From positions 2,765,001-2,829,000 of the forward strand of contig NZ_CP123622.1 in NCBI RefSeq assembly GCF_029873255.1: a DNA stretch of 64,000 nucleotides. The letters run 5' to 3'. Positions 1-64,000 of this stretch are shown here, one piece after another (the stretch's first letter is position 1; the number at the start of each line of letters is the position of its first letter). Under the pieces are notes generated by a model, which made no database searches, was not told where the DNA came from, and saw only the letters and a list, made by a program, of their open reading frames with translations. This DNA comes from Pigmentibacter sp. JX0631. Its GTDB lineage: Bacteria > Bdellovibrionota_B > Oligoflexia > Silvanigrellales > Silvanigrellaceae. Made by a program: the position numbers and the translations under genes.

Positions 1-1
1 C

Positions 2-289
2 TCTGCTCCTTTTTTAAGGGTGTATAAGCAAGAGGGTATTTTAGTCGAAGATCCTTTTGCTTCTCTTGATCAAGAAGGTGTAGGGCGACTTGTTGAGTTA
101 GCTTGTGAGCTTGGTAGAAAACAAAAACCAGAAATTAAATTGGGAATTTGTGGTGAGCATGGTGGAGAGCCTTCTAGTGTTAAGTTTTGTCATAAAATTG
201 GGTTAAACTATGTAAGTTGCTCACCTTTTCGGATACCTATAGCCATGCTTGCAGCGGCACAAGCTTCAATTTCACAAAATTTTGGATAA
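2..289 (+). CDS. ppdK: Pyruvate, phosphate dikinase, C-terminal end (5' truncated by window)
   Basis: The frame is open from the first bases of the window, so this is the tail of a longer gene; the GTG at 20 is only an internal codon. The piece carries the signature of the PEP/pyruvate-binding TIM barrel: [13 protein letters not shown] with the family Cys, then [18 protein letters not shown] at the C-terminus. The preceding [11 protein letters not shown] is also typical of PPDK rather than of PEP synthase or enzyme I. PPDK interconverts pyruvate, ATP and phosphate with PEP, AMP and pyrophosphate in the cytoplasm. About 790 upstream residues are outside the window, so their state cannot be judged. 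Confidence 0.93.
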
Positions 290-553
290 AAATTTACAAT
301 TAATTGTATTTAAAACATTTAATTAATTGTATTTATAATATTTTTTAAGTGTTTTTAAGTCTCATATTAAAAATATATCCTATTAATATCTATGCCTATT
401 TTATTTCATTGTTGTTTTTAGTCAATAAAAAATAAAAACTCTAAGTGAACTCCCTGTGAATATTTTTAAGATGCTTTGGGTTTATGATAGTAAATCCTTG
501 GATGTATTTTAGAGGTATCCATTTATTGAATTATTAGATTTAAGAGGTTTTTA

Positions 554-1825
554 ATGGTTTCTGCTGTGAAGTTTCCTCAGCCAAATCAGCATAATGTTGT
601 GCAAAATCAGCAAAGTCACACATTTGCCATTGGTGTTGTTTCAACTCTGTTTTTCCTTTTTGGTTTTATTACATGCTTGAATGATATTCTTGTACCGCAT
701 TTAAAAGAAGTTTTTAATTTAACAAACACAGAAGCTTCAATGGTGCAGTTTACCTTTTTTGGAGCTTATTTTTTAATTTCTATCCCTGCAAGTAAACTTA
801 TTTCTAAATATGGTTATAAGCTCAGCTTTATTATTGGTCTTGGATTAACGACCCTAGGTTGTTTGTCATTTTTTATTTCTGCTGATTATATGTTTTACAC
901 TTTCTTTTTGGGTGGACTATTTATTCTAGCAAGCGGAATAGTAATTTTACAAGTGGCGGCAAATCCTTATTTAACTATTTTGGGTGGACCTGAAAAAGCA
1001 TCAAGTAGGCTGATATTTGCGCAAGGATTAAATTCTTTAGGGACAACACTTGCTCCTTTATTGGGGTCAAGAATACTATCAGATACTAATCCGGCCGAAG
1101 GTATTGTAAAAACTCAAGAAGAACTTATTAAAGCTGCTCATGCAGTAGAAATTCCTTATTTAGGTTTAGCGGCTTTTGCAATTTTAATAGCTGTAGCTCT
1201 AGCCTTTTATAAGTTTCCAGCTAATAAACCTGCTAAAAGTACTTTAACTTCGCATGAAGAATCCCAATTTAAATTATTTGATTATCCAAGTTTAGTGCTG
1301 GGTGTAATAGGAATTTTCGTTTATGTTGGAGCAGAGGTTTCTATTGGTAGTATCATGGTTAACTTCATTTCTTCCTCTGAAATTGGTAATATGAGTCACC
1401 AAAAAGCGGCGCAATTATTAACTTATTATTGGGGTGGAGCAATGGTAGGACGTTTTATTGGAGCTTTTGTTACAACAAAAGTAAAACCACATAAAGTTTT
1501 ATTTGTTCATGCCATAGCGGCAGCACTTTTGGTAACTGTAACTGTGTTTGCTACAGGTCATTTGGCAATGTATAGCATCATAGCAGTAGGCTTTTTCAAC
1601 TCTATTATGTTCCCAACGATATTTGTTCTTTGTACACAATCAATAGGGAAATACATGGAAAAAGCTTCTGGTATTATCTGTGTTGCTATTGTTGGCGGCG
1701 CCCTTATCCCACCGCTACAAGCATTTGTTGTCGATCATATCAACATTCATATCAGCTATATTGTTCCATTAATTTGCTACTTGTATATAGCTTTCTTTGC
1801 TTTAAAGGTGAAATCAAAAGTTTAG
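554..1825 (+). CDS. FucP/GluP-family sugar:H+ symporter (MFS)
   Basis: A 423-residue inner-membrane protein with about twelve hydrophobic segments. TM1 contains FFLFGFITCLNDILVPHLK, and residues 137-145 read NPYLTILGG, both hallmarks of the fucose permease branch of the major facilitator superfamily, which includes L-fucose, glucose/galactose and GlcNAc (NagP) transporters. A ribosome site AAGAGG lies just before the ATG. The gene stands alone: 264 bp of AT-rich DNA precede it and a terminator follows. A GlcNAc kinase/NagA pair lies 6 kb downstream, so an amino-sugar substrate is possible, but sequence alone does not choose between hexoses. Confidence 0.88.
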   Translation: MVSAVKFPQPNQHNVVQNQQSHTFAIGVVSTLFFLFGFITCLNDILVPHLKEVFNLTNTEASMVQFTFFGAYFLISIPASKLISKYGYKLSFIIGLGLTTLGCLSFFISADYMFYTFFLGGLFILASGIVILQVAANPYLTILGGPEKASSRLIFAQGLNSLGTTLAPLLGSRILSDTNPAEGIVKTQEELIKAAHAVEIPYLGLAAFAILIAVALAFYKFPANKPAKSTLTSHEESQFKLFDYPSLVLGVIGIFVYVGAEVSIGSIMVNFISSSEIGNMSHQKAAQLLTYYWGGAMVGRFIGAFVTTKVKPHKVLFVHAIAAALLVTVTVFATGHLAMYSIIAVGFFNSIMFPTIFVLCTQSIGKYMEKASGIICVAIVGGALIPPLQAFVVDHINIHISYIVPLICYLYIAFFALKVKSKV

Positions 1826-1898
1826 TACATTGGTTCTGCTGAATTATTAGTAAATCTATTTTCCTCTCCCTATTGAAGGGTGAGGGCATTTTCTTACT

Positions 1899-1922
1899 AG
1901 GGTTAAATCTTTTAACCCTTTT
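1899..1922 (+). terminator. Rho-independent terminator after the FucP-type transporter
   Basis: A perfect 9-bp stem AGGGTTAAA (1899-1907) and TTTAACCCT (1911-1919) with a 3-nt loop runs into TTTT. It lies 74 bp after the transporter stop and upstream of the Fur box of the feo operon, so it separates the two transcription units. Confidence 0.7.
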
Positions 1923-1990
1923 ACATAAAAAATATTTTGTCATAACCAACATTCTGGCAAAATTGTCTATAATTTATCTCCCACATCATA

Positions 1991-2010
1991 TTGATAATGG
2001 TTATCATCAA
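1991..2010 (+). promoter_or_regulatory. Fur box upstream of feoAB
   Basis: TTGATAATGGTTATCATCAA contains the hexamers GATAAT and GTTATC (reverse complement GATAAC) spaced by one base, the 6-1-6 Fur pattern, with matching flanks. It lies about 85 bp before the chosen feoA start. Iron repression of ferrous iron uptake is the expected logic; a Fur gene was not seen in the window. Confidence 0.8.
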
Positions 2011-2093
2011 TGCTAGTTTTCAATTACAAAAGCTAGTAAGTCATTAGTTTTTTGTTTTTTTTAAGTAATAATAAAAAGTTATGGAGCATTCTT

Positions 2094-2438
2094 ATGTTTC
2101 CCCCTTCTCATCTGAAGCATCAGAATGAAATATCTTCTTCTGATCCATTGGTAAATAATTTAAAAATACCAGTTGTTCCTTTATCTGAATTAAAAAAAGG
2201 GGAAAAAGCTGAAGTAATAAAAATTACTGAAGAATATTTAAATGAAAAACATACTCTTCCTAAAGGTGAGCTTGAAAGGCGTTTATTGGAAATGGGTTTT
2301 GTTGAAGGAACTGAGCTCACAATTCAACATGAAGGGTTTGTTGGGAAAGATCCAATTGCTGTGTTGCTTCGTTCCTGTTCACTTGTTGCTATTCGCCGTA
2401 AAGAAGCACAAGCTATTTTAGTAAGAAAGCTTAATTAA
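2094..2438 (+). CDS. feoA: FeoA ferrous iron transport protein
   Basis: A small cytoplasmic SH3-like protein that assists FeoB. The recognisable part starts at IPVVPLSELKKGEKAEV and includes ERRLLEMGFVEGTELTI, a standard FeoA pattern, ending in an SLVAIRRKEA strand. The frame is open to a TTG at 2052, but the ATG at 2094 has a GGAG seven bases upstream and is preferred. About 25 polar residues precede the domain, more than in most FeoA proteins. The stop is directly followed by the feoB start, so the two are co-transcribed under the Fur box at 1991. Confidence 0.9.
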   Translation: MFPPSHLKHQNEISSSDPLVNNLKIPVVPLSELKKGEKAEVIKITEEYLNEKHTLPKGELERRLLEMGFVEGTELTIQHEGFVGKDPIAVLLRSCSLVAIRRKEAQAILVRKLN

Positions 2439-2439
2439 T

Positions 2440-4320
2440 ATGTCTACACATTCACTATCCACTCCTCGAATTGCATTGGTTGGCAATCCTAATTGCGGGA
2501 AAACTGCTTTATTTAATGCATTAACAGGTGCTCGTCAAAAAGTTGCAAATTACTCAGGTGTTACTGTTGAAAGAAAAGAGGGTGTATTTATTGCTCCTCA
2601 AGGAAAAAAAATAAAAATTTTAGATTTGCCTGGGACTTATAGTCTAAGAGCACGTAGTCCTGATGAAGCAGTAACAAGGGATGTGGTGTTAGGAAAAGTA
2701 ACTGATGAAGCCATACCTGACGCTATTGTCTGTGTAGCAGATGCGACCAATCTCCATTTAGGTTTACGCCTTGTGCTAGAAATGAAGAAAATAGGAAAGC
2801 CTATTGTATTAGCATTAAATATGATGGATGTAGCTCAAAAAAGGGGCTATGATATAGATATTAATATTTTATCTAAAGAATTAGGTGTTCCTGTTATTCC
2901 TACGGTTGCTATTAAGAAAAATGGTATCGTTGATTTGGTAAAAGCAGTTGAAGGTGAACTTGAAAAAGAAACAAAATCTGACAAAGAAGCAGTTAATTGG
3001 AAAGAACCTATAGCTCAAGAAGTTCGTGCATATCATAAAGAAGTTGAACGGATATTAAGTCAAGCTAATAGAAAGCAAGGTAACGTTTCAGAATGGACTC
3101 TAAAATTAGATTCATTACTACTCCATCCTTTTTGGGGAGTTTTAACTCTTTTGTTCACACTATTTGTTGTCTTTCAAGCAGTATTTGTTTTACCAGAATA
3201 TCCAAAAGAAATGATAGAAGCTGGAATGGCTGCATTACAGCATTGGATAGCAGCTGCCATGCCTGATGGTGTTTTAAAAAGTTTAATAAATGACGGATTA
3301 ATTGCTGGTGTTGGTGGAGTGCTGGTCTTTGTCCCTCAAATAGTTTCTCTATTTTTCTTTATTCTTTTATTAGAAGATTCGGGCTATATGGCAAGAGCTG
3401 CGTTTTTAATGGATAAACTTATGGGTGGAGTTGGCTTACATGGGAAGGCTTTTATTCCTTTATTGTCGAGTTTTGCATGTGCGATTCCAGGAATTATGGC
3501 TTCAAGAACTATTGAAAATAAAAACGATCGCTTGATCACTATTTTAATTTCACCATTAATGACTTGTTCTGCTAGACTTCCAGTTTACACTTTAATCATT
3601 GCAGCATTTATTCCTTCTGTTACTTTTTTAGGTTTCATCAATTCACAAGGATTGGTGATGTTTGGTTTATATGCAGCAGGAATTTTTTCTGGACTTATCG
3701 TTTCTTTTATTATTAAAAAATTCTTTTTAAAGGGTGAATTGCATCCCTTGATGTTGGAATTACCTTCTTATCGTATGCCGTGTTTAAAGAATATTTTATT
3801 TGGATTATTAGAACGTGCATTTGTATTTATAAAGCGAGCAGGAACAATTATTCTGGCTTTAACAATTATAATTTGGTTTTTAAGTACCTACCCAGGTGCG
3901 CCAGAAAACGCTACTGAAGCAGCAATTGATTATTCTTTTGCTGGAATGTTAGGTAAATTCTTTGCTCCGATTTTCGCACCCATAGGATTCAATTGGCAAA
4001 TCGTCATTGCTCTTATTCCTGGAATGGCTGCTAGAGAAGTAGCTGTGGCAACTCTAGGAACCGTTTATGCAATTAGTGGTAGCGAAGAAGCTTTACAACA
4101 AGGCCTTGCTGCGACAATAGGAAGTTCTTGGGGATTGCCAACTGCTTTAGCTTTTCTAACTTGGTATGTATTTGCTCCTCAGTGTGCGTCTACTCTGGCA
4201 GTAACTAAAAGAGAAACTAATTCTTGGAAATGGCCAATTATTATGTTTGTTTATCTATTTGCTTTAGCTTACTTTGCCTCGTTTGTTGTTTTTCATGTAG
4301 CTAAGTATTTTGTTTCTTAA
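2440..4320 (+). CDS. feoB: FeoB ferrous iron transporter (GTPase-permease)
   Basis: Inner-membrane Fe2+ uptake protein with an N-terminal G domain: G1 GNPNCGKT at 15-22, G2 Thr in GVTVERKEG, G3 DLPG at 62-65 and G4 NMMD at 127-130. Two gate repeats follow, the first with CAIPGIMASRTIEN and CSARLPVYTLII, the second with GMAAREVAVATLG and FAPQCASTLAVTKRE. It is 626 residues, shorter than the roughly 750-770 of gamma-proteobacterial FeoB, mainly through a short linker after the G domain; all key motifs are present. Starts one base after feoA. Expected to be iron-repressed with feoA. Confidence 0.96.
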   Translation: MSTHSLSTPRIALVGNPNCGKTALFNALTGARQKVANYSGVTVERKEGVFIAPQGKKIKILDLPGTYSLRARSPDEAVTRDVVLGKVTDEAIPDAIVCVADATNLHLGLRLVLEMKKIGKPIVLALNMMDVAQKRGYDIDINILSKELGVPVIPTVAIKKNGIVDLVKAVEGELEKETKSDKEAVNWKEPIAQEVRAYHKEVERILSQANRKQGNVSEWTLKLDSLLLHPFWGVLTLLFTLFVVFQAVFVLPEYPKEMIEAGMAALQHWIAAAMPDGVLKSLINDGLIAGVGGVLVFVPQIVSLFFFILLLEDSGYMARAAFLMDKLMGGVGLHGKAFIPLLSSFACAIPGIMASRTIENKNDRLITILISPLMTCSARLPVYTLIIAAFIPSVTFLGFINSQGLVMFGLYAAGIFSGLIVSFIIKKFFLKGELHPLMLELPSYRMPCLKNILFGLLERAFVFIKRAGTIILALTIIIWFLSTYPGAPENATEAAIDYSFAGMLGKFFAPIFAPIGFNWQIVIALIPGMAAREVAVATLGTVYAISGSEEALQQGLAATIGSSWGLPTALAFLTWYVFAPQCASTLAVTKRETNSWKWPIIMFVYLFALAYFASFVVFHVAKYFVS

Positions 4321-4348
4321 GATTACTTTGCTACATTAGGAGAGAGCT

Positions 4349-4531
4349 ATGTTCCAGCATATTCTTGTTTTCATTATTGTCCTAACTTCTATCAGTTATT
4401 TAATATATCAATGGAAGTTAAAAGAAATTTTTGGAAATAAAGAAAATTCAAAGAAATTAAAATCCTCATCATGTTCAAATGGTGAGTGTCATGGTTGTGC
4501 TATTCCTAAAAAACCCAAAAAAATAACTTAA
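4349..4531 (+). CDS. FeoB-associated Cys-rich small membrane protein
   Basis: A 60-residue protein with one N-terminal membrane helix (residues 4-20), a basic stretch, and a C-terminal CSNGECHGC cluster followed by a Lys/Pro tail. This layout matches the FeoB-associated Cys-rich family found after feoB in many bacteria, where it takes the place of FeoC. A strong AGGAGAG ribosome site lies seven bases before the ATG. It is 28 bp after feoB and in the same operon. A role in handling Fe2+ or an Fe-S cluster near FeoB is inference from position. Confidence 0.8.
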   Translation: MFQHILVFIIVLTSISYLIYQWKLKEIFGNKENSKKLKSSSCSNGECHGCAIPKKPKKIT

Positions 4532-4592
4532 GAATTACATAAAAGTAACGAATTCACCTCTGCACAATATTTTTATTTTATTAGGTGGTGGT

Positions 4593-6038
4593 ATGGCAAT
4601 AAAACATCAATATCATTTAGATAAAGATGTTTTTTATGTTATTCACGTTGATGATGATATTCTCGAATTGCGAAGCTTTGCTAGAAATCTTCAAGTAAAT
4701 AAAAATAATCTAAAATTTGCAATTACATCATGCTTAAATGGAACAGAATTTAAAAATTCATTAACAAAATTAAAATTTGTTGATTTTGTAATTTTAGATA
4801 TTCATCTTTCGGAAAAAGAAAATATTACAGGTATATCTTTAGTTAAAGAAGTAAAAAAATTCCATCCCAATGCAATTATATTAATGAGCTCAAACTTAGA
4901 TGATCCGTCTACTATTCTCCAAAGTTTAAGAGCTGGAGCAGATGAATTTATATCAAAAAAAATGAATAATCAAAATTTAGTTGAAAAATTACTTCTTGTA
5001 AGAACAACTATTTTTAACAAAAGAGGAATTATTTTTTTAAATAAAAAAGATGAAAATTTAAGTAAAAAATTTTCAGGAGAAACAATTAAAAAAATTAGCA
5101 GAAGAATTCCACAAATTGTTCATTCAGCGATAACCTCAGTATATATTGAGGGAGAATCAGGTACAGGTAAAGAAGTTGTTGCTGAGTTATTTGAAGATTA
5201 CATTAAAGAATTACCTTTTGTAAAAATGAATTGTGGTAGCATTGCACCTAATTTAGTGGAGAGTGAATTGTTTGGGTACGTTAAAGGTTCTTTTACTGGA
5301 GCTTTAAATAATAAAGTTGGTTTACTTGAGGCTGCATCTGGTGGCTGGCTTTTTTTAGATGAAGTTGCAAGCTTATCAGATAGTGCCCAAATAGCCTTAT
5401 TAAGAGCTATTGAAAATCAAGAGGTAACAAGAATTGGTGATTCTGTTGCAAGAAAAATCAATGTTCGTTTTATTGCAGCTTCAAATGTTTCTTTATCTGA
5501 AATGGTTCAAGAAGGTAAATTTCGAAATGATTTATGGCAGCGACTTTGTGAAACAGAAATTCTGTTAATGCCTTTAAGAGAAAGAAGAAATGAAATTCCT
5601 GATTTAATATATTTTTTTTGTAGAACTATGCGAGGTGGGCCTTATCAAATCGAAGAAACTGCTCTAAATGTTTTATGTCAACTTCCTTGGTTTGAAGGAA
5701 ATGTTAGAGAATTAAGAAATTGTCTTCGAGCAATGACAGAGCATCATGTAAATAAAATTCTTACCCCGCTTGGAATACCTGAACGAATTTTAATGAAAAG
5801 TAAAGATAATTATTATTCTTTGAATAATAAGATAGAAAATGTAGGGTATATAAAATTATTTTATAAAAATAAGTCTGGAGAATATTATAAATTTGAAGAA
5901 TTAGAAGTACAACTTTTTGAAAAAATATTTGAATTATTTAACTCTACAAATAAAAAAAGTATTTCAGAATTTTCTAAGACTTTTGGATTAGCAAGAAGTA
6001 CTGTTCAAATAAAGATCAAAAAAATGAATCAGCAATGA
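4593..6038 (+). CDS. Sigma-54-dependent response regulator (NtrC family)
   Basis: A 481-residue transcription activator. The receiver domain has the acidic pocket VDDD at 19-22, phospho-acceptor Asp69 in VILDIHL, and ISKKM with the conserved Lys near 122. The AAA+ domain has Walker A GESGTGKE at 187-194, the sigma-54 loop GSFTGA at 232-237 (the usual GAFTGA with Ser for Ala), and Walker B LFLDE at 253-257. A C-terminal Fis-like helix-turn-helix ends at the stop (ISEFSKTFGLARSTVQIKIK). No partner histidine kinase is adjacent, so its signal and target genes are unknown. ATG preceded by AGGTGG. Confidence 0.92.
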   Translation: MAIKHQYHLDKDVFYVIHVDDDILELRSFARNLQVNKNNLKFAITSCLNGTEFKNSLTKLKFVDFVILDIHLSEKENITGISLVKEVKKFHPNAIILMSSNLDDPSTILQSLRAGADEFISKKMNNQNLVEKLLLVRTTIFNKRGIIFLNKKDENLSKKFSGETIKKISRRIPQIVHSAITSVYIEGESGTGKEVVAELFEDYIKELPFVKMNCGSIAPNLVESELFGYVKGSFTGALNNKVGLLEAASGGWLFLDEVASLSDSAQIALLRAIENQEVTRIGDSVARKINVRFIAASNVSLSEMVQEGKFRNDLWQRLCETEILLMPLRERRNEIPDLIYFFCRTMRGGPYQIEETALNVLCQLPWFEGNVRELRNCLRAMTEHHVNKILTPLGIPERILMKSKDNYYSLNNKIENVGYIKLFYKNKSGEYYKFEELEVQLFEKIFELFNSTNKKSISEFSKTFGLARSTVQIKIKKMNQQ

Positions 6039-6067
6039 AAAAAATTAAAAACTAATTGCAACTAAAT

Positions 6068-6724
6068 TCATGGAGACATTTGTTCTTCAGAAAACTCTTC
6101 CTCTTTTTCTGACCATTTGCTTTGATACCTTGTTTTTTTATTCATAATATTAAAAACATCTTGCATGTATTCTCTATTTCCAGCTCTTTTTTCAATCATA
6201 GACAAGTGCATTTTTAAGCAGTCAAATGTATTGTAAGTAGCATTAATAATAACATCTGATTGTTCATAGGCATCTTTTCTTTGAATATAGAGTTCATTAA
6301 CTATTTTTTGTACTTCATCTAAAGTTTGGCAATGTGAAAACATGGGTCTGGTTTCTTTTTGGGCAAAAATTCTTTTTGCAATTTCAGTCAAATCCAAATC
6401 AAGCATCACTATTAATCCTAATTTCCTAGCAAAAGCTATAGATTCAGGTTTTAATAAGGTCCCACCTCCAAAAGCGATAACAAAATTATGTCTTCGTTCT
6501 AATTTAAGAAGAATTTTGTCTTCTATGTTTCTAAAACCCTCTTCTCCTTCTTGCGAAAAAATTTGAGGAATTGTTTTTTTTGTTGTTGATTCTATAAATG
6601 CGTCAAAATCTAGGAAAAAGCGTTCACTATGCTGAGCATAGAGCTTGCCAAAAGTTGATTTGCCGGTTGCTGGCATACCTGTTAAAATGATATTTCTAAA
6701 TCTTTTAGCCCAATATTTTGTCAT
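6068..6724 (-). CDS. aroK: Shikimate kinase
   Basis: P-loop kinase of the shikimate pathway, phosphorylating shikimate at O3 for aromatic amino acid synthesis. Visible are Walker A GMPATGKS (16-23), the substrate-binding FLDFDAFIE (Asp39, Asp41), EEGFRNIED with the shikimate-binding Arg, the IAFGGGTLL loop, and the lid region with KETRPMF. At 218 residues it is about 45 longer than typical AroK owing to a charged C-terminal tail. It is convergent with the response regulator and divergent from the carbonic anhydrase gene. Gluconate kinase is a less likely alternative because of the GGG loop and the FRNIE motif. Confidence 0.85.
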   Translation of the reverse strand: MTKYWAKRFRNIILTGMPATGKSTFGKLYAQHSERFFLDFDAFIESTTKKTIPQIFSQEGEEGFRNIEDKILLKLERRHNFVIAFGGGTLLKPESIAFARKLGLIVMLDLDLTEIAKRIFAQKETRPMFSHCQTLDEVQKIVNELYIQRKDAYEQSDVIINATYNTFDCLKMHLSMIEKRAGNREYMQDVFNIMNKKTRYQSKWSEKEEEFSEEQMSP

Positions 6725-6862
6725 TTTTTACCTCATGCTTTACTTCTCAATTTTTAAAAGATTGCTCAAGCAGAAAAACATTAGTAAACTATATTTTAAG
6801 AAAAAGTAATACAGTTTATATTAATTTTGCCTTTTTTTTTCTAATTATGGAAAGGAATCTAT

Positions 6863-7624
6863 ATGCCCTTGAAAAGTTTTTTGTCATTTTTATCAGTAGC
6901 TTCCCTTCTAGCAGCAGCTAATTCATTTGCTGCAGAAGGACACCACTGGAAATATATAGGTGAGGGTGGGCCAGCAGAATGGGGAAAACTTTCGCCAGAT
7001 AATAAAGCTTGTTCTATGGGAAAAAGGCAGTCACCAATAGATATTAATGATGGAAATAAAAAAGAAAATAAGTCTCTTCCACAACTAATGTTTTCATATA
7101 TTGCAGCCCCATTGAAAATTTTAAATAATGGGCACACCATTCAAATGAATTATCCAAAAGGAAGTAAAGTAACTATCGGACCTTCAACATTTGATTTACT
7201 ACAATTTCATTTTCATACTCCAAGTGAGCATGCATTTAATGGAAGAAGAACTGAACTAGAAGTTCACTTTGTAAATAAAGGAACAGATGGGAGTTTAGCT
7301 GTTGTAGGAGTGTTGATGAAGAAAGGTAAGAAAAATAGTGAGCTTGAAACTTTTTTTAATAAAATGCCAACCCAAGCAGGAAAAGAAGATGCTGTTGAAA
7401 ATTCTTCTTTAAATCCAAATGCCCTAATTCCAAAAGATAAAGATTACTACACATATCCAGGTTCTTTAACAACACCGCCTTGCTCAGAAATTGTCACATG
7501 GTACGTTATTAAAGACAAAATTGAAGTTTCTGAAGATCAAATTAAAAAATTTCAAAAATTGTTTCCTATGAATGCACGCCCTTTACAGTCCATTTCTTCT
7601 CGTATTGTTGAGGAAAAAGATTAA
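6863..7624 (+). CDS. Alpha-carbonic anhydrase, periplasmic
   Basis: Zinc enzyme that hydrates CO2. Residues 1-24 form a signal peptide ending NSFAA. The core has KRQSPIDI, the zinc ligands His116 and His118 in LQFHFHTPSEH and His135 in LEVHFVN, and the active-site SLTTPPCSE with the conserved Thr. At 253 residues it has the normal length of the bacterial alpha class. The gene ends two bases before the GlcNAc kinase gene, so the two are almost certainly co-transcribed. AAAGGA precedes the ATG. Confidence 0.95.
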   Translation: MPLKSFLSFLSVASLLAAANSFAAEGHHWKYIGEGGPAEWGKLSPDNKACSMGKRQSPIDINDGNKKENKSLPQLMFSYIAAPLKILNNGHTIQMNYPKGSKVTIGPSTFDLLQFHFHTPSEHAFNGRRTELEVHFVNKGTDGSLAVVGVLMKKGKKNSELETFFNKMPTQAGKEDAVENSSLNPNALIPKDKDYYTYPGSLTTPPCSEIVTWYVIKDKIEVSEDQIKKFQKLFPMNARPLQSISSRIVEEKD

Positions 7625-7626
7625 AA

Positions 7627-8526
7627 ATGAACGCAAGTGATTACTTTGTTGGAATTGATGGTGGTGGAAGTAAAACACACCTTCGTATTGTTTCTTCTTC
7701 TGGCAAAGTAATTGCTGAATCATTTGCGGGACCTGCTAATATACGTCTGTCAGTTGATACTGCAATCCAATCTATTTCAGAAGCATTAATTATGGCTTCG
7801 AAAATAGCAAATATTCCCCTATCTCAAATAAAAAAATTTCAAACAGGAATTGGAGTTGCTGGGTATGAGGTACAAACGGCAAGAGAAGAGTTCTTAAAAA
7901 AAATTCAAAAAATAGGAATTCTAGAATATAAGTTACAATCCGATGCTTATATTGCTTGTCTTGGAGCACATAATGGCAATTTCGGAAGCATTATTATTGT
8001 TGGTACTGGTGTAGTTGGATTAACAATAAATAAAACAGGGAAATTTCAAGTTGGAGGTTGGGGGTTTCCGCATGGAGATGAAGGTGGTGCTGCTTGGTTA
8101 GGCTTAGAAACTATTCGACAACTGTTACATTACTGCGATGGTCTTGCAGAACCGACTCCGCTATTGAAATATTTACAAAAGAGATTTGCTAATAAAGTTG
8201 AAAATATAACTGAATGGGCTTGTTACGCTAATGCAAGTCAATTTGCCGAATTAGCAAGAGATGTATTCAGGTATGCCAAAAAGAAAGATAAATTTGCTGA
8301 ATTCCTTTTAAAAAAATCAGCAAGTGAAGTTGAGCAAATTTATTTAGCATTGAAAGTAAAAGCAAAACATAATCCAAGAAACACTTTTTCTTTACTTGGA
8401 GGAGTCGCTCCTTTTATATTTGACTATCTAAAACCTTCAATAAAAAAACAATTAAATAAACCTCTAGGTGATGCGTGCGATGGCGCAATTCTTATGATAA
8501 GAAAACATATCAATCATTTAAAATAA
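7627..8526 (+). CDS. BadF/BadG-type ATPase, probable N-acetylglucosamine kinase
   Basis: A 299-residue ASKHA-fold sugar kinase. The N-terminal phosphate-binding loop is FVGIDGGGSKTHLRIV, the adenosine region has IIIVGTGVVGL, and GWGFPHGDEGGAAWLG is the motif typical of GlcNAc and related amino-sugar kinases of the BadF/BcrA family. The assignment to GlcNAc rests on the next gene being nagA 21 bp downstream. Together they would convert GlcNAc to GlcNAc-6-P and then GlcN-6-P. Muramic acid or glucosamine kinase remain possible. Start ATG is two bases after the carbonic anhydrase stop, implying coupled translation. Confidence 0.82.
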   Translation: MNASDYFVGIDGGGSKTHLRIVSSSGKVIAESFAGPANIRLSVDTAIQSISEALIMASKIANIPLSQIKKFQTGIGVAGYEVQTAREEFLKKIQKIGILEYKLQSDAYIACLGAHNGNFGSIIIVGTGVVGLTINKTGKFQVGGWGFPHGDEGGAAWLGLETIRQLLHYCDGLAEPTPLLKYLQKRFANKVENITEWACYANASQFAELARDVFRYAKKKDKFAEFLLKKSASEVEQIYLALKVKAKHNPRNTFSLLGGVAPFIFDYLKPSIKKQLNKPLGDACDGAILMIRKHINHLK

Positions 8527-8547
8527 CTGATTGATAAAGAGGTTTTT

Positions 8548-9699
8548 ATGCTTTGTATTGAAAATGCATTATTATTTGATGGTGAAGTATTTAAAAAAAA
8601 CAAAAAAATCTTCATTAAAGATAAAAAAATACATGATATTAGTAACAAAAGATCTAGTAAAAAGTGGAAAACCATAGATGCGAAAGACAATATTGTTTGC
8701 CCTGGATTCATAGATATACAGGTTAATGGCGGAGGGGGATTTTTTTTTAATGATGCCATTTCTATTGAAGATATTAAAAAAATTTCTTTAACTCATGCTA
8801 AATTTGGGACAACCGCATTTTTACCAACTTTTATTACTGACAATAAAACTAAACTACCAAAGTTTATTCAAACTTTTAATAGTGCATTAAAGCAAAAAAT
8901 TCCTGGCATAATCGGAATTCATCTTGAAGGCCCTTTTATTAACAGCGATAAAAAAGGTATTCATGCAGTAGAACACATTCGCTCTCCAACAGATTCTGAT
9001 TTTCAAGAGCTTAAAAAAATAATAAATTGTTTTAAAGTTATAACAATTGCACCAGAAAAAGTATCTAAAGAATTTATTAATATTTTGCTAAAAAATAATT
9101 TTAATGTTTTCGCAGGGCATACACTAGCAACATTTGATGAAATGCAAAATGGTATAAATTTAGGAATTAAAGGGATTACCCATTTATTTAATGCTTGTAG
9201 TCAATTAGGAAGTAGAGAACCTGGCGTGATAGGTGCCTTTATTTTAAATGAGAAACCTTGGGCTGGTATTATTGCTGATGGGTATCATGTTTCATTTGAT
9301 ACCTTAAAAGTTGTTTTAAAAGCTAAAGAAGCAAAAAAATTTATCTTGGTTTCCGATGCTATGGCTCCAGTCGGCACAAAGCTAGATAAATTTAAAATTT
9401 ATACTAAAGAAATCTTTGTAAAAGAAGGAAAATATATTGATAAATCTGGAACTTTAGCAGGCTCAGCCTTAACTATCCATCAAGCACTGCAAAATATTTT
9501 GCAACATAAATTAGTATCTGTTTCTGAAGCGCTCCAAATGACGTCAACGAATGCTGCAGATTGTTTGGGAATAAATAAGAAAAATAAAATAGGTTTAAAG
9601 GGAATGATATTACCAAATTTTGATGCAGATATCGTAATTTTAAACAAAAAAAATTTTAATTTATTAAATGTTATTCAACTAGGTGAAGTTATAAGTTGA
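8548..9699 (+). CDS. nagA: N-acetylglucosamine-6-phosphate deacetylase
   Basis: Metal-dependent amidohydrolase that deacetylates GlcNAc-6-P. The early motif PGFIDIQVNGGGG and the metal and substrate residues are all in place: Glu127 in HLEGPF, His191 in AGHT, His212 in THLFNA, His247 in ADGYHV and catalytic Asp270 in VSDAMAP. The 383-residue length is normal. It is the third gene of the run that starts with carbonic anhydrase. No nagB (GlcN-6-P deaminase) is in the window, so the next step is encoded elsewhere or the product feeds cell-wall synthesis. AGAGG precedes the ATG. Confidence 0.94.
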   Translation: MLCIENALLFDGEVFKKNKKIFIKDKKIHDISNKRSSKKWKTIDAKDNIVCPGFIDIQVNGGGGFFFNDAISIEDIKKISLTHAKFGTTAFLPTFITDNKTKLPKFIQTFNSALKQKIPGIIGIHLEGPFINSDKKGIHAVEHIRSPTDSDFQELKKIINCFKVITIAPEKVSKEFINILLKNNFNVFAGHTLATFDEMQNGINLGIKGITHLFNACSQLGSREPGVIGAFILNEKPWAGIIADGYHVSFDTLKVVLKAKEAKKFILVSDAMAPVGTKLDKFKIYTKEIFVKEGKYIDKSGTLAGSALTIHQALQNILQHKLVSVSEALQMTSTNAADCLGINKKNKIGLKGMILPNFDADIVILNKKNFNLLNVIQLGEVIS

Positions 9700-9719
9700 A
9701 GTAAAAGGAGTTATTAGTT

Positions 9720-10940
9720 TTGAAAATAAAAGTAAATTGGTATGGAAAAGAATATCCGCAAGATTGGGAGTTTTTTGCGGAGTGTGAAGAAGGTAAAAAT
9801 ATAGATATTTCAGGGAAAAATGGTTCTGAAAGCAAAAAAACAGCACCTAGTCCGAAAGAATTGGTATTGCAAGGAATGGCTTCTTGTACTGCAATCGATG
9901 TCATTAGCACTTTAAAAAAAATGCGCCAAGTTGTTGAGTCTTTTACCGTTGAATGCTCTGCTGCGCAAACAGAAATACATCCTAAAATATTCAAAGAATC
10001 TACTCTAACTTATAAACTTACAGGAAAAAATTTAGAGATAGAAAAAGTTATTCATTGTATTTTTTTAAGCTTCACAAAGTATTGCGGAGTCCATGCTATT
10101 TTAGAAAAATCTGGATGTAATATAAAACCACAAATTTTTATTAATGATAAATTAATAGATCTTTGGGATCCTCAAAATAAAACGCAAATAAAATTGCAAG
10201 AATGGTATGAAAATTTTGGCAAAAATTGTTCAAAAGGTGTAGCTTTAGTTATAGGCACTTCAAGAGGAATTGGAAAAGAATTAGTTTTTAAACTTGAAAA
10301 AGAAGGATACGCTGTTCTTCCTGCTGGACGCACTAGTTTTAACTTTGAAAATGAAAATATTTTTGACTCTTTATTTTTAGATATTACAAAACCCTATACA
10401 ACTGATTATGTAAAAAATTTACTAATAAAAACAAAAATAAAAATATCTTTACTGGTTCAAAATGCTGGAATATCTTCTACTGACTTGGTTCAAGATGATG
10501 TAAATGCTTTGCAGCTTACAATGCATGAATTAAGACATGTTTACGATACAAATGTTTTTGGAATAATTGAATCAACTAATAATTTAATCTCAGTTTTAGA
10601 AGCAAGTGCAAAAGTTATTTTAGTTTCAAGTACAATGGCATTAAGAGAAAGAGATTCCTTTTTAACATCTGTTTACCGAATGACTAAAAGGACAATCAAC
10701 CAATATGTGAGACAAGCAGCAATGCAAATAACCCATGAGCAAAGAGATGTATCTATTTTTGCTTTGCATCCAGGGAGTGTAAAAACAGATTTAAACCCAT
10801 CAGGTAAAATTTCTGTAGAAGAAAGTACTACGCAAATTATGGAAATTTTAGCAGATAATTTTGCTCTAAATTTAAAGAATAATAATGGTGAGTTTTGGAT
10901 TTATGATACTGAAGCAAAAACTTGGAAAATAAAATTTTAG
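9720..10940 (+). CDS. OsmC-like domain fused to short-chain dehydrogenase
   Basis: One 406-residue frame with two domains. Residues 1-145 are OsmC/Ohr-like: a Cys at 56 in GMASCTAIDV and a second at 122 in KYCGVH, the pair that acts on peroxides in this family. Residues 172-405 are a Rossmann short-chain dehydrogenase: NAD(P) loop GTSRGIG at 179-185, NAG at 248-250, Ser303/304 and the Tyr319-x3-Lys323 catalytic pair. The initial TGxxxGIG Thr is replaced, as GT is shifted. TTG start, with AAAAGGAG nine bases upstream. No stop or frameshift separates the domains. Fourth gene in the nagA run; substrate unknown. Confidence 0.85.
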   Translation: MKIKVNWYGKEYPQDWEFFAECEEGKNIDISGKNGSESKKTAPSPKELVLQGMASCTAIDVISTLKKMRQVVESFTVECSAAQTEIHPKIFKESTLTYKLTGKNLEIEKVIHCIFLSFTKYCGVHAILEKSGCNIKPQIFINDKLIDLWDPQNKTQIKLQEWYENFGKNCSKGVALVIGTSRGIGKELVFKLEKEGYAVLPAGRTSFNFENENIFDSLFLDITKPYTTDYVKNLLIKTKIKISLLVQNAGISSTDLVQDDVNALQLTMHELRHVYDTNVFGIIESTNNLISVLEASAKVILVSSTMALRERDSFLTSVYRMTKRTINQYVRQAAMQITHEQRDVSIFALHPGSVKTDLNPSGKISVEESTTQIMEILADNFALNLKNNNGEFWIYDTEAKTWKIKF

Positions 10941-10975
10941 TCTTGCAAAAGAATTTTTTGTTTGAGGAGTGAGGA

Positions 10976-12343
10976 ATGCAATCAGCAGGGTTATTAATTA
11001 CAGGAAATGAAGTTCTATCTGCGAAAACAAAAGATACAAATGGTCCTTTTATGGGAATGCATTTAAGAAAAATAGGAATGGCAGTTACAGCATCGATGAT
11101 GTGTGGAGATAACGAAACGGAGTTACTAGATTGTTTAGATTATTTAGCAAAGAAATCTGATGTAATATTAATGACAGGTGGTTTGGGCCCAACATCAGAT
11201 GATTTAACTGCACAAGTTGTAGCAAAATTCTTTGGAATTTCTACTGAATTTAATACTGAAGCATGGAATTCTTGTACAGATTTTTTTATTAAAGCAGGTA
11301 GGAAAGAAATCCCGGAAAGTAATAAAAAACAAGCATTTTTACCTAAAAATTGCAATTTAATACCTAATGAATTAGGCACTGCTGTTGGTTTTGTTGTTGC
11401 TGGCGAGAAAAATGGAAAACGTATAAAAGTTTTTAGTATGCCAGGAGTACCATATGAAATGGAAAAAATGTTTCTTCGACATGTTTTACCAGAGCTTGAG
11501 GATAAATCTTTTTTTCCAGTTGTAAAATATTGGCAAGTTTTTTTTATGGGTGAATCTTTTATGCAAAATGCTATTAATACAGCAGAAAAAAACTTACAAT
11601 TACGGTTTCCTAATTCTTCTGTATCTTATCAAGCTCATCCCTATTATGTTTCCTATTCTGTAACTATTTTCGCAGATAGTGTTGAAAAAAAACAAAATTA
11701 TGAAGAATTTTTAAATAATGAATTCAATTATGAAGTTGAAAAGGCTTTTCAGGATAATATTTTATTTTCTGAAGATAAAAAAGTATCTGTTTATTTATAT
11801 GAAAAGTTGAAGCAAAATAAATTATCAATATCTTTTATCGAAAATACAAATTGTGGATTTCTTAGTAAAGAATTTTCACAATTTTCAAATGATTTTGATG
11901 TTTTTAAAGGTGGGTTAGTTTATCCATCTGCATCTTTCATAACTAGTATCTTAAATTTGCCGAGTAATATTTCTATTTTGTCTGTTTCTGAACCTGAACA
12001 ATATCTTGCTGAAGTTGCACTAAGAATGCTAACATTAAGTCATTCAAAAATATGTCTTGCTGAAATAGGTACGTTAAAAGAATTAAATAATGAAAATAAA
12101 CAAGAATTAGCATCATTTAATTTTGTTCTTGCCTTCACAAAAAATAACTTTTTTGATTTTGAACAAATTGCAAAAACATTGTCTGTCTATGGGTGGAGAT
12201 TTTTAGATTCATATTCAGTAAAAGATTATTTTATTTTTGGCTGTCAGATAAAAAATAATGCGAGACATTCAAGAGAAATTCAACAAACTAGAGCCTCGTT
12301 ATTTTTGCTCTGTTCACTAGCGAAAATTTTAAGTAACCCATAA
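10976..12343 (+). CDS. CinA-like protein with diverged C-terminal domain
   Basis: The N-terminal part is a MoCF-type fold as in CinA: SAGLLITGNEVLSAKTKDTNG and TGGLGPTSDD at 67-76, the family nucleotide-binding loop, then the SMPGVPYEM motif. In bacteria this domain hydrolyses ADP-ribose or acts in pyridine nucleotide salvage. The region from about 270 lines up with the CinA nicotinamide-nucleotide amidase domain (Cys/Gly and KGGLVYPSA stretch), but the usual Ser/Thr-Gly-Gly active-site motif is not recognisable. So the amidase half may be inactive. GAGGAGTGAGG precedes the ATG. Last gene of the run beginning at 6863. Confidence 0.78.
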   Translation: MQSAGLLITGNEVLSAKTKDTNGPFMGMHLRKIGMAVTASMMCGDNETELLDCLDYLAKKSDVILMTGGLGPTSDDLTAQVVAKFFGISTEFNTEAWNSCTDFFIKAGRKEIPESNKKQAFLPKNCNLIPNELGTAVGFVVAGEKNGKRIKVFSMPGVPYEMEKMFLRHVLPELEDKSFFPVVKYWQVFFMGESFMQNAINTAEKNLQLRFPNSSVSYQAHPYYVSYSVTIFADSVEKKQNYEEFLNNEFNYEVEKAFQDNILFSEDKKVSVYLYEKLKQNKLSISFIENTNCGFLSKEFSQFSNDFDVFKGGLVYPSASFITSILNLPSNISILSVSEPEQYLAEVALRMLTLSHSKICLAEIGTLKELNNENKQELASFNFVLAFTKNNFFDFEQIAKTLSVYGWRFLDSYSVKDYFIFGCQIKNNARHSREIQQTRASLFLLCSLAKILSNP

Positions 12344-12344
12344 G

Positions 12345-12430
12345 TATTGCTATATTGATAGTCATGTATTAAATAAATTTTGCTATGTAATGATTCATAA
12401 ATCCCTAAATATTGCTATGTAGTTAATCAT
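12345..12430 (+). repeat. Three phased 21-bp imperfect direct repeats
   Basis: Copies at 12345-12365, 12378-12398 and 12410-12430 share the pattern T[AT]TTGCTATrTArtkAtTCAT. The start-to-start distances are 33 and 32 bp, about three helical turns. They fill the gap between the cinA-like stop and the Fur box of the ATPase gene, so they could be operator sites or decayed repeats. Confidence 0.6.
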
Positions 12431-12480
12431 AAATAAAATAAAATATTGTCAAAACAAGAAAAACTTGCTAGGTTTTTATT

Positions 12481-12499
12481 GATAATAAATATTATTATC
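12481..12499 (+). promoter_or_regulatory. Fur box upstream of FecE-type ATPase
   Basis: GATAATAAATATTATTATC is a near-perfect 19-bp inverted repeat (outer hexamers GATAAT/ATTATC with an intervening TAAT-type match) and fits the classical Fur consensus GATAATGATAATCATTATC at most positions. It ends 28 bp before the ATG of the ATPase gene, overlapping the expected promoter. Confidence 0.82.
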
Positions 12500-12527
12500 A
12501 TTTATCTTTTCTATTACCGAGAATTTT

Positions 12528-13310
12528 ATGAACCATATACATGCTAAAGAAATAAATTTTTCATATTCAAATGAAACATTTTTAAAAAATATTTCCTTAA
12601 CTATCCAAGCTGGCAAAATGATTTCTATTATAGGTCCAAATGGTTCGGGAAAATCTACTTTAGTAAAATTGCTAGCAGCCTCAATTCTGCCACAAAGTGG
12701 ACATGTTTTTTTAAATGAGTTGCCAATTTTGAAAATGAAACGGAAAGAACTTGCAAAAAAAATTGCATATTTATCTCAATCACCTGTAGCTCCTGATGAT
12801 TTAACAGTTCGGCAGTTGGTTCAATATGGGCGTTATGCGCATCAATCTTATTTTAAAAATACAAAGAATAATGATGAAAATATTGTTAATTGGGCTTTAC
12901 AAGTAACAGGACTAACAAATTTTGCTGAAAATTGTGTTTTTGAACTTTCTGGTGGGCAAAGACAACGCGCCTGGATAGGTATGGCTTTAGCACAAAATAG
13001 TCAATGTTTATTTTTAGATGAACTTACGACTTATTTAGATATAAGGCATCAAATTGAAATTTTAAATTTATTAAAAAATATTAATCAGGAACAAAAGAAA
13101 ACTATTGTTATGGTACATCATGATTTAAATCACGCCATTCATTATTCTGAGGAAATAATTGTTATGGCTGATGGGAAAATAAAAGCTTTTGATAAGGTGC
13201 AAAATATTTTAGAAAGTAAAATACTAAATTCTGTATTTAATATTGAATTTAAATGTTTTTTTGATCAAAATAAAAGGCCAATATTATTTTATTCACATAC
13301 TGTAGCATAG
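12528..13310 (+). CDS. Iron-siderophore ABC transporter ATPase (FecE/FhuC type)
   Basis: A 260-residue ABC ATPase: Walker A GPNGSGKS at 36-43, Q-loop AYLSQSP, signature LSGGQRQRAWI at 140-150, Walker B CLFLDE ending at 165, and H-loop VMVHHDLNHA. The sequence style (LTVRQLVQYGRYAHQ, TYLDIRHQ) is that of the siderophore/haem/B12 branch. It would power import by the two FecCD permeases encoded convergently just downstream (13354-15355), from which it is separated by 43 bp. It is iron-regulated through its own Fur box. No other importer in the window lacks an ATPase of this class. Confidence 0.93.
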   Translation: MNHIHAKEINFSYSNETFLKNISLTIQAGKMISIIGPNGSGKSTLVKLLAASILPQSGHVFLNELPILKMKRKELAKKIAYLSQSPVAPDDLTVRQLVQYGRYAHQSYFKNTKNNDENIVNWALQVTGLTNFAENCVFELSGGQRQRAWIGMALAQNSQCLFLDELTTYLDIRHQIEILNLLKNINQEQKKTIVMVHHDLNHAIHYSEEIIVMADGKIKAFDKVQNILESKILNSVFNIEFKCFFDQNKRPILFYSHTVA

Positions 13311-13353
13311 GGCATTATGGCAGAAAATTTAAAGTTACTTATGTTTTAAAAAA

Positions 13354-14355
13354 TTAATTATGTTTACTAGTTTTTTTTAAAAGAAAGAGAAAGTAAGGAA
13401 CTCCTAAAATGATTGTAATAAGCCCAACTGGAATTTCATAAGGAGGGTAAATTATTCGGCCAAAAAAATCAGCCAATAGTGTAATGCTTGCTCCAATAAA
13501 AGCAGAACCAATTAAATTAAATTTATGTTGACTTCCGAAAAGTAATTTTGAAATATTAGGTGAAATAAGTCCAATAAAACCTAAACTACCACATCCAGAA
13601 ACTGCAACTGCTGATAAACCTAGTGCCAAAAAGATATAATATAATTTCCATGGTAACGGTGAGAAGCCCAAATTTTTAGAATCTGTATCCTTTAAAAGTA
13701 AGAGATCAAGTTTTTTTAGAAAAAGAAAAGTTAGGAAAAGAAAACAGCAACCTGGAATAAAAATTTGCTCGATGAGTTCCCAACTTGAATGGTATAATGT
13801 ACCAGTAATAAATTTAAGTATTGCACTAAATTTTTCATCTGTCTGCATAACTAAAAATTGGCAAAGAGCTTTAAATAAAACTCCGCAAGCTATTCCCACA
13901 ATTATTAAGCGTATTTGTAAAATTTGTTTTTTTTCTAGAGTAAAAATTATTGCTAAAAGAAAACCTAAGATAGCACCAAAAATAGAAAAATAAATATTAG
14001 GAAATGCAAAAAATTTAGAAAGATAAAAAGTATTTATTAAAATAAAAAATGAACTTGCCGAATTAATACCAAGAATATCTGGAGCTGCCATGGGATTATG
14101 AAATACACTTTGCAAAATACTTCCAGAAACTGCAAAAAGAATTCCACAAAAAGCACCAATAATGATTCTTGGTAACCTGACATCGTGAAGAATAAAAAAA
14201 GATTGATCAACGTTGTTTTTTTCAATTAGAACCATAAAAATATTTTTTAAAGAATAATTCACTATCCCAAATTTTAAAGATATTATTGAAATAAAGATTA
14301 AAAATAACAAATATATCATGATAAAAATTATTTTATTGGATTTAGTTCTAAGCAT
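13354..14355 (-). CDS. FecCD-family metallophore ABC permease (second subunit)
   Basis: Inner-membrane permease of 333 residues with about nine to ten helices. Family motifs are LPRIIIGAFCGILFAVSGS with QSVFHNPMAAPDILGINS, and GSLGFIGLISPNISKLLFG, which contains the ATPase-contact loop. Its start overlaps the end of the other FecCD gene by eight bases. It is the last gene of the minus-strand operon that begins with the binding protein at 18332. Substrate is probably an iron or other metal chelate, judged from the Fur box and family. Confidence 0.92.
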   Translation of the reverse strand: MLRTKSNKIIFIMIYLLFLIFISIISLKFGIVNYSLKNIFMVLIEKNNVDQSFFILHDVRLPRIIIGAFCGILFAVSGSILQSVFHNPMAAPDILGINSASSFFILINTFYLSKFFAFPNIYFSIFGAILGFLLAIIFTLEKKQILQIRLIIVGIACGVLFKALCQFLVMQTDEKFSAILKFITGTLYHSSWELIEQIFIPGCCFLFLTFLFLKKLDLLLLKDTDSKNLGFSPLPWKLYYIFLALGLSAVAVSGCGSLGFIGLISPNISKLLFGSQHKFNLIGSAFIGASITLLADFFGRIIYPPYEIPVGLITIILGVPYFLFLLKKTSKHN

Positions 14356-15355
14356 TTTTTTTGTGCTGCTTTAATTTAGAGGTTAATATTAAAATAGGCG
14401 CTCCAATTACTGCAATTAGTAGTCCAATAGCTACTTCTTTTTCTGCAAATAAATATTTCATTAAACTATCGCAAATTAAGATAAAAATTGCTCCAAATAA
14501 AGCAATAAATGGTGCAAGAAAATATGGATTTTGACCTACTACCATTTTACTAAAATGATTAATAATTAATGGTAAAAAAAGAATAGGTCCAATTAATGCA
14601 ACAGAAAATGAACTTAAAATTACAGTTAAAAAAAGAAAAAATCCTATATTGAATTTATAATTAAATCCTACCGAATGAGCTGTTGTTTTTCCAAATGAAA
14701 GAAGGTGCAAATTTTTTAAATTTAAAAAATTTAATATTAAAACTAGTATAGTAGGAAGAGATGTCCATTTTAAAAGTTCCCAAGATGATCCTGCTAATGA
14801 GCCATTTAAATTTATTAATATAACACCTGATCTTGTGGGTAAAAAAATTAAAATAGCTTGAATAAGAGCATAAAATAGTGCATTTATTGCTTGACCTGCT
14901 AAAATAAATTTTAATGGTGTCAAACCAACTTTATTTGCAATATAAAAAATAAAAGCTGTAGCAATTCCTCCGCCAATTACAGAGAAAGATAAATAAATTA
15001 TTGGATGGCAAAAAGGATAAAATGCTAGTGTTAAAACAATGCCAAGTCCAGCTCCTTGATTTATTCCTAATAAGCTTGGACAGGCCATTGGATTTTGGCT
15101 AATGAACTGTAAGTTCATTCCAGCAATTCCTAACGCTGAACCAACTAAACAAGCAGTGATTGCTCTTGGTAACCTTGTATCAAATATTAAGCGACTTTCT
15201 AGTTTATCTGAAGGGAAAAATAAATTTTCTATTACTTCTTTAAAAGGTAATTTAATAGGACCTAAAGACAAGGCAATAATGAAAAAAGAAATTAATAATA
15301 ATACTAAAATAAGATATATTAAAAAAACATATTTCTTACTTGATAAAACTTGCAA
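14348..15355 (-). CDS. FecCD-family metallophore ABC permease (first subunit)
   Basis: A 335-residue membrane protein paralogous to its neighbour. It carries LPRAITACLVGSALGIAGMN and QFISQNPMACPSLLGINQ, the TM2-TM3 signature of BtuC/FecCD permeases, but the ATPase-contact region (ALIGPILFLPLIINHF) is more diverged than in the second subunit. The 5' end overlaps the EamA gene by 20 bases and the 3' end overlaps the next permease by 8, so translation is coupled through the set. It would form a heterodimer with the 13354-14355 product. Confidence 0.9.
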   Translation of the reverse strand: MQVLSSKKYVFLIYLILVLLLISFFIIALSLGPIKLPFKEVIENLFFPSDKLESRLIFDTRLPRAITACLVGSALGIAGMNLQFISQNPMACPSLLGINQGAGLGIVLTLAFYPFCHPIIYLSFSVIGGGIATAFIFYIANKVGLTPLKFILAGQAINALFYALIQAILIFLPTRSGVILINLNGSLAGSSWELLKWTSLPTILVLILNFLNLKNLHLLSFGKTTAHSVGFNYKFNIGFFLFLTVILSSFSVALIGPILFLPLIINHFSKMVVGQNPYFLAPFIALFGAIFILICDSLMKYLFAEKEVAIGLLIAVIGAPILILTSKLKQHKKNA

Positions 15356-16253
15356 GGGAGAGTCCTAAACATAAAAGAATTACAGAAAATTTTTGGAATA
15401 ACGACAATCGTTCCTTATGAATTATGTATGAGAGAGCTACTATTACAAGACTTCGTGCAGAAAAAATTAATGCAACTAAACTAGTTGGCCCTGTTAACAA
15501 AGCTTGTGAATATAAATATAACCCTAAACCAGAGCATAAACCTGTTACAAGACCATACCAAACGGCATGATATCTATTTTTTTCTTTAAAAATATTAATC
15601 AAATATCTTAAGTTATAACTTTTATAACTTGATTTTTTATTAGCTAAAAATAATCTTTTTTCCTTTATAATAATAGCAGTAGAAGAAAGAATAAAACAAA
15701 AAATGTAAGAGTATAGCAAAACAATCGTATTATTTAAATTTAATTCTTGTGTAATTTTTAATCCACCCTCTCTAAGAAATAGAAAGAAAGATCCCAAAAT
15801 TACCCACAAAAACCATTTATTTTCTTTAATAACTAACTTTTCATTTGGGTCTATTTTTACGATTATTATAGCGGCAAACAAAGTAACAATAATAGCAATT
15901 TTAATACTGTCAATTTCTTCATGGTAGACAAAAACTGACATTAGTATAATCAAAGGAATATTTAAACTTAGCATAGGAGCTGTTAAACTTGCAGGCCCTA
16001 CTTCAAGCGCCTTTATAACAAACCAGTTGCCATAAAATGATCCTAAACCTATTAAAACTGCCCAAACATATAAAAAAATGTTAGTTGAAAAATATAGTTC
16101 TTTATAACACTGGGTATAAAAAAAGATGCCTCCAGCTAAATAAAGTCCCCATAGCAAATATTGGTCTATTTGGTTTCGCATTGTAGATGATTTCATAACT
16201 ACACTTGCAAATCCAAAAATGATTGCACTAAAAATTGCTTCTGTTATCCACAT
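15336..16253 (-). CDS. EamA/DMT-family transporter, probable opine or metallophore exporter
   Basis: A 305-residue inner-membrane protein with ten predicted helices in two EamA halves; the second half repeats the pattern with GLYLYSQALLTGPTSLVALIFSARSLVIV, the first with GNWFVIKALEVGPASLTAPMLSLNIPLII. In the known staphylopine and pseudopaline loci an EamA-family protein (CntI) exports the newly made opine metallophore. Here the gene overlaps the opine dehydrogenase by ten bases and the FecC-type permease by twenty, so the same role is a reasonable inference. An ordinary amino acid or metabolite exporter is the alternative. Confidence 0.85.
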   Translation of the reverse strand: MWITEAIFSAIIFGFASVVMKSSTMRNQIDQYLLWGLYLAGGIFFYTQCYKELYFSTNIFLYVWAVLIGLGSFYGNWFVIKALEVGPASLTAPMLSLNIPLIILMSVFVYHEEIDSIKIAIIVTLFAAIIIVKIDPNEKLVIKENKWFLWVILGSFFLFLREGGLKITQELNLNNTIVLLYSYIFCFILSSTAIIIKEKRLFLANKKSSYKSYNLRYLINIFKEKNRYHAVWYGLVTGLCSGLGLYLYSQALLTGPTSLVALIFSARSLVIVALSYIIHKERLSLFQKFSVILLCLGLSLASFIK

Positions 16254-17305
16254 TTATGAAATTCTCTGAGGTGAGATTCTCTAATAATACGTCCTTTTTC
16301 AAAATAGTTTGTATTATTTAATACTGAGGAAATTTCGATAATATTTCGCATTGCGGAACATTTAACTCCTAATTGTTCTCCTATTGTTAACCAAGGAACT
16401 AGTGAGTAAGGAACATCTTCCGTGATGTAGCGATGATTAATCGCCATTGGGCAAAAAGTTTTTTTGTTATGGATAGGAGAAAATTTATAAAAATCATAAA
16501 TATTTTTAAATGAAAGATTGTAATATTCATTCATAACTTCATAAAATTTAGGTAGATTTAAATTTAATTTATTTCCAATTTCTATTCTTTCATAGTCTAA
16601 TTTTTCAAGAAAAGATGCTGTTTCTTTAGTTATTCCATCTTTATAAAAATAGAACTCTAAATTATTTCCTATTCTACCTGCATTAAATAATACATTTGAA
16701 GGATGAGTTACACCGCACGGATCATACAATCCAACTTCAACAAAACTTGACATAACTCTTAAATTACTTGGAAAGAAATTATTTAAGATATTTGCAACTT
16801 CAGAACTTAAATTATGATTGAAAGACGCCAGTCCCATTGATTGTTTTATTGAAACTATATTTGCTTGTCCGGGGGATTCGCTTCTGCAAGCATAAGGAAA
16901 AGAAGTAACATCGGCTATTATAATATTTTTATCCCAATTTGAACGATTTAATATTTCTTTTTGAAAAATTCCTGAAAATTGCGCAGATAAATTAACTACG
17001 ATATGATTTTCCTTTAAGAAAGGAAGTAAATTTATAAATATTGATTCGTGTGCCACTACTGGCAAACAAATAAATATAATTTCAGTATCTTTTACTGCCA
17101 AATTCAGGTCTGTTGTAATAATATTTAGTTTTCCGAATCCTTCAACAGCTCCTTGACAATCAATTCCACCCTTCGAATTTACAATGTGAATACCACCTAA
17201 GTGGTTAGGATGGGCGTATAAGTTAACAGATAATCCAAGTAGAGCCAAATGGCCTGCTAATGCTTGCCCACCATGCCCACACCCTATAACGGCTATATTT
17301 TTCAT
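16244..17305 (-). CDS. Opine (octopine/nopaline-type) dehydrogenase family protein
   Basis: A 353-residue NAD(P)-dependent enzyme. The Rossmann loop is GCGHGG at 8-13, followed by a 6PGDH-like core, FICLPVVAHE, and the family's catalytic stretch CGVTHPSNVLFNAGRI with His201. This pattern is that of octopine/nopaline dehydrogenases, which reductively join an alpha-keto acid to an amino group. It sits second in a Fur-boxed operon with a binding protein, an exporter and two permeases. Metallophore-forming opine dehydrogenases (CntM) do this job on nicotianamine-like precursors, but no CntL-type synthase is in the window, so the amine substrate is unknown. Confidence 0.82.
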   Translation of the reverse strand: MKNIAVIGCGHGGQALAGHLALLGLSVNLYAHPNHLGGIHIVNSKGGIDCQGAVEGFGKLNIITTDLNLAVKDTEIIFICLPVVAHESIFINLLPFLKENHIVVNLSAQFSGIFQKEILNRSNWDKNIIIADVTSFPYACRSESPGQANIVSIKQSMGLASFNHNLSSEVANILNNFFPSNLRVMSSFVEVGLYDPCGVTHPSNVLFNAGRIGNNLEFYFYKDGITKETASFLEKLDYERIEIGNKLNLNLPKFYEVMNEYYNLSFKNIYDFYKFSPIHNKKTFCPMAINHRYITEDVPYSLVPWLTIGEQLGVKCSAMRNIIEISSVLNNTNYFEKGRIIRESHLREFHKCG

Positions 17306-17326
17306 TTTTGCCTCTGCTTATCTTGG

Positions 17327-17360
17327 AGAGATGTAGTTATTTAAAAATAACTACATCTCT
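17327..17360 (-). promoter_or_regulatory. Perfect 16-bp hairpin between binding protein and opine dehydrogenase genes
   Basis: AGAGATGTAGTTATTT at 17327-17342 is exactly complementary to 17345-17360, with a two-base centre. It lies in the 73-bp gap between two co-directional genes. On the transcribed (minus) strand no U-run follows, so it looks like an RNA-stability or partial-termination element rather than a full terminator. Confidence 0.65.
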
Positions 17361-17378
17361 AAGTTATACTTATGCTTC

Positions 17379-18332
17379 TTAATTTAATTTTGCTTTTTTA
17401 CTTTGTGGGATAGCTTCTAAAAAACCTGAAGTTTCAGCCTCTTTATACATAATTTCCATTGCTTCAATACCATGAGTTTTCGCCCAAACATTTCTATCCA
17501 AGAAATAAATTTGATTTTCTTTTAAAGCCCTAACATCTTTCCAGAGAGGGTTTTTTTCTAATTTTTTATAAGGTTCCATATTTCCGTCTGTTAATAAAAT
17601 GGCAATTTGATCAGGGTTTTTACTAATAACACCTTCAACAGTCATTTCTATTCTGTGCATAACATCAGTTTCTTTAACTAAATTTTCCTTATTTAGTTCT
17701 TTTAATATTGGAGTTGCTATTGCATTTGAGGTTAAAGCTCTAAAAACACCGTTTGGGGTAATGTATCCAATTAAGACTGTTTTTTTCTTTGATTTTTCAG
17801 CAACTTTTAATGCATGAGTTCTTATTTTTTCATAGTGTTCAATAATTCCTGGTACTTTATTTTCAGTATTTGTAATTTTTGCAAGTGTATGCAAATTCTT
17901 TATTTGCTCTTTAGGATCACCTAAAATACCATTCATCAAAATTGTTGGGGCAATTTTATTTAATTGTGGTAGAATATTCATTACAAAAGAAGCATCTCCA
18001 ATAATAAGATCTGGTTTTAATTTAGCAATTGCCTCTAAACTAGGTTCATCCCTTGTTCCTACACTGGCTATGTCTTTGATGAATTCTTGCAAATGGGCTG
18101 GATCCTGTCCTTCTGTGTTATCACTTTTACCCATTCCTATTGGCTTGACTCCAAGTAGTTTTAACTCATCTAAAATACCAAATTCTAAAACTATGATACG
18201 TTCAGGTTTTTTTTGAATTGTTACTTTACCATTTTCTCCTGATACTTGGGTTGGATAAATTGTCGCAAAACTGCTAAAGGAACAAAAAGATGCGCATAAA
18301 GAAAGCATTGTAGCAACTAATTTGAATTTCAT
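17379..18332 (-). CDS. Periplasmic iron-chelate binding protein (FecB/FepB type)
   Basis: A 317-residue protein with a Sec signal peptide (residues 1-23, ending SSFA) and the two-lobed helical-backbone fold of siderophore-binding proteins: KKPERIIVLEFGILDELKLLGV, then ASVGTRDEPSLEAIAKLKPDLIIGD, and later HRIEMTVEGVISKNPDQIAIL. There is no lipobox, as expected in a Gram-negative. It heads the operon with the consensus Fur box 40 bp upstream of its ATG. It would deliver the ferric or other metal chelate to the FecCD permeases. Confidence 0.93.
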   Translation of the reverse strand: MKFKLVATMLSLCASFCSFSSFATIYPTQVSGENGKVTIQKKPERIIVLEFGILDELKLLGVKPIGMGKSDNTEGQDPAHLQEFIKDIASVGTRDEPSLEAIAKLKPDLIIGDASFVMNILPQLNKIAPTILMNGILGDPKEQIKNLHTLAKITNTENKVPGIIEHYEKIRTHALKVAEKSKKKTVLIGYITPNGVFRALTSNAIATPILKELNKENLVKETDVMHRIEMTVEGVISKNPDQIAILLTDGNMEPYKKLEKNPLWKDVRALKENQIYFLDRNVWAKTHGIEAMEIMYKEAETSGFLEAIPQSKKAKLN

Positions 18333-18371
18333 AAGAAGTCCTTATTTCCAATAAAATCATAATGTTTATTA

Positions 18372-18390
18372 GATAATGATAATCATTATC
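18372..18390 (-). promoter_or_regulatory. Consensus Fur box upstream of the binding protein/opine dehydrogenase operon
   Basis: GATAATGATAATCATTATC matches the classical 19-bp Fur consensus at every position and is a perfect palindrome apart from its centre. It lies 40-58 bp before the ATG at 18332 and should place the five-gene minus-strand operon under iron control. Confidence 0.93.
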
Positions 18391-18603
18391 AATAATGTAA
18401 ATTATTAATTCACTCTTGTTTAGAAGTCAATTTTAATACCCAAAATTATTAACTAATATTTATCTATTTAAAATTATGAGAATAGATAATTTGTGTATTA
18501 AATATTTTAATAAATGTATTGTTATTTTTTTTAAATACAAAAAAATATCACTATTGCAAAAAGTTATAATTTATTTGATTAATTATTCAAAAAAACTTTA
18601 TAT

Positions 18604-19440
18604 TTATTCATTATCCTGAAAAAAATCTAATAACTCTGCGGCACATAATTCTGGTGCTTCATCAAACAAAAAGTGTCCAACTTTTTCAAGCTTTCTTACT
18701 CTTGCGTTTGGTAGTAACAGCTTCCAAAAATTCATTGATTTTAAAGTAATTAATTTATCAGCTCCTCCCCATAGTAACAATGTTTTAGCACCATTTAATT
18801 TACTTAATTGATTTTCTATTTTCCAAATAATATCATTTTCATTTACTAGTGCTTGCGCAAAACCCCAAGTACCATGTCGCTCTGATGATGTTTTAAATTT
18901 ACTAATATATTTATTGTGTTTTTCAGCATCTAAGGGACTAAATTCACCCCACGCAAGTTTTACAAAAAATCTGGGCGAAAAATTTTTTTCTAAATACAAG
19001 TAGCGTGCTACTTTAGATGACATCAATGATCGCATCCAAAAAGGAAAATATTCTATTTTACTCATCTTCCATGCCCAAGAATTACTTATTACTAGATTAG
19101 ATACTTTATTTAAATTATCAATTATATAAGGTAATGCGATAATCCCGCCAAAATCATGAACTATAATGTTTAAGCTAGATAAGTTTAAAAATGACATAAA
19201 TTCATTAAAATTATTTTGATGATCCTTAATAAGATAGGAGTAATTGCTAGGTTTTACTGATTCGCCAAAACCAATATGATCACATGCAATTATTCTGTAA
19301 TTTTTTTTTAAAATCTGTATTAAATTAATAAATTCATCTGAAGAACTAGGTGTTCCATGCACAATAATAATTGGAAAACCTTCACCAATATCTTTGTAAT
19401 TCATATCTAATCCGTTAGAAAGTTTAAAAGTAGGCATAAA
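18604..19440 (-). CDS. Alpha/beta-hydrolase with Asp nucleophile (dehalogenase/epoxide hydrolase-like)
   Basis: A 278-residue soluble hydrolase. The oxyanion motif is HGTPSSS near residue 28, the nucleophile elbow is VHDFGG with Asp95, the acid is probably the Asp of WGGADKL, and the base is the His of VGHFLFDEAPE. The overall order resembles haloalkane dehalogenases. However, the halide-binding Asn of HGNP is Thr and the Trp after the nucleophile is Phe, so true dehalogenase activity is unlikely. The frame opens at a TTG (19473), but the ATG at 19440 with AAAAAGG upstream is preferred. Monocistronic. Confidence 0.8.
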   Translation of the reverse strand, partial: FMPTFKLSNGLDMNYKDIGEGFPIIIVHGTPSSSDEFINLIQILKKNYRIIACDHIGFGESVKPSNYSYLIKDHQNNFNEFMSFLNLSSLNIIVHDFGGIIALPYIIDNLNKVSNLVISNSWAWKMSKIEYFPFWMRSLMSSKVARYLYLEKNFSPRFFVKLAWGEFSPLDAEKHNKYISKFKTSSERHGTWGFAQALVNENDIIWKIENQLSKLNGAKTLLLWGGADKLITLKSMNFWKLLLPNARVRKLEKVGHFLFDEAPELCAAELLDFFQDNE

Positions 19441-19560
19441 GATGTCAACCTTTTTTAGAAGAGTATTTTTCAATTATAGGATATTATAGAGAATAGTGAA
19501 GCCAAATAGGTAAAATATTGTTTAAATAATTCATAAATTTCCGTGCAGACTATTTTTTAC

Positions 19561-19900
19561 CTATTTTGCAGTAGTGCCTTTTAATCCATTATTATCATTT
19601 AGAATAGTATCATTATAATTTAAAGCATAGCAAAGCTGTGATTTATAAAAGTTAATTACTTTAGTATTTTTCACAATTTTATAAAATATTTCGAAGTGCA
19701 AGTACACTCGTGTTACTTGGAGCACGGAACCATTTTTTTCCAAAAACACCAGCACAAAAATCAGGATCAATCCAAAGTATTTTATTGGGAGTAATAGCTT
19801 TATCTATCAATTTTCCTACTCCAGCAATTCCTGCAGGACCAACTCCTATTACAGCCCAAACATATTCATTTGTAAAAATAATAATTCCTCCGTTAGTTTA
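19561..19900 (-). pseudogene. Remnant of an FAD/NAD(P)-binding oxidoreductase
   Basis: In the minus frame that ends at 19679 one reads EYVWAVIGVGPAGIAGVGKL, a dinucleotide-binding GxGPAGI motif, then ILWIDPDF and GKKWFRAPSNTSV, as at the start of a flavoprotein oxidoreductase. That frame stops at 19679-19681, while a frame shifted near 19690 continues as KIVKNTKVINFYKSQ to a stop at 19561. The rest of the enzyme is absent. A GGAGG lies before the start, but only ATT codons follow it. So the gene is decayed by start loss, frameshift and truncation. Confidence 0.65.
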
Positions 19901-19999
19901 TTTCATAAATTTATGTAATTTAAGAATAATTAAAAAGAAATATTACTACAATAAAAATTTTTGTTATTTTTAATCTTGTTCTGATATATAAGTATTATT

Positions 20000-20740
20000 T
20001 TATTTAATTAGAGATTTTTCTAATTCTTCTTTTGCATAATTTTTTATTAAGCTTTGTAGTTCACCTGATGTTTGCATTTGTTTTAATTTGTTTTCTATGA
20101 GGATTATTTTTTCATTGTGTTTTTTTTGTAAGTAATGATACAAAGGATAATTTTCAATAATTGCAGGTTTTAGCTCGTATATTTTTTTTTCTAAACCCAT
20201 TTTGTTTATCACCACTTTAGCATTTAAATCTGATGTTATAAAAAGATCAATTCTATTTTCTGTCAGCATTTTTATTAGTTGATCAACCGAATTTACAATA
20301 GTTAATTGTGGAAAATTTGCAGTAAGTTTTTCCAAATCAAGAACACCTTTGATAAGTCCTATTCGATATTTTGCAAGCGATTTAAATGGACTTACTTCTA
20401 TGTTTTTTTTATCAGAAAAGACAGAAAGTTTAATATAATTTATTGGATATTTAATACGCTTTAAATTAGGATAATCTTTTCCAAAGTCAAAATCTCTACA
20501 GACTTCCCCATCAATATTTCCTTTTGTCGATTCAATAACTGATCTTCTTCCTGGCAAGGCAACTACTTTAATTTTTATATTTACTTGATTATAAATATTA
20601 AGTAATACTTTCTCACAAAGATTTGCGTTTGCTAGTGAAGGGAATCGTCCTATGGTTAATAAGTTTTCTGAACTAGCATATATATTATCTTTCATTAAAA
20701 TTAAAAATATTATAAAGATTCCAATAATCTTGTACTTCAC
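20000..20740 (-). CDS. Orphan periplasmic solute-binding protein (SBP family 3 type)
   Basis: A 246-residue secreted protein: signal peptide in residues 1-22 (FIIFLILMKDNIYA), then a two-domain periplasmic binding fold with LPGRRSVIESTKGNIDGEVCRDFDFG, YRIGLIKGVLDLEKL and a hinge return at MLTENRIDLFITSDLNA. No permease or ATPase gene is near, so it is probably not an ordinary importer subunit; it may bind a ligand for sensing or enzyme-like purposes. Similar stand-alone proteins occur at 28070, 30926 and 37796 in this window. Gene is monocistronic. Confidence 0.75.
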   Translation of the reverse strand: MKYKIIGIFIIFLILMKDNIYASSENLLTIGRFPSLANANLCEKVLLNIYNQVNIKIKVVALPGRRSVIESTKGNIDGEVCRDFDFGKDYPNLKRIKYPINYIKLSVFSDKKNIEVSPFKSLAKYRIGLIKGVLDLEKLTANFPQLTIVNSVDQLIKMLTENRIDLFITSDLNAKVVINKMGLEKKIYELKPAIIENYPLYHYLQKKHNEKIILIENKLKQMQTSGELQSLIKNYAKEELEKSLIK

Positions 20741-20944
20741 AATAAAACTCCTAATTTATAAAGCCAAGCAATCATTTTTTCTAAGTTTCTTAAATTATAT
20801 ATTAACTTAAATTTTTTGGATTTGAGTATTAAAATAGAATTTTTATTTTTTTAGTAAAATTTTATTAAATTTGGATTTGATATTATTGTTTTTTTGAAAA
20901 ATCTTCGTAGATTATAATAGTTTAAATTACTGGGTGGTAAATAT

Positions 20945-21616
20945 TTACTTTACACTCTTTAATTTATTATAAATATCTACAATATTAATTTTATATTTTG
21001 GATTTTGTACTGCTTCCAAAGGAATTTGCAAATTTTCAGCTATAATCTCTTGGATACGGGCTAAGTGAAGATTTTTCCGTTCTAATTGACTTTTCTTTGC
21101 CCATTTTGCGGCAGCAACAATCAAACTTGATACCTGATCAGCGGTTAATTTTTCTGTATTAATAGTGATATCAAAGTCGCTATGGTCTTCAATATCTAAA
21201 CCGTATAGACGCAAGTAACGTTTTCTATTTTGCTCATCTCTTTTTAAAGTTTTATATAAAACTTGTTCATAACTGGACTCTTGTTCAGTTTGACGGCGGT
21301 TTATGCGCGAAGCTCTTGCTTCAAGTGGTGCTTGTAACCAGATTCGCAGCTCAGCATCCATCAGCCAAGCAGCTAAACGGGTACCAATAACAATATTTTC
21401 ATTAGAAATAGCGTTTCTAATTAAGGTTAAATCTGTTAAATAATCATAGATGAGATTTGTTGAGGCCTCTTTATGTAATTCTTCGAAATTTACGGAAAGC
21501 TCTCGCGCTAAATCACGGAAGGTATAATTAACTATTTTTAATTGTAAAGCTTTTCCTACATTTGTTGTTGCGGTCGTATTTCCACAACCACTGTGTCCTG
21601 ATATTGCAATTCTCAT
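20945..21616 (-). CDS. Cytidylate kinase-like P-loop protein
   Basis: A 223-residue nucleoside-monophosphate-kinase-like protein (archaeal/spirochaete CMP kinase branch). The start MRIAISGHSGCGNTT places the P-loop at 7-15, but the Walker lysine is Asn. IVIGTRLAAWLM and RIWLQAPLEARASRINRR match the NMP-binding and lid regions of this branch, and a C-terminal extension follows. The open frame begins 60 bases earlier, but the ATG at 21616 with GGAGACACTC upstream is the natural start. It diverges from gatC. Whether it still phosphorylates CMP is uncertain because of the P-loop change. Confidence 0.7.
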   Translation of the reverse strand: MRIAISGHSGCGNTTATTNVGKALQLKIVNYTFRDLARELSVNFEELHKEASTNLIYDYLTDLTLIRNAISNENIVIGTRLAAWLMDAELRIWLQAPLEARASRINRRQTEQESSYEQVLYKTLKRDEQNRKRYLRLYGLDIEDHSDFDITINTEKLTADQVSSLIVAAAKWAKKSQLERKNLHLARIQEIIAENLQIPLEAVQNPKYKINIVDIYNKLKSVK

Positions 21617-21738
21617 GAGTGTCTCCATTATTCGTCGAGCCATTTTATCCATAAATGCATTTGATGGTTGATTCAATGCTTCTATCAGATTACTTTGTCA
21701 ATTTGTTCTATTAGAGGGCTTTGAAAGGATTTTCTTAT

Positions 21739-22080
21739 ATGACAACAGAATTTTCGCGTGAAACAGTCAAACGAATAGCAGAGCTAGCAAGATTACAGGT
21801 TACTGAAGAAGAAATCACAACCTATCAGGCCGAACTAGCAAAAATACTTGATGCATTTAAAGCTTTAGCAGAGCTCCCATTGCCAGAAGATCTAGCTGGT
21901 GATGCGCGTTCCGCAATTATAATGGCCAAAGCTAGTCAAAATAACGACAGTGAAAATATTTCCCGCCTGAGACCTGATGTTATCAATAATTCCATCCAAA
22001 CACAGGTATTTTTGGAGCAAGCACCAGAAAGAGAAGGCGTATTTGTTCGAGTTCCTGCAATTTTAACTCCTTCTACTTAA
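21739..22080 (+). CDS. gatC: Asp/Glu-tRNA amidotransferase subunit C
   Basis: Small subunit of GatCAB, which turns Glu-tRNA(Gln) or Asp-tRNA(Asn) into the amide form. The N-terminal VKRIAELARLQVTEEEITTYQAE is the family signature and LRPDVI plus ILTPST at the end match the clamp regions. The frame is open from a TTG at 21721, but the ATG at 21739 has AAAGGA nine bases upstream. First gene of gatC-gatA-gatB, twelve bases before gatA. Confidence 0.93.
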   Translation: MTTEFSRETVKRIAELARLQVTEEEITTYQAELAKILDAFKALAELPLPEDLAGDARSAIIMAKASQNNDSENISRLRPDVINNSIQTQVFLEQAPEREGVFVRVPAILTPST

Positions 22081-22092
22081 TATAGGTTTTTT

Positions 22093-23574
22093 GTGATGTA
22101 TAAAAATAAATTTGCTTCTAAGTATACTACAAATCAATTTGAACATAGTGCTTCTGAATTAGTAAAACAATTTCATGCTAAAAAATCTTCTCCTGAAGAA
22201 TATTTAGTCGATCTTTTTGCTAATATTGACCGTTTAAATCCAGAATTAAATGCATTAACTAGCGTACAAAAAGATTATGCCTTTTCACAGGCAAAAAAAC
22301 TTTCAGAATATTCAGATTCAAATTCTCTACCATTATATGGCGTACCTATTGTAATAAAAGAAAATATTCAAAAAGTAGGGTTTCCTTTAGAATGTGCTTC
22401 TAAAATATTAAAAGGATATAAAGGTCAGTATAATGCAACTGTAATAGAAAATTTAGAAAAAGCTGGCGCTATTTTAATTGGTACAGCAAATATGGATGAA
22501 TTTGCTATGGGGTCTGCTAATGAGCATAGTGCGCATGGCTCAGTAAAAAATCCGCATGATGTTTCACGGGTTAGTGGGGGATCTAGCGGTGGTTCTGCTG
22601 TGGCTTGTGCAGCAGGATTTGCGCCTATTACATTAGGCTCTGATACTGGAGGCAGTGTCAGGCAGCCAGCAGGATATTGCGGTATTTATGGTTTAAAACC
22701 TACCTACGGTAGAGTTTCTCGTTATGGATTAGTAGCATTTGGATCAAGTTTAGATCAAATCTCTCCATTTACTCGTTGCGTCGAAGATCTAAATTTAGTG
22801 ATGGGAGTTATGGGAAATGAAGATGCTAAAGATGCAACTTCGTTAAAAGGGCAATATGTAAGTTATCCAGAGCAGTTTTCCCTTCGAGGAAAAAAAATTG
22901 GTGTTTTAAGAAGTATTCTAAGCGAAGGGGTAGATACAAATGTCATGCAAGAGTTTCTGAATTTAGAAACCGAATTGCAAAAAAAAGGCGTTGAATTTAT
23001 TGATGTAGAAATCCCGTCATTAGAATATACTTTAAGTGTTTATTATTTGATTGCCTGTGCTGAAGCTTCCTCAAATTTATCTCGTTTTGATGGAATACGC
23101 TTTGGACATAGAGCAAAAAATACTGATGATTTATTTGATTTATATTGTAAAACAAGAGCAGAAGGTTTTGGAAAAGAAGTTAAACGTCGTATTATGTTAG
23201 GTACTTTTGCTCTGAGTGCTGGATTTTACGATGCATTTTATGGAAAAGCACAAGCTGTTCGTGAAATGATGACAAAACAATTTAATGAATTATTTAAAAA
23301 AGTTGATTATATCTACTTACCAACATCTCCTAATAGTGCATTTCAATTTGGAATTACTGCTTTCGACCCTGTGAAAGAATACCTTTTTGATGTGTTTACA
23401 ATTCCTGCAAATTTAGTTGGAATTCCTGGAATTTCTGTTCCGGCGCGTGTTCAACAAGGAGAGCTACCCGTAGGATTACAATTTCTGGCTCCACTAGGGA
23501 AAGATGCAGAGCTTGTTGCCTTTGCTGCAGAATTAGAAAAAGAAAATTTAATTGGTTTAACTAAACTTATATAA
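22093..23574 (+). CDS. gatA: Asp/Glu-tRNA amidotransferase subunit A (amidase)
   Basis: Amidase-signature enzyme that releases ammonia from glutamine. The Ser-Ser-Lys triad is visible as Lys89 (VIKEN), Ser164 (GGSSGGSA) and Ser188 (DTGGSVRQP). The remainder, including LKPTYGRVSRYGLVAFGSSLDQISPFTR, is standard GatA and the 493-residue length is normal. GTG at 22093 and ATG at 22096 are adjacent alternative starts. Works in a complex with GatC and GatB from the same operon. Confidence 0.97.
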   Translation: MMYKNKFASKYTTNQFEHSASELVKQFHAKKSSPEEYLVDLFANIDRLNPELNALTSVQKDYAFSQAKKLSEYSDSNSLPLYGVPIVIKENIQKVGFPLECASKILKGYKGQYNATVIENLEKAGAILIGTANMDEFAMGSANEHSAHGSVKNPHDVSRVSGGSSGGSAVACAAGFAPITLGSDTGGSVRQPAGYCGIYGLKPTYGRVSRYGLVAFGSSLDQISPFTRCVEDLNLVMGVMGNEDAKDATSLKGQYVSYPEQFSLRGKKIGVLRSILSEGVDTNVMQEFLNLETELQKKGVEFIDVEIPSLEYTLSVYYLIACAEASSNLSRFDGIRFGHRAKNTDDLFDLYCKTRAEGFGKEVKRRIMLGTFALSAGFYDAFYGKAQAVREMMTKQFNELFKKVDYIYLPTSPNSAFQFGITAFDPVKEYLFDVFTIPANLVGIPGISVPARVQQGELPVGLQFLAPLGKDAELVAFAAELEKENLIGLTKLI

Positions 23575-23602
23575 TGAATAAATAAAAGGAAAAGTTCACT
23601 CC

Positions 23603-25108
23603 ATGACAGGAAATTCATTAGTACATTATCCAAAACTTTTAGAAATTACTCAAAAATATGATCTTGTAATTGGCATAGAAGTTCATTGCCAATTAGCTAC
23701 AAAAAGTAAAATGTTTAGTTCAAGTAAGAATGCTTACGGAGATGTTCCAAATTCAAATATAGATCCAACTTGTTTAGGTTTACCAGGTGCTCTTCCAACT
23801 ATAAATCAAGAAGCTGTAGACTTAGCTATAAGAATGGGAATTGCGTTAAAAAGTGAGATCCAAAATGTCAGTGTTTTTGCGCGGAAGAATTATTTCTATC
23901 CTGACTTACCTAAAGGTTATCAAATTACACAGTATGATAGACCAATTTGTTTTGGTGGTGAAGTCATCTTAGCTAATGGAAAAAAAATCGGTATTGAACG
24001 TATTCAAATTGAAGAAGATGCTGGAAAAAATATCCATGTTGGCGATTGTTCACTAGTTGATTTCAATCGTTCAGGTGTTGGCTTAATTGAAATAGTAAGT
24101 GCTCCAGATATATCATCACCAGAAGAAGCTTCTGAATATCTTAAAAAATTGCACAGTTTTGTTGTTAATTTAGATATTTCAGATGGAGATTTAGAGCGGG
24201 GTAATTTTCGTGCTGATGCCAATGTCTCCATTAAACCAAAAGGTTCGAAAATATTAGGAAGACGTTGTGAAATTAAAAATGTAAACTCATTTAAATATAT
24301 TGAAAAAGCAATTGCTTATGAAATAGAAAGACATTTTGATGTTCTTGAAAGTGGTGGCGAAATTCAAATGGAAACCAGAGGTTTTGATAGTGATAAAAAC
24401 ATAACTTTTGGACAACGTTCAAAAGAATCTGCGAAAGATTATCGTTATTTTCCTGAACCTGATCTTCCTCCATTGGTTGTTACTAAAGAAAGAATAGAAA
24501 AAGTTATTAAAGAAATGCCTGAATTACCTGAAACTAAAGCTGCGCGTTTAATTCAAAATTATAATTTACCTGAATATGATGCCAGAGTTATTACTGCTAC
24601 AAGAATTAACAGTAGTTACTTTGAGAGTCTTTTAAAACTTACAGAAGGTAAAATTGAAGCAAAACAAATATCTAATTATTTTATGACTGATGTAATGCGT
24701 GCAAGTAAAGTTGTAGCTGAAAAGAAAGGTGTTTCAATTGATGACTTAACTGAAGTTCCGGTTCCTTTAGAATATAGTGTTTCTTTACTTAACTTACAGG
24801 CTTCAGGTACTATTAGCGGAAGAATTGCAAAAGACGTTTTTGAAGAAATGTTAGAAACAAATCGTTCTCCAGAAGATATAGTGAAGGCAAAAAATTTAAT
24901 TCAAATTTCGGATGATACATCTATAGCTAAAATATGTGAACAAGTTTTGGTTGACAACCCAAATGTTCTACAAGATTATTTGTCTGGCAAAGAAAAACTT
25001 TTTGGATTTTTTGTCGGTCAAGCTATGAAACTTTCTGGTGGTAAATTAAACCCAGGAAAAGTTAATGAAGTACTTAAAAAGCTTCTAGATAGCAGAAAAA
25101 CCAATTAG
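23603..25108 (+). CDS. gatB: Asp/Glu-tRNA amidotransferase subunit B
   Basis: tRNA-binding and kinase subunit of GatCAB, 501 residues. Early motif VIGIEVHCQLATKSKMFS, then RIQIEEDAGKNIH, RGNFRADANVS and DYRYFPEPDLPPL are all diagnostic; the C-terminal YqeY-like tail domain ends in KLNPGKVNEVLKKLL. Preceded by AAAAGGAAAAG. Last gene of the gatCAB operon. The presence of GatCAB implies indirect charging of Gln and/or Asn tRNA. Confidence 0.97.
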   Translation: MTGNSLVHYPKLLEITQKYDLVIGIEVHCQLATKSKMFSSSKNAYGDVPNSNIDPTCLGLPGALPTINQEAVDLAIRMGIALKSEIQNVSVFARKNYFYPDLPKGYQITQYDRPICFGGEVILANGKKIGIERIQIEEDAGKNIHVGDCSLVDFNRSGVGLIEIVSAPDISSPEEASEYLKKLHSFVVNLDISDGDLERGNFRADANVSIKPKGSKILGRRCEIKNVNSFKYIEKAIAYEIERHFDVLESGGEIQMETRGFDSDKNITFGQRSKESAKDYRYFPEPDLPPLVVTKERIEKVIKEMPELPETKAARLIQNYNLPEYDARVITATRINSSYFESLLKLTEGKIEAKQISNYFMTDVMRASKVVAEKKGVSIDDLTEVPVPLEYSVSLLNLQASGTISGRIAKDVFEEMLETNRSPEDIVKAKNLIQISDDTSIAKICEQVLVDNPNVLQDYLSGKEKLFGFFVGQAMKLSGGKLNPGKVNEVLKKLLDSRKTN

Positions 25109-25155
25109 TTTTTCATCCATCTTTTCTCTTTAATAAGTAAACTACAAGAACTCCT

Positions 25156-25176
25156 CTCCAGATTTTTAATCTGGAG
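25156..25176 (+). terminator. Possible terminator hairpin after gatB
   Basis: A perfect 9-bp stem CTCCAGATT/AATCTGGAG with a TTT loop lies 47 bp after the gatB stop. It is not followed by a T-run, so it may be a transcript 3'-end stabiliser or a factor-assisted terminator rather than an intrinsic one. Confidence 0.4.
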
Positions 25177-25179
25177 CGC

Positions 25180-26126
25180 CTATAGCCCTTAGCATTGTCT
25201 TTTGATTGATTACTTTAAAGTATCTTAAACAAATTGTACTGTCAAATTTTTAAACTGATAAGTATTTAAAAATAGTAAGCAATGTTTAGTAATAAGAAAG
25301 ACAAAGGGGGTAAAAATTATTAAGTATTTTTTCAAAAAAATTAGTAAATTTTAAAAAATGTTTTGCAAAGTAATAAATAATAAGGAAAGATTTTTTCTTA
25401 TAAGAGTGTCTTATCATAATTTTATTTTTTATAAAAATCATGCTTTTTTTTTATTAATAAAATTAAAAATATCATAATTTTTATTGTCTAATTTGATCGT
25501 TTATATAGTATTCATCTTCTTCATAAACATTCATATTAGTCGAACAATTTTTATTCAAATTAAAAATCTGCATTACAAATTTTTGTTCTAGCATCTTTCT
25601 TAATTACATAATCAATAATAAGGAAGAAATTTTTAGTAAGATATTATTACTTTAAATAGACATAATAGTAACTGTATCAGAAAATTTAAAACAGAAATCC
25701 ACAACGATCATATTGGTTAGATATCTTAAATGTTGGTGTAAAGTCAATAGTGTATAATAAAATAATCAATTGATTGCAATTTCATAAAAACAAAATTTTT
25801 CCCAAATAAAAATGGTGTTATTTTTCTTTGGATACATTATTTTTTTTGTTTGCAAATTCATTTTTAGTTCGTTTTTTTTATAGATACATAATTTTTTTTG
25901 ATATCTACAAGGAGTAGATAAAGTCTAATTTTAACTTCAAAGAAAAACAGATGAAAAAAAAACATTTATGACGACATAAAATTTATTATTTTATCAAGAT
26001 AAAAAAGCTTATTAATAAGTTAAATTTTCTATGCAAGTTAAATTTTGGAAGGTTATTTTATTTTTTGTTAAAAATTAAACAAATTTGCTATTTTTATAAC
26101 ATCTATAATTAATTAAATATATTCTG
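25180..26126 (+). other. About 950 bp without a recognisable gene
   Basis: Very AT-rich DNA full of short homopolymer tracts between gatB and the two paralogous unknown genes. No frame of useful length, no tRNA-like fold and no clear terminator pair was seen; two loosely similar stretches (AATAATAAGGAAAGATTTTTT at 25377 and AATAATAAGGAAGAAATTTTT at 25615) are the only repeat-like signal noticed. Confidence 0.6.
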
Positions 26127-26534
26127 TTATCTTAATTTTTCAGGCATAGTATTATAAACTCGCGGAAGATCTTTTGACCAACGTATAAGTTGCGCTTGTT
26201 CATTCCGTAAAAAATCAGAAACTTTTTTATTTTTTGGAGTACTTTTGAGTGAATCAATTCTTTTTTGCAATTCAATAATTCTCTCAGAATTTTCTCCCAT
26301 TGACATAACATCATCCATGATGTCATTAAAAATTTCTTTTTCACTTGGTGTTAAACCTGTTGTAATTGAGTGCCTATGATATTGTTTAATACTGTCCTTA
26401 TTAGTATCAATTACTATTGTTCCATCATCTTTTTTTTCAGCAACAACACCAGGGTTTGTATAAATACCAACTTTGGGGACATAATCACCTAATTGAATAA
26501 AAGCCGATTTAGAGGGAGGTGGAATATAGACCAT
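26127..26534 (-). CDS. Unknown protein, paralogue of the next gene upstream
   Basis: A 135-residue protein with no signal peptide, no membrane segment and no family I recognise. It begins MVYIPPPSKSAFIQLGDYVP, followed by a likely beta segment with DGTIVIDTN, then GLTPSEKE and a long charged helix region ending at NTMPEKLR. The same order is seen in the 26562-26945 product (DGKIILDTN, GLEPEQK, helices, NEQAQ/ENELQ), so the two arose by duplication. AAAGGAGTT lies seven bases before the ATG. The two genes are 27 bp apart and probably co-transcribed. Confidence 0.75.
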   Translation of the reverse strand: MVYIPPPSKSAFIQLGDYVPKVGIYTNPGVVAEKKDDGTIVIDTNKDSIKQYHRHSITTGLTPSEKEIFNDIMDDVMSMGENSERIIELQKRIDSLKSTPKNKKVSDFLRNEQAQLIRWSKDLPRVYNTMPEKLR

Positions 26535-26561
26535 AATGATAACTCCTTTAAAGCTCTTTAT

Positions 26562-26945
26562 TTAAATCCCTAAAGTAATTGCATCTACTGCAAAATTTTC
26601 AGGTGTAAATTTTTCACGCACAATTCTAAATTGAAGTTCGTTTTCCAAATATTTAATGACTCTAGGATCAGTGTTTTCTTGTTTAAGTTCCGTTATTTTA
26701 TTATATAAATCTCTTATTTCTTGATGTCTATCTTCATTATTTTGAATTTGAGATAAATGTATATTGTAAGCTGCTTTTTGTTCAGGCTCTAAGCCATTTT
26801 TAATCCCAATTTTAGCTACATCTTGTATATTTTCAAAATTTGTATCTAAAATGATTTTCCCATCTTTATTGTTGCGCGCAGCAACACGTACAGGGTCACC
26901 TGTCCGAGACCATAAAATGTCGTTTGGTGAAATGGTAAAAGCCAT
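26562..26945 (-). CDS. Unknown protein, paralogue of its downstream neighbour
   Basis: A 127-residue soluble protein of unknown function. A small N-terminal beta-type segment (ISPNDILWSRTGDPVRVAAR, then DGKIILDTN) is followed by GLEPEQKAAYN and a helical, charged C-terminal half (YNKITELKQEN, YLENELQFRIV). The N-terminal segment has the look of a small SH3-like or phage/secretion accessory module, but that is only an impression. First gene of a two-gene unit; AAAGGAACAG precedes the ATG. No homologue can be named from sequence alone. Confidence 0.75.
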   Translation of the reverse strand: MAFTISPNDILWSRTGDPVRVAARNNKDGKIILDTNFENIQDVAKIGIKNGLEPEQKAAYNIHLSQIQNNEDRHQEIRDLYNKITELKQENTDPRVIKYLENELQFRIVREKFTPENFAVDAITLGI

Positions 26946-27100
26946 AGTCTGTTCCTTTAATTAATATCTATATTGTTATTTATCAGGAATTAATTGATTG
27001 CTGGCGGAACAAAATTTTAAGTAAACAAATATTTTGACATAAAATTTTACTAAATCATAAAATTTTTGATGATTGATAAAAAAAATAAATACTTAAACTG

Positions 27101-28069
27101 TTAATTTTCTTGTTGAGTTAAAATCCTGATATTCTCTTGTTGAAATTGATAGAGTTCTTTTGTCACAGTAAATAATTTTTCATTTGATTTTAAGACTCCG
27201 TCCGCTTCGAATATTTTTTTAAATTCAGTAGGATTTTTATGAGTACATTGGTCAAACCCAGATATGATAGCAATACTGGTTTGTAAAGGAACATTTTGAT
27301 TTTCAATAATTGTGCTACTTGGTAAATTAGGAGTCATGGCAATTATAATAAAATCCCCGAATTGAACTCCAACTTGAATTTGTGAAAGGTTTGGATATTT
27401 TTTTTCTAAGAAAGATTCCGAGATAACTCCTATATTTGCTAAATTATCATTTAATGCATCAAGAACAGAATTGTAACTTCCAACAAAAATAGCAGCATAA
27501 GGAAAAATGTCTTTCTGGAAAAGAAACATTCTAGGAAGCAAAAAGCCTATAACACTTTCAGTATCAGAATAAGCGATTGTTAATTCATTGTTTATTTTAA
27601 TAATTATATCATTAGATAGATTAAAAGATCTTTTTAATTGGTTTGATTTTATGAGTTGATTCTTCCAAAATTTAGAATTACCTACGATAATAGAACGATT
27701 TGTTGCCGAACCTTTTTTAGTAAGAAGTAAAACACTTTTTAATGAACTTTTTTCAGCTGCACCAACGTAACCTAAAGCTGATGAAAGTCCAAAATGTGCG
27801 GTTCCGCGCTGTAAAGAAGATAGTACAGCTTTTTCATCAGGAACAAAGTTGAATTTTAAATGATAGCCAGTTTTTTCTTCAAGGCATTTTTGAAATTTAT
27901 CTATTGAATCATTTTCTTTTAAATAATAAGAATTATCCAGATAAAATTCAATTGGATATGATTTAGATCCTATTTCAGGTGTCCCAAGCCATAATTTAAT
28001 ACAACTGGTGCAAGTTAATATTATGAATAAAAATAATGAGAATTTTACTTTAAGATAATTTATATGCAT
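27101..28069 (-). CDS. PhnD-like substrate-binding lipoprotein
   Basis: A 322-residue exported protein. The N-terminus has a membrane segment ending in CTSC, so Cys23 may be lipidated although the -3 residue is Cys rather than Leu. The body has KCLEEKTGYHLKFNFVPD, SSLQRGTAHFGLSSALGYV and later DALNDNLANIGVISESF, the pattern of phosphate/phosphonate-type (PhnD) periplasmic binding proteins. No permease or ATPase gene is adjacent. It starts directly after the stop of the SBP gene at 28070, so the two binding proteins are made together and may act on one process. Confidence 0.75.
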   Translation of the reverse strand: MHINYLKVKFSLFLFIILTCTSCIKLWLGTPEIGSKSYPIEFYLDNSYYLKENDSIDKFQKCLEEKTGYHLKFNFVPDEKAVLSSLQRGTAHFGLSSALGYVGAAEKSSLKSVLLLTKKGSATNRSIIVGNSKFWKNQLIKSNQLKRSFNLSNDIIIKINNELTIAYSDTESVIGFLLPRMFLFQKDIFPYAAIFVGSYNSVLDALNDNLANIGVISESFLEKKYPNLSQIQVGVQFGDFIIIAMTPNLPSSTIIENQNVPLQTSIAIISGFDQCTHKNPTEFKKIFEADGVLKSNEKLFTVTKELYQFQQENIRILTQQEN

Positions 28070-28954
28070 TTAATTTATACCTTTAAAAACCCACGATTCA
28101 TTAATATCTTTCATTTGTTCAGATTCTGTCATTTTATATAATTCTCTTTCTACTTTTGATTTTAATTCTGGGAATTTATCGTTCACCATTTTCTTCGAAA
28201 AAACTAAATAAAACTCTTTCCAAAAAAGAATATTTTTAAAATGAGTAATAGTTTCTTCCGCACCTATTTTTTTTAATAGCACATCAGCTCTTTCTCTGTC
28301 TGCAAGTATAAGATCAAATTTTTTTTCTTTTAATCCTATAAGGTTGTTTCTCAAGCTTCTACCTTCTTTTAAATGGTTATTTAATTGCTTATTTTCAAAG
28401 GGGTAAGCATCCCAAAATATTTTTGGATAAGAAAATCCAACTAAAATACCTACACTATAGTTGTGAGCAAGTGCATCTTCAAATGTCATGATGGGATTTT
28501 CTTGTACCTGTTTTGCTAAGGCATAAAAGCTATAGTTTTTTGTATAAGTGGGAAGCCTTGGAAAAATGACATATTTGTCAAATTTTGATTTTTTTTCTAT
28601 TCCTAGAGCTAAATCAGCTTCACCTGAAATTATTTTTGGTAATACTTGTGTCCAATGGACAATCTCAAATTCAATAGGAATATTTAAACGTGCAAATAAC
28701 TTGGTAGTTATTTCTATATCTGATCCAACAAGTTTTTTTTGTGGGGTATTCTCACCGCCCTTTTCTTCTTTAGCGTCTGAAGGTTTTTCATTTGGATCTT
28801 TTTTAGCAGTTTTTTTTTCATTTAAAACATCTTCTAAATAGCTTCGAATAGGAGTTTCTTCAACGATAATTTTCAATTTTTTTTCTAAAGCAATTACTTT
28901 TAATTGCATTAGTATTATGAAAAAGATAAGAATATTTTGGGCTATATTTTTCAC
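28070..28954 (-). CDS. Orphan solute-binding protein with charged insertion
   Basis: A 294-residue periplasmic protein with a signal peptide (residues 1-22). A two-lobe binding fold is indicated by GSDIEITTKLFARLNIPIEFE, GEADLALGIEKKSKFDKYV and KKFDLILADRERADVLL. Between the first strand and the core, about residues 45-75, lies a Lys/Glu/Pro-rich low-complexity insertion that other members of the family lack. First gene of a pair with the PhnD-like gene, with no spacer. No importer partner nearby. Confidence 0.75.
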   Translation of the reverse strand: MKNIAQNILIFFIILMQLKVIALEKKLKIIVEETPIRSYLEDVLNEKKTAKKDPNEKPSDAKEEKGGENTPQKKLVGSDIEITTKLFARLNIPIEFEIVHWTQVLPKIISGEADLALGIEKKSKFDKYVIFPRLPTYTKNYSFYALAKQVQENPIMTFEDALAHNYSVGILVGFSYPKIFWDAYPFENKQLNNHLKEGRSLRNNLIGLKEKKFDLILADRERADVLLKKIGAEETITHFKNILFWKEFYLVFSKKMVNDKFPELKSKVERELYKMTESEQMKDINESWVFKGIN

Positions 28955-29036
28955 AATTGGGCTCCAATAAGTCTTCTGAGTAACTTAGAGTGATCATCTT
29001 GAGTATTACGTAAATTTTATATGATTGAGGAGAAAA

Positions 29037-29504
29037 ATGAAAATATGGATTGATGCCGATGCTTGTCCTGTTGGCATTAGAGAAATCATTTTTAAAGCAT
29101 CTGAACGATTAAAAGTAAATACAATATTAGTCGCAAATCAAAATATCAAATTTCCTAAATCTTTGTATATTTCTCAAGTTCAAGTGGCAAAAGGCTTTGA
29201 CGGGGCGGATCAATATATTGTCCAAGAGTTAACTCCTGACGATCTTGTTATAACCGCTGATATTCCTTTAGCAGATTTGGTTGTAAAAAAGGGAGGGGTC
29301 GCTATAAGTCCCCGTGGCGAATTGTTTAATATTCAGTCAATTTCTGAAAAACTTTCGTATCGAAATTTTAATCAAATGTTACGTGAGGGAGGGCTTATTC
29401 AAGGAGGTCCACCGCAAATGCAAACAACTGATAAACATAAATTTGCCGCAATGTTTGATAAGCAATTAAATATATTAATCAAAAAAACAACTCTTAAAAA
29501 TTAA
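29037..29504 (+). CDS. YaiI/YqxD family protein (DUF188, PIN-like)
   Basis: A 155-residue cytoplasmic protein. The motif MKIWIDADACPVGIREIIFKA, with AKGFDGADQYIV, DLVITADIPLADLVVKKG and ISPRGE, is diagnostic for this conserved family, which has a PIN-like nuclease fold and Asp-rich putative active site but no settled function. The open frame begins at a TTG (29025), but the ATG at 29037 has GAGGAG just upstream. Its last ten bases overlap the 3' end of the convergent phospholipase-like gene. Confidence 0.9.
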   Translation: MKIWIDADACPVGIREIIFKASERLKVNTILVANQNIKFPKSLYISQVQVAKGFDGADQYIVQELTPDDLVITADIPLADLVVKKGGVAISPRGELFNIQSISEKLSYRNFNQMLREGGLIQGGPPQMQTTDKHKFAAMFDKQLNILIKKTTLKN

Positions 29505-30909
29505 CCTTATCTAAAATACTTTTTACTACGTTGCGTGTATGACTGCCAGCATTATTCATAAGGTTACATGTAACATCTATCATTTGAGCTCTTTGTTTTT
29601 CTGGTTGATTATTTAATATTTGCAAAGCTGGAAATGAATCTTGAAAAATATATTTAGGATCAATTGAATACTCAGGTGGAAATGCTCTTGCAATTATTGA
29701 TGAAATATCATTATTAACTTTCCAGAAAATGTAGCTTCCATATGTAGGTTTAGAAAATTTAACGGCTTGTTTTGAAAGAATATTTCTTACATAATTGTCA
29801 TCATAATGTGGATAGTTAGTATCTAATGAAGTATTTTGAATATAATTTATTATAACAGAATTATAATCTTTATTTTCTTTAGCTAATACGGTTTCATCAT
29901 AAACAAGTTTTTCTAAAATAAAATGACGATTTGAAACAACATTAATGGTGTCACTTAATTTTTTATTTGTTTTATAAAGTGTACCTTCTAATTTATCAAG
30001 AATATTTAAGCCAATTAAATCGGCAGTAGAATATCCAGGTAATGGTGTATTATGATATGGTTGAGTTAAATCTTGAATATAGTGCAGAGCCCAACCTAAA
30101 AATCTTAATCCCCAATATGCATGTCCACTTTGAAAGGCAAGCTGGGAAAGCTCAATATATAATTTTATTCTGTATTCAGCATAAGTTTTTTTCAGATAAC
30201 CAGCAACATTATAAACTAAACTTGCTTCATGATAAAATCCCATATGAAAAGGAGCTTGGCTACTTATGGCAAAATTTGGGTTGCCGAAAGGTTGCGTGCC
30301 AAATTGAAATTTGTAATTGAATTCTTTTTCATTATCATCAAATAAATGAATATCACTTCCATAGTCGGGTTCATCGGACGCAGTTGCTAAAACAGCAAGG
30401 GAATTCACTGTTTCACCTTCGGTCAATTTCGCAAATTTATATTCGCCAACTTCTTTTTCAATCGCTTTTAAAAATATTTCTGAATTATCTATTAAAACCA
30501 TATTTTCTTTTGACTTTTCTCCCGGCAATATTTGGAGGTATAAAGGAAACTTTAATGTTGGGTTAATTCTTAAAGATACTAAAAATTTTTCAACTATTTT
30601 AGGGTCACCTGCAACTGAGGAAAATTTTAAGTCATTTGGAACTGGAAAGTAAATAAAATTATTGTGTTGACTTTTATCAATTGCCCAAAGGTCAACTTTA
30701 TTTAAAACAGCTGGAATTTGAGCATAAGTAGTGTTTAAAAAATTTTCTAAAGATTCAGTTTTAACAATAGATTTGTTACTTAGTATATTTGTTTTTTCTA
30801 TAGCATATTCAGTAATTAATGCATGGTTTTTCCATGCATAAGAGGTACTACAAAATATAAAACTATATATAATAGCAATGTATTTTATTTTTGATTTAGT
30901 AGAAATCAT
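29494..30909 (-). CDS. Secreted zinc-dependent phospholipase C / S1-P1 nuclease-like protein
   Basis: A 471-residue exported protein. The signal peptide ends SYA, which would leave Trp26 as the mature N-terminus (WKNHALITEYA); in zinc phospholipases C and P1 nucleases the N-terminal Trp itself binds zinc. Further metal ligands fit His29, His263 (GHAYWG), His276 and Asp280 (ALHYIQDLTQPYH) and His286. It is about twice the length of bacterial PLC, with a large insertion between the first His and the His/Asp core. A substrate for the type II secretion system is possible. Whether it cleaves lipids or nucleic acid cannot be told. Confidence 0.8.
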   Translation of the reverse strand: MISTKSKIKYIAIIYSFIFCSTSYAWKNHALITEYAIEKTNILSNKSIVKTESLENFLNTTYAQIPAVLNKVDLWAIDKSQHNNFIYFPVPNDLKFSSVAGDPKIVEKFLVSLRINPTLKFPLYLQILPGEKSKENMVLIDNSEIFLKAIEKEVGEYKFAKLTEGETVNSLAVLATASDEPDYGSDIHLFDDNEKEFNYKFQFGTQPFGNPNFAISSQAPFHMGFYHEASLVYNVAGYLKKTYAEYRIKLYIELSQLAFQSGHAYWGLRFLGWALHYIQDLTQPYHNTPLPGYSTADLIGLNILDKLEGTLYKTNKKLSDTINVVSNRHFILEKLVYDETVLAKENKDYNSVIINYIQNTSLDTNYPHYDDNYVRNILSKQAVKFSKPTYGSYIFWKVNNDISSIIARAFPPEYSIDPKYIFQDSFPALQILNNQPEKQRAQMIDVTCNLMNNAGSHTRNVVKSILDKVNF

Positions 30910-30925
30910 AGGTTTTCCTTTTAGT

Positions 30926-31702
30926 TTAGTGTTTGTTTAAATTATCTATTGCCAGATTTAATTTATCAATAACATTTTTTCCTACTTGTTTTGAACACAT
31001 AAAGTGTCTTATCACATTTTTTTGATCATTTAGTTCTATAAATTTTGTATTTTTTTTGATAAACGGATTTTTATCTTTATAGTAATTATATTCATCCAAG
31101 GTTAGGATAATGTAATCGCCTTCATTATTTATTAATTGAATTAACATTTCTTCTTGATTTTTTGAACTTAACACAATATCAGAATTTATTTCGTTTTCTT
31201 TTTTGTAGATAGTATAATTTTTATATTTTTCAAGAAGTTTTGCTACATCGTGTTCATGATTATAACCAATTTTAAGTATAGGTTTTAAATTTTTATTTGA
31301 TATTAATTGTTCTAAATTAGAAATGTTTTGAAATCTATTATCATTTTCTTTTACAGGAATAACTAATTTTAAGGTTTTATAATAAGGTTTGCTGAATAAC
31401 GCAAATTTTTCTCTGTCAGAGCTTTTATAGGCAAATGGAAAACAAACCGGAATTGTATTTTCTTTAATATTAAGCAAAGTTCTTATTAAAGGTTGGTTTT
31501 CATAAGAGAATTTTATCTGTGAATTTTTAAGAATTTTGTCAATTAATTTAAAAGCTATTCCGTCATCTAATTTTTTAGTCTTAGAATTATCAATAAAAAA
31601 AGGTGGTCTGTTTTGGTAGTGAATGACTATTGAATTTTCGGCAGAGTGTAATTGAGTTTGTATCCCGAAAATAATACAAAGTAAAAATAAAAATTTTAGC
31701 AT
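30926..31702 (-). CDS. Orphan periplasmic solute-binding protein (SBP family 3 type)
   Basis: A 258-residue protein with signal peptide (residues 1-20, ending LHSA). It has the layout of amino-acid-type binding proteins: VIHYQNRPPFFIDN, DGIAFKLIDKIL, CFPFAYKSSDREKFALFSKPYY and LIQLINNEGDYIILTLDEYN. No transporter genes are near. It precedes the phospholipase-like gene by 16 bp on the same strand, so they are probably co-transcribed. Paralogous in style to the 20000, 28070 and 37796 products. Confidence 0.78.
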   Translation of the reverse strand: MLKFLFLLCIIFGIQTQLHSAENSIVIHYQNRPPFFIDNSKTKKLDDGIAFKLIDKILKNSQIKFSYENQPLIRTLLNIKENTIPVCFPFAYKSSDREKFALFSKPYYKTLKLVIPVKENDNRFQNISNLEQLISNKNLKPILKIGYNHEHDVAKLLEKYKNYTIYKKENEINSDIVLSSKNQEEMLIQLINNEGDYIILTLDEYNYYKDKNPFIKKNTKFIELNDQKNVIRHFMCSKQVGKNVIDKLNLAIDNLNKH

Positions 31703-31821
31703 TTTAATTGTTCCCTTTAAGTTGTAAGTAATTTTAGGGAAAGGTTATGAATTTTGTCAAGATATAATTTAATTTTTTCTAAATATTTTAATTATTTATT
31801 AATTGTTTATATGTTTTTTTT

Positions 31822-31857
31822 AAAAAAATAAAGCATGAACTTTGAGAACATGCTTTA
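31822..31857 (-). terminator. Rho-independent terminator after ettA
   Basis: On the minus strand a 9-bp stem TAAAGCATG/CATGCTTTA (31849-31857 and 31829-31837 region) with an 11-nt loop is followed by a run of seven T. It lies 32 bp after the ettA stop and before the 30926 gene, closing the ettA-containing unit. Confidence 0.82.
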
Positions 31858-31888
31858 AATAATAATCACAGAATTAAGCAAAGTAATA

Positions 31889-33559
31889 TTAATGTACGAG
31901 TTTTTTAAACTTTAAGCGTTTAGGATTTACTGCATCATCGCCAAGTCTACGTTTTTTGTCGGCCATATAATCTTGGTAATTTCCTTCAAACCATACAACA
32001 CTACTGTTACCTTCAAAAGCTAAAATATGTGTTGCAATACGGTCTAAAAAGTAACGATCGTGGCTAATAACAACAGCGCAACCAGGAAAAGAAACCAGAG
32101 CATCTTCAAGAGCACGTAAAGTATCTACATCAAGATCATTTGTTGGCTCATCTAAAAGCAGTAAATTTCCACCATTCATAACCATTTTTGCTAAGTTTAG
32201 ACGATTTCTTTCGCCACCAGAAAGTTTTCCTACTGCTTTTTGCTGATCTGCACCGCGGAAACCAAAACTAGAAATATAGGAACGAGCAGGAATTTCACGG
32301 TTTCCAACTTGAATCATTTCTTTACCTTGACTCAATTCTTGAAAAACAGTTTTATCGCCATCTAATGTAGATCTATTTTGGTCAACGTAACTTATTTTTA
32401 CTGTTTCCCCAATTTTTAGATCACCTTGATCCCCTTTTTCTAGTCCGGCAATCATTTTAAATAATGTGGTTTTACCAGCTCCGTTAGGCCCTATAATTCC
32501 AACTATGCCACCTGGTGGAAGTTTGAAGTTTAAATTTTCAAACAATAATTTATCATCAAAAGATTTTGTTAAATTGAAAGCTTCAACAACATTATCACCT
32601 AATCTTGGTGCTGGTGGAAAGATAATCTCTCTCAATCCTTCTTGTTTCTCATTTTGTTCTTTGAGTAAGTCATTATAGGCACTTATACGCCATTTGCTTT
32701 TGGCTTGCCTTGCTTTTGGTGACATGCTCATCCACTCTAATTCTCTTTTTAAAGTTTTTTGCCGAGCTGATTCTTGTTTTTCTTCTTCAGATAATCTTTT
32801 TGTTTTTTGATCTAGCCATGAAGAGTAGTTTCCTTGCCAAGGAATCCCTTCACCTTTATCTAATTCCAAAACCCATTCAGTTACGTTATCTAGAAAATAT
32901 CTATCATGTGTAATGGTAACAAGTGTACCAGGAAATTCTTTTAAATATCTTTCTAACCATTGAACACTTTCAGCATCTAAATGGTTTGTCGGTTCATCAA
33001 GTAAAAGTAAATCTGGTTTTTCCATAAGTAATTTACAAAGAGCTACCCTTCTGAGTTCTCCTCCAGATAAACTTGTTACTTTAGAATCACCTGGTGGACA
33101 TCTTAAAGCATCCATAGCAATTTCTATTGTTCTATCTATTTCCCAAGCATTTTTTGCATCAATTTCATCTTGGAGAACAGCTGTTTGTTCTAGAATTTTA
33201 TTCATTTCATCATCTTCTAGAGGTTCACCCAATTTCTCATTAAGGGCATCAAATTTACGAATAAGATCTTTAACATCTTTAACAGCTTCTTCTACATTTT
33301 CGAAAACCGTTTTATTTGGATCTAATTTAGGTTCTTGGGGTAAATATCCAATTTTTGTTCCCTTTTGAGGAAAAGCTTCTCCAGCAAAATCTTTGTCTAC
33401 ACCAGCCATTATTTTTAGTAATGTAGATTTTCCTGCTCCGTTAGAACCAATCACTCCAATTTTAGCGCCATGAAAGAAAGATAAATAAATATCTTTTAAA
33501 ATATCTTTTCCGTTAATATTTTTCCGTAGTCGAACCATATTATAGATATAATTTGCCAT
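31889..33559 (-). CDS. ettA: EttA, energy-dependent translational throttle (ABC-F ATPase)
   Basis: Soluble protein of 556 residues with two ABC cassettes and no membrane part. First cassette: GSNGAGKST, LSGGELRRVALCKLL, LLLLDEPTNHLDAES. Second cassette: GPNGAGKTT, LSGGERNRLNLAKM, LLLLDEPTNDLDVDT. The linker with KTKRLSEEEKQE and the start MANYIYNMVRLRK are typical of EttA, which binds the ribosomal E site and gates early elongation according to ATP/ADP. The gene starts one base after the upstream glycosyltransferase stop, so translation is likely coupled. Confidence 0.95.
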   Translation of the reverse strand: MANYIYNMVRLRKNINGKDILKDIYLSFFHGAKIGVIGSNGAGKSTLLKIMAGVDKDFAGEAFPQKGTKIGYLPQEPKLDPNKTVFENVEEAVKDVKDLIRKFDALNEKLGEPLEDDEMNKILEQTAVLQDEIDAKNAWEIDRTIEIAMDALRCPPGDSKVTSLSGGELRRVALCKLLMEKPDLLLLDEPTNHLDAESVQWLERYLKEFPGTLVTITHDRYFLDNVTEWVLELDKGEGIPWQGNYSSWLDQKTKRLSEEEKQESARQKTLKRELEWMSMSPKARQAKSKWRISAYNDLLKEQNEKQEGLREIIFPPAPRLGDNVVEAFNLTKSFDDKLLFENLNFKLPPGGIVGIIGPNGAGKTTLFKMIAGLEKGDQGDLKIGETVKISYVDQNRSTLDGDKTVFQELSQGKEMIQVGNREIPARSYISSFGFRGADQQKAVGKLSGGERNRLNLAKMVMNGGNLLLLDEPTNDLDVDTLRALEDALVSFPGCAVVISHDRYFLDRIATHILAFEGNSSVVWFEGNYQDYMADKKRRLGDDAVNPKRLKFKKLVH

Positions 33560-33560
33560 A

Positions 33561-34640
33561 TTAAGCTTTTCCTTTCCAAGTAATATTTATGTTAATAATG
33601 TAATTCCAGATAGCTGCTATAAAATAACCTAATGCATTTGCTAAATAAACAGTAAAATCCAAAGTTATTAACTTTAAAGCAATAGCTTGATTAATTAATG
33701 CCCCACCTAAACAAATTGCATGAAAAGTAATTAATCCTCTAAGAATTTTTTTAATTCCTACTAATTTATTATATTTAAAGGTCCAATAATTATTCAAAAA
33801 GAAATTTGTTAAGATACTAAATTCTATTGAAATAGCTAAAGATTTTGATTGAGAAAGATGAAAGAAATATTGACATATAAATAAGCTAATAGTAGCAAAA
33901 ATGAGTCCAGTAGATCCTACAAACACATATTTGATAAATTGAGCGGGGATAAACTGTCCAATACTTAATTCATATAAAGCATGAATATATTGCAAGATAA
34001 CTTTACTTGATAATTTACTTTCACCATGAATTCTGCTTTTAAAAGTATATCCAACTTCTTCAATTTTATTATTTTTAGCCCGTGCTAAAAATTCAAGGAG
34101 TATTTTGAATCCTTTTGGATTAATTTCGTTCTTATGGATAACGTAGACGTTGCGTTTTAAAGCAAAGAAACCACTCATTGGATCGCTAATTGATTTTGGT
34201 AGTGCAATTTTTGCTAAGATTGTGGCCACCCAAGAAATAAACATGCGACCTTTGCTCCAATCTTCAATGCCACCACCTTTAACTTTCCTTGAGCCGACAA
34301 CTATCTCTGCACCATTTTCAAATGCTTTTATAAAATTTATTAATGCTTTTTCATCATGTTGAAGATCTGAGTCCATAACTGCAAGAATTTCTCCTTCAGA
34401 TATTTCAAATCCAGCAAGCACTGCAGAACTTAGACCTCTATCGTTCATTCTTCTAATCACACGAAGCCAAGGATATTCTGAGCTTAACTCGCGGGCAATT
34501 TCCCAGGTTTTATCAGGAGAATTATCATCAACAATAATCACTTCCTTTTTCACATCAGATAATGTTTCTGAAATCCTTTGAATCAAAATAGGAACATTTT
34601 TGCTTTCGTTGTACGTAGGAATGATTAACGAGATAAACAT
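33561..34640 (-). CDS. GT2 glycosyltransferase fused to GtrA membrane domain
   Basis: Residues 1-230 are a polyprenol-phosphate mannose synthase-like family 2 glycosyltransferase: SLIIPTYNESKNVPILI, IIVDDNSPDKTW and the DSD metal motif at 90-92 (MDSDLQHDE). Residues 235-358 form four membrane helices of the GtrA type (FVGSTGLIF; FSILTNFFLNNYWTF). Such proteins charge undecaprenyl- or dolichyl-phosphate with a sugar for later transfer to lipid A or O-antigen. The frame opens at a TTG (34652), but the ATG at 34640 has GGAG seven bases upstream. Lies between nadB and ettA, same strand. Confidence 0.9.
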   Translation of the reverse strand: MFISLIIPTYNESKNVPILIQRISETLSDVKKEVIIVDDNSPDKTWEIARELSSEYPWLRVIRRMNDRGLSSAVLAGFEISEGEILAVMDSDLQHDEKALINFIKAFENGAEIVVGSRKVKGGGIEDWSKGRMFISWVATILAKIALPKSISDPMSGFFALKRNVYVIHKNEINPKGFKILLEFLARAKNNKIEEVGYTFKSRIHGESKLSSKVILQYIHALYELSIGQFIPAQFIKYVFVGSTGLIFATISLFICQYFFHLSQSKSLAISIEFSILTNFFLNNYWTFKYNKLVGIKKILRGLITFHAICLGGALINQAIALKLITLDFTVYLANALGYFIAAIWNYIININITWKGKA

Positions 34641-34663
34641 GCAGATCTCCAAAAATTTTTCTA

Positions 34664-36301
34664 TTAACTTAAAACTACAGTATCCTTTTTATAATTTACA
34701 TCATCAGTGAAAGGATAATCTAATGAATAATGAATTCCTCTGCTTTCTTTTCGCATCCGAGCACATTTAACAGTAAGTTGTGCCACTACAGCTAAATTCC
34801 GCACTTCAACTAAAGCTCTGCTTGGAATGATATTCCAATAATACGTTTCTATTTCTTGACAAATTTGATCTATCCGCGCTGCGGCTCTAGAAAGCCTCTT
34901 CTCTGTGCGAACAATACTTACATAATTCCACATAGTTCGCCGGATTTCATCCCAAAGTTGACTAATTACCACCATTTCATCAGGTTCACAGGCCTTACCT
35001 ATTTTCCAAGGAGGAACTTCTGGTAAACTGTAGTTTTGTAAATCTGGCCACAGGGCTTTCAAATCTTCAAAAACAAATTGTGCAAAAACAAGACCTTCTA
35101 GTAAAGAATTCGATGCCAGTCGATTTGCGCCATGAAGACCAGTACAAGCAACTTCACCAATAGCCCACAAAGCTTTGATCCCTGTTCTACCTCGTAGATC
35201 AGTAACTATTCCTCCGCAACTATAATGTGCAGCTGGGACAACAGGAATTGGTTCTTTTGTAATGTCTATTCCAAGACTTAGGCATTTTGCATAAATTCCA
35301 GGGAAATGTTGTTGGATAAATTCAGAACTTTTATGTGAAATATCTAGTAAAACATATGGTTCACCCGTTCTTTTTATTTCAGAATCTATGGCTCTTGCAA
35401 CTATGTCTCTAGGCGCTAATTCTTTTAAGGGATGTTCTTGTTCCATAAATCTTTTACCACTTTTGGATTTTAAAATAGCTCCCTCGCCACGTAAGGCTTC
35501 AGAAATTAGAAAGTTTTTTGCATTTGGATGAAATAAGCAAGTAGGATGAAATTGCATAAATTCTAGATTAGCTACTCTAGCGCCAGCTCTCCAAGCCATG
35601 GCAACTCCATCTCCAGCTGCAACGTCAGGGTTAGTTGTATATAAATAAAGTTTTCCATGCCCACCAGTTGCAAGTATAGTTGCTTTTGCTAAAAAAGCTG
35701 AAATAATATTTTCTTTATCGTTTATAATATAGGCGCCAAGTACCCTATTTCTTGAAAAATCAGGACATATTTTATCAGTTACAATAAGATCAATTGCAGT
35801 ATGAAATTCAAATAAACAGATGTTACTATTTTTTGTAACTTGTTCTACAAGAGTTTTTTGTAATGCGGCTCCAGTCATGTCATCAGCATGAATAATTCTT
35901 CTGGCACTATGTGCTGCTTCTTGTGTCAGATGATATTCAAAATCAATTTGACTATTTGGATCTTTGGGGGTGAATGGAACTCCCATTTCAATTAATTCTT
36001 TTATAGCTTTAGGACCAGCTGCGACAACTTTTCTCACAGTAGCTTCATGGCATAAACCACTTCCAGCAGCTATTGTATCTTGCGTATGCGCTTCATAACT
36101 ATCTTGTTCACTTAATACTGAAGCTATCCCTCCTTGAGCCCACCTTGTATTACATTCAAAAAGTGATTCTTTTGAAACTAATGCAACTTTTCCTAAATGA
36201 CTTAGTTTTAGGGCAGCTGAGGCTCCTGCAACTCCTCCACCAATAATTAAAAAATCAAATTCAATATTTTTTCCAACAGCTATAGATGCTTTTTTCACCA
36301 T
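34664..36301 (-). CDS. nadB: L-aspartate oxidase
   Basis: Flavoprotein that oxidises aspartate to iminoaspartate in NAD synthesis. The FAD loop is FLIIGGGVAGASAALKL; RWAQGGIASVLS, ARRIIHADDMTG, LEFMQFHPT, SEALRGEGAIL and AAHYSCGGIVTD are characteristic, the latter with the active-site His/Arg. At 545 residues it has the usual length with the helical C-terminal domain. NadA and NadC are not in the window. Succinate dehydrogenase flavoprotein subunit is excluded by the NadB-type ALRGEG and C-terminal domain. Starts the nadB-GT2-ettA unit. Confidence 0.95.
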   Translation of the reverse strand: MVKKASIAVGKNIEFDFLIIGGGVAGASAALKLSHLGKVALVSKESLFECNTRWAQGGIASVLSEQDSYEAHTQDTIAAGSGLCHEATVRKVVAAGPKAIKELIEMGVPFTPKDPNSQIDFEYHLTQEAAHSARRIIHADDMTGAALQKTLVEQVTKNSNICLFEFHTAIDLIVTDKICPDFSRNRVLGAYIINDKENIISAFLAKATILATGGHGKLYLYTTNPDVAAGDGVAMAWRAGARVANLEFMQFHPTCLFHPNAKNFLISEALRGEGAILKSKSGKRFMEQEHPLKELAPRDIVARAIDSEIKRTGEPYVLLDISHKSSEFIQQHFPGIYAKCLSLGIDITKEPIPVVPAAHYSCGGIVTDLRGRTGIKALWAIGEVACTGLHGANRLASNSLLEGLVFAQFVFEDLKALWPDLQNYSLPEVPPWKIGKACEPDEMVVISQLWDEIRRTMWNYVSIVRTEKRLSRAAARIDQICQEIETYYWNIIPSRALVEVRNLAVVAQLTVKCARMRKESRGIHYSLDYPFTDDVNYKKDTVVLS

Positions 36302-36467
36302 AAAGTTATCCTCAACTCAACTGACGCTTTAAGCCCTGAGAACATTAAGCATGAAGTGAAGGTCTTGCAAGTCTCCTTGTAAAAAGCATATACTTAGCAG
36401 CGGTCAATTTATTTATAAATTGGAATGCCTATGTTGCTTTTTGTTATTAAAAAAGAAAGGGTTTTAA

Positions 36468-37094
36468 ATGTTAAATTCTAAAAGAGTAATCTATATATCA
36501 CCTCTTTTATTAGCAGTTTCGCTTGCTTTGTCTGGCTGTGCATCTTTTGAAGGAGACTATGGCGATGCAAATCAAGCGCAAATTATTGATGATAAATGGA
36601 ATCCTACAGATGCAACATTAACCGTGCAAAAAATGGTAAAAGACATGTCTGCTGCTCCATGGATTCAAAATTGGCGTGAAGATATGCAAAAAAAAGCAAC
36701 TGATAGACCATTTGTGCTAGTTGACGATATGGAAAATAGAACAAGTGAAATAATCGATACTAAAGCATTATTTGAAGATCTGCGTTCACAAATTTTGAAT
36801 GACGGAAAAGTTCGCTTTTTAGATGGAGACGCTAGAAAGAAAATTTTGGATGAATACAAATACCAACAATCTGGCGTTGTCAAAAAAGGCCATGTAAAAG
36901 GTCCAGGGAATCAATTTGGTGCTGACTTTTTCTTATCTGGTGCTATTTCTAGTATAGTATCCAAACAAGGCGGGAAAAGTTCTGTGCAATATCAAATCGA
37001 AATGAAATTAGTAAATATTTCAACTGGAGAGTTAGTTTGGAGTGGTATTGAAAAAATAAGAAAAAACTTTAAAAGAAGCAGCGTAGGCTGGTGA
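36468..37094 (+). CDS. LpoB-like penicillin-binding-protein activator lipoprotein
   Basis: A 208-residue lipoprotein: signal sequence with lipobox LSGC (Cys24). The core has PFVLVDDMENRTSEIIDTKALFEDLRSQIL and ADFFLSGAISSIV, then YQIEMKLVNISTGELVWSG, which matches the LpoB/PBP1b-activator family (TolB-N-like fold). It would sit in the outer membrane and help peptidoglycan synthases. A clear intrinsic terminator follows, then frr. AAAGGGTTTTAA is the likely ribosome site. The name is a family call; a partner PBP is not in the window. Confidence 0.85.
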   Translation: MLNSKRVIYISPLLLAVSLALSGCASFEGDYGDANQAQIIDDKWNPTDATLTVQKMVKDMSAAPWIQNWREDMQKKATDRPFVLVDDMENRTSEIIDTKALFEDLRSQILNDGKVRFLDGDARKKILDEYKYQQSGVVKKGHVKGPGNQFGADFFLSGAISSIVSKQGGKSSVQYQIEMKLVNISTGELVWSGIEKIRKNFKRSSVGW

Positions 37095-37115
37095 TTTGTA
37101 GTATAGGTTAAGTAT

Positions 37116-37147
37116 AAAAAAGCAGTTTTTAACTGCTTTTTTGTTTT
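37116..37147 (+). terminator. Rho-independent terminator between lpoB-like gene and frr
   Basis: AAAAAAGCAGTT (37116-37127) and AACTGCTTTTTT (37131-37142) form a perfect 12-bp stem with a three-base loop, followed by G and TTTTT. It ends only about 27 bp before the frr start codon, leaving no room for a separate promoter between them. Confidence 0.88.
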
Positions 37148-37173
37148 TGTGGTTTCTTAGAAAGGAATTTATC

Positions 37174-37734
37174 ATGGATAAAAATCAATTAATAAGTAAA
37201 ATAAAAGAAGGTATGGAGAAAACAATCTCTTCTTTGCAATCTGATTTACAAAAAGTAAGAACAGGTCGAGCATCGGCTTCATTGCTTGATGATGTTCGAG
37301 TCGAATCTTATGGCTCTTTGATGCCTTTAACTAAAATTGCAACATTAGCAACTCCAGAAGCAAGATTAATTACAGTAAATCCTTTTGATAAAAGTATGCT
37401 TTCAGCAGTTGAAAAAGCTATTTTGACTTCTGGACTAGGTTTAACACCAAATAATGATGGTAAAATAATTCGTATTCCTATTCCCGCACTTTCAGAAGAT
37501 CGGCGCAAAGATCTTGCGAAGCAAGTTAAAAAAATTGGTGAAGAAGCTAAAGTAGCAGTTCGTCATCATCGGCAAGAAGGAAATACGAAGGCAAAAGCTT
37601 TTCAAAAAGAGCATGGCTGGTCTGAAGATGAAGTAAAAAGAGCGAGTGATGAAGTGCAAAAATTAACGGATTCTTATGTCAAAAAAGTAGATGAGTTATG
37701 CGCACAAAAAGAAAAAGAAGTTCTTACTGTTTAA
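37174..37734 (+). CDS. frr: Ribosome recycling factor
   Basis: A 186-residue cytoplasmic protein that splits post-termination ribosomes with EF-G. Diagnostic stretches are LQKVRTGRASASLLDDVRVE, GLTPNNDGKIIRIPIPALSEDRRKDL and AKVAVRHHRQEG, with a helical C-terminus. The frame opens at a TTG (37141) inside the terminator; the ATG at 37174 with AGAAAGG upstream is the real start. The usual partners tsf and pyrH are not adjacent; instead an lpoB-like gene and a terminator precede it. Confidence 0.96.
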   Translation: MDKNQLISKIKEGMEKTISSLQSDLQKVRTGRASASLLDDVRVESYGSLMPLTKIATLATPEARLITVNPFDKSMLSAVEKAILTSGLGLTPNNDGKIIRIPIPALSEDRRKDLAKQVKKIGEEAKVAVRHHRQEGNTKAKAFQKEHGWSEDEVKRASDEVQKLTDSYVKKVDELCAQKEKEVLTV

Positions 37735-37795
37735 TGTTTGTAAGTATTGAGCTATATTAAAATAAATTTAACTTTATTTTAAGAATGAGGCAAAA

Positions 37796-38545
37796 ATGAG
37801 AGTGAAATTTTTCTTATTATTCTCTTTTTTGTCCTTTTTTTCATTGAATTCTTTCCCCAATAATAATGAAATTATTTTTTTGACAGGAGAATATCCGCCC
37901 TTTAGTTCACAGGCAATTCCTGATGAAGGTATAGCTGTAGAAATTGTCAAAAAAATTTGTAAAGAAGCAAATTTAAATTGTAGTATTCAATTTTTACCTT
38001 GGCTAAGATGTGAATACTTAGTTGAATCGGGTAAAGCTTTTGCAGCTTTTCCATATGCTATTTCAGATGAAAGAAGAAAGAAATATTTTTTTTCAGAGCC
38101 AATTTTTTACGCTGACTCGCATATTTTTTTTACATCGAGCAAAATAAAACTAGTTGATAGTATTTCATTAAATGAAATAAAAAAACTAAATTTAACCATT
38201 GGAATATTGCGTGGTAATTTTTATGCTGAAAACTTTAAAATTTTAGGTATAAAATTTGAAGAATCTAGTGATTATTCTTCTCTCCTAAAAAAACTACTTA
38301 ATAATAGAATAGATGCAATTATTGAAGGAAATATAGTATTAAGATATGAGATTAAATCTCAAAAGCTACCTAATTCAAAAGATATAAAAAGTATACAAAT
38401 CTCTGAATTTAAAAATACTAGTAACATATTAATTGTTGCAAAAAAATACGCTAATAGTCAAAAAATATTAGAAAAAATTAACTTAGCAATTAAGAAACTG
38501 AAAATTAACGGAACAATAGAGAGAATAATCAAAAAATACAATTAA
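37796..38545 (+). CDS. Orphan periplasmic solute-binding protein (SBP family 3 type)
   Basis: A 249-residue exported protein, signal peptide about residues 1-21. It shows LTGEYPPFSSQAIPDEGIAVEIVKKI, LPWLRCEYLVESGKAFAAFPYAISDERRKKYFFSEPIFY and KLLNNRIDAIIEGN, the amino-acid-type binding fold with an Arg-containing ligand loop. No permease or ATPase gene is near. AATGAGG lies before the ATG. It follows frr by about 60 bp but a separate promoter cannot be excluded. Confidence 0.8.
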   Translation: MRVKFFLLFSFLSFFSLNSFPNNNEIIFLTGEYPPFSSQAIPDEGIAVEIVKKICKEANLNCSIQFLPWLRCEYLVESGKAFAAFPYAISDERRKKYFFSEPIFYADSHIFFTSSKIKLVDSISLNEIKKLNLTIGILRGNFYAENFKILGIKFEESSDYSSLLKKLLNNRIDAIIEGNIVLRYEIKSQKLPNSKDIKSIQISEFKNTSNILIVAKKYANSQKILEKINLAIKKLKINGTIERIIKKYN

Positions 38546-38689
38546 TTATTTATTTCATATTATTAGTAATTGAAAAATTTATTAAATAAAAACTTGTTTA
38601 AAATTAATATTTAAGGTTATTATAAAAATGGTTTCCGTCTTTCTGTAACTTTGTTTAAAAGTTAAATTATTGAATAAGGAAAAGGTTTT

Positions 38690-39313
38690 ATGACAAAATG
38701 GATTTTAAAAAGTTTAACGATAGTTACTTCAGCAGTTTATATAACAAGTTCATATGGTATGATAGATATTCTTGGATCTGCAGGTTATTCAAATTATCCA
38801 GATTTTGGGGGATCTTCTTTCAATGGATGGAATGCTGGTGCGAAAGCACTTATTACCGATAGTCCTAGTACGATAGATTGGGTATTTGGTGGTGGATTTA
38901 GGTATGAAAGTGTTAAATCTAGCACATCAGATTACATTGCAAGTTCATCAAGCACCATTTCTACTTTTCAATTAGGTGGAGATATAGGCTTTAAAATCAT
39001 GCCTATTAATGCTTTATCATTATATGCTTTAGCTTCTTTGTACATTGGGGTTTATAACTCGTATTCAGCAAGTATAACAATTGGTAATACTTCTGGCACA
39101 GTAAATCCGGCTGTTAATTCAAATTGGAATATTGGCGTAGGCGGAATTGGGATGTATAACGTAACACCGGAGTTTGGAGTGGGTGCTGGAATTTATGTTG
39201 CAAGAGGCATAATGGATTATTCTGAATCTACTTTTAATAACTATAAAGTAAAAGGGAGTAGTGGAGGATATAATATAATGAATTATAATTTGGTAGTTTC
39301 ATATTCATTATAA
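38690..39313 (+). CDS. Outer-membrane beta-barrel protein (OmpA/OmpW-like small porin fold)
   Basis: A 207-residue protein with a signal peptide (residues 1-23, ending SSYG) and then alternating short amphipathic strands rich in Gly, Ser, Tyr and Asn, ending NYNLVVSYSL with a C-terminal aromatic-X-Leu close as in outer-membrane barrels. About eight strands fit. Family is not named. It resembles in layout the barrel at 62598. AAGGAAAAGG precedes the ATG; a hairpin shared with the convergent transporter follows. Confidence 0.72.
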   Translation: MTKWILKSLTIVTSAVYITSSYGMIDILGSAGYSNYPDFGGSSFNGWNAGAKALITDSPSTIDWVFGGGFRYESVKSSTSDYIASSSSTISTFQLGGDIGFKIMPINALSLYALASLYIGVYNSYSASITIGNTSGTVNPAVNSNWNIGVGGIGMYNVTPEFGVGAGIYVARGIMDYSESTFNNYKVKGSSGGYNIMNYNLVVSYSL

Positions 39314-39342
39314 TAAAACATTTGTTTATTAATCGAAGTTTT

Positions 39343-39375
39343 AAAGCCTATTCTTGTTTTTCTTGATAGGCTTTT
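39343..39375 (+). terminator. Possible terminator between convergent genes
   Basis: AAAGCCTAT (39343-39351) pairs with ATAGGCTTT (39366-39374), followed on the plus strand by TTTGCTTTT. It overlaps the last codons of the convergent transporter and may serve the barrel gene transcript. Confidence 0.5.
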
Positions 39376-40691
39376 GCTTTTATAAGAAATGCTAAGAAAA
39401 AGATAGAAATACTAGAGCATGTTATTAGAGTTATAAAAAAGCTTTCCCAACCAAATTTATCTAAAATCATTCCCACGGGACCACCAGCAACAAATGCTCC
39501 TAAATAACCTATCCATCCAATAAAACCAGTTGAAGTAGCTGCAGCTTTTTTATGAGAAAGTTCAACAGCCGCGATTCCTATTAACATTTGGGGGCCAAAA
39601 ACAAAAAATCCTATGGCACCAACCAAAATAGTATCTAACCAAATTTTTCCAGCACTTACTTGCCAAAAAAAGACTATACATATCGCCATTAAGAATGCAA
39701 AAAGACAATTAACAAAGCCACGTCCACCTTTAAAAATGACATCAGAAAGCCAGCCAGCAACAATACTGCCAAAAAAACCTCCAATTTCAAAAGCTGCAAT
39801 AACAAAGCCAGCTGTAGTTGAGTTCGTGTATCCTTTTTTTTCTATCAAATATGGCATGGTCCAATCATTCATAACTATTCTTACAATGTAAACAAAAAAG
39901 TAAGCACAAGCTAAAATCCAAATATATTTATTTTTAAAGATATACTTGAAGAATATTTCTTTAAAAGATTTGTCATTGTTAAGATCAATAATATTATTTT
40001 TTTCTTCATTTTTATATTTTTCTATTGTAGGTAGACCTAGACTTTCAGGTGTATCTCTTAAACGATTTGCTAACCAAATTCCTATCAGAATTGCAAAGAT
40101 ACCGTTTAGCATCATTGCATAACGCCAACCAAATAAGTTGGAAAGAAAAACAATAATTATAGGTATGATGGCACCACCTAAATTATGTGAAGTATTCCAA
40201 ACTCCCCACCATCTTCCTCTTTCTGATTGAGAATACCAGTAACTTAAAAATTTAGCACAAGGAGGCCAGCCAAAACCTTGGAACCAGCCATTTAAAGCCC
40301 AGAATAAAACAAACAACCAAAAATATGAAGATAAGCCAAATAATATATTTAAAATTCCCGTTGCAATTAATCCGCAAGCCATAAAGTAACGAGCATTTGC
40401 TTGATCAGATAGAATACCACTTACGAATTTACTAATTCCATAACTAATAGCTAATACGCTACCTATCCACCCAAGGCTTCCTTTATCTAAATGTAAATCA
40501 CTAGATATATTTGGAATAGCAAATGTAAAAGATTTTCTGGTAAAATAGTAAACTGCGTAACCAATATACATTGAATAAAATATTCTTATTCGCCAATATT
40601 TATAATCAATGTCTATTTTATTAGGATCAGTCACTTCAGGTAGAGCTGTTGGTTGCTTAAATTTATTTAAAATTTTGCAGACAAAAGTCAT
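39348..40691 (-). CDS. Organophosphate:phosphate antiporter-like MFS transporter (UhpT/UhpC/GlpT family)
   Basis: A 447-residue inner-membrane protein with twelve helices. GYAVYYFTRKSFTFAIPNI, GISKFVSGILSDQANARYFM and NGWFQGFGWPPCAKFLSYWYSQSERGRWWGVWNTSHNLGGA, in pieces, are the signatures of the OPA family that exchanges sugar phosphates or glycerol-3-phosphate for phosphate. The FTRKSF stretch favours the hexose-phosphate branch (UhpT or the sensor UhpC). No UhpAB-type kinase/regulator pair is near. Single gene with a 350-bp AT-rich upstream region. Confidence 0.9.
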   Translation of the reverse strand: MTFVCKILNKFKQPTALPEVTDPNKIDIDYKYWRIRIFYSMYIGYAVYYFTRKSFTFAIPNISSDLHLDKGSLGWIGSVLAISYGISKFVSGILSDQANARYFMACGLIATGILNILFGLSSYFWLFVLFWALNGWFQGFGWPPCAKFLSYWYSQSERGRWWGVWNTSHNLGGAIIPIIIVFLSNLFGWRYAMMLNGIFAILIGIWLANRLRDTPESLGLPTIEKYKNEEKNNIIDLNNDKSFKEIFFKYIFKNKYIWILACAYFFVYIVRIVMNDWTMPYLIEKKGYTNSTTAGFVIAAFEIGGFFGSIVAGWLSDVIFKGGRGFVNCLFAFLMAICIVFFWQVSAGKIWLDTILVGAIGFFVFGPQMLIGIAAVELSHKKAAATSTGFIGWIGYLGAFVAGGPVGMILDKFGWESFFITLITCSSISIFFLAFLIKAKAYQEKQE

Positions 40692-41041
40692 ATAATATCC
40701 TTATAATTTTTGTATTTATTCAAAAATACATAAAATAAATAAATTAGTTACAAATATTATTGTATTTTAGTAACTATTTAATTGTGTTTTTAACTATCAC
40801 AAATATGCTTTATTAGCAAAAAAATTGCAGATATTAATCAAAAAATATTAATTATATAAATTTATTTATAATAGAATTATTTTTTATTATTTTCTTACAA
40901 TAATTTAAAATGTTTCTTGAATTAAATAAAAAATATGCATTTATTAAAATATTTAATAAATTTATTAAAAAATAAAAAAATATACAACAAGCATTAAAAT
41001 ACTTTAGTAAAATTAAATTTAAATATTATACGACTATTAAA
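40692..41041 (-). other. 350-bp AT-rich gap, promoter region of the UhpT-like gene
   Basis: No frame or RNA was recognised. The stretch consists largely of A and T with short TTTATTAAAA-type inverted repeats; the part nearest 40692 must hold the transporter promoter and the part near 41041 the 3' end of the unknown secreted-protein gene. Confidence 0.6.
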
Positions 41042-42436
41042 CTAGTAGAAAGCTTCTAAATTACTTGCTCGTTTTTCATCTAAAGAAAATAAGTAATTTA
41101 GTAAAATCTGTGAGATAGATAGAAATTCTTTTCTATTTTTGTTTACATATTTTGATATCTTAATGTAAATATTTTCTGCTGAATCATAGTCAATTTTAAT
41201 TTTTTCTTTAGAAATAAAAGATAAAGTTTCAAGAAGTAAAATTTTGTCGCTTAGTAGAAAATTTGAGTTAATTTGACTTGAATGAATCAAAAGTCTTTCT
41301 AATAAAATTGGATTTTTTCTAAAATACTCTTCTTTTTCTTTAAATATAGTGAAAGCTAGTTCTGGAAATAATAATTTTTTATTTTTTGTAAGATGTATTG
41401 CTTTTAAAAATGCCTTGGAAATTTGTTCTTCTCGCAAAGATTGATATCTTGCTTTAAATATAGATAGAGCTAAATTTTTATTTGGTATTTCAATTTCTGT
41501 TTTACGACGAAAGTTATAATCTGATGTCGTATAATTTTCATTTAAATTTAGCGATATGTCGAAAATATTTTGTAATTCTCTATCCCCTATAGTATTGATG
41601 TCTAAAGAATTTAATATCTCAATATTTTGTCCATTAAAATTATAATATATCATTAAACTACTAGTATAATAATTTTTTTCTGCAAATTTATTTTTAAGTA
41701 ATTCATAAAAATGTTTTCTGTAGTTTTCACTTCCGTTTGAATTTTTATGTGAGTCTATAAGAAAATCTTTCTGCATATCTAATAGTACTTTTATTAAATT
41801 ACAATTTCTTTCTATTAATTCAAAATGAGTATTCAGCATTAAAATTGCATAATCTATTCTTTCATCATAAGGTGACTTGGAATATGCTGATGAAATAAAG
41901 GTTTTTTCAATTTGAATTGGCGTTAATTTTTCAAGTAATTTTTTGTCTTTTAAAATTTGATGTAATAACAAATTACTAATTGTTGATTTAAATTTTAAAT
42001 TATGGACATTTAAATCAGGAAGTATAAACTGATATGCGGTTCTTAATTCTTCGGCGCTAATAAAATTTGATTTCTTTTGTAGCAAAACTGTAGCTATGCC
42101 CGCATCTAGAACTTCAAAGTCCATTTCATATTGTTCATTTTTTTCTGGATTAACAATAGCAAGTAAAAGTAAACCTATTTTTTTATTTGGAAATTTATCA
42201 ATATCATTAATTAGTTTTGAATTTAATAAATGCAATTTTTTATTGAGATTAGGAATAGTTAATTTATTAGAAGCATTTTTGATTTGCTTTGTTATATCGT
42301 GTGTTTTTTTAATTTCTTTCAGAAACGCAATAATTTTATTATCTTCATATCTTTTTAAATGTAAAGACTTTTCTTTAGTTTTTGCGTGTATATTAACTGT
42401 TATTATAAAAACTAAAATTGTTAATAGTAATTTCAT
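41042..42436 (-). CDS. Secreted protein of unknown function
   Basis: A 464-residue protein with a clear signal peptide (MKLLLTILVFIITVNIHA) and no family I recognise. The mature part is predicted mostly helical, rich in Lys, Asn, Leu and Ile, with few Cys and no tandem motif obvious by eye. The frame begins at a TTG five codons earlier, but the ATG at 42436 directly starts the signal peptide. The gene is isolated by about 350 bp and 280 bp of AT-rich DNA. Periplasmic or extracellular location is the only firm inference. Confidence 0.7.
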   Translation of the reverse strand: MKLLLTILVFIITVNIHAKTKEKSLHLKRYEDNKIIAFLKEIKKTHDITKQIKNASNKLTIPNLNKKLHLLNSKLINDIDKFPNKKIGLLLLAIVNPEKNEQYEMDFEVLDAGIATVLLQKKSNFISAEELRTAYQFILPDLNVHNLKFKSTISNLLLHQILKDKKLLEKLTPIQIEKTFISSAYSKSPYDERIDYAILMLNTHFELIERNCNLIKVLLDMQKDFLIDSHKNSNGSENYRKHFYELLKNKFAEKNYYTSSLMIYYNFNGQNIEILNSLDINTIGDRELQNIFDISLNLNENYTTSDYNFRRKTEIEIPNKNLALSIFKARYQSLREEQISKAFLKAIHLTKNKKLLFPELAFTIFKEKEEYFRKNPILLERLLIHSSQINSNFLLSDKILLLETLSFISKEKIKIDYDSAENIYIKISKYVNKNRKEFLSISQILLNYLFSLDEKRASNLEAFY

Positions 42437-42715
42437 AATATTTGCTTTCAAAATATATATTAAAATAAAATTTATGAATTAAAATTAATTCATAATGAAT
42501 AAAATTTTGATAGCAATTAAATTTTTTTAAATCAATGGAAGAAAATTAGTGCTACTTTTTAAATCTATTAAAGGAATCAATTTTAAATTAATTTTTTTCT
42601 TTGAATTAAATAATTCAGAAAAAAATAAACAAGTTAATTTAAAGTAAACAATTAAAATATTTATGAATAATTTTAAGTAAATATTTTAATTATTCATAAA
42701 TACTTGTTCGGAAAT

Positions 42716-43504
42716 TTAAAAAAGATCATCACTAGTAACAAAAGCCCAAGCATTATGATTATGAATGGATTCAAAATTTTCTGCAGTGATTTCAAATTTT
42801 AGTGAGTTGTCTTTTTCTTTTAAATGGATAGCGGCTTCCCGGACTAAATCTTCAACAAACCTTGGAGTATTGTATGCTTTTTCAGTAACAAACTTTTCAT
42901 CAACTCTTTTTAAAATTGGATAAACAGCAGAGCTTGCAGACAATTCTGCAATTTTTATACAATCTTGGATTGATAGAGAAGGTTGCCAAAGTCTTAAAGT
43001 AATAAAACTCCGCTGACTGTGCGCCCCATACTCAGAAATTGCTTTACTACATGGGCATAGGCTTTTAATGGGAACTTTAACTTGTAAAATACTCTCTTTT
43101 GTTCTTGTAGTTAAACAAGAACTTACTTCAATTGTAACATCGACATTTGCAATTCCTTTAATTTTAGAAACAGGGGCTTCTTTTTCATAAAAAAATTGAA
43201 AAGATGTTTTAATGTAAGCTTTTGAACTTTCTAAACGTTCATTGATTTGTGCAGCCATCTTTTCAAGCTTTTGAATACTCAAAAGTGATCCAAATTCATA
43301 AAGGATGCTTGGAAAACGACTCATATGAGTTCCTTTTTTATGAGCTGGCAGCTCAACAAAAAAAGAAAAATTTGCTGTTGAAGGCAATACTTGGGAAGCT
43401 ATTTGGTTTTGATCTTGAAAAAGTATGGGATAATTTACCTCTGTAATCCCAACTTTTGCAATTTTTACCATTCTTTGATCAGGAAATGCTTGAGTATCTT
43501 GCAT
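42716..43504 (-). CDS. folE2: GTP cyclohydrolase I, FolE2 type
   Basis: Makes dihydroneopterin triphosphate from GTP for folate or queuosine-type pathways. The 262-residue protein has KVGITEVNYPI, LPAHKKGTHMSRF with the metal-site region, and SLCPCSKAISEYGAHSQRS, in which Cys150/Cys152 and His162 include the active-site residues of the FolE2 (COG1469) family. FolE2 enzymes can use metals other than zinc, and in some bacteria replace FolE under zinc limitation; no Zur site was recognised here. Starts 29 bp after the upstream membrane-protein gene on the same strand. Confidence 0.94.
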   Translation of the reverse strand: MQDTQAFPDQRMVKIAKVGITEVNYPILFQDQNQIASQVLPSTANFSFFVELPAHKKGTHMSRFPSILYEFGSLLSIQKLEKMAAQINERLESSKAYIKTSFQFFYEKEAPVSKIKGIANVDVTIEVSSCLTTRTKESILQVKVPIKSLCPCSKAISEYGAHSQRSFITLRLWQPSLSIQDCIKIAELSASSAVYPILKRVDEKFVTEKAYNTPRFVEDLVREAAIHLKEKDNSLKFEITAENFESIHNHNAWAFVTSDDLF

Positions 43505-43533
43505 AAAACACTTTCTAACGAAAATTTACATTC

Positions 43534-44025
43534 TTATTTGTTTAAACTACCTGGTAATTCCATAAAGTTAGGTCTACCAATTTCTTTACGAAAAGTCCAA
43601 GGAGTACCCAATAGCAGTAATATAACAGCAATAGTACAATAAATTGCAGTAGTTTTATATTTTTGCTTTGAAATACTAGATTTTTTTGTTTTTATTCTGC
43701 CAATTTGGATAAAAATAACAAATAAAAGCATTGTGAAAATGTGTTCAATCCCCCAGAAACGAAGAACAGAGCTTTTCATTGTGACGCTTATGTTATTTAA
43801 AGCAGCTTGTGTAATGGGACTCAAAGCAAAGTAGAGAATAAGTCCTATGACGAGTTGAAAATGAGTTAGACCGAGTAAAATTCCCCCAAAAATGTGATCT
43901 TTTTTAAGGTAATCCGATTTTTTAAGCCAACCTGAATAGGAACGATATAAGACAAGAAGCAAAAATAGAGTTACTAGCCATCTTGTCCAAGAATGAATAA
44001 ATACAATACTTTCTAACATAAGCAA
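43534..44025 (-). CDS. Four-helix membrane protein, cytochrome b-like
   Basis: A 163-residue inner-membrane protein with four predicted helices. Histidines sit near the helix ends in FIHSWTRWLV (His11), LTHFQLVIG and GIEHIFTMLLF, as in small dihaem or copper-resistance (CopD-like) membrane proteins found in several phyla. Haem binding is therefore plausible but not shown. A glycine/arginine-rich C-terminal end (GTPWTFRKEIGRPNF) follows the last helix. Upstream of folE2, same strand. Confidence 0.65.
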   Translation of the reverse strand: MLMLESIVFIHSWTRWLVTLFLLLVLYRSYSGWLKKSDYLKKDHIFGGILLGLTHFQLVIGLILYFALSPITQAALNNISVTMKSSVLRFWGIEHIFTMLLFVIFIQIGRIKTKKSSISKQKYKTTAIYCTIAVILLLLGTPWTFRKEIGRPNFMELPGSLNK

Positions 44026-44116
44026 AACTCCTTTATCTTGACCACATAACCTAGCAGTGCTATTTCTCCCAGTGCCTCGCAGTCCAGAATATCAAATCAT
44101 TAAGCAGGATTTTTCA

Positions 44117-44524
44117 ATGTCTAATCTATTTAAAGGTCAGTTAACAGCACCTCAGACAACTGAAATAACACATATCAACTCAGGAGCTACCATAAAAACA
44201 ACCGCACCTAAAGATAATGGTGGTGATGGAAGTCTTTTTTCTCCTACTGATTTATTTTGTGCCTCATTGGGGGCTTGTGGAACGACTATTATGTCCATGT
44301 TTGCCACCAACCATGCAATCCCATTATCTAATATTCATTTTGAAGTTGAAAAAATAATGCAGACAGCACCAAGGAAAGTAGCTAAAATAATTGTTAAGTA
44401 TTTTATTCATTCGAATTGTAGTGATGATCAATTTAAACGCTTAATTGCTGCCGGTAAAGCTTGTCCTGTAAAATTAACTATTCAGGAATGTGTTGAAATT
44501 GAGGAAAGCTATATTAAGGTTTAA
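44117..44524 (+). CDS. OsmC/Ohr-family peroxide-handling protein
   Basis: A 135-residue protein. Cys54 in FCASLGACGTTIMSMF and Cys116 in GKACPVKLTI are the redox pair of the OsmC family, which reduces organic peroxides. The frame is open from 44057, but the ATG at 44117 gives the usual OsmC length and follows AGCAGGA. It diverges from the 43534-44025 gene and overlaps the 3' end of the metallophosphoesterase by eleven bases. A second OsmC domain occurs in the fusion at 9720, but they are not alike beyond the family core. Confidence 0.88.
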   Translation: MSNLFKGQLTAPQTTEITHINSGATIKTTAPKDNGGDGSLFSPTDLFCASLGACGTTIMSMFATNHAIPLSNIHFEVEKIMQTAPRKVAKIIVKYFIHSNCSDDQFKRLIAAGKACPVKLTIQECVEIEESYIKV

Positions 44525-45686
44525 TATACTTTTGCTGTTTAAATGTTAAAAAAGATATTTCACATTCTGTGCCTAAACGCATAGGCGGCCCCCAAAAACC
44601 AGTGCCCTGATTTACATAAATTTGTTGTTGCGCATTGAGTCTGTAGAGACCGCGCACATATTTTTGATCTTTTTTTACTAAATAATTTAAAGGCCATATT
44701 TGTCCGCCATGAGTATGCCCAGAAATTTGAATATCAATAAAGGGAAATTGAGGAATAAGTCTAGCGTCCTTTGGCTGATGTGCTAATAAAATATTTAAAG
44801 CATTTTCTGTTTTGAATCCTTTTTGTTCTAAATGCATGACAGCTTGTTGTAAGCGTTTATCTAGTTTTCTTGGAATTTTTTCGTAACTAAGCCAGTGCCT
44901 ATCCTCAATACCTATTATATTTAAATTTAAATTTTCTATTTCGATAGAACAAGATGAATTTGAAATTACTTTCCATTTAAATTTTTCTAAAAAATGTTTT
45001 TTCCAATTTACAGGACCGCTATAATACTCATGATTGCCTGTAATATAGAAAATACCATGTTTAGCATATAAGTTTTCTAACGGAGCAATTTCTTTTTTTA
45101 GTTGATTTAATGATCCATCCATTAAATCTCCAGTGATAAAAATAACATCTGGTTTTAAACTGTTTACTTGTTCAGTTAATTGACGCATTCGTTTTTTACC
45201 AATTAGGCCTGATACATGAATATCACTTAATACAACAAAATTTAATTCGTTTATAATTTCTGGAAGATTATTTCTGATTGGGATTTCTGTTTTAATCACA
45301 GTAGGTTTTTTTAAGGCTTGGTATATTGAAAATAAAGTTAATATTAATCCTAAAAATAGAACAAAAAAACTTAAATATTTAGAACTATAATTATTATAGT
45401 TTAAATAAACACTTAAGGGAGAGGTCAAAATACAGATGACAGTATAAATAAAAGCAGTACCCATCCAAATGAACATTATTGTTTCAAATATTTTCCTTAA
45501 AAAATGCGGAACAAGCCGCAAAATAATAAAACCAAAAAAAGTCATTGCCCATAAACAAATAAAAGTTGATATCCAAAAAGGATTTTTTCCAAAAATGGGA
45601 AAAATAATTCTAAGATAAAGGTAATAATGACCTAGTAAGGTTACAGATAAGGCAGCAGTGATAGAAAATAGCATTTTTAAAAACAT
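44514..45686 (-). CDS. Membrane-anchored metallophosphoesterase (YkuE/YaeI type)
   Basis: A 390-residue protein with about four N-terminal membrane helices (residues 1-125) and a calcineurin-like domain: SDIHVSG, FITGDLMDG, ITGNHEYYSG, LLAHQPKD and ISGHTHGGQIWPL supply the two-metal site. Related proteins act on phospholipids or UDP-sugar lipids, or have unknown targets. It is nine bases after gspK and so is probably the last gene of the type II secretion operon. Convergent with the OsmC gene. Confidence 0.9.
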   Translation of the reverse strand: MFLKMLFSITAALSVTLLGHYYLYLRIIFPIFGKNPFWISTFICLWAMTFFGFIILRLVPHFLRKIFETIMFIWMGTAFIYTVICILTSPLSVYLNYNNYSSKYLSFFVLFLGLILTLFSIYQALKKPTVIKTEIPIRNNLPEIINELNFVVLSDIHVSGLIGKKRMRQLTEQVNSLKPDVIFITGDLMDGSLNQLKKEIAPLENLYAKHGIFYITGNHEYYSGPVNWKKHFLEKFKWKVISNSSCSIEIENLNLNIIGIEDRHWLSYEKIPRKLDKRLQQAVMHLEQKGFKTENALNILLAHQPKDARLIPQFPFIDIQISGHTHGGQIWPLNYLVKKDQKYVRGLYRLNAQQQIYVNQGTGFWGPPMRLGTECEISFLTFKQQKYIKP

Positions 45687-45695
45687 AAAAATTAC

Positions 45696-46988
45696 CTATT
45701 TCCACATTGAGTAAAGTATTTGAAAACTTCCGTCTTTCTTTTGACTTTTATCATTCGGCTTATTTTTGTCGTTGGTTTGGCTTTTGTCATTACTTTTGTC
45801 GCTATTTTGGCTATTATTATTCTCCGGCTTTTTATCGTCAGTTTGTTTTTTATCACTATCTTTGTCATTATTTGGATTTTTATTTCCAGAAGATTTGCTG
45901 TCATCCATCTGTACAACAACAACAAGAGTTTTTTCAACCCCATTGACAACTCCTCGAGATTCGATTCTAAAAATATTATCCGCATTTCCAAAAAGTAGAT
46001 CTGTTATCTTATCGGTATCTGGAATATCTTTATAGCCACTAATATTTTTTGATAACCAGTCTTTGGGATTATCTTTAAATTTTTCTTTTTCTTTTTTTAA
46101 TTCAAAACGATCCCAATCTTGTTCATTGAGATCTTGCCCTGGAGGTGTCAATAATGCAGCTATTAATTCAATAGGAGCTGAATTTATATTCAGAGTCCCT
46201 TTTTTGCCAGAAATTGGCCAAATTGTGAAATATGGGGAAAACATATTGTATATGTCATCTATATGGAAACCAGGAATTCTTCTTAATTCTTCTAAACTTT
46301 CAAGGGCTCCATTTTTGGGTTTATATTTTAATCCTAACTCTGAATATGCCGCTAATGCTCCTGTTTGTTGGTAGCCATTTGTATTCGATTTTTTGATATA
46401 TGCTGCTAGATTGTCTACCATTTGCTGCGGAGTGTATCCATACATTTCTAAAACTTTTGCAGCATCTGGGTAAGCAAATATTCTAAGAAAAGCTTTTTGC
46501 GCATCTGCGGACAAATTTGCTTGTAATAAATTTAAATTTAATTTTGAATTTTCTGAAGTTATATTTAATACGAAATATCCGGGTATTGCTTTTAATGCTT
46601 CTTGTATTTTAGGAGAAATTGCTTTGGTAAAATTTCCCCCTGACAGTTCTTCCAATTGTGCTAAACCTGATGATCCAATGGGTTGTCCATTGATTAGTGA
46701 ATACATATTTTTTGGTATTGGGATTAGCGGATTACCTTCATATTTAGCTGCTAATTGATTCATATTGAGCATTATTTTTGCAAATTCAATTCCTGATAAA
46801 GCGCTTGTTTGAGCATCAAGTCCATTTCTTTCTTCAATAGCTCCTCTGGCACCAACCTGTGTTTGATATACGATATCCCCAATGACACCCATGATCATTG
46901 CAACAAAGACAAGAACAAAAATAAGTGCAAATCCTTGGTTATATTTTTTTCTAATTTTTTCGCTATTTAGTTTAGCCTTTATTGCCAT
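45696..46988 (-). CDS. gspK: Type II secretion minor pseudopilin GspK
   Basis: Tip pseudopilin. The prepilin site is NQG|FALIFVLVF, with Phe rather than Glu at +5, as is normal for GspK. A large globular region follows, with GTLNINSAPIELIAALL and the calcium-site-like region typical of GspK. The last 70 residues are an unusual Asp/Lys/Asn/Ser tail with NDKSQ-type repeats, ending FQILYSMWK. At 430 residues it is longer than the roughly 320 of enterobacterial GspK because of this tail. Overlaps gspJ by ten bases. Confidence 0.9.
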   Translation of the reverse strand: MAIKAKLNSEKIRKKYNQGFALIFVLVFVAMIMGVIGDIVYQTQVGARGAIEERNGLDAQTSALSGIEFAKIMLNMNQLAAKYEGNPLIPIPKNMYSLINGQPIGSSGLAQLEELSGGNFTKAISPKIQEALKAIPGYFVLNITSENSKLNLNLLQANLSADAQKAFLRIFAYPDAAKVLEMYGYTPQQMVDNLAAYIKKSNTNGYQQTGALAAYSELGLKYKPKNGALESLEELRRIPGFHIDDIYNMFSPYFTIWPISGKKGTLNINSAPIELIAALLTPPGQDLNEQDWDRFELKKEKEKFKDNPKDWLSKNISGYKDIPDTDKITDLLFGNADNIFRIESRGVVNGVEKTLVVVVQMDDSKSSGNKNPNNDKDSDKKQTDDKKPENNNSQNSDKSNDKSQTNDKNKPNDKSQKKDGSFQILYSMWK

Positions 46989-47743
46989 TTGAAATCTCCT
47001 GACGAAGGCTCTGTGGCTTCTTGCTTTCCATTGCTACTTAGAACATATGCAACAGTATCGATTGCAATACTTCTTCTTTCTTTTTTTGTATTAGGGGAAA
47101 GATCAAGAATTTGTTTTTCAGAGCTTGATTCAGGAAAATATACTTCTAAATGAATTTTTACCAGTTTTGGTATTTTATTTTGCGTATCATTTGCTGAGCT
47201 ATCCCACTCTTTTTGATATTCATTGCCATTCCAAAATTCAAGTGAAAAACTTTTTAAATCAGGGACTAAAACTTCTTGAAATCCAACTCCAGAGTTTTCA
47301 ATATTTTCAACCATATCTGTATCAACAACTCTAATGAGTTCAAGTTTTTTTGAATCTTTACTATTAGGTCTAAGATAGTAACGGATAAATGCTAAGTTAC
47401 TTTGAGTTGAGTTTCCTAATAAAGACTTAAAATTTTGCACTGCTAATATTAAACTTTCATTTTTATAACTAAACTTTGGAGGAACAGCACGAACAGATAA
47501 ATTAAGTGAATCTAAATCATTAGGATTTGATACGTAAGAACTTTGAATGTCACTATAGATTTTATCCATAGCCATATTAATAGCGTGTTGTACAGAATTG
47601 TGTGCTGTTACTTTTTCTCTAGTTTCAATTTGATTTGTCAAAATATTAATAGTCAACATTCCTATTGTTGCTAAGATAGAAATAGCTAGTACTATTTCTA
47701 TTAATGTAAATCCTTCTTGTTGTGCAATAATTTTTCTTTGCAT
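46979..47743 (-). CDS. gspJ: Type II secretion minor pseudopilin GspJ
   Basis: A 254-residue pseudopilin with cleavage site QQEG|FTLIEIVLAI; Glu at +5 is present. The body contains VQHAINMAMDKIYSDIQSSY and a C-terminal part with LEFWNGNEYQKEWDSS and PKLVKIHLEVYFPE, the late beta strands of GspJ. It forms the pseudopilus tip with GspI and GspK, whose genes flank it. Five bases after gspI and overlapping gspK by ten. Confidence 0.88.
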   Translation of the reverse strand: MQRKIIAQQEGFTLIEIVLAISILATIGMLTINILTNQIETREKVTAHNSVQHAINMAMDKIYSDIQSSYVSNPNDLDSLNLSVRAVPPKFSYKNESLILAVQNFKSLLGNSTQSNLAFIRYYLRPNSKDSKKLELIRVVDTDMVENIENSGVGFQEVLVPDLKSFSLEFWNGNEYQKEWDSSANDTQNKIPKLVKIHLEVYFPESSSEKQILDLSPNTKKERRSIAIDTVAYVLSSNGKQEATEPSSGDFKWQ

Positions 47744-47748
47744 TGAAA

Positions 47749-48453
47749 TTACCGATTACCTGTGTTGTTGTTATTACCGTTATTATTTTGATTATTACCA
47801 TTATTGCCATTGTTATTCTGATTATTATTATTGTTATTGTTGGAACCAGGAGGATCAGGTAAATTAATATTTGCAAATGTATTTTTATCTACAAAAAAGA
47901 ATCCTTCATTGATAGTTTTATTTACAATTCCACTTGTCCATTTTACTTCAATTAAAAAATTACTAAAGAAACCTTTTGGGCTAGAACCTGAAGTACCATC
48001 TAAAACAGAAGTAATTGAAGCCAACATTCTATCAACATCCTGATTTTCGTTACCTTGTGGATTTACAATATTATAGATACCTATAGCGCTTGTTAAAAAT
48101 TGAGATATTTTTACATCTTTTAATTCTTTTCTTTTTAAAGAAATACTAAATTGCGAATCGGTAATCCAAGGATAGTTTTTTTCTTCTGGTAATTTATCTT
48201 GTCCTTGGGTCTCAACAATATATTGCATTTGCGCAATGGCAGAACGTGCAGCCCAAGAACCTTTCATTCCATCTGAAGCAATTTGCGTAACAGAAATGAT
48301 GGATGATTGTAATCCAACTATGCTGGCAACAGTGACAGATAATATAGCTATTGCTAGAATACATTCAAATAAAGTAAAACCATCGGTTTCTTGCATTTTA
48401 TTTAATTTATCTTTTAAAAGATAATTATCTTTTAGGTAACGAAAAATTTGCAT
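47749..48453 (-). CDS. gspI: Type II secretion minor pseudopilin GspI with Asn-rich tail
   Basis: A 234-residue pseudopilin; cleavage DG|FTLFECILAI with Glu at +5. The head ends near LIEVKW, and residues from about 205 to the stop are almost only Asn, Gln and Gly, a tail not found in ordinary GspI (about 125 residues). The ATG at 48453 has AGAAGG eight bases upstream and is preferred to the Met at codon 20. It overlaps gspH by 29 bases. Tandem ATT/GTT triplets encode the tail, so its length may vary between strains. Confidence 0.88.
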   Translation of the reverse strand: MQIFRYLKDNYLLKDKLNKMQETDGFTLFECILAIAILSVTVASIVGLQSSIISVTQIASDGMKGSWAARSAIAQMQYIVETQGQDKLPEEKNYPWITDSQFSISLKRKELKDVKISQFLTSAIGIYNIVNPQGNENQDVDRMLASITSVLDGTSGSSPKGFFSNFLIEVKWTSGIVNKTINEGFFFVDKNTFANINLPDPPGSNNNNNNNQNNNGNNGNNQNNNGNNNNTGNR

Positions 48454-49234
48454 CTTGAAAACCTTCTAGCAAATTACACTCACCAGTCAGTGAATTTAGA
48501 TTTAAAGTATATTTTGGGCCAGTTTCACTGATTGTATTTGGATTATCTTTATTTGCCATTGCAAGTTTTATTGAAGTAGACGTTGCTGTTCCATTAGGTA
48601 AAAAATAAATGTAGGCAAATTCTTTTTTTGTTTTGTCTGAATTAGATTGAATTTCTACATAGTCAAATTTTTTTGCTGATATACTTGAAAGAACTTGAGC
48701 AAAAATGATTCCACTTGAAAGTTTTTGGCGATAAATAACAGCATCATTTATTTCCTTCCAATCAATGGGCTTCAATACTTTTCGTTGCACAACTGCAATG
48801 CTCCGTATGGAATAATTTTTACTTTCGCCTGATGTAGTTGGCATTGGTCTGTCGGAAAGATCTTTGTATTTATCATCTAATACTTTCAATACTTCCGCTC
48901 TTTTATCTCTTTTTTTGAGGCTTTCTGATTCTGATTCAGAATCTAGTATGGGAGGTCTACCTTCATAGCCAAGGGGAGCTTGTTCTACCCAAAATTCACC
49001 ATTTTTGATATCAAAAACCATCCGGTGTATTCTGCCGGAAAATATAGCATCATCATAGGCGCTACGTATTTGGCCTGTTAAATTTCTTAAACTTGTAGAC
49101 ATTTGGGAGTCCACGGAAAGCTTTAAATTAGGAATAATGACAACAGCAATTGTTCCTATTAAAGCTAAAACAATAATAATCTCAAAAAGAGAAAATCCGT
49201 GTTGATTGTTTTTTTTTCCTAAAACTCTTTGCAT
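48425..49234 (-). CDS. gspH: Type II secretion minor pseudopilin GspH
   Basis: A pseudopilin of about 269 residues with site NQHG|FSLFEIIIVL (Glu at +5), then LRNLTGQIRSAYDDAIFSGRIHRMVFD and a long insertion before the C-terminal strands. It is larger than enterobacterial GspH (about 170). The frame opens at a TTG (49255); the ATG at 49234 gives a normal leader and is chosen, though no strong ribosome site is seen before either. Thirty bases separate it from the gspG stop. Confidence 0.85.
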   Translation of the reverse strand: MQRVLGKKNNQHGFSLFEIIIVLALIGTIAVVIIPNLKLSVDSQMSTSLRNLTGQIRSAYDDAIFSGRIHRMVFDIKNGEFWVEQAPLGYEGRPPILDSESESESLKKRDKRAEVLKVLDDKYKDLSDRPMPTTSGESKNYSIRSIAVVQRKVLKPIDWKEINDAVIYRQKLSSGIIFAQVLSSISAKKFDYVEIQSNSDKTKKEFAYIYFLPNGTATSTSIKLAMANKDNPNTISETGPKYTLNLNSLTGECNLLEGFQDANFSLPKR

Positions 49235-49263
49235 GAAGCAATTGAAGATGATCAAAATTAAGT

Positions 49264-49722
49264 TCAGTTTTGTGCTCCTGCTTCACCCGACTTACAATCT
49301 ACTTTTTTTCCATTAAGGTAACAAAGTGATGCTGCACTGTTCGCTGTGCCTTCAGGTCCATTGGAAATGATAAGTGGTCCCTTTGGTGTTAATTTATATT
49401 CAAAAGGATTACCCCAGCCATCTTTTAAGTCATCTTCAGATGCAATAGGAGCTCCTGGATTTGAGGTTAATGCTTGTAAACCCTGGCCAGTTGTTGGAAA
49501 TTTTCCTTGTGCTAATTGAAACTGAATTAATTTAGATTGCAAAGTATAAGCTTTGGTATCGGTAATACCTGATTTTGCTTGTTCGTTACTTCCGGAAATA
49601 CGCGCAACTATGATTCCCATTAAAGTACCAATAATGGCAACCACGATAATAATTTCCATCAAGGAAAATCCAGCTTGGCCATTTAAATCTTTTTTCACAC
49701 GTAAAAAATTTTTTATTTTCAT
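49264..49722 (-). CDS. gspG: Type II secretion major pseudopilin GspG
   Basis: The main subunit of the pseudopilus. The processing site is GQAG|FSLMEIIIVVAIIGT with Glu at +5. The head has KLIQFQLAQGKFPTTGQGLQALTSNP and LKDGWGNPFEYKL, the GspG core and calcium-loop region. Two upstream Met codons are open, but the ATG at 49722 gives an 18-residue leader with GGAG nine bases before it. Nineteen bases after gspF. Confidence 0.95.
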   Translation of the reverse strand: MKIKNFLRVKKDLNGQAGFSLMEIIIVVAIIGTLMGIIVARISGSNEQAKSGITDTKAYTLQSKLIQFQLAQGKFPTTGQGLQALTSNPGAPIASEDDLKDGWGNPFEYKLTPKGPLIISNGPEGTANSAASLCYLNGKKVDCKSGEAGAQN

Positions 49723-49773
49723 AAAATAGAACTCCATCTCCAAAGAAGAATACAATTATACAAATATCTAAAA

Positions 49774-51003
49774 TCAGTGCAACTGATTCATCGCTGCCAT
49801 CATTGGACCTATGACCGACATCACCATAACAAAGACTACGCCTGCCATAAAAATCATCATTGCTGGTTCGATCAAGCGAGTTGTTACAACAATTTGATTG
49901 TTTACATCATCATCATAAACATTGGAAATATTAACAAGCATTTCTTCAAGTTGCCCTGTTTTTTCGCCTGTTTTTAACATGTGGATGACCATAGTTGGAA
50001 ATTTTCCAGTTCTTTCAAGAGCAGTAGCTAGTTTATCTCCGTCTTGAACTTTAACAATAGCATCATCCAAAGCTTTTTCCATTACACTATTACCCACAAC
50101 TTTTCTTGTAAGTTGTAATCCCTCAACTATTCTTACGCCGCTAGACAAAATAGTAGAAAGAGTTTTTGAGAAACGAGATATTGTTACTTTTTGAATCAGA
50201 GGTCCAACCACAGGTGCTGTGTACATAATAGTATCAAGTTTCTGTCGACCTTTTTCGGTTTTTGACCAAGAATAAGTACCAAAGATGGCAAGACCTAAAA
50301 ACACAACACAAATGAGCCACCAATCTTGCATCCAATTAGATATATCATTCATTAAAACGGTATACCAAGGTAATGTAACTTTTAAGGTAGTAAAAGACTT
50401 TGTCATTTGTGGCATAACTTTTACAAATAAATAAATGACAACAGCTATTGCCATGACAACCATAAGTGCAGGATAAGTTAACGCTCCTACAACTTTTCTT
50501 TTTATTTCTATTTGATAGTTGATAAATTCAGATAATCTTTGCATTACTAAAGGTAACGCACCAGCTTTTTCTGCAGCAGCAATCATGTTGGTATAGATTG
50601 ACGAAAAAACTTTTGGGAAATTTTTATGTGCGTCTGATAACGATTTTCCTTCCGATACAAGTTCGCGCATTTTTACATATACAGATTTCAATTCATCATT
50701 TTCTACTTGATCAGCAATTGCGCGCAAAGCATCATTGATATCAACTGCTGAACGTAACAAAATAGCAAATTGTTTTGTGGCGTTGGCAATGTCCTCTGGT
50801 TTTGGAGGTTTTCGATTTAGCATTGCAATAATGCCTGATTTTCCTTCAGCTGCACTTGCTCTGCTATCAATTTTTAATTCGAGAACATAAATGCCTTGTT
50901 TCTTTAATTTTTGTTTTGCATCTTTAGGTGATTCTGCTTCAATATATGCTTTTAATTTTTTCCCAGTGCGTGCATTTTGCCCTTTGTAAGAATACATAGG
51001 CAT
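49774..51003 (-). CDS. gspF: Type II secretion inner-membrane platform protein GspF
   Basis: A 409-residue polytopic membrane protein. MYSYKGQNARTGKKLKAYIEAES starts the protein, two repeated cytoplasmic domains of T2SSF type are visible (KQFAILLRSAVDINDAL; FSKTLSTILSSGVRIVEGL), and the ends of each lead into helices, the last being AMMIFMAGVVFVMVMSVIGPMM. It anchors the GspE ATPase. Three bases after gspE, so coupled. Confidence 0.96.
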   Translation of the reverse strand: MPMYSYKGQNARTGKKLKAYIEAESPKDAKQKLKKQGIYVLELKIDSRASAAEGKSGIIAMLNRKPPKPEDIANATKQFAILLRSAVDINDALRAIADQVENDELKSVYVKMRELVSEGKSLSDAHKNFPKVFSSIYTNMIAAAEKAGALPLVMQRLSEFINYQIEIKRKVVGALTYPALMVVMAIAVVIYLFVKVMPQMTKSFTTLKVTLPWYTVLMNDISNWMQDWWLICVVFLGLAIFGTYSWSKTEKGRQKLDTIMYTAPVVGPLIQKVTISRFSKTLSTILSSGVRIVEGLQLTRKVVGNSVMEKALDDAIVKVQDGDKLATALERTGKFPTMVIHMLKTGEKTGQLEEMLVNISNVYDDDVNNQIVVTTRLIEPAMMIFMAGVVFVMVMSVIGPMMAAMNQLH

Positions 51004-51005
51004 AA

Positions 51006-52832
51006 CTATTTCACCTCTTCTTGTTCGTGTTCGGATTGCGTAGCATATAGTGCTTCTTCTAAAGTTGTTTCACCATTTAAAAAGCGTTCATGAGCTGAAT
51101 CACGGAGAGTTTTCATGCCTCTTTGCACGCACATTTTTTTCAAACTGGCACCATCTGAGCTTTTTAAGACAAAATTTCGTACATGTTCATCAAATACAAG
51201 TAATTCATAGATCCCAATACGGCCAGCATAACCGTTATTTTTACAATTACTACAGCCGCCTTCACGTGCTTTATAAAATACTTTTCCGGTTGTTTGTTTT
51301 GGTGATAATCCTAATAAACTTAATTCTTCAGCCGTATGTTGCGTTTGTTCTTTACAATTAGGGCAGACACGTCTGACAAGTCTCACGGCTAAGATGGCCA
51401 CAACGGCAGTTGTAATTTGAAAAGGTTCAATGCCGAAATCAACCAAACGTGTGACAGATGCAGCTGTATCATTAGTATGTAAAGTGCTAAATACCAAGTG
51501 ACCCGTGATAGAAGCTTGCACTGCAATTTGTGCTGTTTCGGAGTCACGAATTTCACCAATTAAAATAATATTTGGGTTTTGCCGTAAAATAGAACGTAAA
51601 GCGGCTGCGAATGTCAGACCCGCTTTGTCATTTACTTCTACTTGACTTACACCGGGTAATTGAATTTCCACAGGATCTTCAACAGTGATAATGCTAACAT
51701 CTGGTTTATTAATATGCATTAAGGCAGAAGCCAGTGTTGTCGTTTTACCCGAACCTGTTGGTCCAGTGACTAATACTATTCCATGTTTTTGATTAACAAC
51801 TTGCTTAAAGCTTTTCAGTAATGCTTTTGGCATGCCAATATCTTCTAAATTTGGCAGACCACCGGATTTATCCAAAATACGTAACACAATTCGTTCACCA
51901 AATTTAATTGGCAAAGTACTTACCCGCACATCAATTTCCCGAGTACCAACTTTTAAAGTAATACGTCCGTCTTGTGGTAAACGACTTTCAGCAATATTTA
52001 ATTTAGCTAAAATTTTGATACGTGTTGAGACACTCGATTGGTATTTTTTTGGAATGACTCGAACTTCACGCAATCTACCATCTACACGAAAGCGAACAGA
52101 TACGCGGTCTTCAAAGGGTTCAATATGAATATCCGAAGCTTTTTCTGTAATACTACGGCGAATAATCGCTGTTACTTCTTTTCTAACAGGTGCTTCTTCA
52201 TTATCTTGTAAAAGATTATGAGCAACATCGAGTCCTTCAATTCCATCTATGTCGTCGTCAGAAGTTGCCGTTAACCCTTTATTTTGATCAACAAGTTCTT
52301 GTCTTTCAAAAACATTATTTATAGCGGCTTCTACTAAATCTTTTGGAGCAACCACTCTTTTAATATTTTTATTTAACAATACTCGTAAATCATCAATACT
52401 GACTGTATCTAGAGGATTTGCCACCGCGACTGTTACGTTAAGTTCATCTTCTGAAATAGGGACAAACATATGTTGTAAACAAAAACTAATATTTAATTTT
52501 TCTATTAATTTAGGATCGATTTCATGAAACGGAAAATTTTCTCGGAATTCTAAATTTAAGTGAATAGACAATGCTTTTAGCATATCTACTTCGTGAATAA
52601 GTTCGTTTTCTATAAGTATTTCACTTAATGTCCGATTAGTTGCTTGCTGTTCAAGCATAGCTTCTTCAATATTACTTTGTGGTACTTTAAAATCATTGAA
52701 TAAAATATCTTCTAAATTTCTGTTTTTGGAAGAAAATTCTGTCGTAGAAAATTGCTCCGGATTCACTTTAATTTTAGATAAAATGAGCTTTGCCGCATCT
52801 TCAACTGTTAAATTTGTTTGTTCAGTTGCCAT
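51006..52832 (-). CDS. gspE: Type II secretion ATPase GspE
   Basis: Hexameric motor ATPase of 608 residues. Walker A GPTGSGKT at 357-364, the Asp box and Walker B at IILIGEIRD, His box LHTND, and the zinc-binding tetra-Cys CPNC (490-493) and CSNC (527-530) are all present. The N-terminal region is longer than in enterobacteria and contains an N1E-type domain (MLEQQATNRTLSEILIENELI) for binding the inner platform. As GspL, its usual membrane partner, is absent from the operon, how it is anchored is open. Confidence 0.97.
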   Translation of the reverse strand: MATEQTNLTVEDAAKLILSKIKVNPEQFSTTEFSSKNRNLEDILFNDFKVPQSNIEEAMLEQQATNRTLSEILIENELIHEVDMLKALSIHLNLEFRENFPFHEIDPKLIEKLNISFCLQHMFVPISEDELNVTVAVANPLDTVSIDDLRVLLNKNIKRVVAPKDLVEAAINNVFERQELVDQNKGLTATSDDDIDGIEGLDVAHNLLQDNEEAPVRKEVTAIIRRSITEKASDIHIEPFEDRVSVRFRVDGRLREVRVIPKKYQSSVSTRIKILAKLNIAESRLPQDGRITLKVGTREIDVRVSTLPIKFGERIVLRILDKSGGLPNLEDIGMPKALLKSFKQVVNQKHGIVLVTGPTGSGKTTTLASALMHINKPDVSIITVEDPVEIQLPGVSQVEVNDKAGLTFAAALRSILRQNPNIILIGEIRDSETAQIAVQASITGHLVFSTLHTNDTAASVTRLVDFGIEPFQITTAVVAILAVRLVRRVCPNCKEQTQHTAEELSLLGLSPKQTTGKVFYKAREGGCSNCKNNGYAGRIGIYELLVFDEHVRNFVLKSSDGASLKKMCVQRGMKTLRDSAHERFLNGETTLEEALYATQSEHEQEEVK

Positions 52833-52855
52833 TGTTTTGATCTGACCTCACAAAA

Positions 52856-55252
52856 TTAATTATTAAACGGCGGCGGTGGTGGTGGTGCTGAAGGTTGCGG
52901 AAAGCCAAACCCTCCTCCACTTTGATTGCTTGAAGGCGCATTGATTGGATTGGGATCTTCACTTGGTAATTGCACCTTTTTGGGCAATTGATCATGCTGA
53001 TTCTGGGAATTATCTTGGTTGCTTTTGTTTGCTTCTTCATCACTTTTGTAAGGTGGTGGTGCTTTTCCATCTTCTTCAGTCGGTAAGCGAGAATAGAAAT
53101 CTTGCTTTTTAAATTTTTCACCGTAAAACGCTTTTAAAAATGCGTCACGGTCTTTTATTTTTTGTTGGTATATTTTTTCGAGATCTTCTGAATTTCTCAC
53201 AATATGTGGGGTAATAAATAAATTTAAATTTACTTTTTCTTTACCATTTCGTGATGTTTTAAATAACCAACCTAAAATTGGAATGTCACCTAGTAAAGGA
53301 ACTTTTTTATCTTCAACCACAGTTTTTTCTTTGGTAATACCACCTATGACAGCTGTTTGTCCGTTTTGGACTATCAGAACAGATTCGGCTGAGCGTTTAC
53401 TTATTGGATTCGGTGCGCCTGTTGACGTTGCTGGAGCATCGTCAAGTTTTAAATTGATTTTCATGGTCACAAAATCGGCTCTGGAAATTTGTGGGGTTAC
53501 TTTTAATTCCGTTGAAACCGTATATTTTGTAGTAGTATCTATTATGCCGCTACCGTTTGGATTATTGGTTTTAGTTGTTACACTGTATTCTTCATTTGAA
53601 GAAAATAAAGCTTGTTCATTATCTGAAACAATCATACTAGGTGTTTGCAAAATATTGGAATTAGAATCTGTTTTTAGGGCAAACAATAACGCACCCGGTG
53701 TTAAGCTAAAAGGTCCAATGTTTATAGGACTATTGCTCATCAAACCTAAAATGGCATCTCCTTTTCCTAAAGAGCCAGCAAGACTTGAAGGATCGGCGGT
53801 TTGACCTGTTTGGGAGAAAAAGAGAGGCCCCCCTTGTGCTACGTTAAAACCAAAGGGAACTGTATAACCATTACCTGTCACAGAACCTGCCAAAGCAGAA
53901 GGTGCCCAATTAAAATCATTATTTACTCTTAAATCGATAATATTTGCTTCAACATAAACTTGCGCCCGTCTTTTATCTAGTTGCGCAATGATATTATCCA
54001 GTTCATCAAAAGCAGATTTGCTTCCTTGGATCACCAAAGAATTTGTGGGCTTATCAGCTGTTACTTTAACTCCGTTGAGATCTGCAACCGCTTGACCTGG
54101 TTGAGCTGGAGAATTTGGGGCTCCAGGGATATTCATTGGTGTAGGATAAAAGGCTGGGCGAAAGGTATTATTATTTTGTTTATTTGATCCCTGAGTTAAC
54201 GCTTGTAAAGTTTGGGCTAATTTTTCTGAATCAGCGTAGTCTAAAGGTCTAACACGAACCATCGTTTGAGAGTTTTGATCTTGTGATGGTTTGTCTATCC
54301 GTTGGATAAAGCGCGCTACATCATCCAACCCACTGGATGGTCCCACTAAAATAACAGAATTCGTGCGCTCATCGGCTAAAACTTTTTGCACGCTTAAAGA
54401 GGGACCATTTCTATTGCCAAAAATTTCATTTACTTTTGTTACTGTATCTTTTGCATCCATATAGTTAATTGGAATTATCGAAACAATAGGTTGATTAGAT
54501 TTGGAATCCAATAACTTAATTACCTCTAAAATTCTTCTGATTCTATTACCAGTGTCAGTTAAAATTAAGGAATTTGTTGTCGTAAATGCAGCATATTGAG
54601 TAATACCCAGCAATGGTCTTAATTGATTGATAACGGTATTGGCATCAATATAACGTAACGGGATAACCTGATTTATAATTTCGTCCGTTGAAGGTGACCA
54701 ATTTTCGCCGTAGTAAGTTTTAATATTAGACGATTTTGCATTTGCAATTGGTAGAATTTTTACCACAGATCCTGTGTCTACAGTTGTAAAACCTGAAATA
54801 TTTAACGCGCTCAAAAATGCTTGATACGCTTCCTCTTTTGTTACTTTTTCAGGCGAAATTATAGAAATACGTGAAGATCCTGCAACACCTTGTGCTAACA
54901 CAAAGTTTTTGTTTGTCCACATACCGATTGTTTTAATAATATCGCTTAAATTAGCACCATTTGGGAAATCTATGCTCACTAATTCTTGTCCGTGCGGAAT
55001 AGCATCGGCAGGAGATTTTTTTCCAGGACTAGTTTGCTCAGAATTTTGGGGAGGAGTTGGTGCTTTAGTTTTGCTTGTTTGTGAATTACTTGAAGTAGGT
55101 GCTTTAGGAGGAGAAGATGGAGACGTCTGTGCAAGCAAAGAGGGGCTCAATACTATTCCTAAACTAGTTGTACCGACCAATACCAAATGAAGGACATTTG
55201 AATGTCTTCCTAGCGTTTTTGTTTTTAAAACTTTTAACTTCTTCTGATTCAT
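52856..55252 (-). CDS. gspD: Type II secretion secretin GspD
   Basis: Outer-membrane channel of 798 residues with N-terminal signal region. An N0 domain (VSIDFPNGANLSDIIKTIG) and N1-N3 repeats (PLRYIDANTVINQLRPLL; VRPLDYADSEKLAQTL) lead to the secretin core with VPLLGDIPILGWLFKT and NLNLFITPHIV. The C-terminal 90 residues are Pro/Gly/Asn/Ser-rich and end in a poly-Pro stretch. A secretin chaperone (GspS) was not seen. Overlaps gspC by four bases. Confidence 0.97.
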   Translation of the reverse strand: MNQKKLKVLKTKTLGRHSNVLHLVLVGTTSLGIVLSPSLLAQTSPSSPPKAPTSSNSQTSKTKAPTPPQNSEQTSPGKKSPADAIPHGQELVSIDFPNGANLSDIIKTIGMWTNKNFVLAQGVAGSSRISIISPEKVTKEEAYQAFLSALNISGFTTVDTGSVVKILPIANAKSSNIKTYYGENWSPSTDEIINQVIPLRYIDANTVINQLRPLLGITQYAAFTTTNSLILTDTGNRIRRILEVIKLLDSKSNQPIVSIIPINYMDAKDTVTKVNEIFGNRNGPSLSVQKVLADERTNSVILVGPSSGLDDVARFIQRIDKPSQDQNSQTMVRVRPLDYADSEKLAQTLQALTQGSNKQNNNTFRPAFYPTPMNIPGAPNSPAQPGQAVADLNGVKVTADKPTNSLVIQGSKSAFDELDNIIAQLDKRRAQVYVEANIIDLRVNNDFNWAPSALAGSVTGNGYTVPFGFNVAQGGPLFFSQTGQTADPSSLAGSLGKGDAILGLMSNSPINIGPFSLTPGALLFALKTDSNSNILQTPSMIVSDNEQALFSSNEEYSVTTKTNNPNGSGIIDTTTKYTVSTELKVTPQISRADFVTMKINLKLDDAPATSTGAPNPISKRSAESVLIVQNGQTAVIGGITKEKTVVEDKKVPLLGDIPILGWLFKTSRNGKEKVNLNLFITPHIVRNSEDLEKIYQQKIKDRDAFLKAFYGEKFKKQDFYSRLPTEEDGKAPPPYKSDEEANKSNQDNSQNQHDQLPKKVQLPSEDPNPINAPSSNQSGGGFGFPQPSAPPPPPPFNN

Positions 55253-56331
55253 CTAACTATTACCTTTTTTGTCATCAGTGCGCCAGCCCTCTTGATTTGC
55301 AGTGTGATTGTCGACTCATCTTGCAGAGCTTCATAGATTTTAAAGCCTTGTGCAGGATCTTCCAGATTAATCCCATTGACATTTGTTATCACATCTCCGT
55401 TTTCAAGTTTAATTTTTTCAAACAAACTTCCTGAAGTAATCCCGTAAATTTTAAATCCTATCGTTTTGCCGCCCTGTGATTCAGGAACAAGTCGTGCAGA
55501 ATTTAAAATTCTTGAAAAACCAGGTCCAATTTGCTCGCTTACATAATCAGAATCTAATTCGGTTGTTTGCTCCTCATTTTTGGAAGATTCATCTTCTTTT
55601 TTAGTTATTAATCTTTCTTTAGTTCCTGTAAATAGGCATATTTTTTTATTTTGATTGCGTAATTGGACTGAAGAGGGTCCTGTAATTTTATAAATTTGAT
55701 AGTTGTCAAACTCAATGATATTTTGCCCTTCTTTGTAGACATCTGCAGTTTCTACTCTTGAATCTTTAAATGTTACTAAATTAGTCTTAGAATTACCAGT
55801 GAAAAGAATGCCTACTAATTCAACGGGCAGTTTTTCTTCTTGCTTACTACAAGGAACTTCATCGAAGTTTTTTATTAAACCAGAATTATTGTCATCTTGG
55901 TCTTCAATAGGTATATCGCCGTTTTTATTGAAAATATTTCTATTCACAATGTTTTTTTTCACAACGGTAAAAGAAGCCTCGCTTGATACTTGCGGAGTAT
56001 AGGTAAAACTAGATGGAATAATTTGTTTATTACCTTGTAATAGTTTCACAGAAATTATTGTATTTATAAGAACTGAAATAATTATAATTCCTGTAGATCC
56101 GTAGGCTACATTGCGAAAAAATAATTTTTTTTCTTGACTGATATTGAATGAAAATAATTTTTTCTTTGTATTTTCAGCATGAGATTCTTTTTCAGAATCA
56201 GAATTTTTAGAGTTATTTTCTTCGCTAGTTGGTGAATCTTGTTCTTTGTTTTCATCAGAATTATCGATATTATTTAGTTCTTTGTTTTCATCAGAATTTT
56301 CAGTGTTATTTAAATCTTTTTTATCATTCAT
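55249..56331 (-). CDS. gspC: Type II secretion GspC (first of two), PDZ type
   Basis: A 360-residue bitopic membrane protein: an acidic/Asn-rich cytoplasmic N-terminus (residues 1-75), one helix (about 80-100), the homology region with NRNIFNKNGDIPIED and VELVGILFTGNSKTNLVTF, and a C-terminal PDZ domain with SLFEKIKLENGDVITNVNGINLEDPAQGFKIYEAL. It links secretin to the inner platform. It overlaps gspD (55249-55252) and its own 5' end overlaps the second gspC-like gene by four bases. The acidic N-terminus is longer than in other GspC. Confidence 0.9.
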   Translation of the reverse strand: MNDKKDLNNTENSDENKELNNIDNSDENKEQDSPTSEENNSKNSDSEKESHAENTKKKLFSFNISQEKKLFFRNVAYGSTGIIIISVLINTIISVKLLQGNKQIIPSSFTYTPQVSSEASFTVVKKNIVNRNIFNKNGDIPIEDQDDNNSGLIKNFDEVPCSKQEEKLPVELVGILFTGNSKTNLVTFKDSRVETADVYKEGQNIIEFDNYQIYKITGPSSVQLRNQNKKICLFTGTKERLITKKEDESSKNEEQTTELDSDYVSEQIGPGFSRILNSARLVPESQGGKTIGFKIYGITSGSLFEKIKLENGDVITNVNGINLEDPAQGFKIYEALQDESTITLQIKRAGALMTKKVIVR

Positions 56332-57254
56332 TGGACGTTCACTTTAAATGAAATTGTTTGGCCACCGCGAATGATTTGCATTTCAATAGTATTCTCGTTT
56401 CGCATGGAATTTAATGTTTGAATGGCTCTTGCAGCATCATTTAGTTCAATTCCATTAATAGTTGAAACAATATCGCCATCTCTTAAACCTAGTTTTGCAT
56501 AGACACTATTTTGAGTAATATTAGTAATAACAAATCCCTTAACCTGTCCTCCGACGATATTCGGACTCGCTTTGGCTTCTTCAAGAGTTTTGGCAAAATC
56601 ATTGGTTAAAATATTATTTACCCACTGTTTGGTAGCGGTCGTTGTATTTCCATTGCGTTCGAAACCGTCTTCTTTGAATGAAGCTCCAGAAGCATTTTGG
56701 GGAGAGCGAGAAAGCCTAGGATCTTTTGGGAGCTCGGAAATAAGATCAATATATTCAGGACAATTTTTATTAACTACAAATATTCTATTTTTTTCAATTG
56801 CATGTAACGTACCACCCTGTGGTAAATGATCTCCCAATTTAAATATGCCATTTCCTGAACCTTCAAAAACAACTAAACTTGTTTCAGAAGTCCCACCAAA
56901 TAAAATCCCAGAAATTTTATAAGGTAATGAAGATTTAAAAGGTTCTAACGAGCATGCTCGACTGCCATCACTTTCTGCGTCAGGAATAATACCTTTTAAA
57001 TTAAATATATTTCTTGAGATAATAGCAGATAAATCAAAGGAGTTTTTTTGCCCTTCATTCATAGGTTTCGCAATTGAAGGAGCTATTTTTTTATTTAATG
57101 ATTTGCCAAAATAGATATAAAAAGTATGAACTATTCCTATTGAGCAGATAATACCTGTAATAACGTAAAGAAACGGCGTTATCTTCTCAGCAGGTGGAAT
57201 GCTGACATCTGACGAAGTAATTTTATATTTTAGTTTTGTTAACAGATGGATCAT
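56328..57254 (-). CDS. Second GspC-like protein, PDZ type
   Basis: A 308-residue protein with the same layout as the next gene: one membrane helix (about residues 28-48), homology region ISRNIFNLKGIIPDAESDG and SGILFGGTSETSLVVFEG, and a C-terminal PDZ domain (VYAKLGLRDGDIVSTINGIELNDAARAIQTL). It is clearly paralogous to GspC but the two differ in the N-terminus and the linker, so the duplication is old. Sits first of the T2SS genes, 15 bp after the phosphatase gene. Either could be the true GspC; GspC/GspN division of labour is another possibility. Confidence 0.85.
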   Translation of the reverse strand: MIHLLTKLKYKITSSDVSIPPAEKITPFLYVITGIICSIGIVHTFYIYFGKSLNKKIAPSIAKPMNEGQKNSFDLSAIISRNIFNLKGIIPDAESDGSRACSLEPFKSSLPYKISGILFGGTSETSLVVFEGSGNGIFKLGDHLPQGGTLHAIEKNRIFVVNKNCPEYIDLISELPKDPRLSRSPQNASGASFKEDGFERNGNTTTATKQWVNNILTNDFAKTLEEAKASPNIVGGQVKGFVITNITQNSVYAKLGLRDGDIVSTINGIELNDAARAIQTLNSMRNENTIEMQIIRGGQTISFKVNVQ

Positions 57255-57269
57255 TGTTTAATTCTTACA

Positions 57270-58895
57270 TTAAGGTTGTTTAACTCTAACAACGACCATA
57301 GTAATATCATCTTCAAGCGCTTTACCCGCACCATAAAATTCAAGGCTGTCTTGTAATAATAAGGAAACAAATTCTGAACTTGTTTTAGTATAATTCTTTT
57401 CGATAAATTTTCTAAGTCTGCGTTTGCCATATTCCTCATCTTTATCATTTTTATTTTCAATTAAACCATCAGTATAAAAGAAAATAAATTCTCCCCCAAT
57501 CAAAGGAAGTTCTTTTTTTTCAAATACTTTATTGTCAATACGAGTTGCTCCGATATTTCCGAGTCTATTACCACTAGCAATAAGAGTTTCAACTTTTTTA
57601 TCAGCTTTCACTACTAAGGGGAAATTATGCCCAGCATTCGCATAACGTATTACTTTCTTTTCGAAATCGAAGACACAAGAGAAGCAAGTCATGTTGTAAC
57701 TAACATCACTATGTCCCATACTAGAAAGCACTGTATCAAATCCTTGTAAAATGTCATCCACATCAAGGTTTTCACCTGCAAAAAGTTTGCTCTTAACTGA
57801 AACAAAATAACCAGATATAGCAGCAGTCACCATCGCACTTGCAGTACCATGTCCCGTCACATCAGCGATAAAAACAAAGAATTTATCCTTTAATGTTATT
57901 GTGTTCCACCAATCTCCACCACAAAAAGCGGCAGGAATTGCAGTTCCGGCACAATCAACATTAGGATGTTCTGGGGCAATTTGTGGCAAAAATGTTTTTT
58001 GGACAAGTTGACTAGTCGCTAATTCCATTTCCAAAGTTCTTCTTTGCCCTTCTTTTTCTTCAATTTCTTTTTTAATTTGATCATAGCGTTTTGCTAGCTC
58101 TTCATTTGCTCTACCAAGCTCATAGTTACTTTTATTCACTTGGTTAAAAAGACGAACGGTTTCGGCTTGGTTTTTTGCAATCATCGTATAACCTAATAAA
58201 ACTCCAGTAGTACTTTCAATTTTTACCCCATTAATTGAAAAAGGGAGAAGCTCGCCTTCTGAAGTTTGGACAAAAACTTCTACGTCTTTTACAAAACCTT
58301 GAGTGGTAAATTGAATTTCAAGTTCCAAATAATAATCAACAAGGCTTTCAGCGTGCGGAAAAAGTTTCCTAATATGTTGTCCAATTAAATCGGCTTGCGA
58401 AAAATGTGTTGTTTCACAAGCTGATTTATTAGCTTTCATGATTATCCCGTCTTGATTTAATAAGAACATCATTTCAAACATGTTATCAACAACTTGGTCG
58501 ATAAATCTTTGATGCTCCAAAATTCCTCGAGCCACTTCCAGTAATTTTAAATGTGACTCTGATGTAAAACTGTCTAATTGTTCCTCAGGTAGTAAATCTA
58601 ATTTTTGCATTGAAACCATTTGTATGGTTTGGAGAAGTTTTTCTGTCGGACTGGTAAATTCTTCATGCCATTCGAGCATCAATTGCTGAACTTTATCAGA
58701 GATAATAAAGATAAAAAATCCGCTTATAATAATAATTAATATGACTAAAATGTTAAATAATAAATTAGGGATTAAATAATTTGCAAGAAGTCCAACAAAA
58801 ATAACGAAGCCTACAAATATGTATAAATATTTTATCATATTTGTAAGTTTTTGAGTCCATTTTTTCACAATGTCTTCAATGGTAATTGAACTCAA
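57270..58895 (-). CDS. Membrane PAS-PP2C phosphatase (RsbU/SpoIIE type)
   Basis: A 541-residue sensor. Two membrane helices lie at about residues 20-66, a PAS domain at about 125-245 (FEMMFLLNQDGIIMKANKSACETTHFS), a coiled coil at 250-290 and a PP2C-type Ser/Thr phosphatase domain at 300-540 with VFIADVTGHGTASAMVTAAIS and EFIFFYTDGLIENKND metal motifs. Such proteins usually act on an anti-sigma-factor antagonist. No antagonist/anti-sigma gene is seen near, but the gene heads the T2SS operon, with 15 bp before the first gspC-like gene. So a link between its signal and secretion is inferred. Confidence 0.9.
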   Translation of the reverse strand: MSSITIEDIVKKWTQKLTNMIKYLYIFVGFVIFVGLLANYLIPNLLFNILVILIIIISGFFIFIISDKVQQLMLEWHEEFTSPTEKLLQTIQMVSMQKLDLLPEEQLDSFTSESHLKLLEVARGILEHQRFIDQVVDNMFEMMFLLNQDGIIMKANKSACETTHFSQADLIGQHIRKLFPHAESLVDYYLELEIQFTTQGFVKDVEVFVQTSEGELLPFSINGVKIESTTGVLLGYTMIAKNQAETVRLFNQVNKSNYELGRANEELAKRYDQIKKEIEEKEGQRRTLEMELATSQLVQKTFLPQIAPEHPNVDCAGTAIPAAFCGGDWWNTITLKDKFFVFIADVTGHGTASAMVTAAISGYFVSVKSKLFAGENLDVDDILQGFDTVLSSMGHSDVSYNMTCFSCVFDFEKKVIRYANAGHNFPLVVKADKKVETLIASGNRLGNIGATRIDNKVFEKKELPLIGGEFIFFYTDGLIENKNDKDEEYGKRRLRKFIEKNYTKTSSEFVSLLLQDSLEFYGAGKALEDDITMVVVRVKQP

Positions 58896-59065
58896 TCTGT
58901 AAATCTCCTTATCTTCATCCTAGCCCTATCGTTTGAAATGAGATGTCAGTTAAATGAAACTTTGAAATCTTCTTTCACCATGTCAATACAGTGGCTCCTC
59001 AGAAAGGTGTTACATTATCCGAAGAAGAACACGCAGATAAAAATTGATTGCGGTTGGAGTTTTCC

Positions 59066-60958
59066 ATGGAAGAGATCCGATTTAAACCTACCATATTTGT
59101 GTTGATAGCCATTTTGGGAGCAGTTGCTATTGCAGCGACTGGTTTTTTATCAACAGATTGGATGTTAACCACAGCAGTAAGTGTCGTTTTATTCTTATTG
59201 GCTTTTGTTTGGTTCTTTTCTGTTAGAAAAAGAATAGATGAAATTCTAACTCATGATCTAGACAAAATTGCCAACGATGCTGCTAGAGCAATACGAGATG
59301 AGATTGAATCATCTGGTGGTCATTTGAGTGATAAAGGAATTTCAGAGAAAGAGAAGCAATTAGACCAAAAAGAAAGAGATATTGCTACGAGAGAAAAAGA
59401 TCTTCATGGTAAAGAAAAAGAAATAGCAAAATTAAAAGATGAATTAGAGTCAAGAAAGAAAACATTTGAACAAGCATCTCAAATTCCATCTGTAAGTTCA
59501 GCTAGATCAAAGGATTCATCTAAAGAGGAATTACAGCAACGAGAAATAATTGCTCTAAGACACCAATTACTTCATATGGAAGAAGTAAACAATGCAAGAC
59601 TTTCATCTCTACAACATGAATTTCAATCTAAAAATGTTCAAGCACAAAAAAATATGGAATTTTGGAAATCTAGTGCTGAAAGCATGAATAAAAAGTTACA
59701 AGATCAAAAACGTGAATTTGATTCACTGGCGAAATCACTTGAAAGCAGAGCTGTTCTTGCAGAGGAGCGTGGATTAGATCAACAAAATAAATTAACAAAA
59801 CTTCAACTCGATGCTTCTCAAAAAGAAATCGGAGTGAGTGAACAAGTTCAACGGCTAGAAGAAATTATCTCTCTTGTTCCAGAAATGACCAATCAATTAC
59901 ATAATGTAACACATCAAACAGAAAGAAGTGCGATTGAAATAGGTGATAAAGTTAGATTTATCTATGAAAAAGCGCAAGAACATTTAGAAGAGTCTAATGA
60001 AATATCTGCGCAATTTAGAGGAGGTAAAGGAAATAATAGCAATACATCTTTGAGTGAAGTCATTCAAAGTAGTTTATCTTTATTAAGAGAAATGATAGAA
60101 ATGTTAGAGCATAACTCTAAACTTAATATGGATTACTCTCAAGCGATAGATACTATTCTAGTAAATACAGCGGAAATCAATAAAATTAGCGATGAAATTC
60201 AATATATTTCCGATCAAACAAATTTACTTGCACTAAATGCAGCCATCGAAGCGGCAAGGGCAGGAGAACACGGAAGGGGTTTCTCTGTTGTTGCTGAAGA
60301 AGTTAGAAAACTGTCTGATAGAACAAGTTTAGCAAGTAATAACATCATCCAAATAGTTGGAAAAGTAAACTCAAGTGTAAGAGATATCAGTAGAAGCTTA
60401 TTGGAAAACCTTAAAAAGAATACAGAAAAGAAAACGCATGTGGATCATGCAGTTAATGAATTAGTACGAACTGCTGAAGAAAGTACAGAAGTATTTACTA
60501 AACTAATTTCAAATGCTGTTGCAAGTTCTGAAAGCGTTGCAAAAAATATCGATCAAATTATATTAAGTTTACAATTCCAAGACATTACTAAACAACAAAT
60601 TGATCAAGCTTTACAACCGCTAGAAAAGATCAAAATAAACATAGAAGAATTATTAAATAAAGCGTTGCAAAATGATGCTTTAGCTTTAAAAACAGCGCAT
60701 CAAAATACTGGACATGGTGATGGAGGCGGCGGAGGTGGTACTCCTCCACCTGCAGCACCAACATCAGGCTCAACTCCACCTCCTCCACCCACTTCAGGAG
60801 GTAGTGGTGGTGCCGCAGCAAAGCCACAAGCGCAAGCTAGCGCACCCAAAGCAGCTCCACCCAAAGCACCACCACCTCCAAGCAAACCACCAGAAGCAGG
60901 AGCAGCAGCAGCAGCTGACGACGAATCTCTAGTAAAAGGCGATGTAGTGTTCTTCTAA
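59066..60958 (+). CDS. Methyl-accepting chemotaxis-like protein without periplasmic domain
   Basis: A 630-residue membrane signalling protein. Two adjacent helices (about residues 4-22 and 27-47) leave only a few residues outside. A long coiled coil with [19 protein letters not shown] follows, then an MCP core with the hairpin tip [36 protein letters not shown] (written here in two parts), and a Gly/Pro/Ala-rich tail ending [11 protein letters not shown]. The ATG at 59066 has GGAG six bases upstream; the frame opens earlier at a TTG. Input must be cytoplasmic or from the membrane. Confidence 0.88.
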
Positions 60959-61125
60959 GCTATCAAAATACAGATAGAACCTATTAAAAGATTTGCCGAA
61001 AAAACTCCCATTTGTGGTCTTGTTTAAATAATCACAAGGTGCAATAATAGTAGACAGTAATTCCTATAATTTTTTTTTGAGTGATCTTGTAACGATCATG
61101 CCGTAATTGCTGGAAGGAGAAGTCC

Positions 61126-62583
61126 GTGAACGGAACTTATGCGCTTATGGGTTCAAGTGCCATTATTAGGCATGTTCAACACTTAGTTTATAAAGTCGCT
61201 GAAACCAATACAGCGGTTTTGATAACAGGTGAATTGGGTACTGGAAAAGATGCTATTGCCAAGATTATTCATGATAAATCACCAAGAAATAAAAATGGTT
61301 TTGTTCCAATTAAATGTGCTTCGATGACTGAGGAAAGTTTAGAACATGATTTATTTGGGTTTGATCCCAGTTCGCTCCATGCAGGAACTCAAGCAAGAAG
61401 TGGCTTTTTTTTAGAAGCTGAAGGTGGAACTTTATATATAGATGAAGTTGGGAAGCTAACTCCAAAAATTCAGGTAGCACTTCTAAAAGCGCTAAATGAA
61501 GGAATAATTAGAAGTGTCAGTACAAAAAATGAAATCCCGATAAATGTTAGAGTAATTTGTTCAACCTCTATTGATTTAGAGCAACTGGTAAAAAGAGGAT
61601 TATTTTTAGAGGATTTATTCTATAAACTTTCCAGTGCTTCGATATATTTACCACCTTTAAGAGAAAGAAGAGAAGATATTCCTATTTTAGCTGAGTATTT
61701 TGTTCAAAAATTCAATCAACTTAAAGGAAAGAAAATAATAGGCATTTCCCATGATGCTATGAATGCGTTGTTGCAAAATACTTGGAATCACAATATTCAA
61801 GAACTAGAAAACTTAATTGAACGCATTGTTGTTTTGAAAAATTCAGGCTCTGTAGATATCTGCGATTTGCCTCCGCGATTAAGAAATTTAGTTACTGATA
61901 ATATTGATGCTTTTTATGATAGAAATACAAATAACAACCAAAACATCTCACAAATAAATTTATCTAATCAAAATAATTTTAATAACATAAATCAACATAA
62001 TTTAAATCAGTTTAATAAAATTTCTAATCAAAATTTACAAAACAATATTTCTTATGCTTCTAATATTTTAAAAGAAAATTCTCAAGTTAATCACACTCCA
62101 ACTTTAAGTAAAGTAAATGGTAATCATATTAATAACGCTTTTCAAAATATCAATAATAATCAAGGTAATTATGGAAATAATTTTCAACAAAGTCAAAATA
62201 ATGCACAAGCGCATAATCAATTAAATAGAAGCAATATGTTTGAAGATATCCCAAGTGAAATCGATCAATTCATAAAAAAAGAAATCGATTTAGGATCTGG
62301 AATTGATTTTTATAGAGTAGTGGAAGAGTTCGAAAATAGATTAATATCTGAAGCGTTAAGAAGAACAAATCATAATAAAAATAGAGCAGCTCAGCTTCTT
62401 TCTATGAATCGTACAACTTTAGTAGAAAAACTAAAGAAAAGGGCTACTTCATCACCGATTAAAAGTGAAACAGGAAGAGTTAAAAGAAACTCAGCCTTTA
62501 CTATATTTGATGGTTTAGGAAATGAAAATCCAGATTTTGAGACAATTGATTTTGTTAATTTAAGTAGTGAAGAAGGTCCTTAA
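61126..62583 (+). CDS. NtrC-like AAA+ regulator lacking the GAFTGA loop
   Basis: A 485-residue protein with no receiver domain. The AAA+ module has Walker A GELGTGKD at 35-42 and Walker B YIDE at 104-107, but the sigma-54 contact loop is replaced by PSSLHAGT (81-88), and the arginine-finger stretch reads LEDLFYKL (161-168) where REDLYYRL is usual. From about residue 266 to 382 lies an Asn/Gln-rich low-complexity segment, then a Fis-type helix-turn-helix near 425-450 (RTNHNKNRAAQLLSMNRTTLVEKLKK). GTG start with GGAAGGAG upstream. It may act on sigma-70 promoters or as a repressor. Confidence 0.85.
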   Translation: MNGTYALMGSSAIIRHVQHLVYKVAETNTAVLITGELGTGKDAIAKIIHDKSPRNKNGFVPIKCASMTEESLEHDLFGFDPSSLHAGTQARSGFFLEAEGGTLYIDEVGKLTPKIQVALLKALNEGIIRSVSTKNEIPINVRVICSTSIDLEQLVKRGLFLEDLFYKLSSASIYLPPLRERREDIPILAEYFVQKFNQLKGKKIIGISHDAMNALLQNTWNHNIQELENLIERIVVLKNSGSVDICDLPPRLRNLVTDNIDAFYDRNTNNNQNISQINLSNQNNFNNINQHNLNQFNKISNQNLQNNISYASNILKENSQVNHTPTLSKVNGNHINNAFQNINNNQGNYGNNFQQSQNNAQAHNQLNRSNMFEDIPSEIDQFIKKEIDLGSGIDFYRVVEEFENRLISEALRRTNHNKNRAAQLLSMNRTTLVEKLKKRATSSPIKSETGRVKRNSAFTIFDGLGNENPDFETIDFVNLSSEEGP

Positions 62584-62597
62584 TTTCTTGAGGATTT

Positions 62598-63275
62598 ATG
62601 ACGACTTTAGTTAAATATATTTTATTATTTTCATTTTCATTTTCATTTTCATTTTCATTTTCATTTTCTGTTTATGGACAAGATTCTGATTTTGGAGGAT
62701 CTTCCAGTAGTTCAACGGGGTCTGTCGATTTTTTAGTGAGTGGTGGTTATTCGCAAGCATTAATTAGTAATTCTAATTATACTGGATATAACGGAACAGT
62801 AAAACTTTTATTACCATTTGATAGAAGCTCTAATTTTTCATTTGGTATAAGCGGGAAATATGAGGCATTAACTTCGAGCGATAGTCCAAATTCTAATCCT
62901 AATGGCGTTGTTACTTCAACATATGAAGCTGGTTTTGTTGGATTAGATTTGGCTTACAAATTAACTTTTTCATTGTTGGATATTCAATTTAATCCATATG
63001 CATATTATGGTGTTTATAATTATTGGAACAGGGATACTAACTTCAGTGGTAGTATTATTTCTGCTAATCCAACTGTTAATTTAAATGTGCTCTATGGTGC
63101 TGGGTTATCATTTTTATTTAAATTGGGTTTTTTATATTTTGGACCTGCTGTTTATTATTCTCGCGGGTATATAGAAGCAGATGCTTATAATGACACCAAT
63201 GGAAATTCGTTTGGACAAAATACCGGAATTTATCAAATTCTGGATCTTAACTTTTCTTTGGGATTATTTCTATGA
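62598..63275 (+). CDS. Outer-membrane beta-barrel protein with repeat-coded signal peptide
   Basis: A 225-residue exported protein. The signal peptide contains seven Phe-Ser pairs in a row coded by TTTTCA repeats, ending VYGQ. The mature part is a beta-barrel-like run of Gly/Tyr/Ser/Asn-rich strands, ending LNFSLGLFL. It begins 14 bp after the AAA+ regulator stop, with TTGAGGATTT as the ribosome site, so the two are in one unit. The last base overlaps the next gene (ATGA). Function unknown; layout resembles the barrel at 38690. Confidence 0.75.
   Translation: MTTLVKYILLFSFSFSFSFSFSFSVYGQDSDFGGSSSSSTGSVDFLVSGGYSQALISNSNYTGYNGTVKLLLPFDRSSNFSFGISGKYEALTSSDSPNSNPNGVVTSTYEAGFVGLDLAYKLTFSLLDIQFNPYAYYGVYNYWNRDTNFSGSIISANPTVNLNVLYGAGLSFLFKLGFLYFGPAVYYSRGYIEADAYNDTNGNSFGQNTGIYQILDLNFSLGLFL
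62628..62669 (+). repeat. TTTTCA hexanucleotide tandem repeat in a signal-peptide coding region
   Basis: Six perfect TTTTCA units at 62628-62663 and a seventh TTTTCT at 62664-62669 encode seven Phe-Ser pairs. Slippage would change the hydrophobic core length of the signal peptide by two residues per unit without shifting the frame. Confidence 0.9.
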
Positions 63276-64000
63276 AAAGTGCAAAAATATTCATTTTATT
63301 TATTATTTTCTTGGTTATACAAAGTTGCTCAGATCTGTCAGATTTAGAGGATCCTGGAAAAAAAGATGATCCCATTTCGCTTGCAAGTTTTGTTTCCTTA
63401 CAGGATTTAGCAAATAAATCAATTTTAACTGGTACAGTTCAATTGTATTCAAGTTTTGGGACAAAGAGTGGATTGATTACCGTAGGTGATGCTAGCGGTT
63501 GTGTCGTGATGAACAATGGAAAACTAAAATGCTGGGGACAAAATGATAAATCTCAATTGGGAGATGGCACTGCAACTGATAGATCTTCCCCTGTTTGGGC
63601 TACTAGTGTAAATCCAGTAAGTAGTGCAGATATCATTGTTGCTGTTGTGTCAGGAAGATCTTCGACTTGTGCATATTTCTATACGGGTTTGAAATGTTGG
63701 GGAAATCAAGCATTGGGAGTTTTAGGAAATGGGCAGACTACAGGTTCTGCTACAACACCACAAGTAGTAACAAATGTCTCAGGCAGAACCATTAAATATA
63801 TTCAATTAAATGATGGTTTTTCTTGTATTCAGGATACATCGGGTGTGGTTTCGTGTTGGGGTGATAATACAAAAGCACAATTAGGTAATGGAAATCAAAC
63901 TTCTTCTACTACAGCAGTAAACTCGTCAATTAATGGTGTATCATCGCAGTTAATTGCACAAAATAATGATAGTTGTGCCTTGGTAAGCGGTGTTGTTAAA
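63272..64000 (+). CDS. RCC1-repeat lipoprotein, N-terminal part (3' truncated by window)
   Basis: The ATG at 63272 overlaps the stop of the barrel gene (ATGA), and the frame is open for all 243 codons to the window end. A signal sequence with IQSC (Cys19) suggests a lipoprotein. After a Ser/Asp-rich linker, repeats of about 50 residues each hold a Cys...CWG pattern: CVVMNNGKLKCWG, CAYFYTGLKCWG, CIQDTSGVVSCWG and the start of a fourth, with LGDG/LGNG. This is the RCC1 beta-propeller repeat of secreted bacterial proteins. Paired Cys suggest disulfides in each blade. Binding partner unknown. Confidence 0.85.
   Translation, partial: MKSAKIFILFIIFLVIQSCSDLSDLEDPGKKDDPISLASFVSLQDLANKSILTGTVQLYSSFGTKSGLITVGDASGCVVMNNGKLKCWGQNDKSQLGDGTATDRSSPVWATSVNPVSSADIIVAVVSGRSSTCAYFYTGLKCWGNQALGVLGNGQTTGSATTPQVVTNVSGRTIKYIQLNDGFSCIQDTSGVVSCWGDNTKAQLGNGNQTSSTTAVNSSINGVSSQLIAQNNDSCALVSGVVK

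Follow-up and report, generated by a model that had tools for sequence, protein, structure and literature searches.

Five genes on the minus strand of the Pigmentibacter sp. JX0631 genome probably form a Fur-controlled, iron-directed cassette for an opine-type metallophore that would be made, exported and re-imported. They lie in a window of 64,000 nucleotides (contig NZ_CP123622.1, positions 2,765,001 to 2,829,000), the whole stretch of DNA that was analysed, and are numbered by its positions. On iron starvation, Fur would leave the box at 18372-18390. The dehydrogenase encoded by the cassette would condense an amine, most simply a cellular amino acid, with an alpha-keto acid and reduce the imine with NAD(P)H; we infer that the reaction runs in this direction. 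The product would be a small amino-polycarboxylate opine, which the EamA protein would export. The ferric complex of this same product, iron being the likely metal, would be caught by the binding protein and imported through the FecCD/FecE-like system.

More tentatively, and with our doubts slightly outweighing our confidence, the cassette may make a one-enzyme siderophore, in which a lone opine dehydrogenase produces a ferric chelator from central metabolites. It would then be a minimal, transferable unit for making, exporting and re-importing a chelator, and a branch of opine metallophores that needs neither nicotianamine synthase (NAS) nor CntM. The published cluster survey began from CntM, and the characterised opine metallophores use CntM and NAS (PMC7438024). 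A Fur-controlled cassette based on another family of opine dehydrogenase would escape such a survey. If true, this would bring iron, besides zinc, within the range of opine metallophores, with a minimal, testable biosynthetic unit and a new enzyme specificity.

Gene content and regulation

The first gene encodes a periplasmic siderophore-binding protein, HtsA/FecB-like (17379..18332, Peripla_BP_2). It is separated by a 73-nt spacer (17306..17378) from the gene for the opine dehydrogenase (16244..17305, Octopine_DH, PF02317); no other biosynthetic enzyme is encoded by the cassette. An EamA-family transporter (15336..16253, EamA) follows, and then two FecCD permeases, the first FecC-like with a TTG start (14348..15355) and the second FecD-like (13354..14355). 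All of these Pfam assignments score well over the cut-off. Overlaps of 10, 20 and 8 bases are present at the dehydrogenase/EamA, EamA/FecC and FecC/FecD junctions. The ORF coordinates and Pfam matches bear out the five ORFs, the strand and the three overlaps of the original prediction. Just beyond the coordinates of that prediction is a gene for a FecE-like ABC ATPase on the plus strand (12528..13310, identified by Pfam and homology). Because it is convergent to the operon and has its own Fur-like box (16/19, 12481..12499), the ATPase gene is not part of the operon. With it the importer set is complete, having a Peripla_BP_2 protein, two FecCD permeases and an ATPase. Elsewhere in the window (9720-10940), a single 406-aa ORF encodes an OsmC-like domain fused with a short-chain dehydrogenase, and this fusion is also kept in the relative G012 with 86% identity.

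The Fur box of the operon, GATAATGATAATCATTATC (18372..18390), agrees with the 19-bp consensus at 19 of 19 positions, as had been predicted. A whole-genome scan identified it as the sole exact copy in the 3.65-Mb genome, for which base composition (i.i.d.) gives an expectation of approximately 2.5e-4 exact copies. The window has three Fur matches with 3 or fewer mismatches, of which two are this box read on either strand; shuffled windows would give 0.14. The box lies immediately downstream of a promoter-like TTGACT-18-AATAAT site (18430-18401, minus strand). It is also kept in relatives: each of the 7 binding-protein genes of the five genomes has a Fur box with 0 to 3 mismatches 42-59 bp upstream of the start. 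Fur-like boxes are likewise found 5' of the ATPase gene in the cassette copies L019 (16/19) and L020 (17/19). Upstream of the operon in a distant MAG (L023), nothing better than a 15/19 box is present, which tells against the proposed reading. Three Fur-family proteins are encoded in the genome, one of which has Fur as its best match and is of the canonical type. The operon is most likely under Fur control, judging from these sites, and would respond to iron.

None of the remaining Fur-box matches across the genome pointed to a second siderophore locus. One (17/19, at C1:769838) is 38 bases ahead of the start of an ORF for a lipoprotein-like protein of 1949 aa that has RTX-like repeats (L030:1895-7744). 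Another (16/19) is in front of a dehydroquinate-synthase homologue scoring under the AroB cut-off (L029:4926-6968, C1:2010925 on), which has a xylose-isomerase-like TIM-barrel gene 3' of it.

The spacer between the binding-protein and dehydrogenase genes can form a long hairpin (z -6.0). Hairpins that differ in sequence occur at the same position in the copies L019 and L023 (z -2.9 and z -4.4), and the gaps of L020-L022 are too short for one. There is no T-run 3' of the spacer hairpin, therefore a role in stabilising or dosing the binding-protein mRNA is likelier than termination. The hairpin possibly acts in this way.

Conservation and probable mobility of the cassette

The dehydrogenase is present in 5 of the 8 genomes of the genus and absent from all others among the 58 phylum genomes searched. 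The four relatives keep the order binding protein, dehydrogenase, EamA, FecC and FecD, and their proteins are approximately 52-95% identical to those here. A survey of neighbouring genes in related genomes had been suggested as a check on the original prediction, and both the order and the Fur boxes are conserved in these four. The binding-protein gene is duplicated in tandem in G010 and G014. The flanks represent three distinct sites, one shared by this genome (G000) and G012, one by G010 and G014, and one in G011. Where a flanking gene matches a Pfam family, it is in most cases a housekeeping or unrelated gene.

Beyond the genus, a single-protein query over genome contigs reached one cassette relative and two Zooshikella enzymes. 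The cassette relative, in the MAG L023 (labelled Burkholderiales as deposited, G+C 31.5%), has the same five-gene order, with a dehydrogenase 52% identical. The ATPase gene is directly 3' on the same strand in L023 and its homologues are convergent in L019 and L020. The Zooshikella dehydrogenases (L024:8959-10053 and L025:1917-3011) are 31-32% identical and have no EamA/FecCD neighbours; the Cys-Arg pair at 140-141 is not conserved in L024. Since the gene order is constant across three sites and a distant MAG, with flanks that are mostly housekeeping or unrelated, it is these genes that make up the unit. Their arrangement argues for a self-contained cassette that moves between genomes. No other gene travels with it, and this favours an amine that is a common metabolite over a dedicated precursor.

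The dehydrogenase

The dehydrogenase matches PF02317 with an E-value of 8e-36 and 123.7 bits, the cut-off being 30. For PF10100, the CntM family, there are zero matches to this protein even at E<=10, and a search of 56 phylum genomes, run without a positive control, gave no PF10100 match. When a profile of seven dehydrogenases was compared with solved structures, the Arthrobacter N-(1-D-carboxylethyl)-L-norvaline dehydrogenase (CENDH or ArODH, 1bg6) scored 208 bits and scallop octopine dehydrogenase 58 bits, and no staphylopine-type (CntM) dehydrogenase is among the 60 matches listed. The enzyme had been predicted to belong to the octopine branch rather than to CntM. The Pfam family and the lack of PF10100 agree with this; the closer relative is CENDH rather than octopine dehydrogenase itself. 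A small tree places six cassette enzymes in a single clade (100/100), separate from the Zooshikella, plasmid and Arthrobacter enzymes.

Gly8, Gly10 and Gly13 of the Rossmann GxGxxG motif are invariant in the cassette enzymes, as are His201, Arg292 and Glu296, and Asp297 is kept in all save L023, which has Glu. The catalytic His-Asp dyad (H201, D297) and the conserved Arg (R292) are therefore present. A conserved active-site Trp has been described for opine dehydrogenases (PMC10787698) and is common to ArODH and octopine dehydrogenase. From the sequence alignment alone, it is replaced by Val257 in all six cassette enzymes. The Pfam family does not require this Trp, so the enzyme still belongs to PF02317, but its specificity is likely changed. 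Judged by family and residues, the enzyme is an opine dehydrogenase and not a CntM.

Residues A111 and N198 of ArODH switch between hydrophobic and acidic amino acids (PMC10787698). Their equivalents here are Gln or His (109) and Cys or Ser (197), which fit neither substrate type. With the amine pocket altered at 109, 197 and Val257, the amine partner cannot be named from the sequence. ArODH Asp34 is Ala in the cassette enzyme; it is lost too in metagenomic opine dehydrogenases, which mostly prefer NADPH (PMC10787698), and by analogy it would be a guess that the cassette enzyme also uses NADPH. AlphaFold modelled the dehydrogenase poorly (pLDDT 53, pTM 0.46), and the model was left out of the analysis.

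Import, export and the outer membrane

The best PDB match of the binding protein is HtsA, at 129.7 bits, with the runner-up at 91.8. The ligand of HtsA is ferric staphyloferrin A. HtsA Arg104 corresponds to Arg94 here, which is invariant in 8 of 8 copies, and HtsA Arg126 is replaced by Phe or Leu in the cassette binding proteins. Arg299, Arg304 and Arg306 of HtsA, which we take to be ligand residues, correspond to Arg280, Lys285 and His287, and these three are invariant in all eight copies. The basic residues at ligand positions mean that the pocket fits an anionic ferric (poly)carboxylate. Only one other FecCD protein is encoded in the genome. Its gene stands alone, has no Fur box close by and looks like part of a B12-type system, thus no paired siderophore-type importer other than that of the cassette is encoded in this genome.

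EamA is presumed to export the opine, its direction of transport not being readable from sequence. The gene content of the genome offers no clear route across the outer membrane, and this counts against the proposed cycle. No PF00593 TonB-dependent receptor was found in the genome, and neither of its two weak Plug-domain proteins has a Fur box near it. A small ferric complex might cross via porins. Within the relative G010, a 442-aa ORF (L038:10456-11784) with a 17/19 Fur box in front heads a FecBCD importer; it has no Pfam or NCBIfam match and is a possible outer-membrane component.

Alternative interpretations

There is a further point against the proposed cycle: compared with most siderophores, a simple opine derived from a common amino acid would bind Fe(III) more weakly. 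It is possible, if unlikely, that the dehydrogenase instead performs one step in the assembly of a larger siderophore, with the amine precursor made elsewhere, for example as an NRPS product or an unusual diamino acid. NRPS condensation domains do occur in the genome (G000), IucA/IucC (NIS) synthetases are present in the relatives G010, G011 and G014, and a pocket with Val257, Gln/His109 and Cys/Ser197 is ill-suited to the known simple substrates. However, a precursor gene accompanies the cassette at none of 4 genomic sites, including that in the distant MAG, and no IucA/IucC gene was found in G000 or G012, which have the cassette. The genome scan also listed no Fur box with 3 or fewer mismatches near the NRPS genes of G000.

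An opine dehydrogenase could also work in reverse. Foreign ferric opine-like chelators would then be imported and oxidised by the reversible enzyme, the iron freed and the leftover exported by EamA. Reversibility of opine dehydrogenase reactions is stated in the title of McFarlane 2019 (cited in PMC12855858), and the lack of a dedicated precursor gene would be expected of such salvage. The nearest known arrangement, CntM with EamA and FecCD, runs synthetically, however, and the exporter would have no clear need, so we regard this as improbable.

Invertebrate opine dehydrogenases have redox roles, and the dehydrogenase and EamA genes could by that precedent be passengers in an iron-transport operon, serving redox balance or osmolyte export. 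The genes overlap, never change their order and have been transferred together between distant genomes, which makes this very hard to credit. Hardly worth entertaining is a CntLM-like, nicotianamine-type metallophore with its synthase elsewhere: the transporter types are as in yersinopine clusters (PMC7438024), but there is no NAS match in G000 although the control was detected, the dehydrogenase gives neither a PF10100 match nor a CntM structure among the 60 profile matches listed, and the box is a Fur and not a Zur box.

Comparison with known systems

The iron-directed opine cassette proposed here has to be compared with clusters in which an opine dehydrogenase is already known beside metallophore transporters. 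Characterised opine metallophores have the dehydrogenase beside EamA and FecCD transporters, and EamA export combined with FecCD import is common among CntM clusters, those of the yersinopine type among them (PMC7438024). FecBCDE import, which the original prediction presented as a departure from known opine loci, is consequently not one. The published criterion for such clusters is an export gene (EamA, MFS or MatE) and an import gene (Opp or FecCD) within six genes (PMC7438024); EamA and FecCD are adjacent in the cassette.

The literature, as far as it was covered, contains no report of a PF02317 enzyme within a bacterial iron-uptake cluster; one paper linking PF02317 to a putative B12-dependent protein (PMC2667541) is unrelated. 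Many PF02317 enzymes are found in plasmid records. None of four annotated neighbourhoods examined has EamA with FecCD, and two have MATE exporters. The latter adjoin dehydrogenases on Agrobacterium and Paraburkholderia plasmids (L026, L027), suggesting other opine make-and-export pairs. A lone plasmid EamA match, from Paenibacillus, has no dehydrogenase alongside.

The closest solved enzyme over its full length, ArODH/CENDH of Arthrobacter sp. 1C, shares the catalytic His, Arg and Asp with the cassette enzyme, and differs from it at A111/N198, the Trp and Asp34. The importer resembles the HtsABC and FecBCDE ferric carboxylate systems in its HtsA-nearest binding protein and its FecCDE-type permeases and ATPase. 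Unlike these, it has Phe or Leu where HtsA has Arg126 and is tied to an opine dehydrogenase rather than to an NIS pathway. A further siderophore locus of the same genus, in G011 (L037:6013-12809), also lies by a Fur-like box and has a FecBCD-type importer with an ATPase, whereas its synthetase is of the IucA/IucC-FhuF type, its exporter is an MFS protein and there is no dehydrogenase.

As in the CntKLM-type clusters for staphylopine, pseudopaline, yersinopine and bacillopaline, an opine dehydrogenase stands beside an EamA exporter, and the FecCD importer is shared with the yersinopine type and several other clusters (PMC7438024). The enzyme itself belongs to PF02317 rather than to PF10100/CntM. 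No CntL-like synthase had been predicted and this holds, the upstream gene encoding the binding protein; NAS was detected neither in the operon nor in the genome, nor above the cut-off in the genus, although the positive control was. The known clusters need NAS beside CntM and neither was found, therefore the cassette is not assigned to the CntLM type. Whereas the CntKLM-type products are zincophores, its Fur box and the closeness of its binding protein to HtsA suggest iron, not zinc, as the metal of the cassette.
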